A stretch of DNA of 64,000 nt from Endozoicomonas sp. 8E (GTDB lineage Bacteria > Pseudomonadota > Gammaproteobacteria > Pseudomonadales > Endozoicomonadaceae): the NCBI RefSeq assembly GCF_032883915.1, contig NZ_CP120717.1:5534501-5598500 (forward strand), given 5' to 3'. Shown piece after piece: positions 1-64,000 of this stretch (positions within the stretch are counted from its first letter, which is position 1; each line of letters begins with the position of its first letter). Both the position numbers and the translations under genes were made by a program. The notes beneath the pieces were generated by a model. That model was not told the DNA's origin. It did no database searches and worked only from the letters and a program-made list of their open reading frames with translations.

Positions 1-1343
1 AAACCCAACACCGACAGAGTACAGCCCCGACCAGAGTTTTTAATACCTGTCCAGGCCAGAGCAGGGTCAAGATAGTCACAGCGATTGACAAAGAAAGTGC
101 CGGTTTGAACCTGACGACCCAACTCAACCGCCCGCTCAATATCCCTTGAGAAAATGGCGGCAGTCAGTCCAAATTCACTGTCGTTCATCAGGCTGATCGC
201 TTCTTCATCTGAGGAAACTTTTTGAATCCCTAAAACAGGACCGAAACTTTCTTCAGTCATCACTCGCATAGCGTGATTTACCTGAGTCAGCAGCTGGGGA
301 GCAAGATAGGGAGTGCCTGGCTCATGCTTTGAAAACAAGGCCGGATCGATATGAGCAACGGCCCCCTGTGAAACAGCTTCGTCCACCTGCCCCCTGACAA
401 AGTCCGCAGCACTGCTTTTCACCAGAGGGCCCAGAGTGGTTTCAGGATCATCGGGTCGTCCGAGACGGTATTGCTTCACCAGCGCAACCGCTTTTTCAAC
501 AAATGCATCATAAATAGCTTCATGCACATAGAGCCTTTCTATGCCACAGCAGGACTGACCGGAGTTAAAGAAAGCACCGTCTATCACCGTGTCTGTTGCT
601 GCATCCAGATCAGCATCCGCTCTGATATAAGCGGGATCTTTGCCACCAAGCTCCAGACCCATACCGATGAATCGTCCGGCAGCCGCCTTTTCTACTGTGG
701 CTCCTGCAGGTACTGAGCCAGTAAATGCCACATGCTTGATGGCGTCACACTGAATCAGGTACTCGGTGTTCTCATGGGACATATGCAGATACTGAAAAAG
801 CCCTTCAGGCAGACCCGCTTCCAGAAAGGCTTCTACCATGCGCTCGGCACAAAGCGGGGTTTGAGCGGAATGTTTCAGAAGCACAGCATTACCGGCCAGC
901 AGGGCTGGCATAATGCTGTTGATTGCGGTGAGGTAGGGATAATTCCAGGGCGCTATGACCAGCACAACACCCAGAGCTTCCTTGCAGATATAACGGGTAA
1001 AGCCTTCTTTTTCAGGAATTGTGACGGGCTTCAGTGCTTCACTTGAAGCTTCAATCATATAGCGGGCACGCTCTTCAAACCCTGCTACTTCACCGGCAGC
1101 GTATTTGACAGGCCTGCCCATCTGCCAGGTAATTTCACTGGCAATGTCGTCTTTCTGGCTGACAAAGTAATCCACCGCTTTGCTGCAGATGTTTTGCCGC
1201 TCTTCCAGAGCAAGACTCTGCCAGTCAAGCTGAGCTTTCTCAGCCTTTGCCAACGCTTGACTAATGTCTGAAACATCAGACAGTGGACGTTCAGCAACCA
1301 CCGAACCATCCACCGGCGAAAGGGTAATCTGTATATTATTCAT
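1..1343 (-). CDS. NAD(P)-dependent aldehyde dehydrogenase, 3' end beyond window
   Basis: Oxidises an aldehyde to the acid with NAD(P). The frame is open from an ATG at 1343 to the window edge, about 447 residues, so only the C-terminal tail is missing. Family motifs are visible: APWNYP near residue 131, cofactor-loop FTGS near 207, the general-base glutamate in ELGGK near 231 and the catalytic cysteine in GQSCC near 262. It starts 23 bases after the stop of the glutamine-synthetase-like gene and is probably the last visible gene of the permease-ligase-dehydrogenase operon. From that context its substrate is probably a gamma-glutamylated amino-aldehyde or a small aldehyde from amine breakdown. 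The exact substrate cannot be read from the sequence. An insertion sequence in the first gene of the operon may reduce its transcription. Confidence 0.9.
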   Translation of the reverse strand, partial: MNNIQITLSPVDGSVVAERPLSDVSDISQALAKAEKAQLDWQSLALEERQNICSKAVDYFVSQKDDIASEITWQMGRPVKYAAGEVAGFEERARYMIEASSEALKPVTIPEKEGFTRYICKEALGVVLVIAPWNYPYLTAINSIMPALLAGNAVLLKHSAQTPLCAERMVEAFLEAGLPEGLFQYLHMSHENTEYLIQCDAIKHVAFTGSVPAGATVEKAAAGRFIGMGLELGGKDPAYIRADADLDAATDTVIDGAFFNSGQSCCGIERLYVHEAIYDAFVEKAVALVKQYRLGRPDDPETTLGPLVKSSAADFVRGQVDEAVSQGAVAHIDPALFSKHEPGTPYLAPQLLTQVNHAMRVMTEESFGPVLGIQKVSSDEEAISLMNDSEFGLTAAIFSRDIERAVELGRQVQTGTFFVNRCDYLDPALAWTGIKNSGRGCTLSVLG

Positions 1344-1366
1344 TGTTTTAAATCCGTTGGAAGTGA

Positions 1367-2740
1367 TCAGATAATTTCGAAATAACGATCCATTTCCCAA
1401 TCCGTAATATGCTTTCTGAACTCTCGTTCTTCCCACTCTCTGGAAGCAGCGTAGTGTTCGACAAAAGCGTCACCCAACATCGTTCGGGCGGCTTCGGATT
1501 GCTTGAATTTTTGGGCTGCGTCCCAGAGCGTTGATGGAAGTGCATATTCAGGTGGGTGCCCCTGGTCGTAGGCATTACCTTTCACCTGATCCTCAGGCTC
1601 CCATTGGTGAATAATGCCCTGAAGACCAGAAGCCAGAGCAGCGGAAAGGGAAAGATAAGGGTTAGCATCCGCAGAGCCCAGCCGGTACTCCACTCTCTGT
1701 GACTTTTCTGAGCCCGGAATGACACGCAGTGCGGTGGTTCGGTTTTCAACCCCCCAGGTCGCGTCGGTAGGTGCCCAGAAGCCGGGAATGAGTCGGGTGT
1801 AACTATTGACGGTAGGGGCCAACATCGGCAGGAATTCAGGCATTAATCGCTGCAAACCGGCAATAAAGTGCCTCTGTGTCTGGCTGATGTTGTGTTTCTG
1901 GCTGGGATCAAAGAACGCCGACCGCCCATCCTTTTTGTTGAACAACGACAAATGAATATGACCGCTCTGCCCCGGATAATCCGGTGACCACTTGGCCATA
2001 AAAGTGGCCATCAGTTCATTTCGCTGTGCCAGCACTTTCATAAACGTTTTAAACAGTGCGGCTTTGTCTGCGGCGTTTTCAGCAGTGTCAACGGCAATGG
2101 CAGCTTCGACCACGCCCGGTCCGGTTTCTGTATGAATGCCTTCGATGGGAAAGTCCATTACTTCGGCCATTTCCAGTATCTGGTGATAAAGATCGGAATG
2201 CACCGAGTTTCTTATCATCGAATAACCAAACCAGTCAGGCGTCAATGGTTTGAGGTTTCGAAAACCTTTTTCCCGAACCGATTCCGGTGTCTCCTGGAAC
2301 ATAAAAAACTCATATTCCAGCGCCGCACGGGCATCAAAACCCATATCGGCTGCTTTTTCTATCACCCTTCTCAATGTCCCGCGCGGACAGAGCGCTTCTG
2401 ACTGCCCCTTGAACTCTGCGATGAACAATAGCATGCCATTTTCAAATGGGATCTCCCGGCAGGAATGGGGCAAGATGCGGACGGGAGCATCAGGGTATCC
2501 GGTATGCCAGCCTGTGTATTTTACATTGTCATAGAGCTGGTCTTTACTGTCCCAGCCAAGGATCACATCACAAAAGGCAAAGCCGCTTTCCAGAGCTGAA
2601 AAAAACTTGGCCTTGCTCATGTATTTGCCAAGCATGATCCCGTCATTATCGAAAAGACCGACCTTAACGTGCGAGAGTCCCCTCTCTTCAACAATCTTTT
2701 TGGCATCATCAATGGTTCTGACATCTCTGGGGTTGTGCAT
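1367..2740 (-). CDS. Glutamine-synthetase-like gamma-glutamyl-amine ligase
   Basis: A 457-residue class III glutamine-synthetase-like protein of the PuuA/GlnA4 type, which joins the gamma-carboxyl of glutamate to an amine using ATP. Visible catalytic-domain motifs are the QSGHIHLS metal/ATP loop, NSYTRLIPGFWAP with the glutamate/ATP-binding arginine, and NRTTALRVIP. The N-terminal beta-grasp region reads GLFDNDGIMLGKYMSKAKF, as in the gamma-glutamyl ligases rather than in GlnA. The ATG at 2740 lies 61 bases after the permease stop, and the stop is 23 bases before the dehydrogenase start, so the three look co-transcribed. Beside an ethanolamine-type permease the likely substrate is ethanolamine, as for Streptomyces GlnA4, but putrescine or another amine is possible. 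No PuuB or PuuD partner is seen in the window. Confidence 0.85.
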   Translation of the reverse strand: MHNPRDVRTIDDAKKIVEERGLSHVKVGLFDNDGIMLGKYMSKAKFFSALESGFAFCDVILGWDSKDQLYDNVKYTGWHTGYPDAPVRILPHSCREIPFENGMLLFIAEFKGQSEALCPRGTLRRVIEKAADMGFDARAALEYEFFMFQETPESVREKGFRNLKPLTPDWFGYSMIRNSVHSDLYHQILEMAEVMDFPIEGIHTETGPGVVEAAIAVDTAENAADKAALFKTFMKVLAQRNELMATFMAKWSPDYPGQSGHIHLSLFNKKDGRSAFFDPSQKHNISQTQRHFIAGLQRLMPEFLPMLAPTVNSYTRLIPGFWAPTDATWGVENRTTALRVIPGSEKSQRVEYRLGSADANPYLSLSAALASGLQGIIHQWEPEDQVKGNAYDQGHPPEYALPSTLWDAAQKFKQSEAARTMLGDAFVEHYAASREWEEREFRKHITDWEMDRYFEII

Positions 2741-2801
2741 ATTTGATACTCGTTTTTCTCAGGCTTTTCAGGAGTCAGGCACCGGAAAGGTGCCCAACCA
2801 A

Positions 2802-3998
2802 TCAGCTCAGCTCAGACTCAGCTTTGGTAATAGCTTCGAATTCTTCTTCTGGCGCTTTAGCCACCAGGTGTTGTCGGCTATATAAACCGAAATAAGCCAC
2901 CATGACAGCGTAGAAAACCGCAGACCAGAAAGCAGCTTCCCTGCTCACCAGAAAGGTAGAGATAAAGGCAATAATGGCAAGAGCAAAAGCGATACCTGAC
3001 GTTATGATGCCGCCCGGCGTCTTATAAGGACGTTCCAGCTCTGGCTCTTTAACTCGCAGGATAATATGAGACAGCGTCATCATGGCGTAGGAGATAGTGG
3101 CACCAAAAACGGCCATAGTGATCATCAGATCACCTTCTCCGGTCAATGACAGCAGGAAGCCAATGATTCCCGGAATAACCAGGGCCATTGCAGGCACTTT
3201 TCGCTGACCGGTTTTTGATAAAAAGCGAGGTAAATAGCCGGCTCTGGACAAAGCAAATACCTGTCGGGAATAAGCATAAATGATAGAAAAGAAGGAGGCG
3301 ATCAGACCGGCAAGCCCAACAAAGTTTACAAAGGTCGCCATGTAAGAACCTTTACCATAGACCTGTTGCAAAGCCCCTACCAGTGGAGCAGCATGATCCT
3401 TCATGTATTCAGCGCCTACTGCGCCGGGGGCCAGAACCAGCACCAGCCCTCCAAACAACAACAATAGGGCCATGGCGGTGATAATCCCTCTGGGCATATC
3501 CCTCTTGGGATCAGTGGCTTCTTCCGCCGCCAGGGGAACACCCTCTACCGCCAAAAACAGCCACATGGCAAATGGGATGGCAGCCCAGATACCGATATAA
3601 CCTTCGGGCAGGAAAGTTGAAGCGCCGTTAGCTTCTGCATTGACGGCGATATCAAACAGGTTGTCGACGTTGAAGGCAGGAATCATTCCCAGGATAAACA
3701 CGACTATGGCTAAACATGCCAGACCGGTAATCACCATCATGATTTTCAGAGCTTCTCCAGCCCCCAAAAGGTGCAAACCAATAAAGGCAGCATAGAAGGC
3801 ACCGTAAACCAGGGGCCCATCCCAACCAAAAAGTTCGTTCACATATCCGCCTATAAAAACAGCTATCGCCGCAGGCGCGATCGCATATTCAAGAAGTATG
3901 GCGGTGCCTGTCAGATACCCTCCCCAGGGACCCATTGCCCGACGGGCATAGGAGTAGCCGCCACCTGCAGTAGGTAATGAAGAAGACAGCTCAGCCAA
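2802..3998 (-). pseudogene. Ethanolamine permease, C-terminal fragment cut by IS
   Basis: The C-terminal roughly 397 residues of an APC-superfamily permease close to the ethanolamine permease (Eat) group. The fragment begins at AELSSSLPTAGGGYSYARRA, the conserved end of TM2 and loop, and holds about ten further hydrophobic segments and a hydrophilic tail. The matching N-terminal 85 residues lie at 5668-5921 beyond an insertion sequence. Removing the element and one copy of the GCCAA repeat joins the frames as MVLSLAELSSS, which fits the family. The permease would bring amine into the cytoplasm for the two downstream enzymes. The fragment could start at a TTG inside the duplication, but it lacks TM1-2 and is most likely inactive. 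Confidence 0.9.
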
Positions 3999-4029
3999 CG
4001 GTAACTTTCAAGGTAGATGTCGCCTCAAC

Positions 4030-5097
4030 TTATGCAGCTAAATCACAATGCTGCTGATTCTCTGATCGCTCAGGGTTAAGCCACACCTCTACCGGTAATT
4101 GCCAGTTTCTGGTTTCACGGCTTCCCCATCGCTCAGGGTGTTGCTCTTTTGCTTTACGGTAAACTCTTTCACGATTCAGAACCCTTTTCTGAGCCTTCCC
4201 TGTATGTCTGTCGTAGGGGGTCTGGAACTTGATGCCACTGTGCTTATGCTCCATGTTGTACCAGTTTACGAACCCGTACACCCACTTTCTGGCTGACTCC
4301 AGACTGGAGAAGTGATTCGGATACCCGGGACGATATTTCATGGTTCTGAAGCCTGACTCTGAGTATGAGTTATCGTTACTTACGCGCGGCCTGCTGAACG
4401 ATGTCTGTACTCCTAGCTGCTGAAGAGTACTCAGCATGGTCGCCCCTTTCATTGGGCTGCCATTATCGGAGTGCAGAACCAGTGGTTGCTCCTGAAGGCT
4501 GATTTTATTCTGCATGAAAGCTTTGCGGATCATCTGAGCAGCCAGATCAGAGGACTCCCTCTCATGGACTTCCCAGGTCACAATCATGCGGCTATAGACG
4601 TCCAGAACCAAATAGAGATAATAATATTTACCCCTGATCGGCGACCCCAAAAATGTTATATCCCACGACCAGAGCTGATTCGGAGCCGTAGCCCGATGCG
4701 ATGTCGGCTTCCGCTTTGCGGGCTTCTGACTGCGACCGCGATGATGCTGTTGATTATGGGCCTTCAGCACTCGATAAAAGCTTGACTCAGAAGCCATATA
4801 AACACCTTCGTCGGCCAGTGTCGGTACAATTTGGCATGGCGACTTACTTTTGAATCGCTCGCTGTTACAGACTTTCAGAATCTCGTTTTGCTCACTCTTG
4901 GTTAGTTGGTTGGCAGGCATTGTCCGGTCTGCGTATTGACGCTGATCTTCCCGCACCTGTTCTACATCTTTTTGCCAGCGCTGAACCGTGCGTATCGACA
5001 GGTTGAGCGCAGCACAGGCTTTCACTTTACGTGCACCCTGTGAAACAGCTTCCTGGATTAAAGCAACGGCTTCCTTGCGATCAGGGAGAGGAATCAA
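4030..5097 (-). CDS. IS3-like transposase OrfB (DDE integrase domain)
   Basis: A 355-residue protein with a rve integrase catalytic core. It shows NQLWSWDITFL (first Asp), LVLHSDNGSPM (second Asp) and DNSYSESGFRTMKYR (Glu), the DDE triad of IS3-type OrfB. The N-terminal third has a helix-turn-helix (LNLSIRTVQRWQKD) and an HTH_21-like linker. Its nominal start is a TTG that overlaps the OrfA stop. It is more likely made mainly as an OrfAB fusion by -1 frameshifting, because the OrfB frame stays open back to the AAAAAAG heptamer. Confidence 0.9.
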   Translation of the reverse strand: MIPLPDRKEAVALIQEAVSQGARKVKACAALNLSIRTVQRWQKDVEQVREDQRQYADRTMPANQLTKSEQNEILKVCNSERFKSKSPCQIVPTLADEGVYMASESSFYRVLKAHNQQHHRGRSQKPAKRKPTSHRATAPNQLWSWDITFLGSPIRGKYYYLYLVLDVYSRMIVTWEVHERESSDLAAQMIRKAFMQNKISLQEQPLVLHSDNGSPMKGATMLSTLQQLGVQTSFSRPRVSNDNSYSESGFRTMKYRPGYPNHFSSLESARKWVYGFVNWYNMEHKHSGIKFQTPYDRHTGKAQKRVLNRERVYRKAKEQHPERWGSRETRNWQLPVEVWLNPERSENQQHCDLAA

Positions 5098-5591
5098 TCG
5101 TCCTCGCGCTCCCCCCAGATCGCGTTTGCCTTTTTTGTTAGAACCAACAGTGCTGCGGTTTCAGCAAGTGCCTTGTCTTTGCGTTTGAGTTCTTTTTCCA
5201 GTTTCTGGATGCGCTTCTTGTCATCTCGTCTGGCAGCGGCCTGTACCTGACGGGATTCAGCAGGCTTTGTGCTGCCTGCGATAAAATCAGCTTTCCACTG
5301 CTGCAAGTCTTCGTAGTAGAGACCCTTCTTACGACAGTATTCGGATAGCTCTGTTGTGTTCATGTTGGCGGTTTCCATCAGAACCGCGAACTTGTTTTCA
5401 GCACTCCACTGCTGAGGATTCTTACCATCACCGGGCACGGCTACACCTTGCGCTTTTGCCTGTTTGCGCCAAGTATACAGGGTTGCATCATTAATGCCGG
5501 TTTCTCTTTTAAGCTGAGCCACGGAAACATTATTTGGCGGCATCATCTTCTGGATAATGGACTCTTTCATTTCTTTGGAGTAGCGAGTCAT
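5094..5591 (-). CDS. IS3-like transposase OrfA (HTH protein)
   Basis: A 165-residue protein with an N-terminal helix-turn-helix (VSVAQLKRETGINDATLYTWRKQ) that would bind the element ends, and a second segment followed by a basic coiled-coil-like region (KRIQKLEKELKRKDKALAETAAL) typical of IS3 OrfA leucine zippers. It begins at an ATG at 5591, close to the right inverted repeat. It ends four bases inside OrfB and carries the in-frame A_AAA_AAG slippery site fourteen codons before its stop. Confidence 0.88.
   Translation of the reverse strand: MTRYSKEMKESIIQKMMPPNNVSVAQLKRETGINDATLYTWRKQAKAQGVAVPGDGKNPQQWSAENKFAVLMETANMNTTELSEYCRKKGLYYEDLQQWKADFIAGSTKPAESRQVQAAARRDDKKRIQKLEKELKRKDKALAETAALLVLTKKANAIWGEREDD
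5130..5136 (-). other. Programmed -1 frameshift heptamer A_AAA_AAG
   Basis: On the minus strand the OrfA codons ACA AAA AAG form the heptamer A AAA AAG in the correct phase for -1 slippage. After slipping, the ribosome would read GGC AAA CGC and run without a stop into the OrfB frame (TTG ATT CCT). This is the standard way IS3-family elements make the fused transposase. Activity was not tested. Confidence 0.7.
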
Positions 5592-5667
5592 AACAGCCTC
5601 TTTTTGTATGCTCTCAATTATTGAGAGTCATGAATCAAAAGAGGCGACATCTATCCTGACATAGGGG

Positions 5668-5921
5668 GCCAATGACAGCACCATAGAGGTATACATAATA
5701 GCCATGACAAGGGTGGCCAGGAGCATGCCACCAAAACCGCCCTGTTCCAGCCCGAAGTTCCAACCGGCAAAATCTCCGGAAATAACGTAGGAAACCCCGA
5801 GTCCAGCCAGAACCAGCCAGCCCGCTGCTCCTTTCTTAAGCTGTCTCTGCTTCAGATAATCATCAGAAACCTGCTCATATTCAACGGAACGGGTTGTTGG
5901 AAGCGAACTCGTGTCGAGCAT
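5668..5921 (-). pseudogene. Ethanolamine permease, N-terminal fragment cut by IS
   Basis: The first 85 or so residues of the permease whose remainder lies at 2802-3998. It contains a short cytoplasmic N-terminus, LKKGAAGWLVLAGLGVSYVI (TM1) and GGMLLATLVMAIMYTSMVLS (TM2), then reads out into the element and stops at 5628. The ATG at 5921 has an AAGG eight bases upstream. The GCCAA repeat at 5668-5672 is the right copy of the target duplication. This fragment holds the start of the operon, so its promoter should lie just upstream, between 5921 and 6100. Confidence 0.88.
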
Positions 5922-6198
5922 GTGTAGTACCTTTTCTTAAAGCCATCCTGTTAGCTCACTTATGCTATTAATACCCCAGATAGCATAGTGAGAAAGTTCA
6001 GATGCTGTTAAGCAACTATCAGGCCAGAAACTCTTAACGTATCCCCGGGATGATCCACTTCCTGTCATAACCCGTAACAGAGTTATAACTTAAAAATATG
6101 ACTGAAGGTGTAATTGAGACTATGAAAATCCAGCACAATCAGAGCCAGCATTCATTAACATATTTCGGGGGTGGGCTGGATTTCCAGCTCGTACTGCT

Positions 6199-7617
6199 AT
6201 GAGTCGAACACTGGTCTGGTTCAGAAGCGATCTGAGAGTAAGTGACAACCCTGCTCTATACCACAGCGCAGACAAAAATGAAGTTATAGCTGTCTATTGT
6301 CTGTGCCCGGATCAGTGGCAGGAGCACAATGACAGTCCGAACAAGCTCTGGTTCTGGATGCAGAATCTCAAACAGCTGGAACAGTCTCTTAATAGACTCA
6401 ACATTCCATTGATAGTCATCCAGTCTCTCCGCTTTGAACACTGTGCCCAACAACTGTTGCAGATGGCCCGGCAGCTACAGTGCGATGGCATAAGCTTTAA
6501 TAACGAACATGGGCTCAATGAAGAAAACAGGGACAAGGCTGTAGAGCAAACATTTATCGGGCAACAGCTAGAGTGCCTGCGCTTTTCTGACCAGACCCTG
6601 ATCCCCCCCGGTCAACTGTTGAATGGCAGCGGTGATTATTTCAAAGTTTTCACGCCCTTTAAAAAAGCCCTCTATCGAACCCTTAACCCGCATCAGATTC
6701 AGCCACTGGCTGCGCCTGAAAAACAAAAGCCCTTGAAGCTGCCTGAAGTTGAGACAGTCGACTATCAAAATCTGTTTACGCCCGTAGAAGGTCTGCAAAA
6801 ACTCTGGCCCGCTGGTGAGGAGGAAGCAGCAAACCGGCTCAAAGCATTTATTGAGTCTCACGGTGAAGGTTATAAAAAGTTCCGGGATTTTCCGGGTATT
6901 GATGCCACCAGCACCCTTTCACCCTATCTGGTTTCAGGAACAGTCTCCCTCAGACAGTGTTTTTATGCTGCCCTTCAAGCCAACAATGGCGAAATGGATT
7001 CAGGAAGTGATGGCCTGCAATGCTGGATGAGTGAGTTAATCTGGCGGGAGTTTTACAAACATATTTTGCATGGATTCCCCAGACTCTCCAGAGGCAGGGC
7101 ATTCATTACGGAAACCGAACATCTGCCCTGGAATCAGGATAAACAGGCATTCAATGCCTGGTGCAAAGGTGAGACCGGTTTTCCATTGGTCGATGCAGCC
7201 ATGAAGCAATTGCTGAGTACCGGCTGGATGCACAACCGTCTGAGAATGGTCACGGCCATGTTCCTGACCAAAAATCTGATGATTGACTGGCGCCTCGGGG
7301 AAACTTTCTTTATGCAGCATCTGATCGATGGTGATCTGTCTGCCAACAACGGTGGCTGGCAATGGTCTGCCAGCACTGGCACCGATGCGGCCCCCTATTT
7401 CAGAATGTTTAACCCTGTCAGTCAGTCCGAGAAATTTGATTCACAAGGTCAGTTTATTCGCCACTGGCTACCCCAGCTGGACAAACTCAGTGGTAAGGAG
7501 ATTCACGCCCCCTGGCAAAAAGATACTCATGAGATTGACTACCCAGCACCGATTGTTGACCTCAAAGCATCCAGAGCAAAAGTACTCTCTGCTTTCAAGG
7601 CGCTGAAGCAGCCATAA
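6199..7617 (+). CDS. phrB: Deoxyribodipyrimidine photolyase
   Basis: Light-driven FAD enzyme that splits cyclobutane pyrimidine dimers in DNA. The 472 residues match the class I CPD photolyase length. The N-terminal Rossmann-like antenna domain begins RTLVWFRSDLRVSDNPAL. The FAD domain shows ELIWREFYKHIL near residue 281 and NNGGWQWSASTGTDAAPYFR near residue 383, followed by FNPVSQSEKFD. The start is the only ATG near the conserved N-terminus, and the ribosome site is weak. It is followed on the same strand by a small membrane protein and a DUF523-DUF1722 protein. In E. coli phrB is likewise next to the DUF1722 gene ybgA, so the grouping is an old one. Confidence 0.95.
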   Translation: MSRTLVWFRSDLRVSDNPALYHSADKNEVIAVYCLCPDQWQEHNDSPNKLWFWMQNLKQLEQSLNRLNIPLIVIQSLRFEHCAQQLLQMARQLQCDGISFNNEHGLNEENRDKAVEQTFIGQQLECLRFSDQTLIPPGQLLNGSGDYFKVFTPFKKALYRTLNPHQIQPLAAPEKQKPLKLPEVETVDYQNLFTPVEGLQKLWPAGEEEAANRLKAFIESHGEGYKKFRDFPGIDATSTLSPYLVSGTVSLRQCFYAALQANNGEMDSGSDGLQCWMSELIWREFYKHILHGFPRLSRGRAFITETEHLPWNQDKQAFNAWCKGETGFPLVDAAMKQLLSTGWMHNRLRMVTAMFLTKNLMIDWRLGETFFMQHLIDGDLSANNGGWQWSASTGTDAAPYFRMFNPVSQSEKFDSQGQFIRHWLPQLDKLSGKEIHAPWQKDTHEIDYPAPIVDLKASRAKVLSAFKALKQP

Positions 7618-7797
7618 GAATTTCAGTAGGGCGAGTCAGCTTTTTTTGTTGGATTTGAGCGACGATTAGTACACCTGTCTGAGCAATTCTTCAGGTCAAT
7701 TTTGCCTGATAACTCATGCTGCTTATAACGCCTCTGAATTTGCGGGTTATGACGGTCGACTACTAGACTACGAGATTATGGTCTTTTGAGGATAATC

Positions 7798-7992
7798 ATG
7801 ACTGATGTCAAAACTGCTTCATCCATATTGCCTCTCTGGAAACGGTGCCTGATTACCCTTGCAGTGATGTTGGTGGCAAGTTTTTTAATCGGTTTATTGT
7901 TTCGTAGTATATTCGGTTTTTCCCTGCCCGATTATATGTCCGGGGTGGTCGGTGGTTTCTCAGCGATATTGATCTGGGAGTTTCTCAAGTAA
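7798..7992 (+). CDS. Small two-helix membrane protein
   Basis: A 64-residue protein if it begins at the ATG at 7798, which has GAGGA at 7788-7792; an in-frame TTG at 7786 would overlap that site. It has two hydrophobic stretches (CLITLAVMLVASFLIGLLF and YMSGVVGGFSAILIWEFL) joined by a short polar turn, so it is probably an inner-membrane hairpin. Family not recognised. It lies between the photolyase and the DUF523-DUF1722 gene, 180 bases after the former and 239 before the latter, so co-transcription is uncertain. Confidence 0.6.
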   Translation: MTDVKTASSILPLWKRCLITLAVMLVASFLIGLLFRSIFGFSLPDYMSGVVGGFSAILIWEFLK

Positions 7993-8231
7993 GTGTAACC
8001 CGGGCTTTTGTTATTACCGGTGTAGTATCGTTGGCTTTGTACGTATGCGGTATTATATTAGCCTTCCATACTGACATTTATACCCGGACCTCACAGGGAG
8101 CTTACAAAAGAAAAGATGGCCGTTCTTTCTGGAGCCCGGTTCGAACTTCCTCACAGTCCGACAGGCTCCCGGGGATTTGCCTTAAAAATAAGTTACATTG
8201 AAAGCAAAGGGATAAAAGAAGGAAGTGTTAA

Positions 8232-9206
8232 ATGGCCATTGTCTCCATTCCAGAACCTGAAAAAGAGATCAAACTCGGCATCAGCGCCTGCCTGATGGGT
8301 CAAAAAGTCCGATACGATGGTGGACACAAGCGCTCTTCATTCTGCATGAATACCCTGAGCCAGTACTTCCACTTCGAGCCAGTCTGCCCCGAAGTGGCCA
8401 TTGGACTCGGCACCCCCAGAGAGCCCATTCGTCTGGTTGGGGATATCCAACAGGTTCGGGTTGTGGGTACAGACCATCCGGATGTCGACGTTACCGATCA
8501 GCTGACGGATTATGGCTACAAGAAAGCCAGAGAATTAACCGATATCAGTGGCTACATCCTGATGCAAAAATCCCCCAGCTGCGGTATGGAAAGGGTCAAG
8601 GTGTACCATGAAAACGGCTGCCCTTCCGGCGTCAGTTCAGCCGGTGCCTATGCCAGGGCTCTGATGGAAGCGCAACCTCTACTGCCGGTAGAGGAGGAAG
8701 GCCGACTCCATGATCCCGTTTTAAGGGAAAATTTCTTCACCCGGGTCTATGCCTACCACCGCTGGCACAACGAAGTGCTGAACAACCCCAGTCATGCCGC
8801 TGTGGTCCATTTCCACTCTACCCACAAATATATGATCATGGCTCACAACCCCAGTGATTATACGGCTCTGGGAAAACTGGTTGCCAAAGGTGGCAAGCTG
8901 GAACTGGAATCTTTGCTGGCACAATACTTCGAAGAATTCATGAACACCCTGAAAAAAAGAGCTAACCGCAAGTCCCACACCAATACCATGTTGCACATTC
9001 TGGGGTATGTGAAAAAGACCGTGGATACCAAAGAGCGAAACCAGTTTCTCAAGCTGGTCGAGGAGTACCGCCAGGGTATATTGCCATTAGTGGTTCCAAT
9101 GACCATGCTCCGTCATTTCATTGAAAATCATGGTAACGATTACATCCAGGAACAAACCTATCTTAACCCTCATCCTGATCAATTAGGACTCAGGAATCAG
9201 ATCTGA
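8232..9206 (+). CDS. DUF523-DUF1722 (YbgA-like) protein
   Basis: A 324-residue fusion. The N-terminal DUF523 part (about residues 10-165) has the cysteine motifs GISACLMGQKVRYDGGHK, PVCPEVAIGLGTPR and QKSPSCGM. The C-terminal DUF1722 part (about 195-310) includes HSTHKYMIMAHNP and the LRHFIENH end region. A good ribosome site (GAAGGAAG) precedes the ATG. The biochemical role is not established. In E. coli the DUF1722 protein YbgA is encoded beside phrB, and here it again follows a photolyase, which hints at a light- or DNA-repair-related role. The conserved cysteines could bind a metal or iron-sulfur cluster (inference). Confidence 0.85.
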   Translation: MAIVSIPEPEKEIKLGISACLMGQKVRYDGGHKRSSFCMNTLSQYFHFEPVCPEVAIGLGTPREPIRLVGDIQQVRVVGTDHPDVDVTDQLTDYGYKKARELTDISGYILMQKSPSCGMERVKVYHENGCPSGVSSAGAYARALMEAQPLLPVEEEGRLHDPVLRENFFTRVYAYHRWHNEVLNNPSHAAVVHFHSTHKYMIMAHNPSDYTALGKLVAKGGKLELESLLAQYFEEFMNTLKKRANRKSHTNTMLHILGYVKKTVDTKERNQFLKLVEEYRQGILPLVVPMTMLRHFIENHGNDYIQEQTYLNPHPDQLGLRNQI

Positions 9207-9309
9207 ATTCTGTCGCTCCACAGTAAAAGCCAGGCACAAGTGTCTGGCGCTGAGCAACGAACGGTGAAACAGAAACCTTCTTGAGCGGTCAAGAATCCCC
9301 TCCCAATAG

Positions 9310-9690
9310 AGGCTGTCGCAAAACTCTCTCCTCATTCTCGTCATTCCCGCGAAGGAGGGTGTCGCAAAACTCTAAATCGGGTAGGACTGGTCTTTCAACT
9401 CGTTCCCACGCTCTGCGTGGGTGTCGCAAAACCCTCTCCAGCGAGGGAACGAGTTGACTCCCGTCATTCCCGACTTCATTCTCGTCATTCCCGGCTTCAT
9501 TCTCGTCATTCCCGCGAAGGCGGGAATCCACACTGACTCACCACCAGAACCATACTGCCCGGCGCCCCCCTGGCCTTGTCATACCCGAGAAGGCAGAGAC
9601 CCACTGTTGGCCCTGGATTCCCGCCTTCGCGGGAATGACGACCTCAGAGCATGGGAACGAACTGGTGGAGTTTTGCGACACCCTCAATAG
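9310..9690 (+). repeat. Cluster of REP-like palindromes and short repeats
   Basis: The 682-base gap between the genes at 9206 and 9889 holds no gene but a dense repeat patch. TGTCGCAAAAC occurs at 9314, 9360 and 9422 and inverted at about 9668-9680. ATTCCCGCGAAGGCGGGAAT forms a palindrome near 9508-9528 and recurs inverted near 9618-9637. CGTTCCCACGCTCTGCGTGGG forms another palindrome near 9401-9421. Two 21-base tandem units start at 9462 and 9483, and a third partial unit at 9504. These look like clustered REP-type extragenic palindromes. Short ORFs across the patch are by-products of the repeats. Confidence 0.8.
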
Positions 9691-9888
9691 CGCTAACAGT
9701 CACAAAATCACTAATCGGATACTTCACATCTTGCACACCGCACAGCAATGGCCTCTTTCTAAATAACCCCTTCAAACTACTTCTCTGATATCGGAAAAGA
9801 CAGGAACTTTTCCGGTTCCCCGTACTCTAACTATTACAGTCCACAGAAGTGACAGATAAAAAAAATCAAGAAGTAAAAGGAGTTTTGA

Positions 9889-12486
9889 ATGCGATTCTTT
9901 TTCCCTGGATTCATTCTATTACTAATGAATCAAATGGCTTTCTGCTCAGAATTATTACAACCCTCTTATCCTGATCTGGTGTCTCACCAGCCACATCAGA
10001 TATTGCATAACTCTCAGTGGCTGGTAATGCCTGTCATGAGCGGAATTGCAGGTGGCATAGCTGCGAGCAATTCGCCTGACCAAACCCCTTATACCGTGAG
10101 TGCAGGCGTTATTTCCGGTGTCGCCCTATCCGGCCTGGATTTACTTTACAATCACTTCAATACATCTGCCTCCTATTATATGAGTGCCGGTGTCATGGGA
10201 GCCGCTACCATGAGCAATACTCCCATGCCCAGCTTTATTAATTACCTTTGTGGTTTTGTCGGTGGCGCACTGACTGCTTCAGGCCAGTTTAACTTCCTTG
10301 AAAAGTACGTCAGCGCACCCGCAAAGGGAGCCATCAACGGCGCCATCCTGGGAGGAATGCCGGGAGCGGCTGCAGGAGCGGCTCTCGGTGCAGTCGATGA
10401 AGTGATGGCAGCCTGTAATCTTACGGACACCGAGCCCTTATCCACAACATTATCCGCTGTCACCCAGCTAAAAGTAATGACGCCCTTTTTCTCATCGGCT
10501 CTGGGCCGACTGCCACTGATTGGCAGCTCCTACAGCTCTGCGGTGTCTCAACTCAATGTTCCTTATTTAATGGAAAGTGCCGGCACTGTCTGGAGTGGAA
10601 CCTGCCTGTTTACCTCACTTTCAGAAGACGAGCGCTCCCTTTCTTATCTGTGTATCACTCTGAAACCCTCCAGTCGCGAGAATGACAAATCCAATTTGGA
10701 AGTCGTTTCTGAAATGGATCAGATCCTGAATGAAATTATGGATCACCAGACCATCCAGAGACTCTCACACATGCAGGCTCTTGCCATAGCAGGCTCTCAA
10801 CTAATGAGCTCCAGACTGACCAAAATACACTCTTCCCGGGCCCAGTCTCTTCATGCAAGTCTGTCAAACTTTAATCCAAGGTTCGGTCTAAAACCTGAAG
10901 AGGCTTTATCCGGTTATGTTGAAGCCGGTCTGTCAGTGGGCTATTTCTGCCTGCCTTACGTAGGACACTGGTTGATGGATTCGGTGATAGAAAGCTACTA
11001 CAGAATTCTGATGACGCAAGCTGCAGAAGATGAACTGGAGAGTCTCTTTTTCGATGACCAGAATTTTATAAGACTGAACCTGGATAAAAATCTCGACACC
11101 CTGATTGCCGGAATGGATGTCAGTATCCACAACATCGTCAATGCCGGTAGCTCACTGAAGCGTTCGCTGGCCCGTGCTTATATCGGTGGTTTTTATGACC
11201 TCTCTTTTATTGTCAAAAGCGGCGCTGCCGATATGCTGGTGTTCATGGATATCTATAGCAAAATGACTGAGTCCGTGACCCTGAGCCTTAACCAGGGAGC
11301 CCTGGATCTGGAAACCAAAAGGCATTCCCTGAGCACTAAACTCGACTTATTGAAAAAAGACTTCAACACCAATGCACGAACCATTGGCAGCGGTGCCAAA
11401 AAGGATTTTATGGTCGAAAAGTATTCTGAGCTGCTGCTGGCAGTTCGTGAAACAGAAGCCAGCCAGTCTCAGGCAGGGCTGATTTCGGGCAGCTGGAGCA
11501 TAGCAAAAGGCCTTGTCGACTTCGTCGCCAAAAGCCTTTTTATTGCCAAAAAGATGAGCACTGGGGAAGTTGCATACGACGATTATCAGGCCCTTCTTTT
11601 CGCCTCTGACAGTGTCTCCGACGCCTTCTCATGGCACGCTAATAACGTCGAATACCTGCTCAGCTTCGATAAAGCGCTCTATAGCATTTACTCACTGGGA
11701 GCAGAAATAAACGATCCCCCGGCGGAACTTTGGAAACAACCTGACTATCGGGCAAAAAAAGGGGATGAGGTCGCCATTCGTCTGGACGCCTTCTCCATGG
11801 GGCATCCTGAAGGAGTGCTGATGACCGATCAGGCATTGACCATTCCCAAGGGCTATTATGCGGTTTCCGGTGCTTCTGGCAGTGGCAAGAGCAGCCTGCT
11901 TTCAAAGATCAGAAGAGAAGCCGGCAATGGTATCTGGGCAACGGGTAATGTGACCTACACCACTGCCAATGGCGAGTTGCCTGAAGTCTTCCATGCCGAG
12001 CAGTTAACCTACATTCCTCCCAACACAACCCTGAGAGAACTCGTCACGTTAAGATTGGAAACCGACTCAAACGACCCGCATCCTCAAAAGCCAGAATACA
12101 GAGGCGACCTGACAGACAGAGAGTTAATCAACATGTTGCAGGAGATCGATTTCTACCCTGAAGATCAATGGCACCTTCTGGAAGCACAGCTTCGCGACGA
12201 ACGTAACTGGAAAGATCAGCTCAGTGGTGGCCAGATTAAAAAACTGGCGCTGCTCTCGGTGATTAACCGGCGCCCTGAAGTAGCCATACTGGACGAAATT
12301 TTCGCCGGGATGGATCAGGCATCGGTGCAACGGGCGCAGTGGATGTTAAAAAAATATCTGCCTGACAGCCTGCTGCTGATCGTCGACCACAATGCAGCCC
12401 ATAATAACCACGATGGATTTTTTTCGGGCAGAATCCACCTTGAAGACAGCCAGGTCAATCTCTGGGAGATGGAAAGTGAACAGTAA
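9889..12486 (+). CDS. Exported-type protein with C-terminal ABC ATPase domain, divergent SbmA/ABCD-like
   Basis: An 865-residue protein of unknown function. It begins with a signal-peptide-like segment (MRFFFPGFILLLMNQMAFCS). Residues about 45-165 are rich in Gly/Ala/Ser with glycine-zipper character (GGMPGAAAGAALGAVDE). The C-terminal 215 residues are an ABC ATPase: Walker A GASGSGKSS near 663, signature LSGGQ near 777, Walker B VAILDEIF near 800, D-loop GMD and H-loop histidine in IVDHN near 830. The middle carries features reminiscent of SbmA/YddA/ABCD exporters: YYRILMTQAAEDELESLFFD, an FxxxxxRETEAS stretch like their EAA-type loop, and GEVAYDDYQALLFASDSVSDAF just before the ATPase. Clear transmembrane helices are few. 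It may be a degenerate membrane transporter or a secreted protein with an ABC fold. A ribosome site AAAAGGAG precedes the ATG. Confidence 0.7.
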   Translation: MRFFFPGFILLLMNQMAFCSELLQPSYPDLVSHQPHQILHNSQWLVMPVMSGIAGGIAASNSPDQTPYTVSAGVISGVALSGLDLLYNHFNTSASYYMSAGVMGAATMSNTPMPSFINYLCGFVGGALTASGQFNFLEKYVSAPAKGAINGAILGGMPGAAAGAALGAVDEVMAACNLTDTEPLSTTLSAVTQLKVMTPFFSSALGRLPLIGSSYSSAVSQLNVPYLMESAGTVWSGTCLFTSLSEDERSLSYLCITLKPSSRENDKSNLEVVSEMDQILNEIMDHQTIQRLSHMQALAIAGSQLMSSRLTKIHSSRAQSLHASLSNFNPRFGLKPEEALSGYVEAGLSVGYFCLPYVGHWLMDSVIESYYRILMTQAAEDELESLFFDDQNFIRLNLDKNLDTLIAGMDVSIHNIVNAGSSLKRSLARAYIGGFYDLSFIVKSGAADMLVFMDIYSKMTESVTLSLNQGALDLETKRHSLSTKLDLLKKDFNTNARTIGSGAKKDFMVEKYSELLLAVRETEASQSQAGLISGSWSIAKGLVDFVAKSLFIAKKMSTGEVAYDDYQALLFASDSVSDAFSWHANNVEYLLSFDKALYSIYSLGAEINDPPAELWKQPDYRAKKGDEVAIRLDAFSMGHPEGVLMTDQALTIPKGYYAVSGASGSGKSSLLSKIRREAGNGIWATGNVTYTTANGELPEVFHAEQLTYIPPNTTLRELVTLRLETDSNDPHPQKPEYRGDLTDRELINMLQEIDFYPEDQWHLLEAQLRDERNWKDQLSGGQIKKLALLSVINRRPEVAILDEIFAGMDQASVQRAQWMLKKYLPDSLLLIVDHNAAHNNHDGFFSGRIHLEDSQVNLWEMESEQ

Positions 12487-12492
12487 TGTTCT

Positions 12493-13473
12493 TTATTTAT
12501 AAGCGACAATGACCATATCGTATTTTGGAATGGGAATGTCTTCACCGGTTTTCACATCCTTAAGCCACACTTTTCCACGAATCCGGTGCTCTAAAATCCA
12601 TTCATTATCAAAAAACTTAGCTACATGAACTTTAAAACCAACCTCGTTCAGCATAAAAATAAGATCACGGGGATCAATGAATCCGTAATGTTCTTTAATT
12701 TCTGCATGCCAGTCTTCCGTATAGTCCTTTCTGAACATGTAATCATAAGCTGATGCCATATCCGTCTCGACGGATTCATAATCTTTGGTACTCTCATACG
12801 AACCAATTGGCACATGCCGGTTAAGTTGCCAGAAGCCGAGTGCAAATTCAGCGAAACAATGTCGCTCCTTTACATCAGATTTTGCGTGATAAAAACGAAC
12901 TTGCCTCGTACCATCTTCAGGTCGGGCAAAATCTTTGATAATGATTCTCCCCCCTTTCTTAAGCGTCTCATAGGCAAGCTCTAAAGCATTTTTAACAGCG
13001 TCGAGAGAATCTTCGTTGTAGGAATAGATCTCATGAAGGACCGCAGCCATTATCACTGCGTCAGCATTCACTCCATAAGGTTTATTGCTACTGCCCTGCT
13101 CAAAATGAAGATTTTCTATTGCGCTGTATCGACTTTGGGCATGGGCTATCATCGGAGGCTGAATATCGATCCCCTGAACCATTAATCCGGGATTTCCCCT
13201 GGCAATGGCTGCGGCCACAGCTCCAGTGCCAGATCCTACATCAATAATAAATGCCCCGTCGTATAATGGCAGATGGGGTAACAGCCGGGACAGTTTGTGT
13301 TGTAAAGCAGCATCCATCTGATTGGTGTAAAGGTCGAAATTACGATGCTCGGCAGCCGCCCCCATTAAACTGGATTCATATTGTCCGGCTGAAAAATTAA
13401 CTGCTGAAACATTAACTAAAGGTGCTAATGCCAGCCATAGAGTCAGGGCAAAGCAAAAAGTCCTCAAAAACAT
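12493..13473 (-). CDS. SAM-dependent methyltransferase with signal peptide
   Basis: A 326-residue class I methyltransferase-fold protein. Motif I is IIDVGSGTG at about residues 76-84, followed by an acidic end of beta 2 (GIDIQPPMIAHAQ) and motif IV/post-I strands (ADAVIMAAVLHEIYSY, GGRIIIKDF). The N-terminus MFLRTFCFALTLWLALAPLV ending NVSA is a convincing Sec signal peptide, which is unusual because SAM is cytosolic. It converges on the ABC-domain gene with only six bases between the stops. Its substrate is unknown. An N-terminal membrane anchor facing the cytoplasm is the main alternative to export. There is a possible frame-internal start, but MFLRTF is the first Met and fits the upstream spacing. 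Confidence 0.75.
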   Translation of the reverse strand: MFLRTFCFALTLWLALAPLVNVSAVNFSAGQYESSLMGAAAEHRNFDLYTNQMDAALQHKLSRLLPHLPLYDGAFIIDVGSGTGAVAAAIARGNPGLMVQGIDIQPPMIAHAQSRYSAIENLHFEQGSSNKPYGVNADAVIMAAVLHEIYSYNEDSLDAVKNALELAYETLKKGGRIIIKDFARPEDGTRQVRFYHAKSDVKERHCFAEFALGFWQLNRHVPIGSYESTKDYESVETDMASAYDYMFRKDYTEDWHAEIKEHYGFIDPRDLIFMLNEVGFKVHVAKFFDNEWILEHRIRGKVWLKDVKTGEDIPIPKYDMVIVAYK

Positions 13474-13647
13474 CGCAAGCTCTCACTGATCTGAAGAATA
13501 TTCAAGTGTCTGAATTCAGATCCTTATGTTTAGTCGCTTTTTGGAAAAAAGACAGTTATTTTATTTTCCCATTGATGGCGATAAATCCGGTTTATCAGCC
13601 TCTGTAGCAGCCGGGGCAGACAAATCATCCAGCTGACCATGGTCTAG

Positions 13648-13806
13648 GAGCCTGACCGAGAATAGCGCCCGTCGCGAGGACGGCAGAAAATTGAGGATGA
13701 AAATTCGGTTTTGTAAGGAGAATAGCGAGCTATTTGACGAACAAAAGCGGATTTTCAGACCAATTTGCTGCCGCCGCAGTAGGGCAGTCTATTCTCGGTC
13801 AGGCTC
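13648..13806 (+). repeat. Palindromic element family A, copy 1 (159 bp, CTAG duplication)
   Basis: A 159-bp element with perfect 18-bp terminal inverted repeats, GAGCCTGACCGAGAATAG at the left and its complement at the right. It is flanked by CTAG on both sides (13644-13647 and 13807-13810). The whole element is close to one long hairpin, with inner arms such as GGCAG...CTGCC and AATAGCGAGCTATT at the tip. Its core matches the copies at 26602 and 38953, but its ends are a different subtype. The remainder of the gap from 13474 to 14290 shows no gene or other clear signal. Confidence 0.85.
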
Positions 13807-14290
13807 CTAGATGCTCGTCTCTCCCAACTTCACACTTCTCGGCAGTGGCAACATTTCTCATGATTAGAGAAGACTGCTATTGTCTCAAAGCCGTTTTATT
13901 CGCTATTATTTCCCGCTATGAAATCACTCTCATCAGCCACTCCACCGGCCTCTCAGGCGGCAAGTCCTGAAAGGCTTCAGTCGGCATCTGATATTGCCCT
14001 CTGTTGCGGCAACTTTCCGGGCTGCCTGACATTCACATGGCGACGATGCCAAGGCTGAAAGGTTGCTTTTCAGTCACCATCACTTTCGACATCCTGCTTT
14101 TTTGCAGAACAAGGCTGCCGCTGACCAGAAAGGTCAACAAGCTCTTTGTTAGAGATGCCCATAGCGATAGAAAGATATTTTGAAAAACCATCAACAATGA
14201 GACGCAGACAGTGCAAAATATTTTTCCCGATGCGCAGCCATGAGCAAAAAAAATCATCGTACACTCGTTTCAGACCAAGGAATTTTTTCC

Positions 14291-16033
14291 ATGAATATTG
14301 TTAAACTGCTTGAAGACAGAGTCATCAGAGCACTGATCGCCGCCGGAGCCCCGGAGGACACTCCTGCGATGGTTCGTCAGAGCGCACGGGCCAACTTTGG
14401 TGACTATCAGTGCAATGCAGTGATGGCAGCAGCAAAGAAAATGGGACTCAAGCCTAGAGATCTGGCCCAAAAAGTGGAAGAAAATCTGGATCTGGAAGGT
14501 ATTGCTGAAAAAACGGAAATCGCCGGCCCCGGCTTTATTAATATCTATCTCAAGCCAGAATGGCTCGCTGCCAGATTGCAGGAAGCAGTAAAAGACGATC
14601 GTTACGGTGTAGCCTCTGTCAGCAACCCGGAAACCGTGATTGTCGATTACTCTGCGCCCAATGTTGCCAAAGAAATGCACATTGGCCACATTCGCTCCAC
14701 CATCATTGGTGATGCCACCGCTCGTACCCTGGAATTTCTGGGCCACAAGGTCATTCGCCAGAACCACCTGGGCGACTGGGGAACTCAGTTCGGCATGCTG
14801 ATTGCTCACCTCGAAGAGCTGGAGCAGGACAGCCAGGAAGCCCAGGCTATGGAGCTTGCAGACATGGAAGCCTTCTACAAGACGGCTAAAAAACGTTTTG
14901 ACGACGACGAAGCCTTTGCCGCCAGAGCCCGTAAGTATGTTGTCGAATTACAGTCTGGCGATGAGCACTGCCTGAAACTCTGGAAAAAGCTGGTTGATAT
15001 CACTCTGTCTCACAACCAGGAAGTCTACGAGCGACTGAATGTTTCCCTGACGCCATCTGATGTTATGGGTGAGAGCGCCTACAACGACAGCCTGCCTGCC
15101 ATTATTAATGCACTGGACAGCAAAGGCCTGTTGAGTGAAGACCAGGGTGCAAAAGTGGTCTTTCTGGATGAATTCAGGAATAAAGACGGCGACCCCATGG
15201 GTGTCATCGTCGAAAAGTCTGGCGGCGGCTTTCTCTATTCTACAACCGATCTGGCAGCATTGCGGCACCGGACCCACGCCCTGAATGCCGACCGTGTTCT
15301 TTACTATGTTGATGCTCGTCAGGGACAACACTTTGACCAGATCTTCACCATTGCCCGCAAAGTCGGCTTTGTCAATGAAGATACCCGCACAGAACATCAT
15401 GCATTCGGTATGATGCTGGGCAAGGATGGCAAACCTTTCAAAACCCGTGCCGGTACTACCATCAAACTGGTAGATCTGCTGGACGAAGCTGAAGAGCGTG
15501 CAGCCAGACTGATTGCCAGCAAAGCCTCTGATCTCAACGAAGAACAAAAGTTTAAGGTCATTAAAGCTATTGCCATGGGCTCGGTGAAATACGCTGACCT
15601 GTCCAAAAACCGCACCAGCGACTACGTTTTCGACTGGGACACCATGCTGGCTTTCGAGGGCAACACTGCGCCTTATCTGCTCTATGCCTACACCCGTATT
15701 AAGAGCATCTTCCGCAGGGCCGGAGTTTCTGAATCCGACCTCACCGGTAACATCCTGATTGAAGAGCCTTCCGAGAGAGACCTGGCGCTGAAGCTCAACC
15801 AATTCAGCGAAACCATTGAACAGACTGCCCGTGAAGGAACACCTCACGTACTTTGCGGCTACCTCTATGACCTCTCTGGTGCCTTCATGGGCTTTTATGA
15901 AAACTGCCCGGTTAACAAAGAAGGCGTCAGCGAACCCGTTAAAAACAGTCGCCTGCAACTCTGTGCCCTGACGGCCCACATCCTCAAGAAAGGCCTTGAC
16001 CTGCTGGGCATTGAAACCGTTGAACAGATGTAA
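14291..16033 (+). CDS. argS: Arginyl-tRNA synthetase
   Basis: Charges tRNA-Arg with arginine in the cytosol. The 580 residues match the E. coli length. The N-terminal tRNA-recognition domain begins [20 protein letters not shown], which aligns with E. coli MNIQALL and fixes the start at the ATG at 14291, with AAGGA nine bases before it; an in-frame ATG at 14240 has no such support. The class I HIGH motif is MHIGHIRS near residue 132, followed by [11 protein letters not shown]. The KMSKS motif is relaxed ([15 protein letters not shown]), as is normal for ArgRS. The C-terminal DALR anticodon-binding domain is complete. Confidence 0.98.
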
Positions 16034-16053
16034 TCCTGTTTAACCCGGAAAAT

Positions 16054-16080
16054 GCCGACTTTAATGTCGGCGTTTTCTGT
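16054..16080 (+). terminator. Rho-independent terminator after argS
   Basis: GCCGAC / GTCGGC stem with a five-base loop, followed by GTTTTCTGTTT, 20 bases after the argS stop. It lies just before the end of the convergent minus-strand gene. Confidence 0.8.
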
Positions 16081-16081
16081 T

Positions 16082-17680
16082 TCAGGCAATTCCCCCCTGT
16101 CCGGGCAAAAACTCACCAGCCGAAGCCTGCGCCCAGTGGTTGCTGTAGCCAACCGTATCGTCGCGATTCAACAGGCATCCTGTTTCCAGAACCGGGTAGA
16201 TGGTTGCGTAAGAAGCTTCTGTCTGATCGGCGAGACGTCGGAAGATATGCCTTGCACTCAGCTGTTCAGGACTGTCCAGCCCCATAGCTCCAACGATATC
16301 GAGAAAACTAGCCACCGTCACACGGTGATAATTTGCCACCCTGATCTGTTTTTCAGCAATGTTGACAGCTCTGCCTCTGACCGGGTCCTGAGTGGTCACT
16401 CCGGTCGGGCAGTGATTGGTATTGCACTTCAATGCCTGAATACATCCCACAGCAAACATCATGGCTCTGGCCGAGTTACATAGGTCAGCACCCAAAGCAA
16501 TCTTTGTCACCATATCAAAGCCCGACGCTACCTTGCCGCTGGCAATGACCTTTACTTTCTCTCTCAGACCTGCACCTGTCAGGCAGTTGTGCGCAAAGAC
16601 CAGGGCTTCATTCAACGGCATTCCCAGCCGGTCCGTGTACTCCACCGGGGCTGCACCTGTGCCCCCCTCTGCGCCATCAACCGTAATAAAATCCGGAGCC
16701 AAACCGGTTTCCAGTATGGCTTTACAGATCCCCATAAACTCCACTTTGTTGCCCAGACAGAGCTTAAAGCCCACCGGCTTATTGGCAATCCCCCTGAGAT
16801 GATCAATAAATAAAATCAGCTCTTTAGGCGTTGAAAAAGCCGAATGAGCAGGTGGAGAAATGACGGTCACTCCCTCAGGGACTCCTCTGGCCTCAGCAAT
16901 TTCTTTCGAGACTTTAACAGCAGGTAGTACGCCACCATGGGATGGTTTGGCTCCCTGGGATAATTTGACTTCAACCATCTTCACGGTTTCATGCTTTACT
17001 TTTTCAGCAAAGCTTTTTTCGTCGAAACCACCTTCTTGTGTTCGACAACCAAAGTAACCTGTGCCGATCTGCCAGACCAGATCCCCTCCCTCTGCCAGAT
17101 GGTGTCGGCTTAACCCGCCTTCTCCCGTGTTGTGAGCGAAGCCTCCTCTGCGAGCGCCCGCATTCATTGCTCTGATGGCATTGGCACTCAGGGCACCAAA
17201 GCTCATGCCGGAAATATTCAACCTTGACGCCAGATAAGGTTGTGAGCAGGAATGTTCACCGATCAGTATTCTTCCATGGCTGGCATCTACCTCTTTGGGT
17301 GTCAGGGAATGATTGGCCCGGTGGTAACCGCAATCGGTCAGTTCAAACTGGGTGCCAAAAGGTTGAGTATCAGACACACCCTTGGCTCTTGAATACACCA
17401 TGTTTCGTATTTCACGATTAAAAGGTTTGCCGCTCTGGTTTGACTCAATAAAGTACTGATGAATCTCGGGACTGATAAACTCCAGCGCATAGCGCATATG
17501 ACCAATGACAGGATAATTTTTCAAAACGTTATGATTGGTGCAGGTCAGATCAAGAACCCCGACCAGAGTGTAAGGCACCAGAAAAACAAACAACCAAAGT
17601 ATCCCGGGCCAGAAAAACGACAGAAGCAAGGTGATCAGCGTTCCGCCAATGGCAATCCAGAAAAACAGTTTACGAGCCAT
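16082..17680 (-). CDS. FMN-binding glutamate-synthase-like (GltB-domain) membrane protein
   Basis: A 532-residue protein with two N-terminal hydrophobic helices (FFWIAIGGTLITLLLSFFW and GILWLFVFLVPYTLVGVLDL) followed by a glutamate-synthase-type FMN/Fe-S TIM-barrel domain. Visible motifs are GGLSRHHLAEGGDLVWQIGTGYFG, KLSQGAKPSHGG, the FMN loop TVDGAEGGTGAAP, and CNTNHCPTGVTTQDP with cysteines for a cluster. It lacks the amidotransferase and C-terminal GXGXG domains of true GltB, so it is a stand-alone FMN-binding glutamate-synthase-family protein of uncertain reaction. The start is the ATG at 17680 with AAGGTGGAG before it. The frame runs further upstream to 17935 but without family-like sequence. 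Confidence 0.85.
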   Translation of the reverse strand: MARKLFFWIAIGGTLITLLLSFFWPGILWLFVFLVPYTLVGVLDLTCTNHNVLKNYPVIGHMRYALEFISPEIHQYFIESNQSGKPFNREIRNMVYSRAKGVSDTQPFGTQFELTDCGYHRANHSLTPKEVDASHGRILIGEHSCSQPYLASRLNISGMSFGALSANAIRAMNAGARRGGFAHNTGEGGLSRHHLAEGGDLVWQIGTGYFGCRTQEGGFDEKSFAEKVKHETVKMVEVKLSQGAKPSHGGVLPAVKVSKEIAEARGVPEGVTVISPPAHSAFSTPKELILFIDHLRGIANKPVGFKLCLGNKVEFMGICKAILETGLAPDFITVDGAEGGTGAAPVEYTDRLGMPLNEALVFAHNCLTGAGLREKVKVIASGKVASGFDMVTKIALGADLCNSARAMMFAVGCIQALKCNTNHCPTGVTTQDPVRGRAVNIAEKQIRVANYHRVTVASFLDIVGAMGLDSPEQLSARHIFRRLADQTEASYATIYPVLETGCLLNRDDTVGYSNHWAQASAGEFLPGQGGIA

Positions 17681-17863
17681 TTCTCCACCTTTTTCAGCGA
17701 GAAAGTCCAGATAGCTGGATCTGATGCTCTTGAGTCTTGATGATAAAACGGTCTTTGGCAATGCTCCTTCTTTTGCCCCCCCACAAAGACGTCTGAGCCT
17801 TGGGACTTCATTTTGATTCCCTTCTGCTTTTTGCCTACAGTGGTAAGGCAATGGAGGTATTTT

Positions 17864-18352
17864 ATGGAAAATCTTTACGAAACCGATTACACCCAATGGC
17901 TTGGCCAGCAACGGGAACTTCTGGCCAAGGGGCAATTTGATCAGCTTGACATCCCTAATCTTTTGGAGGCGATGGATATACAGATGGGCAATATTGCCGA
18001 CGAGTTAGGTTCCCACTTGATCATATTGCTGGTGCATCTTCTCAAGTACGACTATCAGAAACGGGTACTGAAAGACCCTTGGGTCAAAGATAAAGTGATC
18101 CATACCTGGATGCCAAGCATCAATAATTCAAGAACACAAATTGGACGCCACATACAGAAAAATCCCTGCCTGCAACCCAAAGTTAATGACCTGCTGGCCG
18201 AGGTTTATCCACATGCCAAAAATGATGCCATCAAACAAATGAACAAGTACATTCGCTCTGAGGCCAGTCGCCTGAACAAGGACAGCTTCCCCGAACAATG
18301 CCCATGGCCGTTTGAGCAGATCACAGATGACGACTGGCTGCCGGGAGATTAA
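17864..18352 (+). CDS. DUF29 family protein
   Basis: A 162-residue protein that begins MENLYETDYTQWLGQQRELL and continues DIPNLLEAMDIQMGNIADELGSHLIILLVHLLKYDYQ, the conserved DUF29 pattern. The family is helical and of unknown function, often present in multiple copies in bacteria with mobile elements. The ATG at 17864 has GGAGG six bases before it, so it is preferred over an upstream in-frame start at 17813. It is divergent from the GltB-like gene and convergent with dtd. Confidence 0.85.
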   Translation: MENLYETDYTQWLGQQRELLAKGQFDQLDIPNLLEAMDIQMGNIADELGSHLIILLVHLLKYDYQKRVLKDPWVKDKVIHTWMPSINNSRTQIGRHIQKNPCLQPKVNDLLAEVYPHAKNDAIKQMNKYIRSEASRLNKDSFPEQCPWPFEQITDDDWLPGD

Positions 18353-18383
18353 CCCTTCTGGCGTTTTTCCATCGAATAATACA

Positions 18384-18821
18384 TCAGACTTCGAGATTGA
18401 AAGTAACCGGCCCATCATTCAACAGGGAGACTTTCATGTCGGCTCCAAAACGCCCCGTTGCCACATCGTGATGAAGCGTGTGGGCACGCTCGACAAAATA
18501 GTCATACAGCTTTTCACCATGCTCAGGAGAAGCCCCGGAACTGAAGCTGGGACGGAGTCCTTTGCGTGTGCCGGCGACAAGCGTGAACTGTGAGACGACC
18601 AGCAACCCACCTCCAGTGTCTTTCAAACCCAGATTCATTTTTCCGTCCTGATCGCTGAAAACCCTGTATTTGAGCACTTTATCCAGTAACTTATCCGCTT
18701 TTGCCTGATCATCGTCCTTTTCTACGCCCAACAATAGCAATAGACCTTCTGCAATCTCGCCTACGGTTTCGCCATTCACTTTTACATTGGCAAACTGAAC
18801 TCGCTGGATTAATCCACGCAT
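18384..18821 (-). CDS. dtd: D-aminoacyl-tRNA deacylase
   Basis: Hydrolyses D-aminoacyl-tRNAs and glycyl-tRNA-Ala in the cytosol, protecting translation. The 145 residues equal the family length. Motifs visible are the N-terminal [35 protein letters not shown] (SQxxL) near residue 77, [11 protein letters not shown] and the GP motif in LNDGPVTF near the end. It is on the same strand as the upstream pip gene but separated from it by a strong terminator hairpin. Confidence 0.97.
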
Positions 18822-18854
18822 GAGTTATCCTACTCCGGAAGTCTGTATAAAAGT

Positions 18855-18879
18855 TGGCCCCGGCTGATAGCCGGGGCCA
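18855..18879 (-). terminator. Rho-independent terminator after pip
   Basis: TGGCCCCGGC / GCCGGGGCCA perfect ten-base stem with a five-base loop. On the minus strand it is followed by ACTTTTATAC. It lies 30 bases after the pip stop and upstream of dtd. Confidence 0.8.
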
Positions 18880-18908
18880 GGAAGAAAATCACTGGAACCC
18901 ATGTGAAA

Positions 18909-19862
18909 TTAACTGAATTTAACCGCCAACTTATCGGTGGCAATCACCAGTGCATCCACAATGCCCGGCTCGGAGGACGAATGACCCGCCTCCCTGATCA
19001 CCTGAAGCTCTGCTTCTGTCCAGTGATCAGCCAAAACCTGAGCGTTATCCAAAGGACAGATCATATCGTATCGACCATGAACAATAATGCCCGGAATCTG
19101 GTTAATGAATTTCATGTCACGAATAATCTGATGAGGTTCAATAAAGCTGTCATTCATGAAGTAATGGGCTTCAAGGCGGGATATGGCTTTTGCGTTGTGT
19201 GGCTCACTGCAAAACTCTTCAGCATCGGGACAGGGCTTCAAAGTGCTGATCCGGCCCTCCCATAACGCCCAGTGTTTGGCAGCATTCATCTGTGCCAGCT
19301 CATCATCACCGGTCAAGCGATTGTAATAAGCTTCCAGCATATTAGCTCGCTCACTTTCCGGAATAATTTCCTCGAAGTGCTTCCAGTGATCAGGAAACAC
19401 TCTGCCGGCCCCCTGTTCAGTGTAGAGCCAGTCAAAGTCTTTCTGTCGGGACAGAAAAATCCCCCTGAGCACCATGGCCATAACCCTTTTAGGGTGGGCC
19501 TGAGCGTAGAGCAGAGAGAGGGTAGAGCCCCAGGAACCGCCAAAAAGAAGCCATTTTTCAATACCCAAATGCACCCGAATCTGCTCCATATCTGCGATCA
19601 GATTCTGGGTATTATTCCCTTCCAGCTCGGCATGGGGAAGCGACCGACCACAGCCTCGCTGATCAAAAAGGATGATTCTATATTTCTCGGGATCAAAGAA
19701 TCGCCGCGACTTTTCTGAAGTACCCACCCCGGGCCCGCCGTGGACAAACAACACAGGAATACCATCAGGACTCCCGCACTCTTCCACATAAAGTTGATGA
19801 ACGGTATCTACAGCCAGTTTGAAAACAGAGTATGGCTTTATAGCCGGGTAAAGCGTGCGCAT
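18909..19862 (-). CDS. pip: Proline iminopeptidase
   Basis: Alpha/beta-hydrolase (S33) that removes N-terminal proline from peptides, probably in the cytoplasm. There are 317 residues from the ATG at 19862, preceded by GAAGGA; the GTG at 19883 is less likely. Motifs are the oxyanion-hole HGGPG near residue 41, FDQRGCGRS, the nucleophile elbow GGSWGS near 106, the acid in GRYDMICP and the histidine in EAGHSS near the C-terminus. The family length is 310-320 residues, and all catalytic residues are present. Confidence 0.93.
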   Translation of the reverse strand: MRTLYPAIKPYSVFKLAVDTVHQLYVEECGSPDGIPVLFVHGGPGVGTSEKSRRFFDPEKYRIILFDQRGCGRSLPHAELEGNNTQNLIADMEQIRVHLGIEKWLLFGGSWGSTLSLLYAQAHPKRVMAMVLRGIFLSRQKDFDWLYTEQGAGRVFPDHWKHFEEIIPESERANMLEAYYNRLTGDDELAQMNAAKHWALWEGRISTLKPCPDAEEFCSEPHNAKAISRLEAHYFMNDSFIEPHQIIRDMKFINQIPGIIVHGRYDMICPLDNAQVLADHWTEAELQVIREAGHSSSEPGIVDALVIATDKLAVKFS

Positions 19863-20128
19863 GTTCCTTCCTTCAGAAGTCACTGAATCAAGCGAAGTCA
19901 GTCAGCTAAGCAAACAGAGCATCTGATCCACCTCTTGTCTCTGGAGACAGTCGAAAGCTTAAATCAGACAGGCTCCCAGCACTCTACAATACTCTTAAAA
20001 ACCAAGGTTTTCCAAGCATTGTCATGGCTTCTGAGGAACTTTTACGCCTCTGGGCTATCCAAGTTTCATAGCTGATATGAAAGGCAGGGAGTGCTTATGT
20101 ATAACGTTCAAACAGCGAGCAGTAGTCG

Positions 20129-21829
20129 ATGAACAATCCATTTTTTCACAGGTCCATTGATCCATTGATCATAGCTTTGGCGTTCTCCACAGCCATGGGC
20201 TTTTGTCATGCCGCAGTGGTGGACCCCTTCCCGGTGAATAATTCTGAGGAGCTGAACAGTTACCTCTCAAGCCACAATTATCAAATGCCTGAAAGGTGTA
20301 ACAAAAATGCAGATCAGGGAAGTTGCTGGGCCCGCTCCATCATGAGCCTTCTCAGTGAACAGGAACTCAGCCAACTCTACAGGCAATCGGAAGAATACCT
20401 CAACTACCCGGACGATCAGCCAATCAATGTGGCTGCTCTGCATCTCTACCTTGAAAGTCATAGTGCGGTCATACCCGAAGGTTCGACACCTGGTGTGCCT
20501 ATCAACCATCTGAACACACAACTGGCCATTCTTCTTAAGAAAAGAATACTGACAATAACGCCGTTAGCGGATGGATCGATTGCTACTCAATTCTTCACAG
20601 GGTTTGAAGATGGCAGTTACGAAGTAGAAGAAAACATCATTTCATTGTCAGAAGAGCCAGAAACTCTTTTCTCGGCCTTAATCTCAGCGGATATAAGCCT
20701 TTTCCTGACACTCGGAGTTAATGACACTCCTGGTCATGTGCAGCCCATTGTCTTCAATCTGCAACCCCATCAGACAGCCAGGGCAGCTCTTGCTGAAGAC
20801 TCGCTGAATGCAATGATCAACCGACCTGCCAGAACACTTGATATCTTCGCTGTCAGCAGCGGTGATATACCACCCTACTTTTTCTCTGCGCTCCAATTTG
20901 GCGTCAGAAATGTCCTCCACCAACCCAGTCACGAGGAGATGGAGCGCGAAATAAAAGAGGCTAGAAAAAGAAAATTCGCCAGAGAAAAAATGAAACAAGA
21001 TGTCGAGCATTACAGAAACGAAGCCGCAAGCGAATATCGAAAAGGAGCCATGACTCGTTTTTGTGCAAGCTGTGCAAAAGGTGCCTTCAAACTGGGTATT
21101 CTTGGTGCTGCCTCCGCAGTCATCTACCAGAAATGGGAAACCGTCAAGGCTCATTTACAAGACTTCTGGAAAGAAGTTATTGCTCCAAACTTGCCAATGA
21201 TGGCCCGTCTCGACGGCACAGGGGTGATAGGAAACTCTACAGATATGCCCAAGGAACTGGCCAGCTATATGGACACAATTCCGCAGAAAATTCTTGAAGC
21301 ATGGAAATACTCCTCTTTCAAAGTGGACAGCTTCCTGAGATCCCGTTGGTCTGTCTCTCGCTGGACTCACTCTCATTGGTACAACGAGGCCATAGACCAA
21401 CCCACTCAGGGCTTTGCAGATCAGATGCTAACCGCTGTCAATGCTATACGCTCTAAACCGCGGGTCTGTGGCAATACCGTCATGCGTGCAGTCGGACGTT
21501 TGCGCTGGAACTACTCTCTTGAAGCAGCCGCCTTCAAACACGCAACGGATATGGCCAATAAAGATTTTATGAGCCATGTAGGTTCAGATGGCAGTGAAAT
21601 CAATCAACGAATTGAATCACAGGGTTATCGCTGGTCAGCCTATGCCGAAAATGTAGCCGTAGGCCCACACAACCTCGACGCCATACTCACCGGCTGGATG
21701 AGCAGTCCAGGGCATTGTAAAAATATCATGAACCCTAATGTCATCGAGATGGGAGTCAGCTTTGTAGAGAACCCCTCAGGCCGATACAGAATATACTGGG
21801 CCCAGGTTTTTGCTTCACCAGCATACTGA
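20129..21829 (+). CDS. Exported CAP (SCP/PR-1) domain protein with cysteine-protease-like N-terminus
   Basis: A 566-residue protein with a signal peptide (hydrophobic LIIALAFSTAMGFCHA). Residues about 425-566 form a CAP domain: AVNAIRSKPRVCGN, LEAAAFKHATDMANKDFMSHVGSDG, YAENVAVG and MSSPGHCKNIMNPN, including the paired histidine and glutamate sites. The N-terminal part contains NADQGSCWARSIMSLL with Cys66. This resembles the nucleophile region of papain-like or OTU-like cysteine proteases, and a GHVQPIVF segment further on could supply the histidine (inference). A helical, charged middle (about residues 270-310) contains EMEREIKEARKRKFAREKMK. A role outside the cytoplasm, perhaps toward a host, is plausible but not shown. 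The ribosome site is weak. Confidence 0.75.
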   Translation: MNNPFFHRSIDPLIIALAFSTAMGFCHAAVVDPFPVNNSEELNSYLSSHNYQMPERCNKNADQGSCWARSIMSLLSEQELSQLYRQSEEYLNYPDDQPINVAALHLYLESHSAVIPEGSTPGVPINHLNTQLAILLKKRILTITPLADGSIATQFFTGFEDGSYEVEENIISLSEEPETLFSALISADISLFLTLGVNDTPGHVQPIVFNLQPHQTARAALAEDSLNAMINRPARTLDIFAVSSGDIPPYFFSALQFGVRNVLHQPSHEEMEREIKEARKRKFAREKMKQDVEHYRNEAASEYRKGAMTRFCASCAKGAFKLGILGAASAVIYQKWETVKAHLQDFWKEVIAPNLPMMARLDGTGVIGNSTDMPKELASYMDTIPQKILEAWKYSSFKVDSFLRSRWSVSRWTHSHWYNEAIDQPTQGFADQMLTAVNAIRSKPRVCGNTVMRAVGRLRWNYSLEAAAFKHATDMANKDFMSHVGSDGSEINQRIESQGYRWSAYAENVAVGPHNLDAILTGWMSSPGHCKNIMNPNVIEMGVSFVENPSGRYRIYWAQVFASPAY

Positions 21830-21855
21830 CCGGGGAGCTGCCCCCGCCCCCGGTC
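21828..21855. terminator. GC-rich hairpin between convergent genes
   Basis: GACCGGGG / CCCCGGTC stem overlapping the CAP-gene stop and ending 16 bases before the typA stop. There is no clear T-run on either side, so it may end or protect both convergent transcripts; this is weakly supported. Confidence 0.45.
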
Positions 21856-21870
21856 AGAACAGCCAGTCAA

Positions 21871-23685
21871 TTATTTGCTGCGGCTGGCGCGCTTGCGCTC
21901 ATGCTCCTTCAGAAACTTCTTGCGCAGACGGATATTGTCAGGCGTAACTTCCACCAGCTCGTCATCGTCGATAAATTCCAGGGCCTGTTCCAGGCTATGC
22001 TGGATAGGCGGTGTCAGCTGAATGTTTTCGTCAGAGCCGGAAGCACGAACGTTCGTCAGCTGTTTACCCTTGGTCGGGTTAACCACCAGGTCATTGTCAC
22101 GATTATGCAGACCAATGATCTGACCTTCATATACGTCAACGTTCGGATTCAGGAACAAACGACCACGATCCTGTAAGTTCCAGAGCGCATAACCCAGCAC
22201 CTTACCATTCACCATAGAAACCAGAACACCGTTCTTGCGGTGAGACACTTCTCCGCCTTTGACGTCGCCATAGTGATCGAAAACGTTGGTCAGAATACCG
22301 CTACCGGAAGTCATGGTCAGAAACTGGGAACGGAAACCGATCAGACCACGGGCAGGCATAATGAACTCCAGGCGAACACGACCCTTGCCGTCTGGTACCA
22401 TGTTGGTCAGTTCTGCCTTACGGTGGCCCATCTCTTCCATCAGAGAACCCTGATGTTCTTCCTCAACATCCACAACAACCTGTTCGTAAGGCTCCTGCAA
22501 AACGCCGTCAATCTCCTTGATGACAACCTCTGGACGAGAAACCCCCAGCTCAAAACCCTCACGGCGCATGGTTTCGATCAGAACCGACAGATGCAGTTCA
22601 CCACGACCAGACACCTTGAACTTGTCAGCATCATCGCCCTGCTCAACACGCAGCGCTACGTTATGCAGCAGTTCACGATCCAGACGCTCTTTGATGTTAC
22701 GGGAGGTCACATACTTGCCATCCTGACCTGCAAAAGGAGAATCATTGACCTGGAAGGTCATGCTCACGGTTGGCTCATCCACCGTCAGTGCTGGCAGCGC
22801 TTCAACGTGGTTTGGATCACACAGGGTGTCTGATATGTTCAGCTTGTCGATGCCCGTTACACAAACGATATCGCCAGCACGAGCCTCTTCCACGTCTACA
22901 CGTTCCAGACCCAGGTGCCCCATGACCTTGAGAATCTTGGCATTGCGCTCATTGCCATCAGCACCAATCAAACGAATCGGAGTGGAAGGCTTGAGGACAC
23001 CACGGGTGATACGACCAATACCGATAACTCCCAGGAAGCTGCTGTAGTCCAGGGCAGATATCTGCATCTGGAAGGGTGCATCGACATTCACCTTGGGAGA
23101 AGGGACATTATTGACGATCATTTCAAACAGTGGCGTCATATCTTGTGCCATGTTTTCAGGATCATCACCGGCAATACCGTTCAATGCAGAAGCGTAAATA
23201 ACCGGAAAATCCAGCTGCTCTTCGGTAGCACCCAGACGATCAAACAGATCAAAGACTTCATCCATTACCCAGTCTGGACGAGCACCAGGACGGTCAATCT
23301 TGTTGATAACAACGATAGGGCGCAGACCCTGCTCAAAAGCTTTCTGGGTGACAAAGCGGGTCTGAGGCATAGGACCGTCAACCGCATCCACCAACAGCAG
23401 CACCGAATCCACCATGGACATAACACGTTCCACCTCACCACCGAAGTCGGCGTGTCCGGGTGTGTCCACAATATTAATGTGGTAGTCCTGCCAGTTGATG
23501 GCGGTGTTCTTGGCCAGGATGGTAATGCCCCTCTCCTTCTCCTGGTCATTGGAATCCATGATCCGTTCGGCACCCTGATCCTTTCGACCCAGAGTTCCGG
23601 ACTGCTGAAGCAGTTTGTCAACCAGGGTGGTTTTACCATGGTCAACGTGTGCGATGATGGCAATATTGCGTAACTTTTCTATCAC
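21871..23685 (-). CDS. typA: Ribosome-associated translational GTPase TypA/BipA
   Basis: A 604-residue translation-factor GTPase that binds 70S ribosomes and supports growth under stress and at low temperature. G motifs: [10 protein letters not shown] near residue 13, the switch [27 protein letters not shown] and SALNG. The EF-G-like domains III and V and the TypA-specific C-terminus ([16 protein letters not shown]) follow. The start is a GTG at 23685 that matches the conserved [18 protein letters not shown] and is preceded by GAGAGAAAG. Length is normal. The upstream kinase-like gene ends 22 bases before, so they are probably co-transcribed. Confidence 0.97.
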
Positions 23686-23707
23686 TGTCTTTCTCTCTTG
23701 AAATCTT

Positions 23708-24358
23708 TCAGGTTTGCTGCATTACAGCTTCGACCTTGTCCACATCCAAATCTGCCAGCCTGGCGTAGGTGGAACAAAATGTCTGATCCTTAATCAAATA
23801 CTGAACATCCTGCTCATAACGAGCCAGATGGTGTAAATTCCTGAGCCTTAACGCTTCTTTCAGAGAACTCCGGCTAAAGCGCATATCGGCAATGTCTATC
23901 AGCCCAAGAGCACCGTCGGGCAACTTCAGAATATTACCCATGTGCAGGGAGCGAAAATAGACGCCCTGTTTATGCAAGTGCGCAATATATCGGGCTAATT
24001 GCTGGGCCAGAACTCTGGTTCCATCTTCATCCAGAGCAGGGAAAACCTGCCTGAGGGTCCGACCCGGCAATGGCCGATAATGAACAGCCGTGTTTTTATA
24101 CCTTTCAAGACGGTAGCAGCTAATGATGTCAACCGTTTGAATGCCACGCGTCATAAGTTCGGAGGCATTTCTGGCAAACCGGACAGAATATGGCTTAAAC
24201 CACGCCGAGCTGATAGTGCTTTTAACCCGAAACAGTTTCAGAAAAGTCTTATCTTTCAGCTTCAGAACCTTGTCGCCAAAATGGTCCTGCTCTATCACCT
24301 CAGCCCCTTCGATCAGGGTCTGATAAGCCGTGGAAGATAATCGCTGCATACCACTCAT
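23708..24358 (-). CDS. WaaP/Kdo-kinase-like LPS kinase family protein
   Basis: A 216-residue protein (from the ATG at 24358) with a small kinase-like fold. DKVLKLKDKTFLKLFR could hold the ATP lysine. HLHKQGVYFRSLHMGNILKL is the catalytic loop of the lipopolysaccharide-kinase/InaA group, and LGLIDIADMRF replaces DFG. It may phosphorylate the LPS inner core or a related target. Nearby msbA and hldE, on the opposite strand, are also LPS genes. Starts at 24349 and at a TTG at 24403 are possible. Confidence 0.7.
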   Translation of the reverse strand: MSGMQRLSSTAYQTLIEGAEVIEQDHFGDKVLKLKDKTFLKLFRVKSTISSAWFKPYSVRFARNASELMTRGIQTVDIISCYRLERYKNTAVHYRPLPGRTLRQVFPALDEDGTRVLAQQLARYIAHLHKQGVYFRSLHMGNILKLPDGALGLIDIADMRFSRSSLKEALRLRNLHHLARYEQDVQYLIKDQTFCSTYARLADLDVDKVEAVMQQT

Positions 24359-24480
24359 CTGTGTTGAATACTCATTATTTCCACAATAAAAAAAGGCGGC
24401 CAATCATACCTTAGACCGGAAAATTCATAAAGCCGCTTTGACACGGGTGTAGGCCGTATTGCTGCTCATGCTCAGTATTC

Positions 24481-24520
24481 ACACACTCCCTGCTATGCAA
24501 AAAACTCAATGGGAGTGTGT
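24481..24520. repeat. Perfect 10-bp inverted repeat
   Basis: ACACACTCCC at 24481-24490 and GGGAGTGTGT at 24511-24520, with a 20-base spacer. It lies in the 383-base gap between the divergent kinase and msbA genes. It could be an operator or a hairpin; there is no T-run. Confidence 0.6.
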
Positions 24521-24561
24521 CCTGGGCAGTAAAACCGACCTTTCAGGGTAACAACACTTCA

Positions 24562-24592
24562 GATCATTTTTTGTGACGTCACGCAAATGATC
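24562..24592. promoter_or_regulatory. Nested palindrome upstream of msbA
   Basis: GATCATTT and AAATGATC arms enclose the perfect palindrome GTGACGTCAC, giving a 31-base near-symmetric site about 150 bases before msbA and 200 before the divergent kinase gene. It looks like an operator for a dimeric regulator. The TGACGTCA core is not a standard CRP or FNR site. The regulator is unknown. Confidence 0.5.
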
Positions 24593-24741
24593 GAACCGGG
24601 TAAAGGAGGGCAACGCAGGGTAGAGCTTTGCTAAAAACGTCATTTTACGGTAAAACCCGTGGTTTTAGAGGCACTATCCATTGAGCCTGCAGCCAGATTC
24701 ATCCAGAATAGGCCCCTCATTTTTAACTGATTACAGTGGCC

Positions 24742-26583
24742 ATGTCGGAACACGCCAAGTCGGGAAGCCTGCAGATTTACCTGCGCCTTCTCAGCTATGT
24801 AAAGCCCTACTCGGGCTTTTTTGCCCTCAGTCTAATGGGCTATGTCATGTTTGCGCTCAGCCAGCCAGCTTTTGCCCGTTTGCTGGAATATTTTGTTGAA
24901 GCACTTGAAGGCAGCTTTGCCACTATTGACAGGGACCTTGGGAGTTTTCTTCCTGCCTCTATCATGACTTCGGTGGCCCTGATTCCCATCGTCATGTTGT
25001 CTATTGCCATATTCAGGGGGATTGGTTCCTTTCTGGGCAACTACTTCCTGGCCAAGGTGTCCTTATCGGTTGTGCACGACCTGCGCTGCCTGATGTTTAA
25101 CCGAATGATTCAGTTGCCCAATAACTATTTTGACAACAACAATTCCGGACACCTGATTGCCAGAATCACCTACAACGTGGGTATGGTGACCTCGGCAGCT
25201 ACCGATGCCGTCAAGGTTATTGTGCGGGAAGGCCTGACCGTTGTTTTTCTGTTCGGGTATCTGATCCTGACCAACTGGAAGCTCACCCTGGTATTCATCG
25301 GCGTTGCTCCCATCATTGCCCTGGTGGTCAGTACCGCCAGCAAACGTTTCCGTAAGCTGAGTTCGAAGATTCAGACATCCATGGGGGATCTGACCCACGT
25401 CAGTTCCGAATCGATCAATGGTTACCGGGTAGTCAGAGGCTTTGGTGGTGAGAGTTATGAAACCAGCCGCTTTTTTAATGCCAGTGATCGCAATACCCGT
25501 CAGGGGCTGAAAATGGTCAAGGCTTCCGCTGTCCATACGCCCACCCTGCAATTCTTGGTAAACACGGCCCTCGCCATCCTGTTCTTCCTCGTGCTGTGGC
25601 TAAAAGGAGATGCAACCACCGCTTCTCTGGTGAGTTTTGTCACGGCTGCGGCACTGCTGCCAAAGCCTATTCGTCAGCTGAGCGAAGTGAATGCCAACAT
25701 CCAGAAAGGTATTGCCGCAGCAGAGAGCATTTTTGAAATGGCTGACCAGCCTTCCGAACCTGATAACGGCACCTTTGAAAAGGAAACAGTTGAAGGCAAG
25801 CTGGAGTTTCGAAACCTGTTTTTCAAATATCAGAATACTGACAAACCCGCCCTGAAGAATATTAACTTCACTGTTAATCCGGGTGAGACTATTGCTCTGG
25901 TGGGTCGCTCGGGATCGGGAAAAACCACACTGGCCAACCTGGTTCCCCGTTTTTATCCTCACGGGCAGGGTGAAATCCTTCTGGATGATACGCCCATTGA
26001 TGATTACAGCCTGAAGAACCTTCGCAGTCATATTGCTCTGGTGGATCAGAATGTCACTCTGTTTAATGATACAGTGGCTCGCAACATAGCCTATGGAGAC
26101 CTGCGCGACAAAGATGATTCTGACATTCACCTGGCTGCCGAAGCCGCCCATGCCAATGAATTTATCAAAAATATGGCTCAGGGCATGAACACGCTGGTTG
26201 GCGAAGATGGCGTACTGCTCTCGGGTGGCCAGCGTCAGCGTTTGGCCATAGCCAGGGCTATTCTGAAGGACGCTCCCATTCTAATTCTTGACGAAGCCAC
26301 TTCGGCCCTGGATACCGAATCCGAGCGTCATATCCAGGCGGCCCTGGATGAAGTCATGAAGAATCGAACAACGCTGGTGATTGCTCATCGACTCTCCACC
26401 ATTGAGAATGCCGACCGTATCATTGTGATGGATAAAGGCGAAATTGCAGAGAGCGGTACTCATTCCGAACTGTTGGCCAGAGAAGGTCATTATGCCAAAC
26501 TGCACCAGATGCAGTTCCAGGAAGAGCAGGAAGAAGCCATAGAGGTCATACCTTTGGCTTCTTCGCAGCCATTACAACATTGA
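24742..26583 (+). CDS. msbA: Lipid A export ABC transporter
   Basis: Inner-membrane half-transporter that flips lipid A-core across the membrane. 613 residues from the ATG at 24742 (a GTG at 24736 is also in frame). The N-terminal part has six hydrophobic helices with charged loops such as FRKLSSKIQTSMGDLTHVSSESINGYRVVRGFGGE. The ATPase domain shows Walker A GRSGSGKTT near residue 394, Q-loop VDQNVTLFND, signature LSGGQRQRLAIARAI, Walker B ILILDEATSALD and the switch histidine IAHRLST. It is followed by hldE, with a family A element in between that may have separated an older operon. Confidence 0.95.
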   Translation: MSEHAKSGSLQIYLRLLSYVKPYSGFFALSLMGYVMFALSQPAFARLLEYFVEALEGSFATIDRDLGSFLPASIMTSVALIPIVMLSIAIFRGIGSFLGNYFLAKVSLSVVHDLRCLMFNRMIQLPNNYFDNNNSGHLIARITYNVGMVTSAATDAVKVIVREGLTVVFLFGYLILTNWKLTLVFIGVAPIIALVVSTASKRFRKLSSKIQTSMGDLTHVSSESINGYRVVRGFGGESYETSRFFNASDRNTRQGLKMVKASAVHTPTLQFLVNTALAILFFLVLWLKGDATTASLVSFVTAAALLPKPIRQLSEVNANIQKGIAAAESIFEMADQPSEPDNGTFEKETVEGKLEFRNLFFKYQNTDKPALKNINFTVNPGETIALVGRSGSGKTTLANLVPRFYPHGQGEILLDDTPIDDYSLKNLRSHIALVDQNVTLFNDTVARNIAYGDLRDKDDSDIHLAAEAAHANEFIKNMAQGMNTLVGEDGVLLSGGQRQRLAIARAILKDAPILILDEATSALDTESERHIQAALDEVMKNRTTLVIAHRLSTIENADRIIVMDKGEIAESGTHSELLAREGHYAKLHQMQFQEEQEEAIEVIPLASSQPLQH

Positions 26584-26601
26584 ACTCTTTAAAAAAGCTA
26601 G

Positions 26602-26760
26602 CAGCCTGTCGGACTTAAGACTGTCCTACTGCGGTTGCAATAAATTGGTCTAAAAATCCCTGTTTCTTCGTCAAATAGCTCGCTATTCTCCTCAGAAACA
26701 GAGATTTTTATCCTCAATTTCTTGCAATCCTCGCTACGGACGCTTAAGTCCGACAGGCTG
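26602..26760 (-). repeat. Palindromic element family A, copy 2 (159 bp, CTAG duplication)
   Basis: 159 bp with perfect 18-bp inverted ends CAGCCTGTCGGACTTAAG, flanked by CTAG at 26598-26601 and 26761-26764. Read on the minus strand it aligns along its length with copies 1 and 3, and its interior folds back on itself, for example TTGCAAGAAATTG against CAATTTATTGCAA. It lies between msbA and hldE. Confidence 0.87.
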
Positions 26761-26868
26761 CTAGGGTTTTACCATGATTACCCTTCAAGACGATTTCGTG
26801 GTAAACCTACCGGAAGCTCGGCCAACTCACTTGGCAGGACCCCTAAATACCGAAGCGGAAGACACTGA

Positions 26869-28311
26869 ATGAAACTGACTCTGCCACGATTTAATGAAGC
26901 CAGGGTTCTGGTGATCGGCGATGTCATGCTGGATCGCTACTGGCACGGCGGCACCTCCAGAATCTCCCCTGAGGCACCAGTACCTGTTGTTCGCGTCACC
27001 AATGTAGAAGATCGCCCCGGCGGCGCTGGCAACGTAGCCCTGAACATTGCCTCTCTGGGCGCCCCGACCTGGCTGATAGCCGCTACCGGAGATGATGAAG
27101 CAGCCGACTCCCTGCAGACCCGTCTGGAAGCGGCCGGAGTCTATTGCGATTTTGCCCGACTGAAAGATATGCCTACCATCACCAAACTCAGGGTCATCAG
27201 CCAGCATCAGCAACTCATTCGCCTGGATCAGGAAGAACCTTTCTCCGTTCTCAGCAGCGATATTCTGGAAGAAAAAGCAGCCAATTTGCTGAAAAACATG
27301 GGGGCTGTCATTCTTTCTGACTACAACAAGGGTACCCTGCAGAACCAACAGCAGCTGATCAAACTGGCACGTACAAAAGGCATTCCGGTCCTTGTTGACC
27401 CGAAAGGTACAAACTTTGAGCGTTACCGTGGTGCCAGTATCATTACCCCGAACCTGCATGAATTTGAAGCCGTTGTTGGCCCCTGCACAGATGAGCAGGA
27501 ACTGATCACCAAAGGTCACCAGTTACTGGACGAGCTGGAGCTTGACGCCATGCTGATCACCCGCAGTGAGCACGGCATGACCCTGATTCGCAGAGGCGAA
27601 AAGGAACTGCACCTGCCAGCCAGAGCCCGTGAAGTTTTTGATGTGACCGGCGCCGGAGATACCGTTATTTCCACTCTGGCCACTGCACTTGCAGCGGGGG
27701 CTGAGCTGCCCAAAGCAGCCGCTCTGGCCAATATTGCAGCCGGTATTGTGGTTGCCAAGCTGGGGACTGCAACGGTCAGCATGCCGGAACTGCGCCGTGA
27801 GGTGAACAGAGAACTGGGCGCAGAGCGTGGCGTTGTGACCCCCGATCAGCTCAAAATTGCCTTGGAAGATTCCCGGGCCCATGGCGAAAAGATCGTCTTC
27901 ACCAACGGCTGTTTCGACATTGTTCATGCCGGCCACGTGGGTTATCTGGAGCAGGCCCGAAAGCAGGGTGACAGGCTGGTACTGGCGATCAACAGCGATG
28001 CTTCTGTAAAAAGATTGAAAGGTGAAGGCCGCCCCATTAACTCGGAAGATCGCAGAATGGCGGTACTGGCAGGCCTTGAAGCGGTGGACTGGGTCGTATG
28101 CTTCGAAGAAGATACACCTGAAAACCTGCTCAGAATGGTTAAACCTGACGTTCTGGTAAAAGGCGGTGACTACACCATTGATGAAGTGGTCGGTGCTCCT
28201 ATCGTCTACGAATACGGTGGCGAAGTGAAGGTTCTGGCGTTCCTGGATAACTGTTCGACAACGGCCATTGTTGAAAAAATCAGGAAGGACAAATCTAAAG
28301 AATCCGCCTGA
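26869..28311 (+). CDS. hldE: Bifunctional heptose 7-phosphate kinase / heptose 1-phosphate adenylyltransferase
   Basis: Makes ADP-heptose for the LPS inner core. 480 residues in two domains. The PfkB/ribokinase domain (about 1-320) has NVEDRPGGAGNVALNIASLGA, DPKGTNFERYRGA and the catalytic VTGAGDTVI loop. The cytidylyltransferase-like domain (about 345-475) begins FTNGCFDIVHAGHVGYLEQAR with the HxGH motif, followed by LVLAINSDASVKRLKGEGRPI. Length and order equal those of E. coli HldE. The ATG at 26869 starts the conserved MKLTLPRF. Confidence 0.97.
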   Translation: MKLTLPRFNEARVLVIGDVMLDRYWHGGTSRISPEAPVPVVRVTNVEDRPGGAGNVALNIASLGAPTWLIAATGDDEAADSLQTRLEAAGVYCDFARLKDMPTITKLRVISQHQQLIRLDQEEPFSVLSSDILEEKAANLLKNMGAVILSDYNKGTLQNQQQLIKLARTKGIPVLVDPKGTNFERYRGASIITPNLHEFEAVVGPCTDEQELITKGHQLLDELELDAMLITRSEHGMTLIRRGEKELHLPARAREVFDVTGAGDTVISTLATALAAGAELPKAAALANIAAGIVVAKLGTATVSMPELRREVNRELGAERGVVTPDQLKIALEDSRAHGEKIVFTNGCFDIVHAGHVGYLEQARKQGDRLVLAINSDASVKRLKGEGRPINSEDRRMAVLAGLEAVDWVVCFEEDTPENLLRMVKPDVLVKGGDYTIDEVVGAPIVYEYGGEVKVLAFLDNCSTTAIVEKIRKDKSKESA

Positions 28312-28453
28312 TACTTTTATCGTAAAACAACAGGATTGCCGCCAACTTTTCGACGGTTAGCGGCTATCTTCTCCAAAACCCAAGGCTAGCCACTCTCCAG
28401 AACTTTGCCCTCTATAATAAGTTGAAAGCACTCAAAGATTCAGGGATAGAGTA

Positions 28454-29845
28454 ATGGGTATTATCAACGGCGGCGAAAAGATTTCTATCAGCCCGACATG
28501 GTCTGAACATGCTCAACATAAAGTTGATAAACCCAGGGGACGCCATAAGGGCTCTTCAGTATACTCCATTGAAAATACGGTCCCTCAAAACGGGAAAGGC
28601 AAGAAACTACCGATAAAAAGCCTCTTCTCCCGCAGTGTCAGCAATTCTGATAAAGCCGCAGCGAAAGAAAAGAAAGCCACTGAGAAGAAAGCCGTCAAAG
28701 CATTTATGGTGGCACTGGATGATGTCAAAAAAGCAGTAAACAACAAAAATGGCAGTTCTGAGTCTGTTCAGAAAGTGATTAACAAGCACGCCAAAAACCA
28801 GGGTGAATTGGAAGACCTGTTGGCTAACCTGACCAGAAAATCCGGACAAGCAGCCTTGCAACCTCATGTTCAAAAAGCATTCAAGGAAGCCGGTCTTTCC
28901 ATGATGCTGTCGAAAGCAAGAAATAGCGCTCAGCCACTAAAAAATGCCACAGATCATGGGCAGTCTTTCAGAGATGCACTGGATAAGTGCATGGCACCGT
29001 TAAGGGCTCAGCGGCAAGAACTGAGTTACTCTACATATCCTGACTCCATTCGAGATCAGCTTAAATCTTATCCCGCACTGACTGAATGCCTGGTGGAAGA
29101 ACTACCCAACTCAAAAGGATATTCTTCTCCCGGCAACCGGTACTCTGCTATCCAGGCCCAGACTATTCTGACCTGCCAATGCTTTGAACAGGCTCACCAA
29201 ATTAAGCAAAATCTGAACAGAACTATGAAGAGTCAACAATTACCCCCTGAAACAAAAAGCAAGATCGCGAGTGCTTTAAATGAAGTTCAGGGAATTTTAG
29301 AAGCTACGCAAAAAGACCTCAAAAGCCTGCACCGTAACTACGCCATGAAAGGAGAGGGTCATTTCCTGAACACCGAGTACCGAGAGAGTATCAAGGAAAG
29401 AATTCATTCAGACCCTGTTAGCAAAGATTCATTCAGTAGCAAGCAAACTTCCAGCAAGCGCCAACCGGTCAGTCAAACTATACCGGCTCAGGAAAACAGG
29501 GTTCAACCTGAAGCCAAAGCGGCTCCTAAGCCACCTGGAAGAGCAGCACCCGCCATTCCTTTCGATGCTTCTCTTGCAGCCCTGAAAAAAGAGAGGCCAG
29601 AGCTGACACGTGAAGCAGGCCTACTACGTGATTACCTGAAGGAACTGCAGACTTTCTGCAATTCACGAGAGTTAGTTAACCTTCTGGGTAAAGATTTTTC
29701 AGCTCACAGAGACGCAGGCTGGAGCTTTGATGAGTACGCATCCCTGTGTCAGCAGGCAGCTGGAATCTTGGCCGACACCCCGTCACTGACAACAGTTGAA
29801 GTGATGGATGCGGCGTACAAAAACATGGGAACCCCGCGCCAATAA
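28454..29845 (+). CDS. Hydrophilic protein of unknown function, possibly secreted effector
   Basis: A 463-residue protein without recognised domains, signal peptide or membrane helix. The N-terminal 70 residues are Ser/Lys/Gly-rich and probably disordered. Helical stretches follow (about 75-170 and 225-300, EKKAVKAFMVALDDVKKAVNNK, LPPETKSKIASALNEVQGILE). A Pro/Ala-rich linker (APKPPGRAAPAIP) near 355-370 precedes a C-terminal helical region of about 95 residues. The disordered, polar N-terminus, helical body and Pro linker resemble type III or IV effectors of host-associated bacteria; this is inference, and no secretion genes are in the window. The ribosome site AGGGATAGAG precedes the ATG. 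Confidence 0.6.
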   Translation: MGIINGGEKISISPTWSEHAQHKVDKPRGRHKGSSVYSIENTVPQNGKGKKLPIKSLFSRSVSNSDKAAAKEKKATEKKAVKAFMVALDDVKKAVNNKNGSSESVQKVINKHAKNQGELEDLLANLTRKSGQAALQPHVQKAFKEAGLSMMLSKARNSAQPLKNATDHGQSFRDALDKCMAPLRAQRQELSYSTYPDSIRDQLKSYPALTECLVEELPNSKGYSSPGNRYSAIQAQTILTCQCFEQAHQIKQNLNRTMKSQQLPPETKSKIASALNEVQGILEATQKDLKSLHRNYAMKGEGHFLNTEYRESIKERIHSDPVSKDSFSSKQTSSKRQPVSQTIPAQENRVQPEAKAAPKPPGRAAPAIPFDASLAALKKERPELTREAGLLRDYLKELQTFCNSRELVNLLGKDFSAHRDAGWSFDEYASLCQQAAGILADTPSLTTVEVMDAAYKNMGTPRQ

Positions 29846-29878
29846 AAACCTTTTTTCTCTAACCTGGCCGCCAGGGAA

Positions 29879-30688
29879 TCAGCTCCCAAGACGTCTGATG
29901 ACTCTGGCGCACGACTCTGCATTGCTCTTCAGGTGTAAAGGATTAATGGTGCCAATCACTGCCGCCGAAGTCGCAGGATGAGAGAAAACCAGTTCCATGC
30001 TTTTCTCCACCGGATCTTCACCTTCCAGACAAACATGCCCACTGGCCAGAGCTTTCTTGATCAGAATGCCCTTATCGTTCCGGAGAGCGTAATCAAGTAC
30101 CGGTTTCTCAGCCTGTTCCTTCAGGTTATAAGTCACCATGGCGATATCCGACTTTTCCAGGGCCATAATGCCGCCTTCAACGGTTTTGGTAGACATGCCT
30201 GACGCCAGAATTTTGCCTTCTCTTTTTAATGCTTCCAGTACTTCCAGACAGCCATAGTGCTGAATGACATTGACGTCATCGCCATTGGAATGGACCAGCA
30301 CCATTTCAATCCGATCAGTATTCAGCCGTTTCAGACTTCTCTCAATACTGAAACGAATATGTTCCGGTGTGAAATCAAAACGAGACTCACCGTTCTCAAA
30401 CTCTTCACCGACTTTACTGCAGATAACCCAGTTGTCTCGCTGACCTTTTAGTAAAGACCCCAATCGTTCTTCACTGGTGCCGTAGGCTGGCGCTGTATCC
30501 AGCAAATTAATACCCAGGGTTTGTGCCAGTTCCAGAAGCTCTCTGGCCTCGCTATCATCCGGAATCCTGAACCCGGATGGGTATTTCACTCCCTGATCCC
30601 TGCCCAGCTTTACGGTTCCGAAACCGATGGGAGAAACCCGGATATCGGTGCCTGCAATGGTTCTTGTCTCAAGCCTGTAATCAGTCAT
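29879..30688 (-). CDS. Aldo/keto reductase
   Basis: A 269-residue NADPH-dependent oxidoreductase of the AKR fold. Motifs: IGFGTVKLGRD near the N-terminus, LLDTAPAYGTSEERLG (catalytic Asp and Tyr), VICSKVG (Lys) and MVLVHSNG (His). The start is taken at the ATG at 30688 (MTDYRLETRTIAGTDIRVSP), which overlaps the end of the upstream FAD-oxidoreductase gene by eight bases. Longer readings to 30766 would overlap that gene further. It is shorter than many AKRs and its substrate is unknown. The two genes appear translationally coupled. Confidence 0.85.
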   Translation of the reverse strand: MTDYRLETRTIAGTDIRVSPIGFGTVKLGRDQGVKYPSGFRIPDDSEARELLELAQTLGINLLDTAPAYGTSEERLGSLLKGQRDNWVICSKVGEEFENGESRFDFTPEHIRFSIERSLKRLNTDRIEMVLVHSNGDDVNVIQHYGCLEVLEALKREGKILASGMSTKTVEGGIMALEKSDIAMVTYNLKEQAEKPVLDYALRNDKGILIKKALASGHVCLEGEDPVEKSMELVFSHPATSAAVIGTINPLHLKSNAESCARVIRRLGS

Positions 30689-31895
30689 GATCGACGAATG
30701 CCCCACTCCAGAAGGGTTGGCAGATTTCAGGATGCTGAACATCCTCTGGCAAAGCAAAGCCTTCATTGCCAGAAGGTGAGAGTTGCTGCCTGTTCAACAC
30801 TTTAATGACCTCATCAGAAAGGTTGGGTGCCAGCGCCAACTTGGTCGGCCAGGAAACAATACCGTTTTCTATCTCATGAATGAAAGCAGCATCCGGTCTC
30901 AGCAGTTTGCTCTGCCTGGGTTCGGCCCGGTTTACAAACATCGTCGCCCATTGGGCATCCTCCAGATTAACCCATGGCAATAATGCAGTCAGCTCACGTC
31001 GGGCCACCCGGATCTGTTCTTCCGGTGTGCGTTCCATCCCGTCTTCTGCGATTTCGCCACCCAGATACCAGACCCAATTACCTTCACCATCCGGATGGCT
31101 GGTGACTGTCATTCTTGGAACAGGCTTGGTACCCAGGCAATGCGCAAAGAGCGGCTCAGGATGACGATGCCGAACCATAACCATATGAAGCGGCCTTCTC
31201 TGCATCTCTGGCCGGGAGAGTCCCCAGAGCTTCATCAGGTCCTCGGTGCCTTCACCCGCCGTGGTAACAAACTTGCAAGCCCTGATTTGCAGGGTTTTGC
31301 CCCCAAGGGTATGCTCGATGAAATCTATTTTCTTGCCTTCAGTGACAATACGGGTGTTTTCAGACCAGTCCACCTTGAGAATCCGGTCTTCCAGACCTTT
31401 CACCAGTGCATCAACGACCGTGCGGATATCCAGCACGATCTCATTGAGCTGATAGACTTTGCCCCGAAACGCTTCATGACGAAAAATATCAGGAAAGTCT
31501 TCCGGTTTCTTCAACTGCTCCACCCGGCCTCGCAGAGCCTTGCTGGCGAAAAATGAGGTGAGCCTGGAACCCAGATCACCGGGAGACCAAAGGTACTGGG
31601 ACTCAGAGAGTATAGCGGCTCCCGACAGATCGACCTCACCTTCCCCCCTGAGAGCCATGCGCCAGCGGTCTGGCATGCCGGCAATACACTCTGCCGCCTT
31701 GGTCAGAGTGCCAGTCAAAGTGTACTTGGTTCCGCCATGAACGATCCCCTGGGATTTGATCGTCTGACCACCACCGAGGGTAGCATCTTCCAGAAGAAGG
31801 GCCTTATAGCCTTGCTGATTGAGGGTGTTGAACAGCCAGAGCCCGGCAATGCCTCCGCCAATTACAACAACATCTGTTTCTATGGTCTGAGTCAT
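30681..31895 (-). CDS. FAD-dependent oxidoreductase (DAO family)
   Basis: A 404-residue flavoprotein. The dinucleotide motif VVVIGGGIAGLWLFNTLNQQGY sits at residues 9-30, followed by LLLEDATLGGGQTIKSQGIVHGG, as in the glycerol-3-phosphate/D-amino-acid oxidase group. The C-terminal part WPTKLALAPNLSDEVI may be the flavin-proximal end. The substrate is not evident. It is the first gene of a two-gene unit with the aldo/keto reductase, and it is divergent from the 5-oxoprolinase operon. The promoter should lie in the 252-base gap to pxpB. Confidence 0.85.
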   Translation of the reverse strand: MTQTIETDVVVIGGGIAGLWLFNTLNQQGYKALLLEDATLGGGQTIKSQGIVHGGTKYTLTGTLTKAAECIAGMPDRWRMALRGEGEVDLSGAAILSESQYLWSPGDLGSRLTSFFASKALRGRVEQLKKPEDFPDIFRHEAFRGKVYQLNEIVLDIRTVVDALVKGLEDRILKVDWSENTRIVTEGKKIDFIEHTLGGKTLQIRACKFVTTAGEGTEDLMKLWGLSRPEMQRRPLHMVMVRHRHPEPLFAHCLGTKPVPRMTVTSHPDGEGNWVWYLGGEIAEDGMERTPEEQIRVARRELTALLPWVNLEDAQWATMFVNRAEPRQSKLLRPDAAFIHEIENGIVSWPTKLALAPNLSDEVIKVLNRQQLSPSGNEGFALPEDVQHPEICQPFWSGAFVDHD

Positions 31896-32147
31896 ATAAA
31901 GTGGATCAGAGAGTAAGACAGGGAAAATACAAAACCCGCAGTATACGCCTCATACCCGTCTGACACCAACATCGCCTTCAGCCAGTGGATGCCATACGTA
32001 GATGTTGCCCTGTAAGACCTCGCACCTTATTGAAGGTAGGGTATTCGTTTCTTTTCCAAAAATCATTTTACCCTTACGTGATCGACGAGCTTGATAACCC
32101 AATCCTATGTTAGAATCGGCTGCGGACTCTGTAAATATGACGATAAT

Positions 32148-32849
32148 ATGAACCATCCCTGTGAGTGCTTCCCTCTGGGTGACTCAGCTCTAATGCTGTG
32201 TTTTGGTGACCGGATCAGTCCCAAAATAAACCTGATCGTTCACACAGCGGCAAAACAAGTTCTCGAAGCAGCATACCCTGAAATAATTGAGATGGTTCCG
32301 GCTTACACAACGTTGACTGTCTATTACGATCCCTGCCAGATTCAATCAGCAATACCTTATGAGGCTTTGAAAGAAAAAATACTCAATATCCTGCAAACAC
32401 TCGAGGTGGGTCAGACAAACGTTGGCAATCTTGTTGAAATACCGGTCTGCTACGAAAGCAGCTTTGCTCCGGACCTGGATCGTGTAGCCAAACACTGTCG
32501 CTTAAAAACTGAAAAAGTGATTGATCTTCACACTTCAGCCACCTACGACGTTTACTTTCTTGGCTTTGCTCCGGGTTTTCCCTTTCTGGGTGGAATGGAT
32601 AAAAGACTGGCGACGCCCAGACTTGATAATCCACGTCTAACGATTCCGGCTGGCTCCGTTGGCATCGCCGGTGAGCAAACAGGTATCTACCCTCTTTCTA
32701 CCCCGGGAGGCTGGCAGCTGATAGGTCACACCCCTGTTTCTCTGGTGGACTTCAGTAACGACCCCCCCACCCTGCTCAAGCCGGGTGACAGAGTAAAGTT
32801 CACCGCTATTTCCTCCAGAGAGCATCAGGAAATGGAGGCACAAAGGTGA
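32148..32849 (+). CDS. pxpB: 5-oxoprolinase subunit PxpB (KipI family)
   Basis: One subunit of the ATP-dependent PxpABC 5-oxoprolinase, which opens pyroglutamate to glutamate. 233 residues from the ATG at 32148; the N-terminus FPLGDSALMLCFGDRISP is typical. The family's signature region FLGFAPGFPFLGGMDKRLATPRL, then IPAGSVGIAGEQTGIYPLSTPGGWQLIG, is present near residues 143-195. It overlaps pxpC by four bases (GTGA). Confidence 0.95.
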   Translation: MNHPCECFPLGDSALMLCFGDRISPKINLIVHTAAKQVLEAAYPEIIEMVPAYTTLTVYYDPCQIQSAIPYEALKEKILNILQTLEVGQTNVGNLVEIPVCYESSFAPDLDRVAKHCRLKTEKVIDLHTSATYDVYFLGFAPGFPFLGGMDKRLATPRLDNPRLTIPAGSVGIAGEQTGIYPLSTPGGWQLIGHTPVSLVDFSNDPPTLLKPGDRVKFTAISSREHQEMEAQR

Positions 32850-33832
32850 GCCTGACCATCAAACAAGCCGGAATGCTGACCAGCATCCAGGATCTTGGTA
32901 GATACGGCCTTCGACATCTGGGCTTATCAACCTGCGGCGCCATGGATTCTCTTGCAGCCAGAGTCGCTAACCTGATACTGGGTAACCCGGAGAATGCCCC
33001 ACTGCTGGAATTCACTCTGACAGGACCCATTCTGGAATTTCATAAGTCCACCGTGATCTGTCTTAGTGGAGGAAGTGTCGATGCCACCGTGGATACTCAT
33101 CCCATCGCCAGTAACTTCGTAACCGCCGTTAAAGCAGGGCAAACACTGAAAATTGGCAGTCTCAGGACAGGCTGCCGGGGTTATCTGGCGATTAAAAACG
33201 GCTTTCAGGCCCGGCAAGTTCTGGGAAGTTGCAGTACTTATCTGAAAGCGGGTATCGGCGGCCTTGGCGGCCGGGCACTGAAAGAGAACGACCGGCTTGG
33301 CTTTAACGCCTGGGCAGCAAAGAAAAATTTCAAACCTGATATTGCTGTGGGCCAAGGGTTTACGCAGTATCTTGAGGATCAGGAACATGTTCAGCCTGTT
33401 CGTTTTATCCGGGGCCCACAAACGGCATGGTTTTCCGGACGAAGCCTGAATGTTTTCCAGAACCAGAGCTACTCTGTCCGCCCGGATTCTGACCGGATGG
33501 GCTATCGTCTCAGTGGTCAAAAGATCGAATGCAGCTATCCCGGAAATCTGATCACAGAGGGGACAGCCATGGGTTCCATTCAGATTCCTCCGAATGGTCA
33601 ACCCATTATTCTGATGAGTGATTGTCAGCCCACTGGCGGATATCCCAAAATCGGGAACATCATCTCCGCAGACTTGCCCAGAGTCGCCCAGCTGAAGCCA
33701 TCGGACACACTGACCTTCCGGGAAGTCAGTGTGGAAGAAGCACAGCGGGAACTGATAGAACAGAGAATCAGCCTGAACCGTCTGGCCATAGCGGCTGAAT
33801 ATTATTGGAAGCAAATCCAAAATGAATACTGA
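32846..33832 (+). CDS. pxpC: 5-oxoprolinase subunit PxpC (KipA family)
   Basis: 328-residue carboxylase-fold partner of PxpB. Motifs include IQDLGRYGLRHLGLSTCGAMD near residue 13, NLILGNPENAPLLEFTLTGP and PDSDRMGYRLSG, all usual for the family. The GTG start at 32846 overlaps the pxpB stop and the gene overlaps pxpA by eleven bases, so the three subunits are translationally coupled. Confidence 0.95.
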   Translation: MSLTIKQAGMLTSIQDLGRYGLRHLGLSTCGAMDSLAARVANLILGNPENAPLLEFTLTGPILEFHKSTVICLSGGSVDATVDTHPIASNFVTAVKAGQTLKIGSLRTGCRGYLAIKNGFQARQVLGSCSTYLKAGIGGLGGRALKENDRLGFNAWAAKKNFKPDIAVGQGFTQYLEDQEHVQPVRFIRGPQTAWFSGRSLNVFQNQSYSVRPDSDRMGYRLSGQKIECSYPGNLITEGTAMGSIQIPPNGQPIILMSDCQPTGGYPKIGNIISADLPRVAQLKPSDTLTFREVSVEEAQRELIEQRISLNRLAIAAEYYWKQIQNEY

Positions 33833-34601
33833 TAAAGCTCTGACACTGGATCTGAACTGCGACATGGGTGAAAGCTTTGGCCAGTACAGGCTGGGAAACG
33901 ATAGCGAAATCATGCCGTATATCAGTTCTGCCAACATTGCCTGCGGCTTTCATGGGGGTGATCCGAATATCATGGCCAACACGGTAAAATTGGCCTTGGA
34001 ACACAGTGTCGCCGTCGGTGCTCATCCCGGCTTACCGGACCTGCAGGGCTTTGGTCGAAGAAACATGCACATCAGCCCCGAAGATGCCTATAACCTGACA
34101 CTCTACCAGACAGGCGCATTAAACGCCTTTGTCACTGCTCAAGGTGGTCAGCTTCACCATGTAAAACCTCACGGAGCCCTGTACAATATGGCCGCCCGGG
34201 ACCCGAACCTTGCCAAAGCCATAGCCGAAGCGATTTATCAATTTAATCCGGAACTGATTCTCTATGGGTTAGCCGATAGTTGCCTTATATCTCAGGCTGA
34301 AGCCATTGGCCTGAAGACCGCCAGCGAAGTCTTTGCCGACCGCAGCTACCAGAGTACGGGTCAGCTAACCCCCAGAGATCAGGCCGGCGCAATGCTTGAA
34401 GACCAGCAAAAGTCCCTCGACCAGATCAGAGACATGGTATTGCACAAACAAGTGACATCAGTGGATGGCCAAACAATTGCTATCCGGGCCGAGACCCTGT
34501 GCATACATGGCGATGGTCCCCAGGCTCTGGACTTTGTCCGTGGCTGTGAACGATTTCTCCAGGCACAGGGCATCATCATTCAAACCATTCAGGCGCAGTA
34601 A
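33822..34601 (+). CDS. pxpA: 5-oxoprolinase subunit PxpA (LamB/YcsF family)
   Basis: 259 residues. LDLNCDMGESFGQYRLGNDSEIMPYISSANIACGFHGGDP, then VGAHPGLPDLQGFGRRNM and VKPHGALYNMA, show the metal- and substrate-binding histidine/aspartate set of the LamB/YcsF fold. Full length. The stop codon TAA shares one base with the start of the next gene. Confidence 0.96.
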   Translation: MNTDKALTLDLNCDMGESFGQYRLGNDSEIMPYISSANIACGFHGGDPNIMANTVKLALEHSVAVGAHPGLPDLQGFGRRNMHISPEDAYNLTLYQTGALNAFVTAQGGQLHHVKPHGALYNMAARDPNLAKAIAEAIYQFNPELILYGLADSCLISQAEAIGLKTASEVFADRSYQSTGQLTPRDQAGAMLEDQQKSLDQIRDMVLHKQVTSVDGQTIAIRAETLCIHGDGPQALDFVRGCERFLQAQGIIIQTIQAQ

Positions 34602-35293
34602 TGAATATTTCTCCCCAGGCTTCATTGCCCTCTTCAGGATCTCTTTTCGCCACTTCCTGGAGTGGCGGCAAGGACGGTTGCTTTGCTCGATGGCTTTCCA
34701 GCCAAAGCGGCGCCAAACCCGCCTGTCTGCTCACTATGCTCAAAGAAGGTGAACAGAGAACCAGTGCCCATGGACTGCATCAGGAGGTTCTTCAGGCTCA
34801 GGCTGATTGTCTGGGAACCCCTATCATTTTTGGTTCTGCCGGATTTGGAGGTTATGAACAGGGATTAAAAAAGGCACTGGCAACCACTATCAGTGAGTAT
34901 TCTGTCAGTCACCTTGCTTTTGGTGATATCGACCTGGATGCCCACAAGGACTGGTACGACCGGATTCTTAAAGATACTCCTATCCAGACCTGCTACCCCC
35001 TCTGGCACTACAACCGTAAACAGCTTTTGAAAGATATGTTCTCGGTGGGCCAGGAGGCCCTGATTGTCAGCGTCAAGAATGAATCACTGGATCAAAGTTT
35101 TCTCGGACGAATACTGACACCGTCATTGGCCGATGAGATAGAAGCCAGAGGTATCTGCCCCACTGGAGAAGAAGGCGACTTTCACACACTGGTGATCAAT
35201 GGTCCTGACTTTAAAGAACCCTTGTCCGTCAAAAAAGCGGATATCTGGCAGGATGACTGGAGTCATTCTGTGCTTGAGCTCTCACCTGCCTGA
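34601..35293 (+). CDS. Dph6-like ATP-pyrophosphatase (diphthine-ammonia-ligase family)
   Basis: A 230-residue adenine-nucleotide alpha-hydrolase-like protein with the PP-loop TSWSGGKDGCFARWL near residue 18. The family strand and loop pattern HLAFGDIDLDAHKDWYDRIL and the C-terminal GICPTGEEGDFHTLVINGP follow. Eukaryotic Dph6 amidates diphthine; bacteria have no diphthamide, so the reaction here is unknown. Its coupling to pxpA (one-base overlap) suggests an ATP-dependent step near glutamate/pyroglutamate or a related amide. It is the last gene of the operon and converges with the 1143-residue gene. Confidence 0.85.
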   Translation: MNISPQASLPSSGSLFATSWSGGKDGCFARWLSSQSGAKPACLLTMLKEGEQRTSAHGLHQEVLQAQADCLGTPIIFGSAGFGGYEQGLKKALATTISEYSVSHLAFGDIDLDAHKDWYDRILKDTPIQTCYPLWHYNRKQLLKDMFSVGQEALIVSVKNESLDQSFLGRILTPSLADEIEARGICPTGEEGDFHTLVINGPDFKEPLSVKKADIWQDDWSHSVLELSPA

Positions 35294-35341
35294 GCCTCAG
35301 GGTAAGGAGAACGCTTTCTGTCCCTCTCCAACATCGCTCTT

Positions 35342-38300
35342 TTATGCCTTGGAAACGTCCGGGGCAGGCACAAACGTTTCTTCATAAGCAACCCCGTTAA
35401 ATGCTCTGGAGCGGAGAATGCTGGCCATTTTGCCCAGGGCTGGATCGGGGTAACTGTCCTGAAGACGCTCCAGAACATGCATAAGTACAATGCCTGATAT
35501 GGAATCAAGCTTTGGCTCTGAAGATTCAAGGGCTGCCAGAACATTAATGCGCATCATTGCCATCAGTGCACGGGCAGGGCCAGCAGCCTGACCGACTGCC
35601 AGGTTGAGTTCGTCAATCATAATGCTGGTAAGGGGTCTGGCGAGGGTCGGATTACCGGAAGCCAGCACGGGGGAATCGTAAGGCAGCAGGGTTGACGGGC
35701 CAGAATCCACAGGGGTGATCAAGTCAACCACATAAACCCAGTCTTTCTTTGTATACCCTTCTTTTAAACGAAGAATGAGGTTGCAGAAAAAGCATTTTTT
35801 TCCGTAGTAAAGTTCCTCCCCAACTTTGGTGGTAAGCAGCACACATTTCTCAGGCAAGTAACCACCTGCCCGGGCAGCTTCCTCCAGCCGGTCATAGAGT
35901 CTTTCTTTGATCTCACTGAATTGCTCTTTGTTAAGTACCAAAAGATCTGTATCCCTTGGCGTGACTGAGCGCTCAATAACTTCCCGGGATATTTCGCCCG
36001 GTAACAGATCGCTGCCGGTTGCCCGTTTTAATGCCTGGCTCCCCCAGCGTGACTGAACCTGCGTCTGATAAGCACGGCTTCCCAGATATACCACAGGTTT
36101 ATTTTTATGATTCAACGCCTGTACTTCGCTGGCTATTTGCTCATGAAAATAAGCTCTTGTCTCGAGAGTCTCCTGAGTATCTACCCTGAAAAATGTATTC
36201 ACGACAAAATTTGCCAGAGTATCAGGCTTATTGCTGGCTTGTTTTTTAAATCGGCCATTTTTAATCTGGGCTGGATTCGGTTCATTATTGTCAGCAGTTT
36301 TCGCTAGTGATAGTTCTTTAGAATTATCCAGATCTTTTACGCAACCTGCTATGAAAGCAATATTTTTATTAATTTTCTTCCTGCAACTGACTGTAGACTG
36401 CTCAAGGTTGGCAATAGTGGGAAATTCACTTTTGAGAATATCGATACGTTTACTGCTAACGGTAACAAGTGCCGTATTCAAATGCTGAAGTTGTCGTAAA
36501 CCATGATATAAAGTAGCCTTGATTGATTCGAACAGGACAATCTTCAGACATTTGTCTTGCCCGGCAACAACTTGCTCTCTGATTTTGTTCAATTGCCTGA
36601 AAGCATCTTTGAAACAGGTTTTGATGTTTTGATTGATCTTATCAAATTGATCAATTTTCTCTTTAATCCCGGAAGCATTTGCTTTGATTTTTTCTTTCCA
36701 TTTCTCTTTGGTCACCTTAAGCGAGGTTGATGGATCACTTGTTTGAATGCTTGTAATGCAGCCCTCCAGATCACTGAAAATTGAAACGCACTCACAAATA
36801 TGCTCAATGAGCATTGCACAGTAATAACTGCAGTGGGAGAACGTCAGTAGCAATTCAGTGTGTGGTGATAGGGCAATGTTTGCAAAAATATTGATTAGCC
36901 ATTCACAGGATTTCCTGTCTAGTTCTGTGATGTTAATGTCTGGATTGTATATATCGCACTCTTTATTTATGAGCTTTAAAATATCATTATTCTGGATCAG
37001 AGTTTGTGCCAACCGTGATTTCAGGCATTCAGGAAGCTGTTGCGGATTGTCATTTGTTATCCCATCCGTGGCGGTACCTTGCACGATGACTTTTTTGACC
37101 TCATCAAAGCTATTCCTGATAGCCAACTCGTGATTGTTGGTCAGAGTCTGTATTCTTAGTTTGGCGAGTGATAATCGACGATGGTATTTACAGGATTCCA
37201 CGGCTTCATTGGTCAATAAGCCAAGCTCCTGCAACTGGGCTGCCCATGGGCTCAGAACATTAAGTATGTGTTGCAGCTCTTCTGTCTTCTTTATCTTTAT
37301 TAATGGTGACTGGTTCTCTGTGACACTCTCCTTGTGAGCAAGCAGGGTACTCAGGTAGACGGAAGAAGCTTCAATCCCAAGGGCGAAATAACGGTCCAGG
37401 GGATAGGATCGGGTTTGTGTATATTCATTAAGACCATCATGCCAGCTTTCAATGTTGATCTCTGCCGTATTATTTTTTTTAAGTCTTTGAATAACTTTTT
37501 CCAGTGAATAGTCGTTATGGAAAACTATTCCACTGGTTGTTTCACAAACCTTATTAACTACATCCCATCGTCCTGACATTAAAGCTGCATGGAACAACTC
37601 TGCACAGAATAAATGCTGACCAATCGTCTTATTGTCAACGCAGACGGGTTGGAATTCGTGATCGTACCCTTCATTCCTGTATCGATCAATTGAACTGAAA
37701 AGACATCCAGAGGCGATTTTCACGATATCTTGAGAATCTTTCTTGCTCTGGATCTCCAACGTCGCCGTAGCAACGGTAGTGAGCAGATTGCTTATCTCTT
37801 CATTTAGTCTGTAAGCCTCACATGTCATTAAGTCAGGTCTTTTCCGGGGGGGCGCATGCAAAATTGAGTGGTACTTCCTGATTTTTGGTTCAACGGGCGC
37901 CCGAAGGGCAATATTTCTTCTGAAATCAGCGTGTCTTATCATGCTCTCCACAAGACCATAAATACAGGACAAATGGCATACAATAGACTCACTCAGAAAG
38001 CTGATTGATTGCTGGCCCGGGGAAGCATCCTTGGGGGACCATCGACATAGCATTCTCTCGAGAACACGATAGTTCAGGGCCAGCTGCAGTGTTACGTTAC
38101 TCATATCATCACTCAAAAACAGCTGTTTGGACAATACGACATATTCGCTTTTGTCGGCCAATCTTATTGTGTTGAACCAATCAACAAGTTTGTATGAACT
38201 GTCTTTGAGTACCTGATATTTATTAGCGAGACGCTTGAGCAAAGCCAATCTACTGTAGATCAAGTTATGGAACTGCAGACCATCTGTATCAAGAAACTTT

Positions 38301-38773
38301 CTATCAAGAAACTCTTGATCAAGTTTCATTTGAAATTCGAGTAATTCATGCCTGAAGCTTTGGACACCCTCTATCGTAATTTCTTGAGAAGGTGAGGACG
38401 GTGCTTCGTGAAAACAAGGAAGAGTATCCAGAATGATGTCATCAGGCAGAGGCCCCAGGAGAACGCTGAGGGGAGGACAGCTGGCTGATGACTGCTCCGG
38501 CAAGCTCTGGTCAGAAGCTGATGTCAAATCAGGTGTATGATACGTTTGTTCTACTGAACTGATTGCAGCCTGTCTTTCAGATAACGAAAAATTACCGGGT
38601 TTGAAGCATGCCGGATCATTGGTTTGATCACTGCTCTGGAAATGAGACTCTGGATTTATTGCAGTCGTTGAGCCTCTGTCCTCAGGTCCCTCTGAGCAGT
38701 ACTGAGTGTTGCATCCTTCAGGGTCAGGCTGCGAGTATAAAGGCGAAGCAAAAGTGTTTTTGATATTTTGCAT
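35342..38773 (-). CDS. Large (1143-residue) protein of unknown function, possible nucleotidyltransferase-like C-terminus
   Basis: No signal peptide and no clear membrane helix. The first 130 residues are Ser/Pro/Gln-rich and look disordered; residues about 140-860 are mostly helical with scattered Cys and several Lys/Ile-rich stretches. The C-terminal 250 residues are better conserved in look: VVYLGSRAYQTQ near 898 (GS), RSVTPRDTDLLVLNKEQ near 941 (DxD), and DWVYVVDLITP with Asp1017. A GS...DxD...D pattern recalls the pol-beta nucleotidyltransferase fold, but the spacing between GS and DxD (about 40) is longer than usual, so this is a hypothesis. The coding region is more AT-rich than its neighbours. 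A nested palindromic repeat lies directly upstream. It could be a secreted effector. Confidence 0.6.
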   Translation of the reverse strand: MQNIKNTFASPLYSQPDPEGCNTQYCSEGPEDRGSTTAINPESHFQSSDQTNDPACFKPGNFSLSERQAAISSVEQTYHTPDLTSASDQSLPEQSSASCPPLSVLLGPLPDDIILDTLPCFHEAPSSPSQEITIEGVQSFRHELLEFQMKLDQEFLDRKFLDTDGLQFHNLIYSRLALLKRLANKYQVLKDSSYKLVDWFNTIRLADKSEYVVLSKQLFLSDDMSNVTLQLALNYRVLERMLCRWSPKDASPGQQSISFLSESIVCHLSCIYGLVESMIRHADFRRNIALRAPVEPKIRKYHSILHAPPRKRPDLMTCEAYRLNEEISNLLTTVATATLEIQSKKDSQDIVKIASGCLFSSIDRYRNEGYDHEFQPVCVDNKTIGQHLFCAELFHAALMSGRWDVVNKVCETTSGIVFHNDYSLEKVIQRLKKNNTAEINIESWHDGLNEYTQTRSYPLDRYFALGIEASSVYLSTLLAHKESVTENQSPLIKIKKTEELQHILNVLSPWAAQLQELGLLTNEAVESCKYHRRLSLAKLRIQTLTNNHELAIRNSFDEVKKVIVQGTATDGITNDNPQQLPECLKSRLAQTLIQNNDILKLINKECDIYNPDINITELDRKSCEWLINIFANIALSPHTELLLTFSHCSYYCAMLIEHICECVSIFSDLEGCITSIQTSDPSTSLKVTKEKWKEKIKANASGIKEKIDQFDKINQNIKTCFKDAFRQLNKIREQVVAGQDKCLKIVLFESIKATLYHGLRQLQHLNTALVTVSSKRIDILKSEFPTIANLEQSTVSCRKKINKNIAFIAGCVKDLDNSKELSLAKTADNNEPNPAQIKNGRFKKQASNKPDTLANFVVNTFFRVDTQETLETRAYFHEQIASEVQALNHKNKPVVYLGSRAYQTQVQSRWGSQALKRATGSDLLPGEISREVIERSVTPRDTDLLVLNKEQFSEIKERLYDRLEEAARAGGYLPEKCVLLTTKVGEELYYGKKCFFCNLILRLKEGYTKKDWVYVVDLITPVDSGPSTLLPYDSPVLASGNPTLARPLTSIMIDELNLAVGQAAGPARALMAMMRINVLAALESSEPKLDSISGIVLMHVLERLQDSYPDPALGKMASILRSRAFNGVAYEETFVPAPDVSKA

Positions 38774-38952
38774 AATTCATACTTAAATCGAACAATCATT
38801 AGTTAACTAACCACATGTAATAATCAGGCATATTCTGTTTTGACATCATTATGGTGATTTGGTTCCATGGACTTAAGTACTCAACCATACGAAATCATAT
38901 TTTCTGACTCATTGTTCAGGCACTCGCGGCAACTGCTCCTGCGTTGCTCTAG

Positions 38953-39159
38953 CAGCCTGTCGGACTTAAGCGCCCGTAGCGAGGATTGCGAGAAATTGAG
39001 GATAAAAATTTCTGCTTCTGAGGAGAATAGCGGGGCTATTTGACGAAGAGGCAGGAATTTTTAGACCAATTTATCGCAACCGCACGACTGCACGGATGCA
39101 GGAGCTAGAGCAACGCAGGAGCAGTTGCCGCGTAGGGCAGACTTAAGTCCGACAGGCTG
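38953..39159 (+). repeat. Palindromic element family A, copy 3, inside family B
   Basis: Ends CAGCCTGTCGGACTTAAG perfectly inverted, flanked by CTAG at 38949-38952 and 39160-39163. The host family B element contains a single CTAG at this point in its intact copy, which shows a 4-bp target duplication. It is 207 bp rather than 159 because of a 47-bp insertion at 39085-39131. Confidence 0.88.
39085..39131 (+). repeat. 47-bp segment of family B embedded in a family A copy
   Basis: These 47 bases match 55138-55184 of the family B element with one visible difference. They interrupt the family A sequence at a point (CCGCA/GTAGGG) that is continuous in the copies at 13648 and 26602. A gene-conversion or template-switch event between adjacent repeats is likely. 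Confidence 0.75.
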
Positions 39160-39442
39160 CTAGCTCCTGCATCCATGCAGTCGTGGTGCGTTGCAACTCT
39201 GGTCACATAGCTTGCTATGTTCCCGCCGTTGCGCCTTGCAGAGCACCTGCCCAATAAGCCAGAAATATTCGATTCCGTATGGCTGAGTACTTAATTATGC
39301 TCGCAATAGTCTTCACATCACCGAGGCAAACCGGCTGACCAGAGTTCAGCCTCCCAAAAGCCACTTGCTTTTAGCCCCTGAGTCCGGCATGTTGTAGCGC
39401 TTTTCTTACCCTCATTAATATAAGTTGCATAAGGGGATATCT

Positions 39443-40222
39443 ATGCGCTCTCTTTTAAACGACTTTTTCAGCCTCTCTGAGCGCTCAAGACTGCATCATC
39501 GCACATGGCTAAACAGACTCCTGGCGTCAACTCTTGGCTTTTTCATGGTCGCTTCAGTCTCGGCGGCTGAATCCAGAGCAGAACAGGCCACCCTTCAGTT
39601 ACCGGTCAAATCTGAGTTACTGGTTCTTGACGGCACCAATGCCAAAGACCTCGACTTTAAAGTAGAAGCTAACGGGCCCATTTCTCTTACCAATGTGCGC
39701 CATCAGATTGTTTTCCAGTTATCTGATACCGTCACTAATGGCGGGGACCGAAGTCGCTTTACTTCCAAACCTTTTGTCCTGACCTTCCATCCGGCAACTG
39801 GCAAGCACTACAGCATTGATGTTCCCAACCTGAGAGACATACGTCAGGCCGAAGCTTTCAACAACAACCCCACCAGCAAGATTTCATTGAAGGATGACAA
39901 GGGCGAAGCCGTTCCCTATGAATTTGCCATTTTACCCAGCAAGGGTATCCAGTTCGGGCGCAACTATGCAGCAGACGTCCAAAAGTTTAATCGTACCAAC
40001 AGTCCGGCAGCGGCCAGTGAATTTTCAGGCATGGGTGTCTTCGCAGAGACAAACACAGGCTTTGCCAATGCTACTCAGAATGAGGAAACCTATGGCTCTG
40101 CTGCCAATAAGAATGATGAGGCCAATATAAGTGCCAGCATGTTGCGCTACTGGTTTGAAAAAGCCGATCCAAAAACCCGGAAGGCCTTCGTCAACTGGGC
40201 CCGGGAACAGGTCAGCCAGTGA
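39443..40222 (+). CDS. Exported DUF2057 (YccT-like) protein
   Basis: A 259-residue protein. The signal sequence includes LNRLLASTLGFFMVASVSAAES. The mature part begins ATLQLPVKSELLVLDGTNAKDLD and continues HQIVFQLSDTVTNGGDRSRFTSKPFVLTF, the pattern of DUF2057/YccT, a periplasmic family linked in enterics to curli regulation. The C-terminus ends SASMLRYWFEKADPKTRKAFVNWARE, a feature seen in the family. AAGGGG at 39431-39436 precedes the ATG at 39443, six bases apart, which decides the start over an upstream TTG-type start. The stop overlaps the rsuA start. Confidence 0.85.
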   Translation: MRSLLNDFFSLSERSRLHHRTWLNRLLASTLGFFMVASVSAAESRAEQATLQLPVKSELLVLDGTNAKDLDFKVEANGPISLTNVRHQIVFQLSDTVTNGGDRSRFTSKPFVLTFHPATGKHYSIDVPNLRDIRQAEAFNNNPTSKISLKDDKGEAVPYEFAILPSKGIQFGRNYAADVQKFNRTNSPAAASEFSGMGVFAETNTGFANATQNEETYGSAANKNDEANISASMLRYWFEKADPKTRKAFVNWAREQVSQ

Positions 40223-40935
40223 GACTCGACAAATTTCTTTGTGAAAGCACCGAACTGACCCGCTCAGAAAGCAAAAGGCTTTTGAAAACCGGGTCAGTGA
40301 CTGTAGAGGGCTCTGTCGTCAAAAACCCTGCCTGTAAGGTTTCTGACGATGCTGAAGTACTTCTGGATGGAACACCGCTGACTCTGGTGGGATTTCGTTA
40401 CATTATGCTCAACAAACCTGCGGATACTCTCTGTACGACGCCCTCAGGAACAGGAGCCGAGATGTATCCATCCGTTATTAATCTGCTGGATGTCATTAAA
40501 TCCGATCGCCTCAGGATTGCCGGCCGGCTGGATGTGGATACCACTGGGCTGGTGCTGATTACAGACGATGGTCAGTGGTCCCACAAAATCACGTCACCGG
40601 TTAAAAAGTGCGGAAAACGTTACCGGGTAGAACTGGCTTCGCCTCTGGATCAGTCAGCCATCGAACAGTTTGCACAAGGTCTCCAGCTGCATGGGGAGAA
40701 AAAGCCAACCCGCCCTGCGCAACTTGAATTTATGTCTGATCAGGAAGTACTGCTGACGATTCATGAAGGCAAGTACCACCAGGTCAAGCGCATGTTTGCG
40801 GCTCTGGGTAATCGTGTAACGGCCCTTCATCGGGAACAGATTGGCTCTATCACGCTCGACCCTGATCTGAAAAAGGGTAGGTGGCGCTATCTGACTGAAG
40901 ACGAAATCCACTCCGTTCAGGAAGCCACCACCTGA
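40219..40935 (+). CDS. rsuA: 16S rRNA pseudouridine(516) synthase
   Basis: A 238-residue pseudouridine synthase with an N-terminal S4 RNA-binding domain (MRLDKFLCESTELTRSESKRLLKTGSV). The catalytic site GRLDVDTTGLVLITDDG carries the active-site aspartate near residue 104. The C-terminal YHQVKRMFAALGNRVTALHREQIG is conserved. The GTG start overlaps the TGA of the preceding gene. Length is the same as E. coli RsuA. Its last 19 bases overlap the convergent DinB-like gene. Confidence 0.95.
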   Translation: MRLDKFLCESTELTRSESKRLLKTGSVTVEGSVVKNPACKVSDDAEVLLDGTPLTLVGFRYIMLNKPADTLCTTPSGTGAEMYPSVINLLDVIKSDRLRIAGRLDVDTTGLVLITDDGQWSHKITSPVKKCGKRYRVELASPLDQSAIEQFAQGLQLHGEKKPTRPAQLEFMSDQEVLLTIHEGKYHQVKRMFAALGNRVTALHREQIGSITLDPDLKKGRWRYLTEDEIHSVQEATT

Positions 40936-41447
40936 CCCCGGTTAAAGCTTGACGTCGCTGGAGCCATACCCACGGAAGGGTCTATATTGTTGCCTGCTAC
41001 TTTTGCGATCGTCGCCATCATTGCCAGATGGTGAGTCAGGTGACTGCTGGCAAAAACCAGCTCCCTTCCCAGGGTGGATTTTAGTCGCACGCTGCTGCTT
41101 TCTGACAAAAGAACCTCGGTTTTGATTTCAACATCTGAATCCAGATCCCCTGCTTTCAGCGCCTTTAACCATTGCTGCAAATCTTTTAACTCTGCCAGAC
41201 CCGCGTTCTTTTCATGCTCCAGCAAAAGCCCCCGGCGTCTGAGATCATAATCCACCCATTCTTCAGAAGAAGAGCGGATCGCTTCATACAGATCCAGAAC
41301 GTGACGCAAGTGCTGCCCGACGGTACTTTGAAAAAGATCGGAGTCCGTGAATCGGTAGTCATCAGCGCTCAAACCAGAAACAAAACCGATCATCTGTTCA
41401 ACCGCTTCCTGATTACCCCGGAGTATCCGCTCAAAATCATTACGCAT
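40917..41447 (-). CDS. DinB-like four-helix metal-binding protein
   Basis: A 176-residue helical protein of the DinB/YfiT superfamily. The potential metal-binding histidines lie in GQHLRHVLDLYE near residue 46 and in SSHLTHHLAMM near residue 134, at the expected helix positions. Function in this family is varied (thiol transfer, bacillithiol-like, hydrolase) and is not indicated here. It overlaps the 3' end of rsuA on the other strand and follows the MFS transporter gene by 28 bases, so it may be the last gene of that minus-strand cluster. Confidence 0.75.
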   Translation of the reverse strand: MRNDFERILRGNQEAVEQMIGFVSGLSADDYRFTDSDLFQSTVGQHLRHVLDLYEAIRSSSEEWVDYDLRRRGLLLEHEKNAGLAELKDLQQWLKALKAGDLDSDVEIKTEVLLSESSSVRLKSTLGRELVFASSHLTHHLAMMATIAKVAGNNIDPSVGMAPATSSFNRGQVVAS

Positions 41448-41475
41448 GATAAAAATATCCTTTTCTCTTAACTAT

Positions 41476-42696
41476 CTATCGAGTTTTTATCAGAAGATTA
41501 TTTTTTCCGCTCATGGCTTCTCCATCCACCCTGACAGCTCCGGTCTGCCAGCTATAGCGGAAATAAACCAAGGCTAAAATGGATGAAACAAAGTACACAG
41601 CCTGAAGTGCCTCCAGAGGTGCCTTTCCCTGATGCAGGAACAGAGCTGTAACAATAAACAAAACAGCGACACCCAGTTGAGAGCAGTAACTTTTCAGTAA
41701 AAGGTAGGTATGGGTACCCGTTTTATCAGAACGATCAAAAAACACTTTGTTGAATGACAAACGGAACAGGCTGGTCAGGAAAGCAATGACGAGAATAACT
41801 CCATACTGCTGCTGCGTTGAATGCGTTTCATCCACCATCCCCCTGAGCAGCCAGCTGAATGCATAAAGAAGAATGGCCCAGCGGAAAAGACGGATAGCGG
41901 ACATACGGTCAATAAAAGTCTGTACCAGTTTAAACAGGGCAGCGACTGCGATTGCCAGAATCACCATCATCCCACCCAGCTCGAGCAGACTTTCTCTATT
42001 GATAAAATAGAGTGAGAGAGTCCAGAAATAACTTTCCAGAAAAAGAAACAGACCATCTACAAAAAACACCCCACGGGAGCCAAAACTATCACGAAATCGG
42101 AGCACTTCAGAGACACGGACAGCCGGTGCCGAAAACGCTGTGTTGATTTCAACAGCCACCTTGGTTTTGAAAGTTTGAGCAACACCTGCTGTTGAAATCA
42201 GTACGCTGAGTATAAACAGAATCAAGTCACTCGATTGCTCCAACAGAAATGCACCCGCCACTATGCCGATTTTAAGCATCACTGCTACCAATATCTGGAA
42301 GTTGCCAAAGTGCTGACCGGAATTCCGACTATGACTGATGGATTTGAACAGCAGTCGTTGAGCCATCCAGTAGAAACAGCCATAAATACCATTCAGAATG
42401 GCCAGTAGAATAAGTCCTGTGGCTCCGCTGTCTGCTTGCTGCTGAAAGGAAAACAGTCCCGCCACCAGCAGGACCTCAGTCAAAAACGAGGCTCTTACGA
42501 CCCGGACGCTGCCTTTTTCAGATCTCAGGTGTTCCCAAACCCACAGGGTAAAAAGATAAGCCAAACCGGACAGGGCAATAAACACAGCTATTTCGGTCAG
42601 ACTATAACCTTGTTGCCACAATAGAGTGGGCATAAAGAACGGCAACAGACCGACCAGAAATGCGTGAATGCCTGAGAACTGAAAAAAGTAATGCAC
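41476..42696 (-). CDS. MFS transporter
   Basis: A 406-residue inner-membrane protein with about twelve hydrophobic segments. It begins at a GTG at 42696 (VHYFFQFSGIHAFLVGLLPFF) preceded by a strong AGGGGAG site. The frame extends to 42789 but that part overlaps the upstream gene and is not hydrophobic. Mid-loop residues between helices 6 and 7 (FKTKVAVEINTAF) fit an MFS central loop. It follows the second ATP-grasp gene by 16 bases, so a role in exporting the product of those ligases is likely (inference). Confidence 0.8.
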   Translation of the reverse strand: MHYFFQFSGIHAFLVGLLPFFMPTLLWQQGYSLTEIAVFIALSGLAYLFTLWVWEHLRSEKGSVRVVRASFLTEVLLVAGLFSFQQQADSGATGLILLAILNGIYGCFYWMAQRLLFKSISHSRNSGQHFGNFQILVAVMLKIGIVAGAFLLEQSSDLILFILSVLISTAGVAQTFKTKVAVEINTAFSAPAVRVSEVLRFRDSFGSRGVFFVDGLFLFLESYFWTLSLYFINRESLLELGGMMVILAIAVAALFKLVQTFIDRMSAIRLFRWAILLYAFSWLLRGMVDETHSTQQQYGVILVIAFLTSLFRLSFNKVFFDRSDKTGTHTYLLLKSYCSQLGVAVLFIVTALFLHQGKAPLEALQAVYFVSSILALVYFRYSWQTGAVRVDGEAMSGKNNLLIKTR

Positions 42697-42712
42697 TCCT
42701 GTCTCCCCTGTC

Positions 42713-43621
42713 TCAGAAAATATCAGTCTGAGCGACCTGGAGTTTATCCAGTTCCTCAAACACCCCGGAGATATCTTCTTTTTCCCCATATCTGGGGTAG
42801 TCGTGCATTTTCACGTAAGGACGAGAGTTCACCTCCAAAAGAATACATTTCTGATCTTTATGACTATGCTCTATGCCTTTTTCCATGATGACATCGATAC
42901 CAAGAATATTGGCATCGAAAGTAGCCAGCACTTTTTCCATCAGTCGTATATTCTCTCTGGCCAGTTTATTGACCGGAATGGTTTCAATGACACCGCCGGG
43001 TGCCAGGGCAATTCGATGGAAAAGCTTTACCTGCTCCTGATCAGCCGGAACGGAATTCAGATCAAAGCCCTGTCTCGCTAAATAGGTTCTGGTTTGTTCA
43101 CTTTTCTGTAGCGGGTACATGCAATCCAGAAGCCCCATCTCCTTCCGAATAGCATTCTCCTGATCAATCAGGGTGCTGATCGAGTCCTCACCATTTCCAG
43201 TAACAAAAGGAGCATAACGCTGAATCACAGACACCACTTCACCGTTCGCCACCAGAACCCGATAGTTTTTTCCTTCCAGATACTGCTCTACCACACTGGC
43301 AGGCCACCAGATTTTGGCCAGCAAAGCCGCTTTCCATAACTCACGATAGTTGCGAATGGGAAAATAGCTGCCTCTTGAGAAACCGCCGACATTGGGCTTA
43401 ACGACCAAAGGAAAGCCATGCTGTCTGGCAAAGCGAATAGCCTTCCATGGATTGATGAAAATCTCACCTTGAGCATGAGGAATATCATTTTTACTGAATG
43501 CCGCTCTTGCCTGAGCTTTTGAACGACAGCTCTTGCGAACTTCCAGAGAATTGTACTGAGTGCAGCCATTCATGAATTTCTGGCTGATGTAGCTGTAAAC
43601 CGCTTTCCTGATAAATTTCAC
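42713..43621 (-). CDS. ATP-grasp ligase 2 (cyanophycin-synthetase/GshF-like)
   Basis: A 302-residue ATP-grasp enzyme. HGFPLVVKPNVGGFSRGSY holds the ATP lysine and glycine loop, VVEQYLEGKNYRVLVANGEV the central acidic region, and ILGIDVIME with LLEVNSRPYVKMHDYPRYG the Mg-binding E-x-N near the C-terminus. The last motif resembles cyanophycin synthetase and GshF. These enzymes make an amide or peptide bond through an acyl phosphate. It overlaps the upstream ATP-grasp gene by four bases and precedes the MFS gene. Substrates are unknown. Confidence 0.85.
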   Translation of the reverse strand: MKFIRKAVYSYISQKFMNGCTQYNSLEVRKSCRSKAQARAAFSKNDIPHAQGEIFINPWKAIRFARQHGFPLVVKPNVGGFSRGSYFPIRNYRELWKAALLAKIWWPASVVEQYLEGKNYRVLVANGEVVSVIQRYAPFVTGNGEDSISTLIDQENAIRKEMGLLDCMYPLQKSEQTRTYLARQGFDLNSVPADQEQVKLFHRIALAPGGVIETIPVNKLARENIRLMEKVLATFDANILGIDVIMEKGIEHSHKDQKCILLEVNSRPYVKMHDYPRYGEKEDISGVFEELDKLQVAQTDIF

Positions 43622-44472
43622 AGCACCATCTCCTCTTCGGTCTTGGCTGGCAGCTTTTTAAAATTCAGCCGATTCAGATAAAACAGCTTCCTGAAGAAAA
43701 TAGATTTCCGTTTACGGGCTTCTGGAATTTCACCGGTCACTTGTGCCAGTTGACCGGTCAACTGGCCTATCAGCCGCAACTTCTCGAAAGTCCCCAGATT
43801 CTTGCTTAACAGCACCAGAGGCATAGGCAGGAAGAGATTGATTTCAAAAATTTTGAACTCCCCCTGAACCAGAGCTTCGATGCTGTCAGCCCGGATACCA
43901 TAGCGAGCCATTCTAAACGGCCCGGCCTGACTCAAATGCAAAGCCAGCTGATCGGCCTGTTTTCTATTCAGCTCGTGGGTTTTGTCCAGATAAAACGTTT
44001 CGCTGTTGTAAATACCATTGACAGGATGTGCATCATTGCTGGTATTCAGAACCTGAGTTACGGACAGTGTTCTAAGGCACTTTTTGGAATCCGGGGAGCA
44101 AATCACAAACACTTCAAACTCTCTTTTCCCCTGAGCACCCTCCTGAATCAGGTAGGGCACACTGTCCTGAGCGCGATTCGCTCTTGCAGCCTCCAGCTGA
44201 ATTTCATTATCGATCCGTATAACCCCGGCGGAGTTCTGTCCCCATTCAGGTTTCAGAAAAACCGGGTATTGCTCCGGCTTTGTGCCATCAGTATCCAGGC
44301 TCTGTTGCAAGCGCCACCGTCTGGGAATGGACTGATCCATATCAAGCTTCGAGTACAGCCCTTTGGAATCATTGAAGTAATCCGCATTCAACTGAAAAAA
44401 CAGCCAGGGCTTTACTCTTTGTCTCAAGGCGTGCCAGATAAATCCCAAAACCAGCAACGTACGAACTATCAT
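43618..44472 (-). CDS. ATP-grasp ligase 1, N-terminally anchored
   Basis: A 284-residue protein. A short hydrophobic N-terminus (VRTLLVLGFIWHALRQR) may tether it to the membrane. The ATP-grasp core shows PVFLKPEWGQNSAGVIRI (ATP lysine), VPYLIQEGAQGKREFEVFV, RYGIRADSIEAL and FKIFEINLFLPMPL (Mg-binding E-x-N). GGAAG precedes the ATG at 44472 by eight bases; a GTG at 44481 is also possible. It is more divergent than its neighbour at 42713 and probably acts with it in one pathway. Confidence 0.8.
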   Translation of the reverse strand: MIVRTLLVLGFIWHALRQRVKPWLFFQLNADYFNDSKGLYSKLDMDQSIPRRWRLQQSLDTDGTKPEQYPVFLKPEWGQNSAGVIRIDNEIQLEAARANRAQDSVPYLIQEGAQGKREFEVFVICSPDSKKCLRTLSVTQVLNTSNDAHPVNGIYNSETFYLDKTHELNRKQADQLALHLSQAGPFRMARYGIRADSIEALVQGEFKIFEINLFLPMPLVLLSKNLGTFEKLRLIGQLTGQLAQVTGEIPEARKRKSIFFRKLFYLNRLNFKKLPAKTEEEMVL

Positions 44473-44506
44473 AATGATCACTTCCAGATTAAGTGTCCCC
44501 GGGGAG

Positions 44507-45025
44507 TTAAGGGTTAGATCTTGCCAGCTTTTCTTCTTTAACCAAAGAGAAGTTGGCCATCGCCATGATCAGCCCCAACACCAGGATGGATACAGCGGCG
44601 TAGAACAGAGAACCGCCGTCACTTTTCCCCTGGTGCAATACCTCTATTCCCAGAGGTGTAGCCAGGTGGAAGAAAACCGCTCCCACCATGATGCCAGACG
44701 CTGCCAGCCCACCCAGACTGTGTATCAGACTCTGACTGATTTCACTTTCATCGGTACTCAACTTATTTTTAATGAACAGTATGACAGGCAGAAACAGCAG
44801 CAAACTGATGGATAATTCTGCAAGTCCAACGGCAATAGCACCATAACTGCTGAACCACTCCCCCACGGAAACACCTATAACCCCCTGCATCCACTGACCG
44901 ATGGTTCCAAAGATATGCTGGGTATCCGGATGCCCACTGAACTTGTAGGGCAGGGAGAACAAAAACACCTTGGCTATCCAGAGGACAGTTAACCAGCTAA
45001 AAACTTGTATCACGCGCTTTTTCAT
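44507..45025 (-). CDS. DoxX-like membrane protein
   Basis: A 172-residue protein with four hydrophobic segments (VFSWLTVLWIAKVFLFSLPY, AIAVGLAELSISLLLFLPVI, GGLAASGIMVGAVFFHLA and AAVSILVLGLIMAMA). The LPYKFSGHPDTQHIFGTIGQW loop matches the DoxX/MauE membrane fold. The ATG at 45025 is preferred. It is the first gene of the compact minus-strand cluster with two ATP-grasp enzymes, an MFS transporter and perhaps the DinB-like protein. Its role there is unknown. Confidence 0.7.
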   Translation of the reverse strand: MKKRVIQVFSWLTVLWIAKVFLFSLPYKFSGHPDTQHIFGTIGQWMQGVIGVSVGEWFSSYGAIAVGLAELSISLLLFLPVILFIKNKLSTDESEISQSLIHSLGGLAASGIMVGAVFFHLATPLGIEVLHQGKSDGGSLFYAAVSILVLGLIMAMANFSLVKEEKLARSNP

Positions 45026-45156
45026 GCGAACAATTCCATTTCTCAAAGATCAAAAAGTCCTTTCACCCGATTTAAAGTGATGTGACTCATCGTATTAATG
45101 GGATAGATGAGTAAAGTCTCAGATCATCAGTAAACCAGACCTTACCCGGAACTTGA

Positions 45157-45321
45157 TAAGTACCTGGCCAGTTGGTTTCGCATATTCTGGCGAGTGGATT
45201 TTTTCATCCTTCAAGGCGCAACGACGGGCGCGTAGCCGTAGCTACGCAACCAGAGTTGGAACGCAGAAGGGTGGAAAAAGCCGCCGTCCAGAATATGCGA
45301 AACCAACTGGTTAGGTACTTA
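45157..45321 (+). repeat. Palindromic element family B, divergent copy (165 bp)
   Basis: Ends TAAGTACC...GGTACTTA with long arms (CCAGTTGGTTTCGCATATTC against its complement). The centre matches the family B core, CAAGGCGCAACGACGGG then ACCAGAGTTGGAACGCA around the hairpin GCGTAGC / GCTACGC. In the 55027 copy the hairpin is ACATAGC / GCTATGT, a paired change. It occupies the 310-base gap between the DoxX-like and YHS genes; no gene is seen there. Confidence 0.75.
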
Positions 45322-45335
45322 CGAAACCAGTGGGT

Positions 45336-45809
45336 TTAATTGATCACTTTCGGCCAGTTGTCATCAGCTTCATTGATCAGTTTTTTCTTATCCTTGAGCC
45401 ATTTCTTCTGAACCGACCCGTTGTAATTCAGGTAAAGCTTACCATCTTCGATGTTCCATTGCCGAGGATCAGCACTGGCAGTCTTACCATGAGCTACAGC
45501 CCATGCACAGTAGCCGCCGTACTGAGGAGCGTACTTTTCCGGGGACTCCAGAAACAGATTTTTATTTTCTTCACTGCTGAAGTACCAGGCAGCACCCTTA
45601 TAGCGGGTAGAAAATTTATCGGAACCTTTTACCGGCTTACCTTCAGTGAAGTAAGCCACCGGGTCATAGCCACTGACAGCCTTATCGCTGAAAAGCCCGG
45701 TATAAATCTCGTCTTCGGCCATAGCCTGCATCGAAAAAATCAGTGTCAGAGCCATGATCAATCTGGCCCATATGCCTCCAGTTAAAAATGAGTGATTTGC
45801 TCTGGTCAT
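45336..45809 (-). CDS. Exported YHS-domain protein
   Basis: A 157-residue protein with a signal peptide ending ...FSMQAMAEDE and a YHS domain (about residues 35-95): KAVSGYDPVAYFTEGKPVKGSDKFSTRYKGAAWYFSSEENKNLFLESPEKYAPQYGGYCAWAVA. YHS domains often bind metals or sit beside metal transporters. GAGG precedes the ATG at 45809, which decides the start. Single gene, with a repeat on its 3' side. Confidence 0.85.
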   Translation of the reverse strand: MTRANHSFLTGGIWARLIMALTLIFSMQAMAEDEIYTGLFSDKAVSGYDPVAYFTEGKPVKGSDKFSTRYKGAAWYFSSEENKNLFLESPEKYAPQYGGYCAWAVAHGKTASADPRQWNIEDGKLYLNYNGSVQKKWLKDKKKLINEADDNWPKVIN

Positions 45810-46003
45810 TTGCTTTACCTCTTTGATATTCGAAAAAAATAATTGTCCTCTTGTCTTCACATACGCTATGGCAGATTAAATAGTTTCAGAACCAAGAAAT
45901 AAAAATTAAACAGATCAAAACTGTCATTCAGTTTGCAATAATCGATGAATGAATACGAGTTTCAGGGAAGGCAATAAGATGGGAGGCAGGGAGGTCTACA
46001 GAC

Positions 46004-46948
46004 TCAGGAAGCCTGTAGGATAGCTCGATAAACCTGTTTGGCCGTGATCATTCGGGTCTGTTCCGGATTGCGCCCGGCAAGAAGTGCGACAGAAGCCCGG
46101 GCCTTGCCAAAAGCCTTTACGGCATCCAGCAAAGTACACTGCTCTTCCAGGAAAACAACCTGTCTGGCCAACTCTCCGACCGTTTTATCGGCAAGGCCAT
46201 TAACCAGACAGCTAGTGATATGACGATAGTGCACAATACCCACTACTTCGCCATCGTTCACAACCAGATAGCGCTTGTAGGAATGCTCGCAAATGAATGC
46301 CTGAATGTCCTGCACTCTGGAATCAGAGGCAAGCCAGACCATAGGACCATCCTCCGTGGTCAAGGCTGCCAGAGTCTTCTGGTTCATTTTCAGAGCCAGT
46401 TCTGCCATTTTACGCTCTTCACGCTCTATCACACCGGACTTATTGAAGTGACGAATGATGCCTTTCAGCTCGTCCCGACTTGGCTCCTGAGTATTCTCAA
46501 TCCTGAACAGTCTGGCCCAGACCAGCGTCATCTTGAGCATTGGCCGAAGCAGAAAGCAGATAACTCTTACGAAACGGGCAGAATGATTGAGTACGGGCTC
46601 TGCCATCTGAACCGCAAACAGCTTTGGTAAAATTTTGGCAAATACCAACATGAAGTAGGTCAGAAGAGCAGTGAATATGGCCAAACCGGTGTCATTAAAA
46701 TGTCTGGCAGCAATAGCTCCTATCATCGAACTTCCGGCAATACTGATCAGCGTGATCAAAGTGACCATGGAGGACAGGTGAGCCTCCTTGTTCTTGATAA
46801 CGTATTTAATGTCGGCCTTGTTGACCGGCTTGTGTCTGAGAATTGTGGCTAGCCTGAGATCATCAACATAAATAATGGCAGATTCAATAACCGAAAGAAT
46901 AGCAGTAACAGCAACAATCAGGCAGGCAACAGCAACAACAAGAAGCAT
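46004..46948 (-). CDS. DUF21-CBS membrane protein (CorC/HlyC-like family)
   Basis: A 314-residue protein with an N-terminal DUF21 membrane part (LLVVAVACLIVAVTAILSVIESAIIYVDDLRL, then TLITLISIAGSSMIGAI and FTALLTYFMLVFAKILPKLFA), a conserved REERKMAELALKMNQKTL segment, and a CBS pair in the second half (DSRVQDIQAFICEHSYKRYLVVNDGEVVGIVHY). Proteins of this type are linked to Mg/Co export or Na-coupled ion movement. It is shorter than CorC-type proteins and lacks their C-terminal acidic domain. A strong GGAGGAGCAAGG site precedes the ATG. Confidence 0.85.
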   Translation of the reverse strand: MLLVVAVACLIVAVTAILSVIESAIIYVDDLRLATILRHKPVNKADIKYVIKNKEAHLSSMVTLITLISIAGSSMIGAIAARHFNDTGLAIFTALLTYFMLVFAKILPKLFAVQMAEPVLNHSARFVRVICFLLRPMLKMTLVWARLFRIENTQEPSRDELKGIIRHFNKSGVIEREERKMAELALKMNQKTLAALTTEDGPMVWLASDSRVQDIQAFICEHSYKRYLVVNDGEVVGIVHYRHITSCLVNGLADKTVGELARQVVFLEEQCTLLDAVKAFGKARASVALLAGRNPEQTRMITAKQVYRAILQAS

Positions 46949-47216
46949 CCTTGCTCCTCCATTTTTTTATCTGTGGGAATAAACCTTTATCGGTCACCTC
47001 ATTGATAAGTTTAAGTCAAAAAATTCATGACGACAGGCTGATTTCACGACTTGCAGACAGCGCTTCTTATTCTGAAATAGAACGCCTGAAAAGCTAAAGG
47101 CACATAAACAGCCATGAGCGTAAAAATAGTGAAAAGAAAGTCCTTTTCTCATCATGGACTCCGATTTTTATTATTATTTTTGAGCCTTATTTCTATCCTA
47201 AATCGAACTTTCCTGA

Positions 47217-47801
47217 TTACACAACCTTTTTCGTCGACTGCTGCTTTAACTTTGAGGGTGACTTGGACTTATAACTCTTGCTGACATACTCAGGTTCGTT
47301 GATCCCTAGTCGTCCATTAATCACCACCGTTAATCTGAAAAAGAGATTGCAAAGCATGTTGGCAAAGCGGTGCAAAACATCCGGAACTTCTATGCCTTCA
47401 GCATCCACCAGAACCATAGCTCTGATCGCTTTTTTACTGAGCGAACGACAGGAGTGAAGCAACTGAACAGGCCGGGGTCCGCGAGGTAAAACAAAACCTT
47501 TTATTCGCCCGGCAATCTCTTCCTGATAACGATCAAAATACCCGGAGAGCCACTCTATCTGCTCTTCAAAGATGGCCTGCTTCCCCCGGATAGAAGCATT
47601 AAGATGAAAAATTTTCGGCTGCAGTTCGCAGAGAAAATCGTAGATATCCCTGAATCGTTCATCTCCTTCCAGCTCATAGATAGCTCCGCCCAGTGTCGTA
47701 CAAAGCTCGTCGGTAATAATTTCGTGATCACACAAAGGTGAACGCTCGTAGATGAAGGGATAGCATAGTTCCCGGACGTCTTTGGATTTTTTAAGTGCCA
47801 T
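47217..47801 (-). CDS. Degenerate PduO-type cobalamin adenosyltransferase-like protein
   Basis: A 194-residue helical protein. DHEIITDELCTTLGGAIYELE, GFVLPRGPRPVQLLHSCRSLSKKAIRAM and LHRFANMLCNLFFRL follow the pattern of PduO-type adenosyltransferases such as the one at 51252 (PGGGTAACHCHMVRTVSRRAERAV and LNRLSDAMYVLSR). The N-terminal ATP loop (KIYTRTGDKG) is absent and the RxxRRAE arginines are changed. Catalysis is therefore doubtful; it may bind cobalamin or be a regulator or chaperone. A basic Ser/Lys tail follows. It is the last gene downstream of btuB and may share its riboswitch-controlled transcript. Confidence 0.65.
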   Translation of the reverse strand: MALKKSKDVRELCYPFIYERSPLCDHEIITDELCTTLGGAIYELEGDERFRDIYDFLCELQPKIFHLNASIRGKQAIFEEQIEWLSGYFDRYQEEIAGRIKGFVLPRGPRPVQLLHSCRSLSKKAIRAMVLVDAEGIEVPDVLHRFANMLCNLFFRLTVVINGRLGINEPEYVSKSYKSKSPSKLKQQSTKKVV

Positions 47802-47892
47802 ATTGACTACCTTATAAAAAAGCTCTCACTCCAGGGGAAGAGAGTGAGAGCTTGCTTGATACATGACAGACGTTAGTCGTACAACAAATGAC

Positions 47893-49722
47893 TTACAGTT
47901 CAGGGGTCCAGGTCAGAGTAAAAAACACACCTCTTGGTTCATCTCTGTACCCTAAATTTGATGAATACTCTTTGTCCATCAAGTTGACAACTTTAGCTTC
48001 TGTTTTAAGCTCTGTTGTCAACTGGTAAGCCATTCTCAAATCAACTGTTCCAAACCCAGCAACCTCTTTGGTGTTTGCTTGGTCGTTGTATGTTTTACCT
48101 TGAGCTCTGAAAGTACCACCAACAGACCACTTTCCATATACTCGATTAGTATCAAGAACAAATAGTTGCTTAGCTCTTCTATAAAGAACATTACCATTAT
48201 ATAAGTCCCCTCGAAATTCCGGATCAAGGAATGTCATGTTACTTCTGGTATGCCAACCAAAGAGCTCTGTTGACAATACAAACTCGATACCTCTAATGCG
48301 AGCCTTCTCTATATTCTCCGTTTTCTGGGCGTCAGAATTGTACTCCAACATATCGTTGATATCATTCTGAAATATATTTACAGACCACCTACTGTCACCT
48401 ACCAAGCCACTTAGCTCTAACTCTTTATTCTTGGCTGTTTCAGGCTTTAGAGTAAGATTAGGCCCCGCTGGAGTATAGTAATCCCCAAGAGTTGGTGCTC
48501 TGTAAGCAGTTCCATAGGATGCAATAATCTTCATACCCTTTGGTAAATCTATGCCCCACGCTATATTCCCTGTGTTGTTGTAGCCATAAACTTCATGTTT
48601 ATCTCTTCTGAGGCCGATCTGGAGTTCACTCCGAGAAAATGTAGATGTATTTTGAGCAAAAACACCAATATTGTATTGATCTTCTACACCATACTCATTA
48701 CTAGACTCTGTTAAATGCTCATCTGAGTAGTCAATACCAGTCACTAAGAACTGATTTTCGGTCCAATTTAAATCATTCTGCCAACTAAAAGTATTTCGTT
48801 TGGTTGTGGCATAGCTTGGATATGTAGTGCTACCTTTGTCATCTCTTTTATCGATACCATACCCAATATCCAACCTAGTTCCCCATTGTTCAGTTACTGG
48901 AACAAATACAAAACCATTAAACTCTGTCGAATTAAAAAGTGTATATGTGTTTTCAGTATTAAAACTACTGTCGTATTCAGACTTCCCTTCTACATGTGTA
49001 AAGCTCAGGCCAGCCTCAAGCCCTGAGGAATAACGTTTCGAAATACTGCCGGAAAGTGATTTATCCCTATATGCATCATCATCAGCATCCAGTCCAGATG
49101 TGGCGAACGTCCTGTTATAACCCTGTGTTTCAAATAGGCGAGCACCTAAGTTAAACCGAGTACCATCAACTTCTCCGCCATAATTTAATCCATAATCACC
49201 GGTCCCTCGGCTCCCCCCCCCTACCTTTACAGTTAACTTTGGATTCCCGGTGCCCTTTCGAGTAAAAATTTGTATAACACCACCTACTGCATTTGCACCG
49301 TACAAACTAGACTTTGGGCCCCGTACAATTTCGATTCTCTGAATTTGATCTGGGTCCAAGTGCTGTATTGGTGCTTCACCAAAATCCATTGAGCTAGCTT
49401 TCACACCGTCAATCAAAATTAGCGTTTGTGCAGTTCTGGTTCCCCTCAAAAAAATGCCTACCTTGCTTCCTGGCCCACCTGACTGTTCGATTTGCATACC
49501 CGGTGTTTTACTGAGCAATTCCGGCACACTGGTAGCCTGACTACGCTCAATTTCTTCCCGCGTAATCACGGTAACCGGAGCCAGAGCCTCATCCACCGAC
49601 TGAGCAGTTCTGGAGGCTGTCACGACCACTTCCTCCAGCTCGATGATTTCTTCACTGGCCTGAAGCGTGCCTGCCAGACCTGCTGTGGCCAGGGCGACTG
49701 CAATACGCAATGTGCGGGACAT
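47893..49722 (-). CDS. btuB: TonB-dependent vitamin B12 outer-membrane receptor
   Basis: A 609-residue outer-membrane barrel. The signal peptide ends ...LAGTLQASE. The TonB box region is EEVVVTAS, and the plug domain (VPELLSKTPGMQIEQSG, GPKSSLYGANAVGGVIQIFTRKG) is followed by barrel strands. The start is the ATG at 49722 with AAGGA before it, four bases after the btuF stop. Together with btuF and a cobalamin riboswitch upstream it is clearly a B12 uptake gene. The last residues (TLTWTPEL) are slightly atypical, since many barrels end in an aromatic residue. Confidence 0.93.
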   Translation of the reverse strand: MSRTLRIAVALATAGLAGTLQASEEIIELEEVVVTASRTAQSVDEALAPVTVITREEIERSQATSVPELLSKTPGMQIEQSGGPGSKVGIFLRGTRTAQTLILIDGVKASSMDFGEAPIQHLDPDQIQRIEIVRGPKSSLYGANAVGGVIQIFTRKGTGNPKLTVKVGGGSRGTGDYGLNYGGEVDGTRFNLGARLFETQGYNRTFATSGLDADDDAYRDKSLSGSISKRYSSGLEAGLSFTHVEGKSEYDSSFNTENTYTLFNSTEFNGFVFVPVTEQWGTRLDIGYGIDKRDDKGSTTYPSYATTKRNTFSWQNDLNWTENQFLVTGIDYSDEHLTESSNEYGVEDQYNIGVFAQNTSTFSRSELQIGLRRDKHEVYGYNNTGNIAWGIDLPKGMKIIASYGTAYRAPTLGDYYTPAGPNLTLKPETAKNKELELSGLVGDSRWSVNIFQNDINDMLEYNSDAQKTENIEKARIRGIEFVLSTELFGWHTRSNMTFLDPEFRGDLYNGNVLYRRAKQLFVLDTNRVYGKWSVGGTFRAQGKTYNDQANTKEVAGFGTVDLRMAYQLTTELKTEAKVVNLMDKEYSSNLGYRDEPRGVFFTLTWTPEL

Positions 49723-49726
49723 GGGA

Positions 49727-50743
49727 TTATTCCTTGTGTGTGTTTTCTGGCGTCTTTGAAGCCTTAGTGAGACTTTCTTTTCTGACGCTCTCAAGTTGTT
49801 GGCAAAGGGATTCGGCGGCATCCAGCGCCCGGGGTGTTGGTCTGGATATCAAATTGCCCTGAACGGTAAACAGATGGTGCTGTTTCACCGCCTGAAGATC
49901 GCTCCATTTCGACCAGCGCTCTTCGATGGCTTTACCGTCTTTAAGATTGCTGGAGCTGACAATAACCTCGGGGTTCTTGCCAAGAATGGATTCCATGCTG
50001 ACTTCAGGTACCCGTATTTTTGAGTCAGCATAAATATTCTGGCCACCACAAAGCTCTATCACCTGCCCGATAATCTGGTTCCTGCTGATACTCATCAGCG
50101 GTTTGTTCCAGATCTCATAAAAGACAGTGACAGGCTTTCTAAACTGGTATTTCTTCTTGATGGATTGATAACGAGTCAGAAACCTTTTGGCTTCTTTATC
50201 CGCTACCGCAGAGGTACCAAACAGTTTGCCCAGACGCCTGATGACCGATGCGATCTCAGGAAAGCTTAGCGGATCAATGTAGAAAACTCTGACACCCAGT
50301 GACTCAAGCCTCGACGTCACTTTCGGGCTGTTGCCCCCTGCCCAGGCCACCACTATGTCTGGTTTCATGGTGGCAATGGCTTCAACACTAACATTGGGAA
50401 AGCCACCTAGTCGGGGAACTTTAGCGACTGAGGGTGGGTAGTCGCTGTGATCGTCAACCGCAACAACACGAACACCCGCCCCTGCAGCATAGATCAATTC
50501 GGTTGAACCGGGAGAAAGACTGATTATTTTTTTGACGGATTTGGGAACACAGACTTCCCTTTTCAGGTCGTCTTTTACGCAAACCTGTGCTGCCTGCAAC
50601 AATGTCGTATGACCAGAAATTACAACAGCAGCCAGCCAGGTAGCAGACAGAAGATACCTCTCAGCGAAGCGCAGCACTTTTGCGACAGCCTTCTCGAGTG
50701 GTGAACGACTTGGTTCTCGACTTGTTTGATGCAGATGCCTCAT
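49727..50743 (-). CDS. btuF: Cobalamin-binding periplasmic protein
   Basis: A 338-residue substrate-binding protein of the BtuF/FepB type. Signal: a long N-region followed by YLLSATWLAAVVISGHTTLLQAAQ. The mature part shows KKIISLSPGSTELIYAAGAG, VPRLGGFPNVSVEAIATMKPDIVVAW and later VSMESILGKNPEVIVSS. The start at the ATG at 50743 has CAGGGA five bases before it; a GTG at 50794 is also in frame. It lies after a B12 riboswitch and before btuB. No btuC/btuD is seen in the window. Confidence 0.9.
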   Translation of the reverse strand: MRHLHQTSREPSRSPLEKAVAKVLRFAERYLLSATWLAAVVISGHTTLLQAAQVCVKDDLKREVCVPKSVKKIISLSPGSTELIYAAGAGVRVVAVDDHSDYPPSVAKVPRLGGFPNVSVEAIATMKPDIVVAWAGGNSPKVTSRLESLGVRVFYIDPLSFPEIASVIRRLGKLFGTSAVADKEAKRFLTRYQSIKKKYQFRKPVTVFYEIWNKPLMSISRNQIIGQVIELCGGQNIYADSKIRVPEVSMESILGKNPEVIVSSSNLKDGKAIEERWSKWSDLQAVKQHHLFTVQGNLISRPTPRALDAAESLCQQLESVRKESLTKASKTPENTHKE

Positions 50744-50934
50744 GGAATCCCTGAGATCGATGTTTCTCAGGGCGGCAGACAGCCGGTCGGACACAAAGTT
50801 CCAACCGCAGAATTATTCTGACTTATCTCTTGCTCAGAGACTTGTCAGTATCCGGGGAAGATATGAATTTTCCCAACCGCCAGGTGACCCGCCCGGTTAG
50901 AAAGCCCAATTGCGTCGAGCTTCCATGGTTGCTT

Positions 50935-51125
50935 TACTGAAGGCAGGTCTCCTGGCTCCGGGATCATCATGCTTTTCTCACCTTCCCGGACCTTGAATCC
51001 AGTGGTTTAGGAAGCCTGCAGGGGCTTTCTTGAGAGCGCATTACTCCGTCACAGTTGCGGGCACAGCCGGGTTTAAAACCCCGTTCCCTATCATTTGCAA
51101 TCGGGTAGTAGACCGTTTCGCAAAC
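50935..51125 (-). promoter_or_regulatory. Cobalamin riboswitch (B12 element)
   Basis: On the minus strand, GGGAACGGGGTTTTAAACCC and TGTGCCCGCAACTGTGACGG are followed by CCACTGG and the B12 box AGCCAGGAGACCTGCCT at 50941-50957. This is the canonical order of the aptamer's conserved parts. It sits about 190 bases before the btuF ATG. It would repress btuF-btuB when adenosylcobalamin is plentiful. The remainder of the 508-base gap 50744-51251 contains the presumed expression platform. Confidence 0.9.
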
Positions 51126-51251
51126 AATCCACAGCGTCAGAATATGTCAGCACTTTTTATGCGCTGGCCACTGCCACCGTGGGACCTTCGTAAAGGTCGG
51201 GCATATTACCCGAACTTTCGTTTTAATTCACCCCTCTTGCGAAAAGCGCAA

Positions 51252-51845
51252 TTACCCTTCGATTTTTGACTTCGGAGAGGCCTGCCAGAGCACCTCTCCT
51301 TCGTTCTTTCTGGCACAATGCCTTGAGAGCACATACATCGCATCGGACAACCTGTTGAGAAAGGTAATGAGAGGGGCATTAACGTCGACACCAGATTCAC
51401 GCAGTCGGATCACTGCACGTTCGGCCCTGCGGGAAACCGTTCTTACCATATGACAATGACAGGCGGCAGTCCCTCCACCCGGCAGTGTAAAATTTTTCAA
51501 TGGTGGTAAATCTTCATTCAATTCGTCAATCAATGCTTCCATGACTGTCGTATGTTCTTCCTGAATCAGTTGATATCCGGGCATAGCCAACTCCCCGCCG
51601 ACATCAAACAGCCTGTGCTGAATCTCACTGACCCGACTCAGCTGCGACTCGGTCAAGTCATCGGACTGCCTGAGCACATTTAGCAACATACCCATCCAGC
51701 TGTTTGTCTCATCAACGGAGCCAATGGCTTCAATCCGATCATCCGCTTTTGACAGTACATCACCACTGCCAATCCGGGTGGTTCCCTTATCACCGGTACG
51801 GGTATAAATTTTGGTCAGGCGATAGCCTTTGCGCTCTTCTGTCAT
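51252..51845 (-). CDS. Cob(I)yrinic acid a,c-diamide adenosyltransferase, PduO type
   Basis: A 197-residue ATP:cob(I)alamin adenosyltransferase that makes adenosylcobalamin. The ATP loop KIYTRTGDKGTTRIGSG is at residues 12-28, DDRIEAIGSVDETNSWMG near 35, and the active helix TLPGGGTAACHCHMVRTVSRRAERAV near 120. LNRLSDAMYVLSRHCARKN follows near 165. All key residues are present, unlike in the paralogue at 47217. It follows cobQ by 46 bases and precedes the riboswitch, so it may be transcribed with cobQ and not under that riboswitch. Confidence 0.95.
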   Translation of the reverse strand: MTEERKGYRLTKIYTRTGDKGTTRIGSGDVLSKADDRIEAIGSVDETNSWMGMLLNVLRQSDDLTESQLSRVSEIQHRLFDVGGELAMPGYQLIQEEHTTVMEALIDELNEDLPPLKNFTLPGGGTAACHCHMVRTVSRRAERAVIRLRESGVDVNAPLITFLNRLSDAMYVLSRHCARKNEGEVLWQASPKSKIEG

Positions 51846-51891
51846 CTTAAATATTCCCTCAGACGTAATTATTTAAGTAACGAAATATTTT

Positions 51892-53373
51892 TCACTGATA
51901 AACAGCTAACAATTTTTTCAAATCAATATTCTGCTCAACGGCATCCGCCATTCTATTAATACCTTCTTCCCTGAGCGCTTCGTAGTCCACTGTCGCTAAT
52001 TGCCTGAGACCAGACCAGGTTAAAAAGGCATTACAGGCTGCCGTTGTTTCAAAAATGCCATGCAAATAAGTACCAAATATCTGGCCATCTTCAGACATGA
52101 CACCGTCCACCCCCTGTTTCAGTTGAATGAGAGGGTTATCAAGAGCCGAGCCCCGGGTAATACCCGCATGAATTTCATAACCGGTCACTGCAACCTTTTC
52201 CATATCGGGAAGAGAGAGGCAACCTGCCACCTGTTTCAGCTGCTTTTGGGGGGATATTGTGGTTTCCAGGTTCAGCAACCCCAATCCTTCAGTGCTGCCT
52301 GGTTCTCCCTCGATACCCTGAGGGTCATGTACAATATTGCCGAGCATTTGATAGCCTCCGCAGATACCCATCAGTTTTCCGCCATATCGCAAATGCCTGA
52401 GAATATCCCGGTCCCATTCATTCTCTCTTAGATAGTCGAGATCAGTCCGGGTATTTTTGGTACCGGGAATAATAATCAGATCCACCGGAGGAATGGGTTC
52501 ACCTTTGCCAACAAAGTGAATCTGAACATCAGGTCTCAGCCTGAGGGGATCAAAATCAGTGTGATTACTGGTACGGGTCAGTATAGGCACTGCAATTTTT
52601 AAAACTGCATCGTTATCATGGGAGATCTGTTGTGACTCAATCGCATCCTCAGCCTCCAGATGCAGGCCATGGAGATAAGGAAGCACACCCAGCACCGGCT
52701 TACCCGTTTTTTTCTCGAGCCATTCCAGTCCCGATTCCAGTAGCTTGATATCACCTCTGAAGCGATTGATCACAAAACCGGCTACCCGTTTTTGCTCTGA
52801 TTCCGACAATAGTGCCAATGTTCCGTAAAGATGGGCAAAAACCCCGCCTTTATCGATATCAGCAACAATAATAACCGGACAGTCGGCGGCCTGGGCAAAC
52901 CCCATGTTGGCAATATCCCTGTCACGCAGATTGATTTCTGCCGGACTTCCCGCCCCTTCAACCAGCACCAAACGGTATTGCTCTGCCAGCCTGCGCCAGG
53001 ATTCCAGAACGCACTTCAGCAACCTCGGTTTGAATTCATGATAGGTCTGGGCATTCATTTCCCCGATAGAACGTCCATTGACGATCACCTGTGCACCTAT
53101 ATCGGAGTTAGGCTTCAACAAAACAGGATTCATATCCGTATGGGGCTCAAGACCCGCCGCTAATGCCTGCAACGCCTGGGCTCTGCCAATTTCGCCGCCA
53201 TCCTCGGTCACCGCACTGTTCAGAGCCATGTTCTGTGGTTTGAAGGGAGCCACTGGGATACCCCGCCTGCTGAAAGCTCGACAAAGTCCGGTAACCAGCG
53301 CACTTTTCCCCGCATCACTGGTGGTTCCCTGAACCATGAGAGTGCGTCGCCCGGGCGGTATTGAGTGATTCAT
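51892..53373 (-). CDS. cobQ: Cobyric acid synthase
   Basis: A 493-residue glutamine-dependent amidase that forms four side-chain amides of adenosylcobyrinate diamide. The N-terminal part has [22 protein letters not shown] near residue 12 (P-loop-like). The C-terminal GATase1-type domain has [12 protein letters not shown] with the nucleophile Cys near 338, and a later [10 protein letters not shown] with histidine near 440. It is a single large gene without other de novo cobalamin genes nearby, so the host may salvage cobinamide or cobyric acid precursors (inference). Confidence 0.95.
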
Positions 53374-53603
53374 AAGTTCGAGAATGGCAGTCCTGATAAT
53401 AAGGTGAGGCAGTTTGATATTGTTCAGTGAATGGATGCAAGCGCTTTCTTGATGTCTGACATCATTTCTCCATGGGATACTTAAGTGTTCGAAAGCCCTC
53501 TGTCACCGAAAGCCTCACAGATTCGATCCATAAATCTATTTCGGGTCAGGCTCTATCTGTTAACATACTTGGTAGTCCAACTCCTAACGAACCCAGCCCG
53601 AGC

Positions 53604-54893
53604 ATGAGTCGATACTTATATTCACTTTTATTGTACCTTTTGGTGCCCTTTGTCCTGATAAAGCTGGTTGTGCGCACTAGAAAATCTCCCGCTTATGGCC
53701 ATCGCTGGGGTGAACGCTTTGGTTTTATCAAAACGTTGCCCAATGACAAACCCGTCATATGGATCCATTCCGTTTCTGTGGGTGAGACCATAGCCAGTGC
53801 GCCGATGGTTAAAGCCTTGATGAATCAATACCCCAATTACCGCTTTGTCGTCACCACTATGACGCCCACCGGCTCCGAGCGTGTTAAAAAAATATACGGT
53901 GAACGTGTTTCTCATGTTTATTGCCCCTACGATTTGCCAGACGTGCAAAACCGTTTTTTAAATCGGACTCACACCAAAATGGCTTTAATCATGGAAACAG
54001 AGCTATGGCCCAACACCATTGCCGCCTGTAAAGCCAGAAACATTCCTGTTGTTATCATCAATGCCCGGTTGTCAGAGAAGTCGGCCCGGGGTTATGCAAA
54101 ATTGAGCTCACTGACTCGAAACATGATGCAGAACATTCATCAGGTGGCCTGTCAGACCGAGAATGACGGTGAAAGATTCAAACAACTGGGCTTGCCTGCT
54201 GAACGTCTGGCCATAACAGGCAGCGTCAAGTTTGATATGTCTGTGGATGATGAAATCAACAACAGTGCAGCTTTGCTTAAATCCACATGGGAATCGGGAT
54301 TAGGCCGCAAGACAAAAATACTGATAGCTGCCAGTACCCACGACGGCGAGGACAAGCCGGTTCTGGATGCTTTTCGCAAAGTGCACGAGAAATTATCCGA
54401 TACCCTGTTGTTGCTTGTTCCCCGACATCCCGAGCGCTTTGACCGTGTTTTTGAACTGTCAGAAAGTCTCGGATTCAACACCATAAGGCACAGTCAGGCT
54501 ACAGAAACTTCTATAGATACCCAAGTGATCATTGGCGATACAATGGGTGAGCTGATGAAGCTGTACGCAACATCCGACATAGCCTTTGTCGGAGGTAGTC
54601 TGATTAAGAACGGAGGTCATAATATGCTGGAGCCCGCCGCCTTGGGGATACCTGTTTTATCCGGCCCCAGCGTTTATAACTTCACAGATATCAGCCAACA
54701 GCTAGAAGACGCTGGCGGTATGAAAACTATACAGAATTCAGAACAACTGGCAGCAGTCGTATACGATCTGCTGACAGACGATGCAGCCAGAAAAAAGATG
54801 GGCGGCCAGGCTCAAAGATTTGTGGAAGGTAATAGAGGTGCATTGCAAAAGCTTTTGAAACAGGTGTCAGAAACCATTGATCATCTTGGCTAA
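53604..54893 (+). CDS. waaA: 3-deoxy-D-manno-octulosonic acid transferase
   Basis: A 429-residue Kdo transferase that adds Kdo to lipid A precursor at the inner membrane. MSRYLYSLLLYLLVPFVLIKLVVRTRKSPAYGHRWGERFGF matches the E. coli start region, including the membrane anchor and the RWGERFG motif. IHSVSVGETIASAP, TTMTPTGSERV and METELWPN are glycosyltransferase landmarks, and GGSLIKNGGHNMLEPAALG near residue 330 is the donor site. The frame is open upstream to 53472 but the ATG at 53604 fits the family. It is divergent from cobQ. Confidence 0.95.
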   Translation: MSRYLYSLLLYLLVPFVLIKLVVRTRKSPAYGHRWGERFGFIKTLPNDKPVIWIHSVSVGETIASAPMVKALMNQYPNYRFVVTTMTPTGSERVKKIYGERVSHVYCPYDLPDVQNRFLNRTHTKMALIMETELWPNTIAACKARNIPVVIINARLSEKSARGYAKLSSLTRNMMQNIHQVACQTENDGERFKQLGLPAERLAITGSVKFDMSVDDEINNSAALLKSTWESGLGRKTKILIAASTHDGEDKPVLDAFRKVHEKLSDTLLLLVPRHPERFDRVFELSESLGFNTIRHSQATETSIDTQVIIGDTMGELMKLYATSDIAFVGGSLIKNGGHNMLEPAALGIPVLSGPSVYNFTDISQQLEDAGGMKTIQNSEQLAAVVYDLLTDDAARKKMGGQAQRFVEGNRGALQKLLKQVSETIDHLG

Positions 54894-55026
54894 GTGGCCA
54901 CAGAAAGTGCAGTGATCGCCTGACTGGACATCAGAGCCAACTCAGTTGAACAGAGTCGACAAATGTCTCGACTCTGGCTCCTGCCGTCGTTCTGCCTCAT
55001 AAATCCATTGACTCGAAGCGCCCCTC

Positions 55027-55237
55027 TTAAGTACTCAGCCATACGGAATCGAATATTTCTGGCTTATTGGGCAGGTGCTCTGCAAGGCCCAACGACGGGA
55101 ACATAGCAAGCTATGTGACCAGAGTTGCAACGCAGCACGACTGCATGGATGCAGGAGCTAGAGCAACGCAGGAGCAGTTGCCGCGAGTGCCTGAACAATG
55201 AGTCAGAAAATATGATTTCGTATGGTTGAGTACTTAA
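55027..55237 (+). repeat. Palindromic element family B, intact copy (211 bp)
   Basis: TTAA at both ends, with imperfect arms of about 55 bases (TTAAGTACTCAGCCATACGG against TTAAGTACTCAACCATACGA read inward). The centre has hairpins ACATAGC/GCTATGT and CTGCATGGATGCAG and one CTAG that is occupied by family A in the copy at 38873. The flanks (54894-55026 and 55238-55344) show no gene except a 12-codon ORF at 55310. Confidence 0.87.
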
Positions 55238-55309
55238 ATTACCGATCTCCGCTAGAATACGAAGTGGCAACTTAGTCGTAGACCTGTGTCCATTTTACCG
55301 GAGAATATC

Positions 55310-55348
55310 ATGGCTCACTGTGTTCGCCATCTTTGCTGCAAGCATTAG
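55310..55348 (+). other. Twelve-codon ORF with a ribosome site
   Basis: CGGAG, then ATG and twelve sense codons rich in Cys and His (MAHCVRHLCCKH), then TAG. It may be a chance ORF or the remains of a gene start cut by the nearby element. Confidence 0.2.
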
Positions 55349-56325
55349 CTACCATGCCAGTTGTTAGCCCTCAGATTGTCTTCCAGCAAACAAAATTCAG
55401 AATAACCGGCTTTGCAAATATATTTTACTATTTCTAAATATTGTGTCTTCAGCATAGCTAGAATAACATTGGAACTGTACAGTGGAAGTGAGGATATATA
55501 CCCTTGTGCAAAACTGTTAAAAGGGGTTAATAGACATTCATGATTGCTACCGCAATTCTCATCAGTGTCCAGCTGATCATAAAGATCAATCATACTTAGT
55601 AGCCAAAACCCCAGTTCTTCTTTCACTTTAACTTCTCTTCCAACATATCTATTATCATCAGCTAAATCCAAGATATATATTTTATCTTTATTTTCATGAT
55701 ATTTTTCATTCCTGGTATTTCTATCACTAAGATGCAGTCTTACCGATCTATTTAATATGATATCTACGTCCTGACTTGGCTTTTCAGGGTCAAGATGATT
55801 AACTGATAAAACCTGCCCATAGCGATAAAATGCTTTCTTTAAGGTTTCTTTTCGTATTTTCCCGTTAAAATATTCACTGTAAATATCTGATAATGTTTCA
55901 CCAGGAACCCAGGCATAACTGGCAACTAAATGTTTTTTATTTTCCAGAATAAAGGTTGCACCTTTTTCAGGAAATACCAGTTCAGCATTTTTTAAACCAA
56001 GCCATGAATAACTCTTATATTCTTTCTTTAATTTCCACTCAGTATCAAAATGAGTACTTTCACATGATTCGCAGTCTTCTCTAGTAATTTTAACGAACCA
56101 TCTTTTGTTCAGAGATATAACAGAAAAGACTTTTTCAACCTGACCGCCAGAAGTCTTTATTTCTTCTATCTCTTGTAAATGATCATCGAAAAGCATTCTG
56201 ACGGCATCATAGTATGAGTTAACTTTTCCAAAGTCTGGCAATTTTGGAAGCCCTTTAAAATCTGCTTTTAAAGAAAAAGGATGCAGCAAGCAGAACAGAA
56301 ATATTATTAGACGCTTTTTAAACAT
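55345..56325 (-). CDS. Exported kinase-fold protein
   Basis: A 326-residue protein. MFKKRLIIFLFCLLHPFSLKA is a convincing signal peptide. The remainder has the landmarks of an aminoglycoside-phosphotransferase or protein-kinase-like fold: RWFVKITRE with Lys79, an acidic helix after it, YGQVLSVNHLDP, the catalytic loop RLHLSDRNTRN with Asp201 and Asn206 (D to N spacing five), and YILDLADDN with Asp220/Asp223 in place of DFG. The loop reads H-x-x-D rather than H-x-D. ATP is not expected in the periplasm, so export to a host or a non-catalytic role is possible. The gene is strongly AT-rich compared with its neighbours, which suggests transfer. Confidence 0.65.
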   Translation of the reverse strand: MFKKRLIIFLFCLLHPFSLKADFKGLPKLPDFGKVNSYYDAVRMLFDDHLQEIEEIKTSGGQVEKVFSVISLNKRWFVKITREDCESCESTHFDTEWKLKKEYKSYSWLGLKNAELVFPEKGATFILENKKHLVASYAWVPGETLSDIYSEYFNGKIRKETLKKAFYRYGQVLSVNHLDPEKPSQDVDIILNRSVRLHLSDRNTRNEKYHENKDKIYILDLADDNRYVGREVKVKEELGFWLLSMIDLYDQLDTDENCGSNHECLLTPFNSFAQGYISSLPLYSSNVILAMLKTQYLEIVKYICKAGYSEFCLLEDNLRANNWHGS

Positions 56326-56460
56326 TTTTTCAACTCAAGTATTTTTATTGTTATCGGCACTTCAAAAAATAGCTTTACTAATCAACCTCAACCAACCTCA
56401 AGACAGCCAACAAGCAAACCTGATCTTGTTTCGATAAAAACTATTAGCGTTGTCACTTGA

Positions 56461-56766
56461 TATTTAGAAAACAGTCATAGACTGAATCGACAAAGACTGG
56501 CCAAAGTGGAATGGAAGCTCAAGAAGCATAACCAGGATCTCAACGGCAGGGAATTTGTTCTATTGAAAAACTCCGTTAGCGAGATCATAGTAAGAGAGCC
56601 TCAACATGTGTTTACTGTAAACTATTGTTTAACAGTGGATCATAACAGGCGAATTAGACACTCTTGCCAATATTTTATTATCGACAGTTACCAGAGCAAG
56701 GCGTTATTTCGACTTAACGAAATTAAACTTCACATATTTCCTATTTTGTTGAAACTGCAATGCTAA
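56461..56766 (+). pseudogene. Possible ISL3-type transposase remnant
   Basis: Open frame from 56461 after a stop at 56458; as an ORF it starts at a GTG at 56506. The stretch RLAKVEWKLKKHNQDLNGREFVLLKN resembles the region around the helical linker of ISL3-family transposases (pattern R..E..R.L...G...L.G.RF.LLKN). The rest is not recognised. The identification is weak. Confidence 0.3.
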
Positions 56767-57374
56767 TGTAATGCCACACTAATTAAATCAAAAGTTATTT
56801 TGTACTCTTTTTCCAAGCCTAAATCAGAACACCTTGTAAAAAAAACTTCATCATTTTCCAGCGCCCTGTACATTTTTGATAAAAAATCTTTTACTTTCTC
56901 GTGAATTTCTTCATCTTTCAGGTCGTCTGTTTCTGAAAAAAATACAGGCTCTAAGTTACCACATGCTTCACCGCTCCCATCAAATGGAAAGTGAGCCACC
57001 CCTTCATAACGGGACATTGATTCATTTATACTTTGCAGCATATGATGGGAAGAAGCTTCTGGCGTACAGCGAAGCTTTCGTTTTTTTATTTTTCTTACAT
57101 AGATAACTTTTGAAGGAACTGCATCTGGCTGCTCCCTGGCACTTAATGTTGCCTGATATAGTTTTAGCAAATCGAGATTGCAATGCAATATTGGATGAGA
57201 AAAAATAGGTCTGCCTTTTTGATTTATTTGATATTGTTTAACAATTATCTCATCAATGAGGGAGTCTAAACTACTGATTGCATCATTAAGTGGTGATGCA
57301 TTGGCATTGTATGAGTACAAAATAGAGATAATAAAAATAATTCGAGTTATTACACTTGCTCTGTGATTTTTCAT
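56763..57374 (-). CDS. Exported protein of unknown function
   Basis: A 203-residue protein with a signal peptide (VITRIIFIISILYSYNANA) and four or so Cys in the mature part (near HCNLDLL, RCTPEAS, EACGNLEP and TRCSDLG). It contains a short very basic patch RKIKKRKLR. No family was recognised. Like the kinase-fold gene next to it on the same strand, it is AT-rich and may have arrived with it. It may be co-transferred, but the 437 bases between them include an apparent IS remnant on the other strand. Confidence 0.55.
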   Translation of the reverse strand: MKNHRASVITRIIFIISILYSYNANASPLNDAISSLDSLIDEIIVKQYQINQKGRPIFSHPILHCNLDLLKLYQATLSAREQPDAVPSKVIYVRKIKKRKLRCTPEASSHHMLQSINESMSRYEGVAHFPFDGSGEACGNLEPVFFSETDDLKDEEIHEKVKDFLSKMYRALENDEVFFTRCSDLGLEKEYKITFDLISVALH

Positions 57375-57529
57375 GTGCTTCAGGTCTGGTTACTTCGAAA
57401 ACTAACCCTAAAATGTAGCACTTTTTTATTATTTTGCAGGATACCCAAAAAAGGAGAAGACCTGGTGGGATAATACACCAACTCACACGGAAAACGATAC
57501 AAAAGTTTGAGATCTATAGACAAAATAAT

Positions 57530-57547
57530 AGCGCTGAAACCAGCGCT
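57530..57547 (-). terminator. Terminator after tolC
   Basis: AGCGCTG / CAGCGCT stem with a four-base loop. On the minus strand it is followed by ATTATTTTG. It lies 42 bases after the tolC stop. Confidence 0.7.
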
Positions 57548-57589
57548 GTTATTCTGCCATTCAAAACTGTTTAAACCAAAATGTATCTG

Positions 57590-58987
57590 TCAGTTTGCAC
57601 GACACTGGGCGGGAATGGACATCTCCTCTGAAGACACTATCCAATTATTCAGCTGGGTAAGGTCTTCCGGATTCAGAGTGCCTGCTGTCAGCTTCAGCTT
57701 CAATGTGTTCACGATAAAGTCGTAGCGGGCGTTCAGGTAATCACGCTGGGCAGCAAACAGTGTCTTCTGGGCATCCAGAACATCGGTAATGTTACGGGTA
57801 CCGACTTCATAGCCGCTCTCAGTGGCTTTCAATGCACTTTCAGAAGAGACAATACCCTGACAACGAGCTTCTACACGAGCGACATCAGAATTGACGGTGC
57901 GAAACAGGTTACGGGTACCGGAGTTAATCTCACGTAACGCCTTGTCGTAATTCTGCTGAACCGATTCCATCTGGTAAGTCGCCTGACGAACCTGGGAGCT
58001 GGTTGCACCACCGGCAAACAGAGGCAGGTTAAATTTAACGCCTACTACTGTCTGGTCACCATCACCGGTCCTTATCCCGTTGGAGTCAATATTTACTCTG
58101 GCAGAGTCTGCATCACTGGAGTTGTAGTTATAGCTGGCAAAAGCATCAACAGTCGGAGCATGTCCTGATTTCTTGGCCTTGATATTGCTCTCTGCGGCTT
58201 TCAGGCTTTCACGTGCGGCCTCAAGCTGCAGGTTATTCTTGAGCGCGTTGTTGACCCATTCATCAGAGACAGCAGGCGTGGGAGCAGTGACGGGCATGGT
58301 TTTATTGAGTTTGCCAATGTCCCGAACATCTTTATTGATGATTGTGCGCAGCGCTTCATAAGACACCGAGAGGCTGTTTTCACCATCAATCCGGACCACC
58401 CGAGCGCCGTCATAACGCGCCCTGGCTTCGAGAACATCAGTCTCCGCAATAAGGCCCACATTATAACGTTCACGTGCCTGATCCAGCTGCTGCTTAACCG
58501 CTTTTTCTTCGGCTATGGCGGTGATCAGACTGTCTTCAGCTCTCAGCACATTAAAGTAGGCTTCTGCAACCCTGAGAATAAGATTCTGTTGCTCATAGCT
58601 AAAAGTGACTTCCGCCTGGGCGCTTTGAAACTTGGCAGAATCATAACCAAACCAGCTGGCCATATTGAATAATGGCTGGCTTAATGTGGCTCCCCAAGTA
58701 TGAGAGTTATAGTCGTCTTTAACGTCACTGACTGCCGCCTCGAGAGATGTTTTGTTGTACTGAGTTCCCCCCGACAAAGACAAATTGGGCAGCAATAGAG
58801 CTCTTGCCTGGGTGCTACCTTCCTGAGTCGCCATCATATCGGCACGTGCAGCGGCCAGCTGGGCATCATTTTTCAACGCCAGGTTGTATACTTCCAGCAA
58901 ATTGTATTCAGTCTCAGCCGCTTGGGCAGACATAATTGAGCTGGCCAGGGCTGCCAGTAAAAAGCCTTTAAGATAAGTTTTTGGCAT
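57590..58987 (-). CDS. tolC: Outer-membrane efflux/secretion channel TolC
   Basis: A 465-residue outer-membrane factor that forms the exit duct for tripartite efflux pumps and type I secretion. The signal peptide ends ...SSIMSAQAAE. Two OEP repeats are seen: LLEVYNLALKNDAQLAAARADM with LLPNLSLSGGTQYN, and the second LEAARESLKAAESNIKAKKSGHAPTVDAFASYNY. Strands and long alpha-helices are in the usual order. GRTF-like VGTRNITDVLDAQKTLFAAQRDYLNARYDFIVNTLKLK is the conserved helix near 400-435. Its partners are not in the window. Confidence 0.95.
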   Translation of the reverse strand: MPKTYLKGFLLAALASSIMSAQAAETEYNLLEVYNLALKNDAQLAAARADMMATQEGSTQARALLLPNLSLSGGTQYNKTSLEAAVSDVKDDYNSHTWGATLSQPLFNMASWFGYDSAKFQSAQAEVTFSYEQQNLILRVAEAYFNVLRAEDSLITAIAEEKAVKQQLDQARERYNVGLIAETDVLEARARYDGARVVRIDGENSLSVSYEALRTIINKDVRDIGKLNKTMPVTAPTPAVSDEWVNNALKNNLQLEAARESLKAAESNIKAKKSGHAPTVDAFASYNYNSSDADSARVNIDSNGIRTGDGDQTVVGVKFNLPLFAGGATSSQVRQATYQMESVQQNYDKALREINSGTRNLFRTVNSDVARVEARCQGIVSSESALKATESGYEVGTRNITDVLDAQKTLFAAQRDYLNARYDFIVNTLKLKLTAGTLNPEDLTQLNNWIVSSEEMSIPAQCRAN

Positions 58988-59237
58988 ATCTCCAGTTCCT
59001 TGAAAAATGGGCCCGAAAGCCGAACAATAATGTCGGTTTACCGGTTGTTACTCAAGCGCAACTCGCTGAATTTACACTAGTTTACCTGTCGTCAAAAGCA
59101 ATAAACTCAATGTGAAAAGATTTTAACCGGCTTCTTATTACAGGCGACCTCGAATCCAATAATTGTTTGCTCAGGAAACCGACACCTAATGGTCATCCAC
59201 TGTCTTATAGTTAAACAGGTAATATTACGTGCTGAAC

Positions 59238-59879
59238 ATGAACTTTCAGGAATCCGTTGTTATTCAAACCGAAAATCAGGAGTGGCAACCAAGCCCCGCC
59301 ATTAAAGTGTTCCGTAAGCCTCTGGCCCGGGAAGATAAAGAGTCAGGACATGCCACCAGCATCGTTCAGTATGTTGCCGGTGCCAGTTTTCCTGAGCACC
59401 CTCACCCGGGTGGTGAGGAAATTCTGGTACTTTCAGGGACTTTTTCGGACGAGACGGGAGATTTTGGTCCCGGCAGTTATCTACGAAACCCACCAGGTAG
59501 CCAGCATGCGCCTTTCAGTAAAGGAGGCTGCGTGATATTCGTGAAGCTTTGTCAGTTTGATCCGTCAGACAGGCAAACTGTTCGAGCCAATATGTTCGAA
59601 GCCTTGGGCCGGAATGATTCAACCGGTGTTGCTGAGGTGATTCTACATCAATTCAAATATGAGAAAGCTTCTACGCTCAGAATTCCTGTAGGTAAAACCT
59701 TATCTCTGCTAGACAGGTCTGGAGGAGTAGAAATACTGATTATTTCTGGTAAGCTTTCGACAGCTTCAGGAGACTGGCCTGCTGGCACGTGGATAAGAGC
59801 CCCACATTTTAATTACGATTTTGAGCCGGCAACGGAAGACACTATCGTTATGGTCAAGTCTGGCCACCTTCCTCTTTAG
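59238..59879 (+). CDS. Double-cupin (ChrR-like) protein
   Basis: A 213-residue protein with two cupin segments. The first has FPEHPHPGGEEILVLSGTFSDETGDFGPGSYLRNPPGSQHAPFS, with the metal-binding His/His/Glu and a later His. The second, IPVGKTLSLLDRSGGVEILIISGKLS, has lost those residues. It resembles the cupin part of ChrR-type anti-sigma proteins but lacks a zinc-binding N-terminal domain. It stands where nudF sits in the enteric tolC-nudF-yqiB-cpdA order. Function unknown. Confidence 0.75.
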   Translation: MNFQESVVIQTENQEWQPSPAIKVFRKPLAREDKESGHATSIVQYVAGASFPEHPHPGGEEILVLSGTFSDETGDFGPGSYLRNPPGSQHAPFSKGGCVIFVKLCQFDPSDRQTVRANMFEALGRNDSTGVAEVILHQFKYEKASTLRIPVGKTLSLLDRSGGVEILIISGKLSTASGDWPAGTWIRAPHFNYDFEPATEDTIVMVKSGHLPL

Positions 59880-59905
59880 CAAGGCCATGCATTACAATTG
59901 AGCAT

Positions 59906-60346
59906 ATGGAAACCAGGACAGAAAAGGCTCGCTATAAAGCCGACCTCATCAAGCAGCAAAACTTGTGTGAAAGAAATTTCCATAAACTCATGCTTCTGCT
60001 GCCCGATCTTGAGGAAAAAGATAACGTTGTTCTTTCATTTTATTTCGCTGGCAAGGAAGGGCAGGCGTTGTTTCAGGTGCTAGAGCGGGCTCCTTTTACG
60101 ACCGTTCTGCAAGTCGACCTGGATGCAGCCTGGAGTGAGTGGCTGAAGCTGCCCGAGTTCCGAATCCGGATTTATCTGGATGTCAGAATGGCCGAGATCA
60201 TCAGCGTTAATAAAGAAAGACACTTCAAGGCTATCTACCCTTATCCCAATGAAAAGATGCTCATGCCTGACGAAAAGGAACAGTTGAATCAGCTTTTTTC
60301 CGAATGGCTGAACTTCTGTCTCACTCATGGTTTAAGTCAAATTTGA
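59906..60346 (+). CDS. yqiB: DUF1249 (YqiB-like) protein
   Basis: A 146-residue protein matching DUF1249: CERNFHKLMLLLPDLEE near residue 22, FYFAGKEGQALFQVLERAPFTTVLQVD, and LPEFRIRIYLDVRMAEIISVNKERHFKAIYPYPNEKM. In E. coli yqiB is directly upstream of cpdA, and here cpdA follows by 89 bases. It is a small conserved protein of unknown function. Confidence 0.85.
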   Translation: METRTEKARYKADLIKQQNLCERNFHKLMLLLPDLEEKDNVVLSFYFAGKEGQALFQVLERAPFTTVLQVDLDAAWSEWLKLPEFRIRIYLDVRMAEIISVNKERHFKAIYPYPNEKMLMPDEKEQLNQLFSEWLNFCLTHGLSQI

Positions 60347-60435
60347 TATGAACTGAAGATGTGCCAAGAGTCACTGCTTTATTCTTACCTCCCTGATAAA
60401 ATTATGAAGAAGACTCGCTGCAGCCATTATGAATT

Positions 60436-61230
60436 ATGAGAGAGCCTATGACCGGAATACGCATCATTCAGTTAACAGATACCCATCTGTTCGGCTCTCC
60501 TGAACGCAGATTGATGGGAGTAGACACCAATCAGAGTTTCCTGGACGTCTGGGAGAAGATTCAATCCTCATCCTTTAACCCGGACGTTTTCCTTGTCACC
60601 GGAGACCTTTCCCAGGACGAGAGTCTGGAGTCCTACCAGTCGCTGAAAACGGTTCTGGATACCAGTGATAAACCTTATCTCTGGACTTGTGGAAATCATG
60701 ATGATGCTCAACTGATGCAGCGGGTCAGCCCGGAAGCCATGAGCCCTTATCTGGATTCAGGCCCCTGGCAGATCATTATGCTTAATTCCCAGATTCCGGG
60801 GCAGGTTCCGGGCTTTTTATCGGACAAAGAGCTCCAGCTTCTGGAAAAACACCTCTATGAGACCCCGGATAAACACACACTGGTGGCTTTTCACCATCCG
60901 GCATACACCATTGAGAGTCAGTGGCTGGACACTATCAGCCTGAAGAATGCTGAACAGTTTATGAGCCTGATACAGTCATACTCCAATGTCCGGTTGGTTA
61001 TCAATGGTCATATCCATCAGGAACGGGATCAGATCATCCAGAATACCCGGTTTCTTTCTACCCCTTCTACCTGTGTCCAGTTCAAGCCTGAATGCGATAA
61101 TTTCATGCTGGATGACCGCTGGCCGGGCTATCGAGAGCTTGAGCTAATGCCCGATGGCACCTTGCACACCCGGGTGGTCCGACTGGAAGGCTACTCTCTG
61201 AAACCGGATCTGAATGCTAACGGCTATTGA
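60436..61230 (+). CDS. cpdA: 3',5'-cyclic-AMP phosphodiesterase CpdA
   Basis: A metallophosphoesterase that hydrolyses cAMP in the cytosol and so dampens CRP signalling. 264 residues. All metal motifs are visible: QLTDTHLF (D-x-H), VTGDLSQD (GDxxxD), CGNHDD (GNHD), AFHHP and NGHIHQE (GHxH). The alternative ATG at 60448 (MTGIRIIQLTDTHL), with GAGAG before it, would give 260 residues. Confidence 0.94.
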   Translation: MREPMTGIRIIQLTDTHLFGSPERRLMGVDTNQSFLDVWEKIQSSSFNPDVFLVTGDLSQDESLESYQSLKTVLDTSDKPYLWTCGNHDDAQLMQRVSPEAMSPYLDSGPWQIIMLNSQIPGQVPGFLSDKELQLLEKHLYETPDKHTLVAFHHPAYTIESQWLDTISLKNAEQFMSLIQSYSNVRLVINGHIHQERDQIIQNTRFLSTPSTCVQFKPECDNFMLDDRWPGYRELELMPDGTLHTRVVRLEGYSLKPDLNANGY

Positions 61231-61321
61231 TAGCCCCCTTCAATATCAGCATTTTTTATTAGAACCCTGACTGTTTTTTTCTAGATTGATAATTAGGAGT
61301 AGTAAAAAAGGAAGTAGGATT

Positions 61322-61576
61322 ATGTCCAGGGTTAGGTCAATGCAGTTCGATGACCAGGATAAGATCTTTTGGGATTCGGGTCAGGAATTCAGAAAGAGAC
61401 AAACCGCCAAGGAACGCTGCAAGCAGAGAAAGAAAAAATCCATTCGACAAGGCATTGAGGATTATTGGGATAAAAAGTCCCTCCGTCAAAACCTCGCCGA
61501 TCCCTTCGACGATGTAGATGACGATGATGATTACAGTCAATGGGATGACATCGAAGGTGAACAACCCAGGCATTGA
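61322..61576 (+). CDS. Small charged protein, PA3496-like
   Basis: An 84-residue protein (ATG at 61322 with AGGAAG and AGGA upstream). The middle is very basic (KRQTAKERCKQRKKKSIRQ) and is followed by GIEDYWDKKSLRQNLADPFDD and an Asp-rich tail. The R..IEDY...K.LR..L...DD pattern resembles the PA3496 family. Function unknown. It is followed by a terminator. Confidence 0.55.
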   Translation: MSRVRSMQFDDQDKIFWDSGQEFRKRQTAKERCKQRKKKSIRQGIEDYWDKKSLRQNLADPFDDVDDDDDYSQWDDIEGEQPRH

Positions 61577-61591
61577 AGTTGATACAATAAG

Positions 61592-61616
61592 GCCGCCCGT
61601 CTGAGGCGGCTTTTCT
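61592..61616. terminator. Rho-independent terminator
   Basis: GCCGCC / GGCGGC stem with a seven-base loop, then TTTTCTTATT on the plus strand. It can serve the small charged gene and, weakly, the convergent ybfF. Confidence 0.8.
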
Positions 61617-61623
61617 TATTACT

Positions 61624-62391
61624 TCAAGATTCAAGAAAGCGCATCAAAGTACGGGCAACCAATTCTGGCTTTTCGGCATGAAGCCAATGTCCTGTATCGG
61701 CAATTTCTCTCATAGCCGCTTTAGGAAATCGTTTAAGTACTTCTTCCCGGTGTTCTGCAAGAATGTAATTCGAATTACCGCCCCTCAGGAACAATACATC
61801 ACCTTCAAAAGACTCCTTTCCGGAATTACCCGCAGAAATATTCAGATAGTTATGATGAATCGCTTCCAGATTCATTCTCCAGCAGTAACTTCCCTCGTCA
61901 TTGCGATAAAGGTTCTTCAGAAGAAATGTTCGAATGGCCAACTCCACTATATGCTGGCGCAGCGCATGATCAGCATCGGCCCGCTTCTGAACAGTCTCAA
62001 GATCAACAGCAGACAGACCCGCGAAAACATCGTCGTGCCGTCGCACCCCATACTGCACAGGAGCTATATCCATAACAGCCAGTTTGTTCACCCGGTCAGG
62101 ATGAGTCAAAGCCACTTCCATAACGACTTTACCACCCATAGAGTGTCCTAGCAGGTGTGCTTTCTCAATCTGCTGATCATCCAGATACTCAACAACATCG
62201 GCAGCCATAACAGGATAATCCATTGCGTCATCATGGGGAGAACGACCATGGTTGCGAACATCCAGGCCGTGAACCATGAATTTTTCTGCAAGCTGGCGAT
62301 TGATAGCCCCCAGATTTTCCTGTGATCCAAATAATCCGTGTACACTGATCAGGGGTTCACCTTCTCCCTGTTGTCTGGCATACAATTTCAT
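61624..62391 (-). CDS. ybfF: Alpha/beta-hydrolase esterase, YbfF-like
   Basis: A 255-residue esterase that hydrolyses short acyl-CoA or esters. SVHGLFGSQENLGAINRQL is the oxyanion region, LDVRNHGRSPHDDAMDYPVMAADVVEYLD the next conserved block, GHSMGG the nucleophile elbow near residue 85, VMDIAPVQYGVRRHDDVFAGL the YbfF-type lid region and DTGHWLHAEKP the C-terminal histidine. It aligns closely with E. coli YbfF. Confidence 0.92.
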   Translation of the reverse strand: MKLYARQQGEGEPLISVHGLFGSQENLGAINRQLAEKFMVHGLDVRNHGRSPHDDAMDYPVMAADVVEYLDDQQIEKAHLLGHSMGGKVVMEVALTHPDRVNKLAVMDIAPVQYGVRRHDDVFAGLSAVDLETVQKRADADHALRQHIVELAIRTFLLKNLYRNDEGSYCWRMNLEAIHHNYLNISAGNSGKESFEGDVLFLRGGNSNYILAEHREEVLKRFPKAAMREIADTGHWLHAEKPELVARTLMRFLES

Positions 62392-62593
62392 GGGTTATTA
62401 ATCTCTCCTTCAGTCTCGCAGCGATCCTCGCAGAATAGGGCATCATTCTGGTTGACCACGTGGACATCGTATTTCCTTAAGATACTTTATCAGTATGGTC
62501 TTTCTTCAGTAATACGGGAAAAGCCTAAAACTCTCCCTCTGACATAATGCTAGTCTGAACTTTATAACTTCACTATTTGGTAAGGACACCATT

Positions 62594-63472
62594 ATGAAAG
62601 GCTCTCAGTGGCTCTGTGGCCTCTTAATCTCGGTATTTTGTCTGCCAGCCTGGTCTACGCCCCCCTTAAAACCCGAACTGCTCTCCGAGCAGGTACAGGC
62701 AGACAAAGAAGGATGGTGGAAAACTGGCTTCCTGGTTGGCACGGTTTCCTCAAAAGGCTGGGAAGTGGGCTTTATCTGGGAATCCGGAGAGCTGGAAGTT
62801 CTGGCAGGGAAAGGCGCCTTGAATGGCACAAACTACCCAGCCAAAACCTACGAGGTATCGGTACAACCTGAATATTATTACCTCTGGGACAAACTGAGAG
62901 TTTCCAGGAAACCTTTAGTGATCAGATACAAATATCCATTTTGGTCTAACCCTTTCGCTACTAACAGTGGTTATCGAGTGATTGATGTCCAACCGGTTGA
63001 GAGCAGCTTTTCCAAAACGCCTTCATTTACACAATACCCTAATGGCATTGATTTAAATCCGACGATAAAAAATTCAAGAACCTACACTCAGCGGCAAACA
63101 TTCGGGCTGGTGCTCCATGTAGCCCGTTGGTTACTGAACCACAAATGTACGGTATACCTTCATTTGGGTGGCACCGCCAGGAGTCTAAAAAGCAGGCCGA
63201 CTTATAAACCGTCTCTTGAATACAATGCCGATAAACGTGAATATGAACACCAAATGGTTTTAACCTATGAAACTTATGAAGTAGAAGTGCCCAACGTTGT
63301 AAGGCTACACACGGACAGTGAAGCCATTTGTTGCTATGCAGAAGATTCCGCTATGTCGCAGTCAGAAGTCTATGTTGAATACTATGGAGCAAAAGCCCAG
63401 GCTGATACCGTGACGTTCTCTATTCTCAACTCCATCCATGTTGCCCCCCCCTTCGACGAAGAAGAAAATTAA
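62594..63472 (+). CDS. Exported protein of unknown function
   Basis: A 292-residue protein with a signal peptide (WLCGLLISVFCLPAWS) and a mature part of mixed beta character rich in Tyr, Trp and Thr (EVSVQPEYYYLWDKLRVSRKPLVIRYKYPFWSN). It has few Cys and no membrane helix. No family was recognised. It stands alone between ybfF and thyA. TAAGGA precedes the ATG. Confidence 0.55.
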   Translation: MKGSQWLCGLLISVFCLPAWSTPPLKPELLSEQVQADKEGWWKTGFLVGTVSSKGWEVGFIWESGELEVLAGKGALNGTNYPAKTYEVSVQPEYYYLWDKLRVSRKPLVIRYKYPFWSNPFATNSGYRVIDVQPVESSFSKTPSFTQYPNGIDLNPTIKNSRTYTQRQTFGLVLHVARWLLNHKCTVYLHLGGTARSLKSRPTYKPSLEYNADKREYEHQMVLTYETYEVEVPNVVRLHTDSEAICCYAEDSAMSQSEVYVEYYGAKAQADTVTFSILNSIHVAPPFDEEEN

Positions 63473-63541
63473 TGACTCAATCTGACGTAACAACAACATC
63501 TGGTTTGATACGTCAGAACATCTGAATACCGCGAAAACTGA

Positions 63542-64000
63542 TTAAACAGATACAGCCGCCCTGATATGAGGATGAGCCTGATAATCAGCCAACTCAAAGT
63601 CATCAATAGTAAATTCAAACAGATCGCTGATGGCAGGATTCAGCTTCATTATTGGTAAAGGAAGTGGCTTGCGGGTCAGCTGTTCTTCTGCCTGTTCCAG
63701 GTGGTTGGAGTAAAGATGGGCGTCACCAAAGGTATGAACAAAATCGCCCAGATCCAGGTCACAGACCTGGGCAATCATCATGGTGAGTAGTGCATAAGAG
63801 GCGATATTAAAAGGCACACCCAGGAAAATATCAGCACTGCGCTGGTAGAGCTGGCAGGACAGTTTGCCATCCAGAACATAGAACTGAAACAGACAATGAC
63901 AGGGAGGTAAAGCCTGCTTACCCATCGCGGCATTGTCTTTAGGGCTGAACTTTACGTCGGGCAGCACACTGGGATTCCAGGCACTGATGACCAGCCTTCT
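63542..64000 (-). CDS. thyA: Thymidylate synthase, 5' end beyond window
   Basis: The C-terminal 152 residues of ThyA, which methylates dUMP to dTMP using methylene-tetrahydrofolate. Visible: [23 protein letters not shown] with the catalytic Cys, [50 protein letters not shown] and [18 protein letters not shown]. The frame is open to the window edge. A segment between SAWNPS and ALPPCH ([14 protein letters not shown]) is longer than in E. coli ThyA, as in some other bacterial ThyA forms. Confidence 0.95.

Follow-up and report, generated by a model that had tools for sequence, protein, structure and literature searches.

A 47-nt two-hairpin cassette, REP-like and mobile-looking, is shared by nested MITE-type repeats of Endozoicomonas

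IS630-type insertion sequences duplicate TA within CTAG. These elements and their MITEs are among the described systems closest to two palindromic repeats of an Endozoicomonas genome, families A and B, which are found nested in one another and resemble them in a CTAG target with a likely TA duplication; the genome's own IS630-type elements use CTAG too. The difference lies in the absence of any autonomous element with the ends of A or B among the 13 DDE_3 matches in the genome. Both families contain the same 47-nt module, here termed M, whose closest described counterparts are of other kinds. The GTAG-type REP sequences and REPINs associated with RAYTs (REP-associated tyrosine transposases) are likewise short hairpin repeats with GTAG before a stem, as in the commonest form of M, and with tandem arrays (PMC3733652, PMC8266576). 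Further points of likeness are the REPs inside palindromes on record in the consulted parts of PMC3733652 and the lack of a target duplication at M. On the other hand, M is a 47-nt unit of two different covarying hairpins, has often lost GTAG in Endozoicomonas, is near-identical in distant groups and has no adjoining RAYT in the loci checked.

In the BOX elements of pneumococci and Streptococcus suis (boxA-boxBn-boxC) fixed ends likewise surround variable tandem modules, and one boxB module is common to two types of element in S. suis (consulted parts of PMC3049150). This is the nearest precedent that we found for a module common to two MITEs; M differs in that it also occurs outside MITEs, in group II introns, other repeats, a coding gene and several bacterial groups. 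At the RNA level, CsrB/RsmZ-type and TwoAYGGAY RNAs resemble M in having paired hairpins whose loops contain GGA (PMC4333381, in part), and M differs from them in being without an Rfam match and in being inserted as a cassette, where they are dedicated sRNA genes. Sequence strings of M had no match in open-access papers, a scope that does not extend to subscription journals or to sequences shown solely in a figure or supplement, and no open-access paper joined three or more of the terms CsrA, miniature inverted-repeat, repetitive extragenic palindromic and sponge. The finding reported here is this shared 47-nt two-hairpin cassette, mobile-looking and REP-like in kind.

Nested repeats and their target sites

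The original prediction, made for a 64-kb window (the whole stretch of DNA analysed), held that a family A repeat is inserted in a family B repeat at 38873-39294 and that an exact empty site exists at 55027-55237. The alignment it called for, against the reverse complement of 55027-55237, confirmed the nest as base-exact: the first 81 bases are the first 81 of that sequence, the final 135 match its final 135 with three mismatches, and the two partial matches overlap at CTAG(C). The B parts thus join exactly at CTAG, and the excess DNA is exactly 211 bp, i.e. 207+4 (or 209+2). The coordinates and lengths given earlier (422-bp span, 211-bp B, 207-bp A) were right (Table 1). As for the empty site, it does carry one CTAG and is base-exact, but it is a paralogous copy and not the same locus without the insert. 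The genome search that had also been called for recovered many further copies of both families. The B query gave at least 79 matches in its own 7.38-Mb genome, fragments included (40 of 160 first-look candidates were scored), and the 22-base end of A with CTAG occurs 167 times at up to three mismatches (reversed-pattern control, 0). Given this abundance of both repeats the nest is far beyond chance; it is real, and ordinary in kind. The two families are not independent, as a 47-bp cassette is common to both.

Table 1. Features of the nest and of related repeats, in window coordinates
Feature	Position	Strand	Remarks
Family B repeat split by family A	38873..39294	-	Ends NTA-AGTACTCA ... TGAGTACT-TAN; ends compared over 30 B copies
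TA duplication flanking the split B	38874-38875, 39292-39293		Read as TA
B's own M, one part	38926..38952	-	Interrupted by A at its CTAG; joined to the other part it gives a complete M
Left CTAG	38949..38952	.	TA duplication 38950-38951
Family A repeat	38953..39159	+	207 bp (209 bp with the bordering G and C, under the TA rule); terminal inverted repeats (G)CAGCCTGTCGGACTTAAG
M within family A	39085..39131	+	Between CGCA and GTAG; M-free A copies are the empty site
Right CTAG	39160..39163	.	TA duplication 39161-39162
B's own M, other part	39160..39183	-	
Family B with unbroken M and one CTAG	55027..55237	+	Paralogous empty site for A
M within the unbroken B	55138..55184	+	CTAG at 55158-55161
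A variant A2 without M	13644..13810	+	M empty site in the same window
Family A copy without M	26598..26764	-	

Insertion of A into the CTAG of the M within B is seen in four B copies of this genome (G000), namely that of the window and those at 936280-936446, 3301496-3301709 (where B is truncated) and 6327616-6328034. Three chimeras, at 2031403-2031766, 4169027-4169391 and 5431628-5431992, each run from one side of B through left A and M to the opposite side of B; they are probably deletion products formed after nesting.

B duplicates TA at its target, because 30 copies are bounded by TA at either end while the bases beyond it vary (one, in L038, has a mutated end). For A, a 4-bp duplication of CTAG had been proposed. 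CTAG does flank A on both sides in 34 of 40 copies by hand count, with six (L055, the second copy of L064, L071, the first copy of L075, L079 and L084) deviating on one or both sides; the flanks are better read, however, as a TA duplication within a CTAG target. At such a target a 4-bp CTAG and a 2-bp TA duplication give the identical sequence C-TA-[G...C]-TA-G. TA is favoured, and most likely what A duplicates, because one A copy reads TTA[GCAGCC...GGCTGC]TAG, which needs no change under a TA duplication and one under a CTAG duplication, and because the genome's IS630-type elements also lie in CTAG; L084, with CTAA on both sides and one odd base, is a clean fit to neither model. Among those IS630-type elements, the ten copies of a 251-aa type have CTAG on the left in every case and on the right in nine (one with a one-base shift), L397 being read at its left end only, while both intact copies of a 382-aa type have it on both sides. 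All 13 DDE_3 matches, each read at one end or more, end in GTACATCAC or TGTAGTGCG, unlike A or B. A 1382-bp element (G000:C1:1389626-1391007, L119) considered as the autonomous parent of A was rejected as such: it is an IS630-type element with TGTAGTGCG ends and a 382-aa open frame, inserted at the CTAG of the M that an A copy contains.

Both A and B are short, free of genes, bounded by terminal inverted repeats and present in many copies, with the flanking duplications expected of MITEs and the CTAG/TA target of the IS630 type. They may be pictured as short palindromic MITE-type repeats, B entering at TA and A at CTAG with TA likely duplicated, and both would be moved in trans by an IS630-type transposase.

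Some further arrangements were observed around these families. Copies of A1 and A2 lie end to end with one CTAG in common at own-genome loci such as L006, L056, L060, L078 and L121, and the end of another A adjoins 20 of the 74 A copies with distinct flanks. An M-free B in L144 is interrupted at TGACT by a repeat with GAGGGTGTCGCAAAAC ends, perhaps with a 5-bp duplication. Elsewhere in the window, 45157-45321 is a palindromic repeat without M and with TAAGTACC...GGTACTTA ends, possibly a third family with B-like ends, and a Cobalamin riboswitch lies at 50925-51144 on the minus strand (85.5 bits).

The cassette has exact empty sites, many hosts, arrays and covarying stems

A repeat search within the window returned a 51-bp stretch common to A and B, which corresponds to the 47-bp module M with the layout CGAC-hairpin-GGAG[G/C]TAG-A-hairpin-CCGA/C/T. 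This genome contains 142 copies, 86 forward and 56 reverse, at up to three mismatches in 38 bases (control, none). M mostly reads CTAG in the lineage of this genome and GGTAG in most others. The CTAG into which A inserted is part of B's own copy of M, which explains why two seemingly separate repeats of the window share the very spot where one hit the other: an M with CTAG would offer a target to A and to IS630-type elements, and could in this way have led to the nest. We make no claim for this CTAG as a special hotspot, the few hits per roughly 130 M copies being by our estimate about what even targeting gives; the window has 36 CTAG sites.

The copies of A with and without M show how the two are joined. 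M-free A reads GCAACCGCA-GTAGG, and one-M copies have 47 extra bases between the A and the GTAG of this junction, with no duplication; M-bearing and M-free forms of the variant A2, whose empty site is in the window, likewise differ exactly and without a target duplication. Of the 74 A copies that differ in their flanks, all from fetched own-genome loci, 20 are without M, 52 have one, one has two and one has four, i.e. the number of tandem modules varies between fixed A ends as in BOX elements; this count merges copies with equal 14-base flanks and consequently shows one case of A in M as against four by coordinates. M-free B is 163 bp including both TAs (L142, L150), and its join is not clean, with GTCA in M-free B versus a few different bases in M-bearing B, while a 173-bp form of B (L143, L145, L153) looks like a deletion across repeated CTGCGTTGC. 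Loci L278 (joined as CTTTT-GGCG) and L291 (CCT-GAGC) each present M-bearing and M-free copies of one host repeat, with exact joins and no duplication. In all, at most 155 contexts have an empty-site paralogue, some of these being false, either because a context near the end of a locus matched itself or because M adjoins another M (e.g. L281, L271 and L306).

The 214 M contexts in the fetched loci comprise 198 single copies, seven double, four triple and four fourfold arrays and one sixfold array (Shewanella, L231), and M also lies inside M-like sequence in L224, L253 and L293. The base to the right of M is G in 188 of these 214, with no longer target evident and no duplication; these are the observations that bear on an IS200/IS605-like single-strand mobility. 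In the fourfold array of L122 every copy reads TTAG in place of CTAG; because all four carry it, the array probably grew after the change from CTAG to TTAG.

The hosts of M are diverse. Clustering of 169 contexts by 12-mers (9-mers chained nearly all of them; contexts with cassette-like words within 30 bases were left out) yielded 54 clusters, 39 of them single and a few related to each other (L214 and L255; L196 and L204), with A and B falling in one cluster, probably through the chimeras. Certain hosts are group II introns: L048 matches the Rfam models group-II-D1D4-3, D1D4-1 and Intron_gpII and has M directly after the conserved CAUA, L170 covers that same place, and L171, L222 and L276 are intron loci with M too. 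A 48-nt relative of M lies in frame in the BREX gene pglX of a Salmonella plasmid (NZ_CP133280.1, L431:1501-1548), where it contributes 16 codons in a stop-free stretch. Read by eye (the aligner placed the gaps elsewhere), two other pglX genes have TTCAATGCAGA-CAACCG across the site, yet carry 30 bases nearby that the Salmonella gene lacks. Of 53 E. coli genomes matching the pglX region, two match the M-bearing form at 99% or more, both matches being chromosomal.

Both hairpins of M are supported by covariation in 44 full-length variants, drawn from 67 distinct ones and trimmed by the last base. In these 97.2% of cells pair as against 90.5% in shuffled sets, seven of the nine stem pairs are changed on both sides, and 22 compensatory cells compare with 2.4 in shuffles; controls with slid partners destroy the signal. 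Stem 1 is of the form CNNC/GNNG and stem 2 is GCAAC/GTTGC, with variants such as GTAAC/GTTAC, GCGGC/GCCGC and GCCGC/GCGGC, although some class-survey variants (e.g. GCGACGCAGGAGCCAAAGC) do not form stem 2 as drawn. Loop 1 reads A-N-GGA-Y in all 44 variants and loop 2 contains GGA in 43, a conservation that is partly due to selection since the patterns by which loci were fetched demanded GGA; one further GGA lies between the hairpins. Single copies fold only moderately better than shuffles, three on the GGA strand having z between -0.9 and -2.3 and one on the other strand -3.2. The joined flanks of M fold more strongly than DNA 40-85 nt away (mean -16.3 vs -13.2 kcal/mol, p = 0.0035, 53 contexts). 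Entry at the tips of hairpin loops was considered and set aside, the junction lying in loops in 38% of cases vs 30% (p = 0.17, the same 53 contexts).

Distribution of the cassette

A 43-base core of M at up to three mismatches is present in 20 of 37 genomes of the family, representing three of eight genera, and in 16 of those 20 genomes the best fetched locus is identical at all 43 bases. For comparison, the best listed matches to A in other genomes show a similarity of about 76-96%, in some cases across only part of A. A scan of one genome per species with an exact pattern, in which 37 of 41 positions were fixed, found at least 118 stretches. Among the matches listed were Endozoicomonas, Shewanella, Methylobacter, Methylovulum, Methylomicrobium, Methyloglobulus, a member of the Methylococcaceae, Lysobacteraceae or Lysobacterales MAGs and unplaced Gammaproteobacteria; Endozoicomonas, Shewanella, the Methylococcales and the Lysobacterales belong to several orders. 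In a sample of the class, a looser pattern recovered M from 15 genomes out of 369 (14 of 272 genera), this genome included, and a pattern restricted to the 48-nt form gave nine of the 369. M was also detected in four viral contigs and in eight plasmid records (six Pseudoalteromonas, one Moellerella and one Salmonella). Phage records gave none, nor did E. coli genomes by a near-match search that misses the diverged pglX form.

Movement and possible RNA binding

We regard as probable an account on three levels, in which A and B are MITEs, M is a mobile cassette within both, and the CTAG of M is a target for A. Each of A and B would carry M at a fixed site of its own, M being a discrete non-autonomous mobile sequence that may enter as a unit, without target duplication and in most contexts before G. 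Entry would often be into strongly folding regions, after which M could multiply in tandem. M behaves as if it were itself a very small mobile element, and the best reading of it is as a REP-like mobile hairpin cassette. Because it is a folded unit without duplication, occurs inside M-like sequence and forms tandem arrays, we propose that it may move as a folded single strand of DNA, much as REP/REPIN sequences or IS200-type ends do. Several points count against the three-level account: the searches gave no enzyme for M and no autonomous partner with the ends of A or B, Y1 genes do not go with M in number or, in the loci checked, in position, the junction is not enriched in hairpin loops, the join in B is not clean, and much of the spread of M within one genome is the copying of A and B themselves. 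In a rival view, M could be only an internal MITE module that passes between families by recombination of nested copies, as the S. suis boxB precedent (PMC3049150, in part) and the nests and A-M-B chimeras of this genome might suggest. That view appears very unlikely to us, since the contexts form 54 clusters from several bacterial groups and M is found in introns, in a coding gene and at exact joins in hosts unlike A or B. Still more improbable, indeed scarcely credible, is that the window holds just an IS630-type MITE inside another MITE and that the shared 47 bp are incidental. The exact nest, the ends of A and B and the CTAG targets of IS630 all agree with this, but the shared module is the very site that was hit and occurs far outside both families, which refutes it as a complete account.

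A more specific possibility, which we consider unlikely while according it real weight, is that a RAYT moves M and that M is a REP of the GTAG type, and as such an ordinary if undescribed REP family. Outside Endozoicomonas M most commonly has a second half made up of GTAG, one base and a 5-bp stem; the arrays are tandem and nested, REPs have been recorded inside palindromes (PMC3733652, in part), and weak Y1 hits occur in several M-bearing genomes, in frames some 160-310 aa long. The first base at the GTAG position is variable, however (G in 26, C in 14, A in two and T in two of the 44 variants), and M has a second covarying hairpin without GTAG and moves as a 47-nt unit. Nor do transposase genes accompany it: no M was found beside Y1 genes in 30 fetched loci of the family or in 30 fetched from 12 M-bearing genomes, each set being part of the Y1 matches listed, so that none of the 60 has a RAYT gene flanked by M. 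No Y1 match at E <= 0.01 was obtained in a Shewanella genome (G415) that contains an array of four M copies. The numbers of PF01797 (Y1) matches do not follow those of M either; genome G009 has 76 but, at up to three mismatches, lacks M (a more diverged copy is in L046), as against 10 in this genome with its 143 matches to M. As neither counts nor neighbourhoods support it, the link between M and tyrosine transposases was rejected.

At the RNA level M could be a module bound by CsrA/RsmA that spreads with the repeats and titrates or recruits the protein, a reading that is less likely again. It is suggested by the GGA in both hairpin loops (44 and 43 of 44) and the one between them, and by G at the N of loop 1 among the class-survey variants. 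The SELEX consensus for CsrA is RUACARGGAUGU, with GGA preferably in a hairpin loop (PMC4347634, in part), and sites are generally paired (PMC4333381, in part). The GGA of M is in the loops of conserved hairpins, but the full consensus is absent: the SELEX ligands have a fully conserved ACA and A or G before GGA (PMC4347634, in part), whereas the corresponding bases of M are GCA and, in 41 of 44 variants, T. M likewise shows no preferred orientation with respect to the genes around it, with 40:24 for upstream genes (p = 0.06) and 31:33 for downstream genes (p = 0.90) in 64 contexts; these are what is left of 125 genome-contig contexts after removal of 47 near locus ends and 14 in open frames, own-genome and class-survey sets being left out. 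Rfam models of CsrB, RsmX/Y/Z and TwoAYGGAY do not match M. Binding of CsrA by M is possible. The conjunction of both ideas, with M a 47-nt mobile sequence in its own right and at the same time a CsrA-binding RNA module, outside any known class of enzyme and spread across the Gammaproteobacteria, strikes us as decidedly unlikely, and slightly more so in view of the departure of M from the full SELEX consensus. If true, M would move among unrelated repeats, introns and even genes, and every transcript of a host would be supplied with two CsrA sites from the outset.

It has long been asked how repeats only a few tens of bases long can spread when no transposase is obvious. M, best read as a REP-like mobile hairpin cassette, offers an unusually clean case, with both occupied and empty sites in several of its host repeats, almost identical copies across groups, compensating changes in its stems and an in-frame relative in a gene; both its mobility and its possible binding of CsrA are thereby directly testable.
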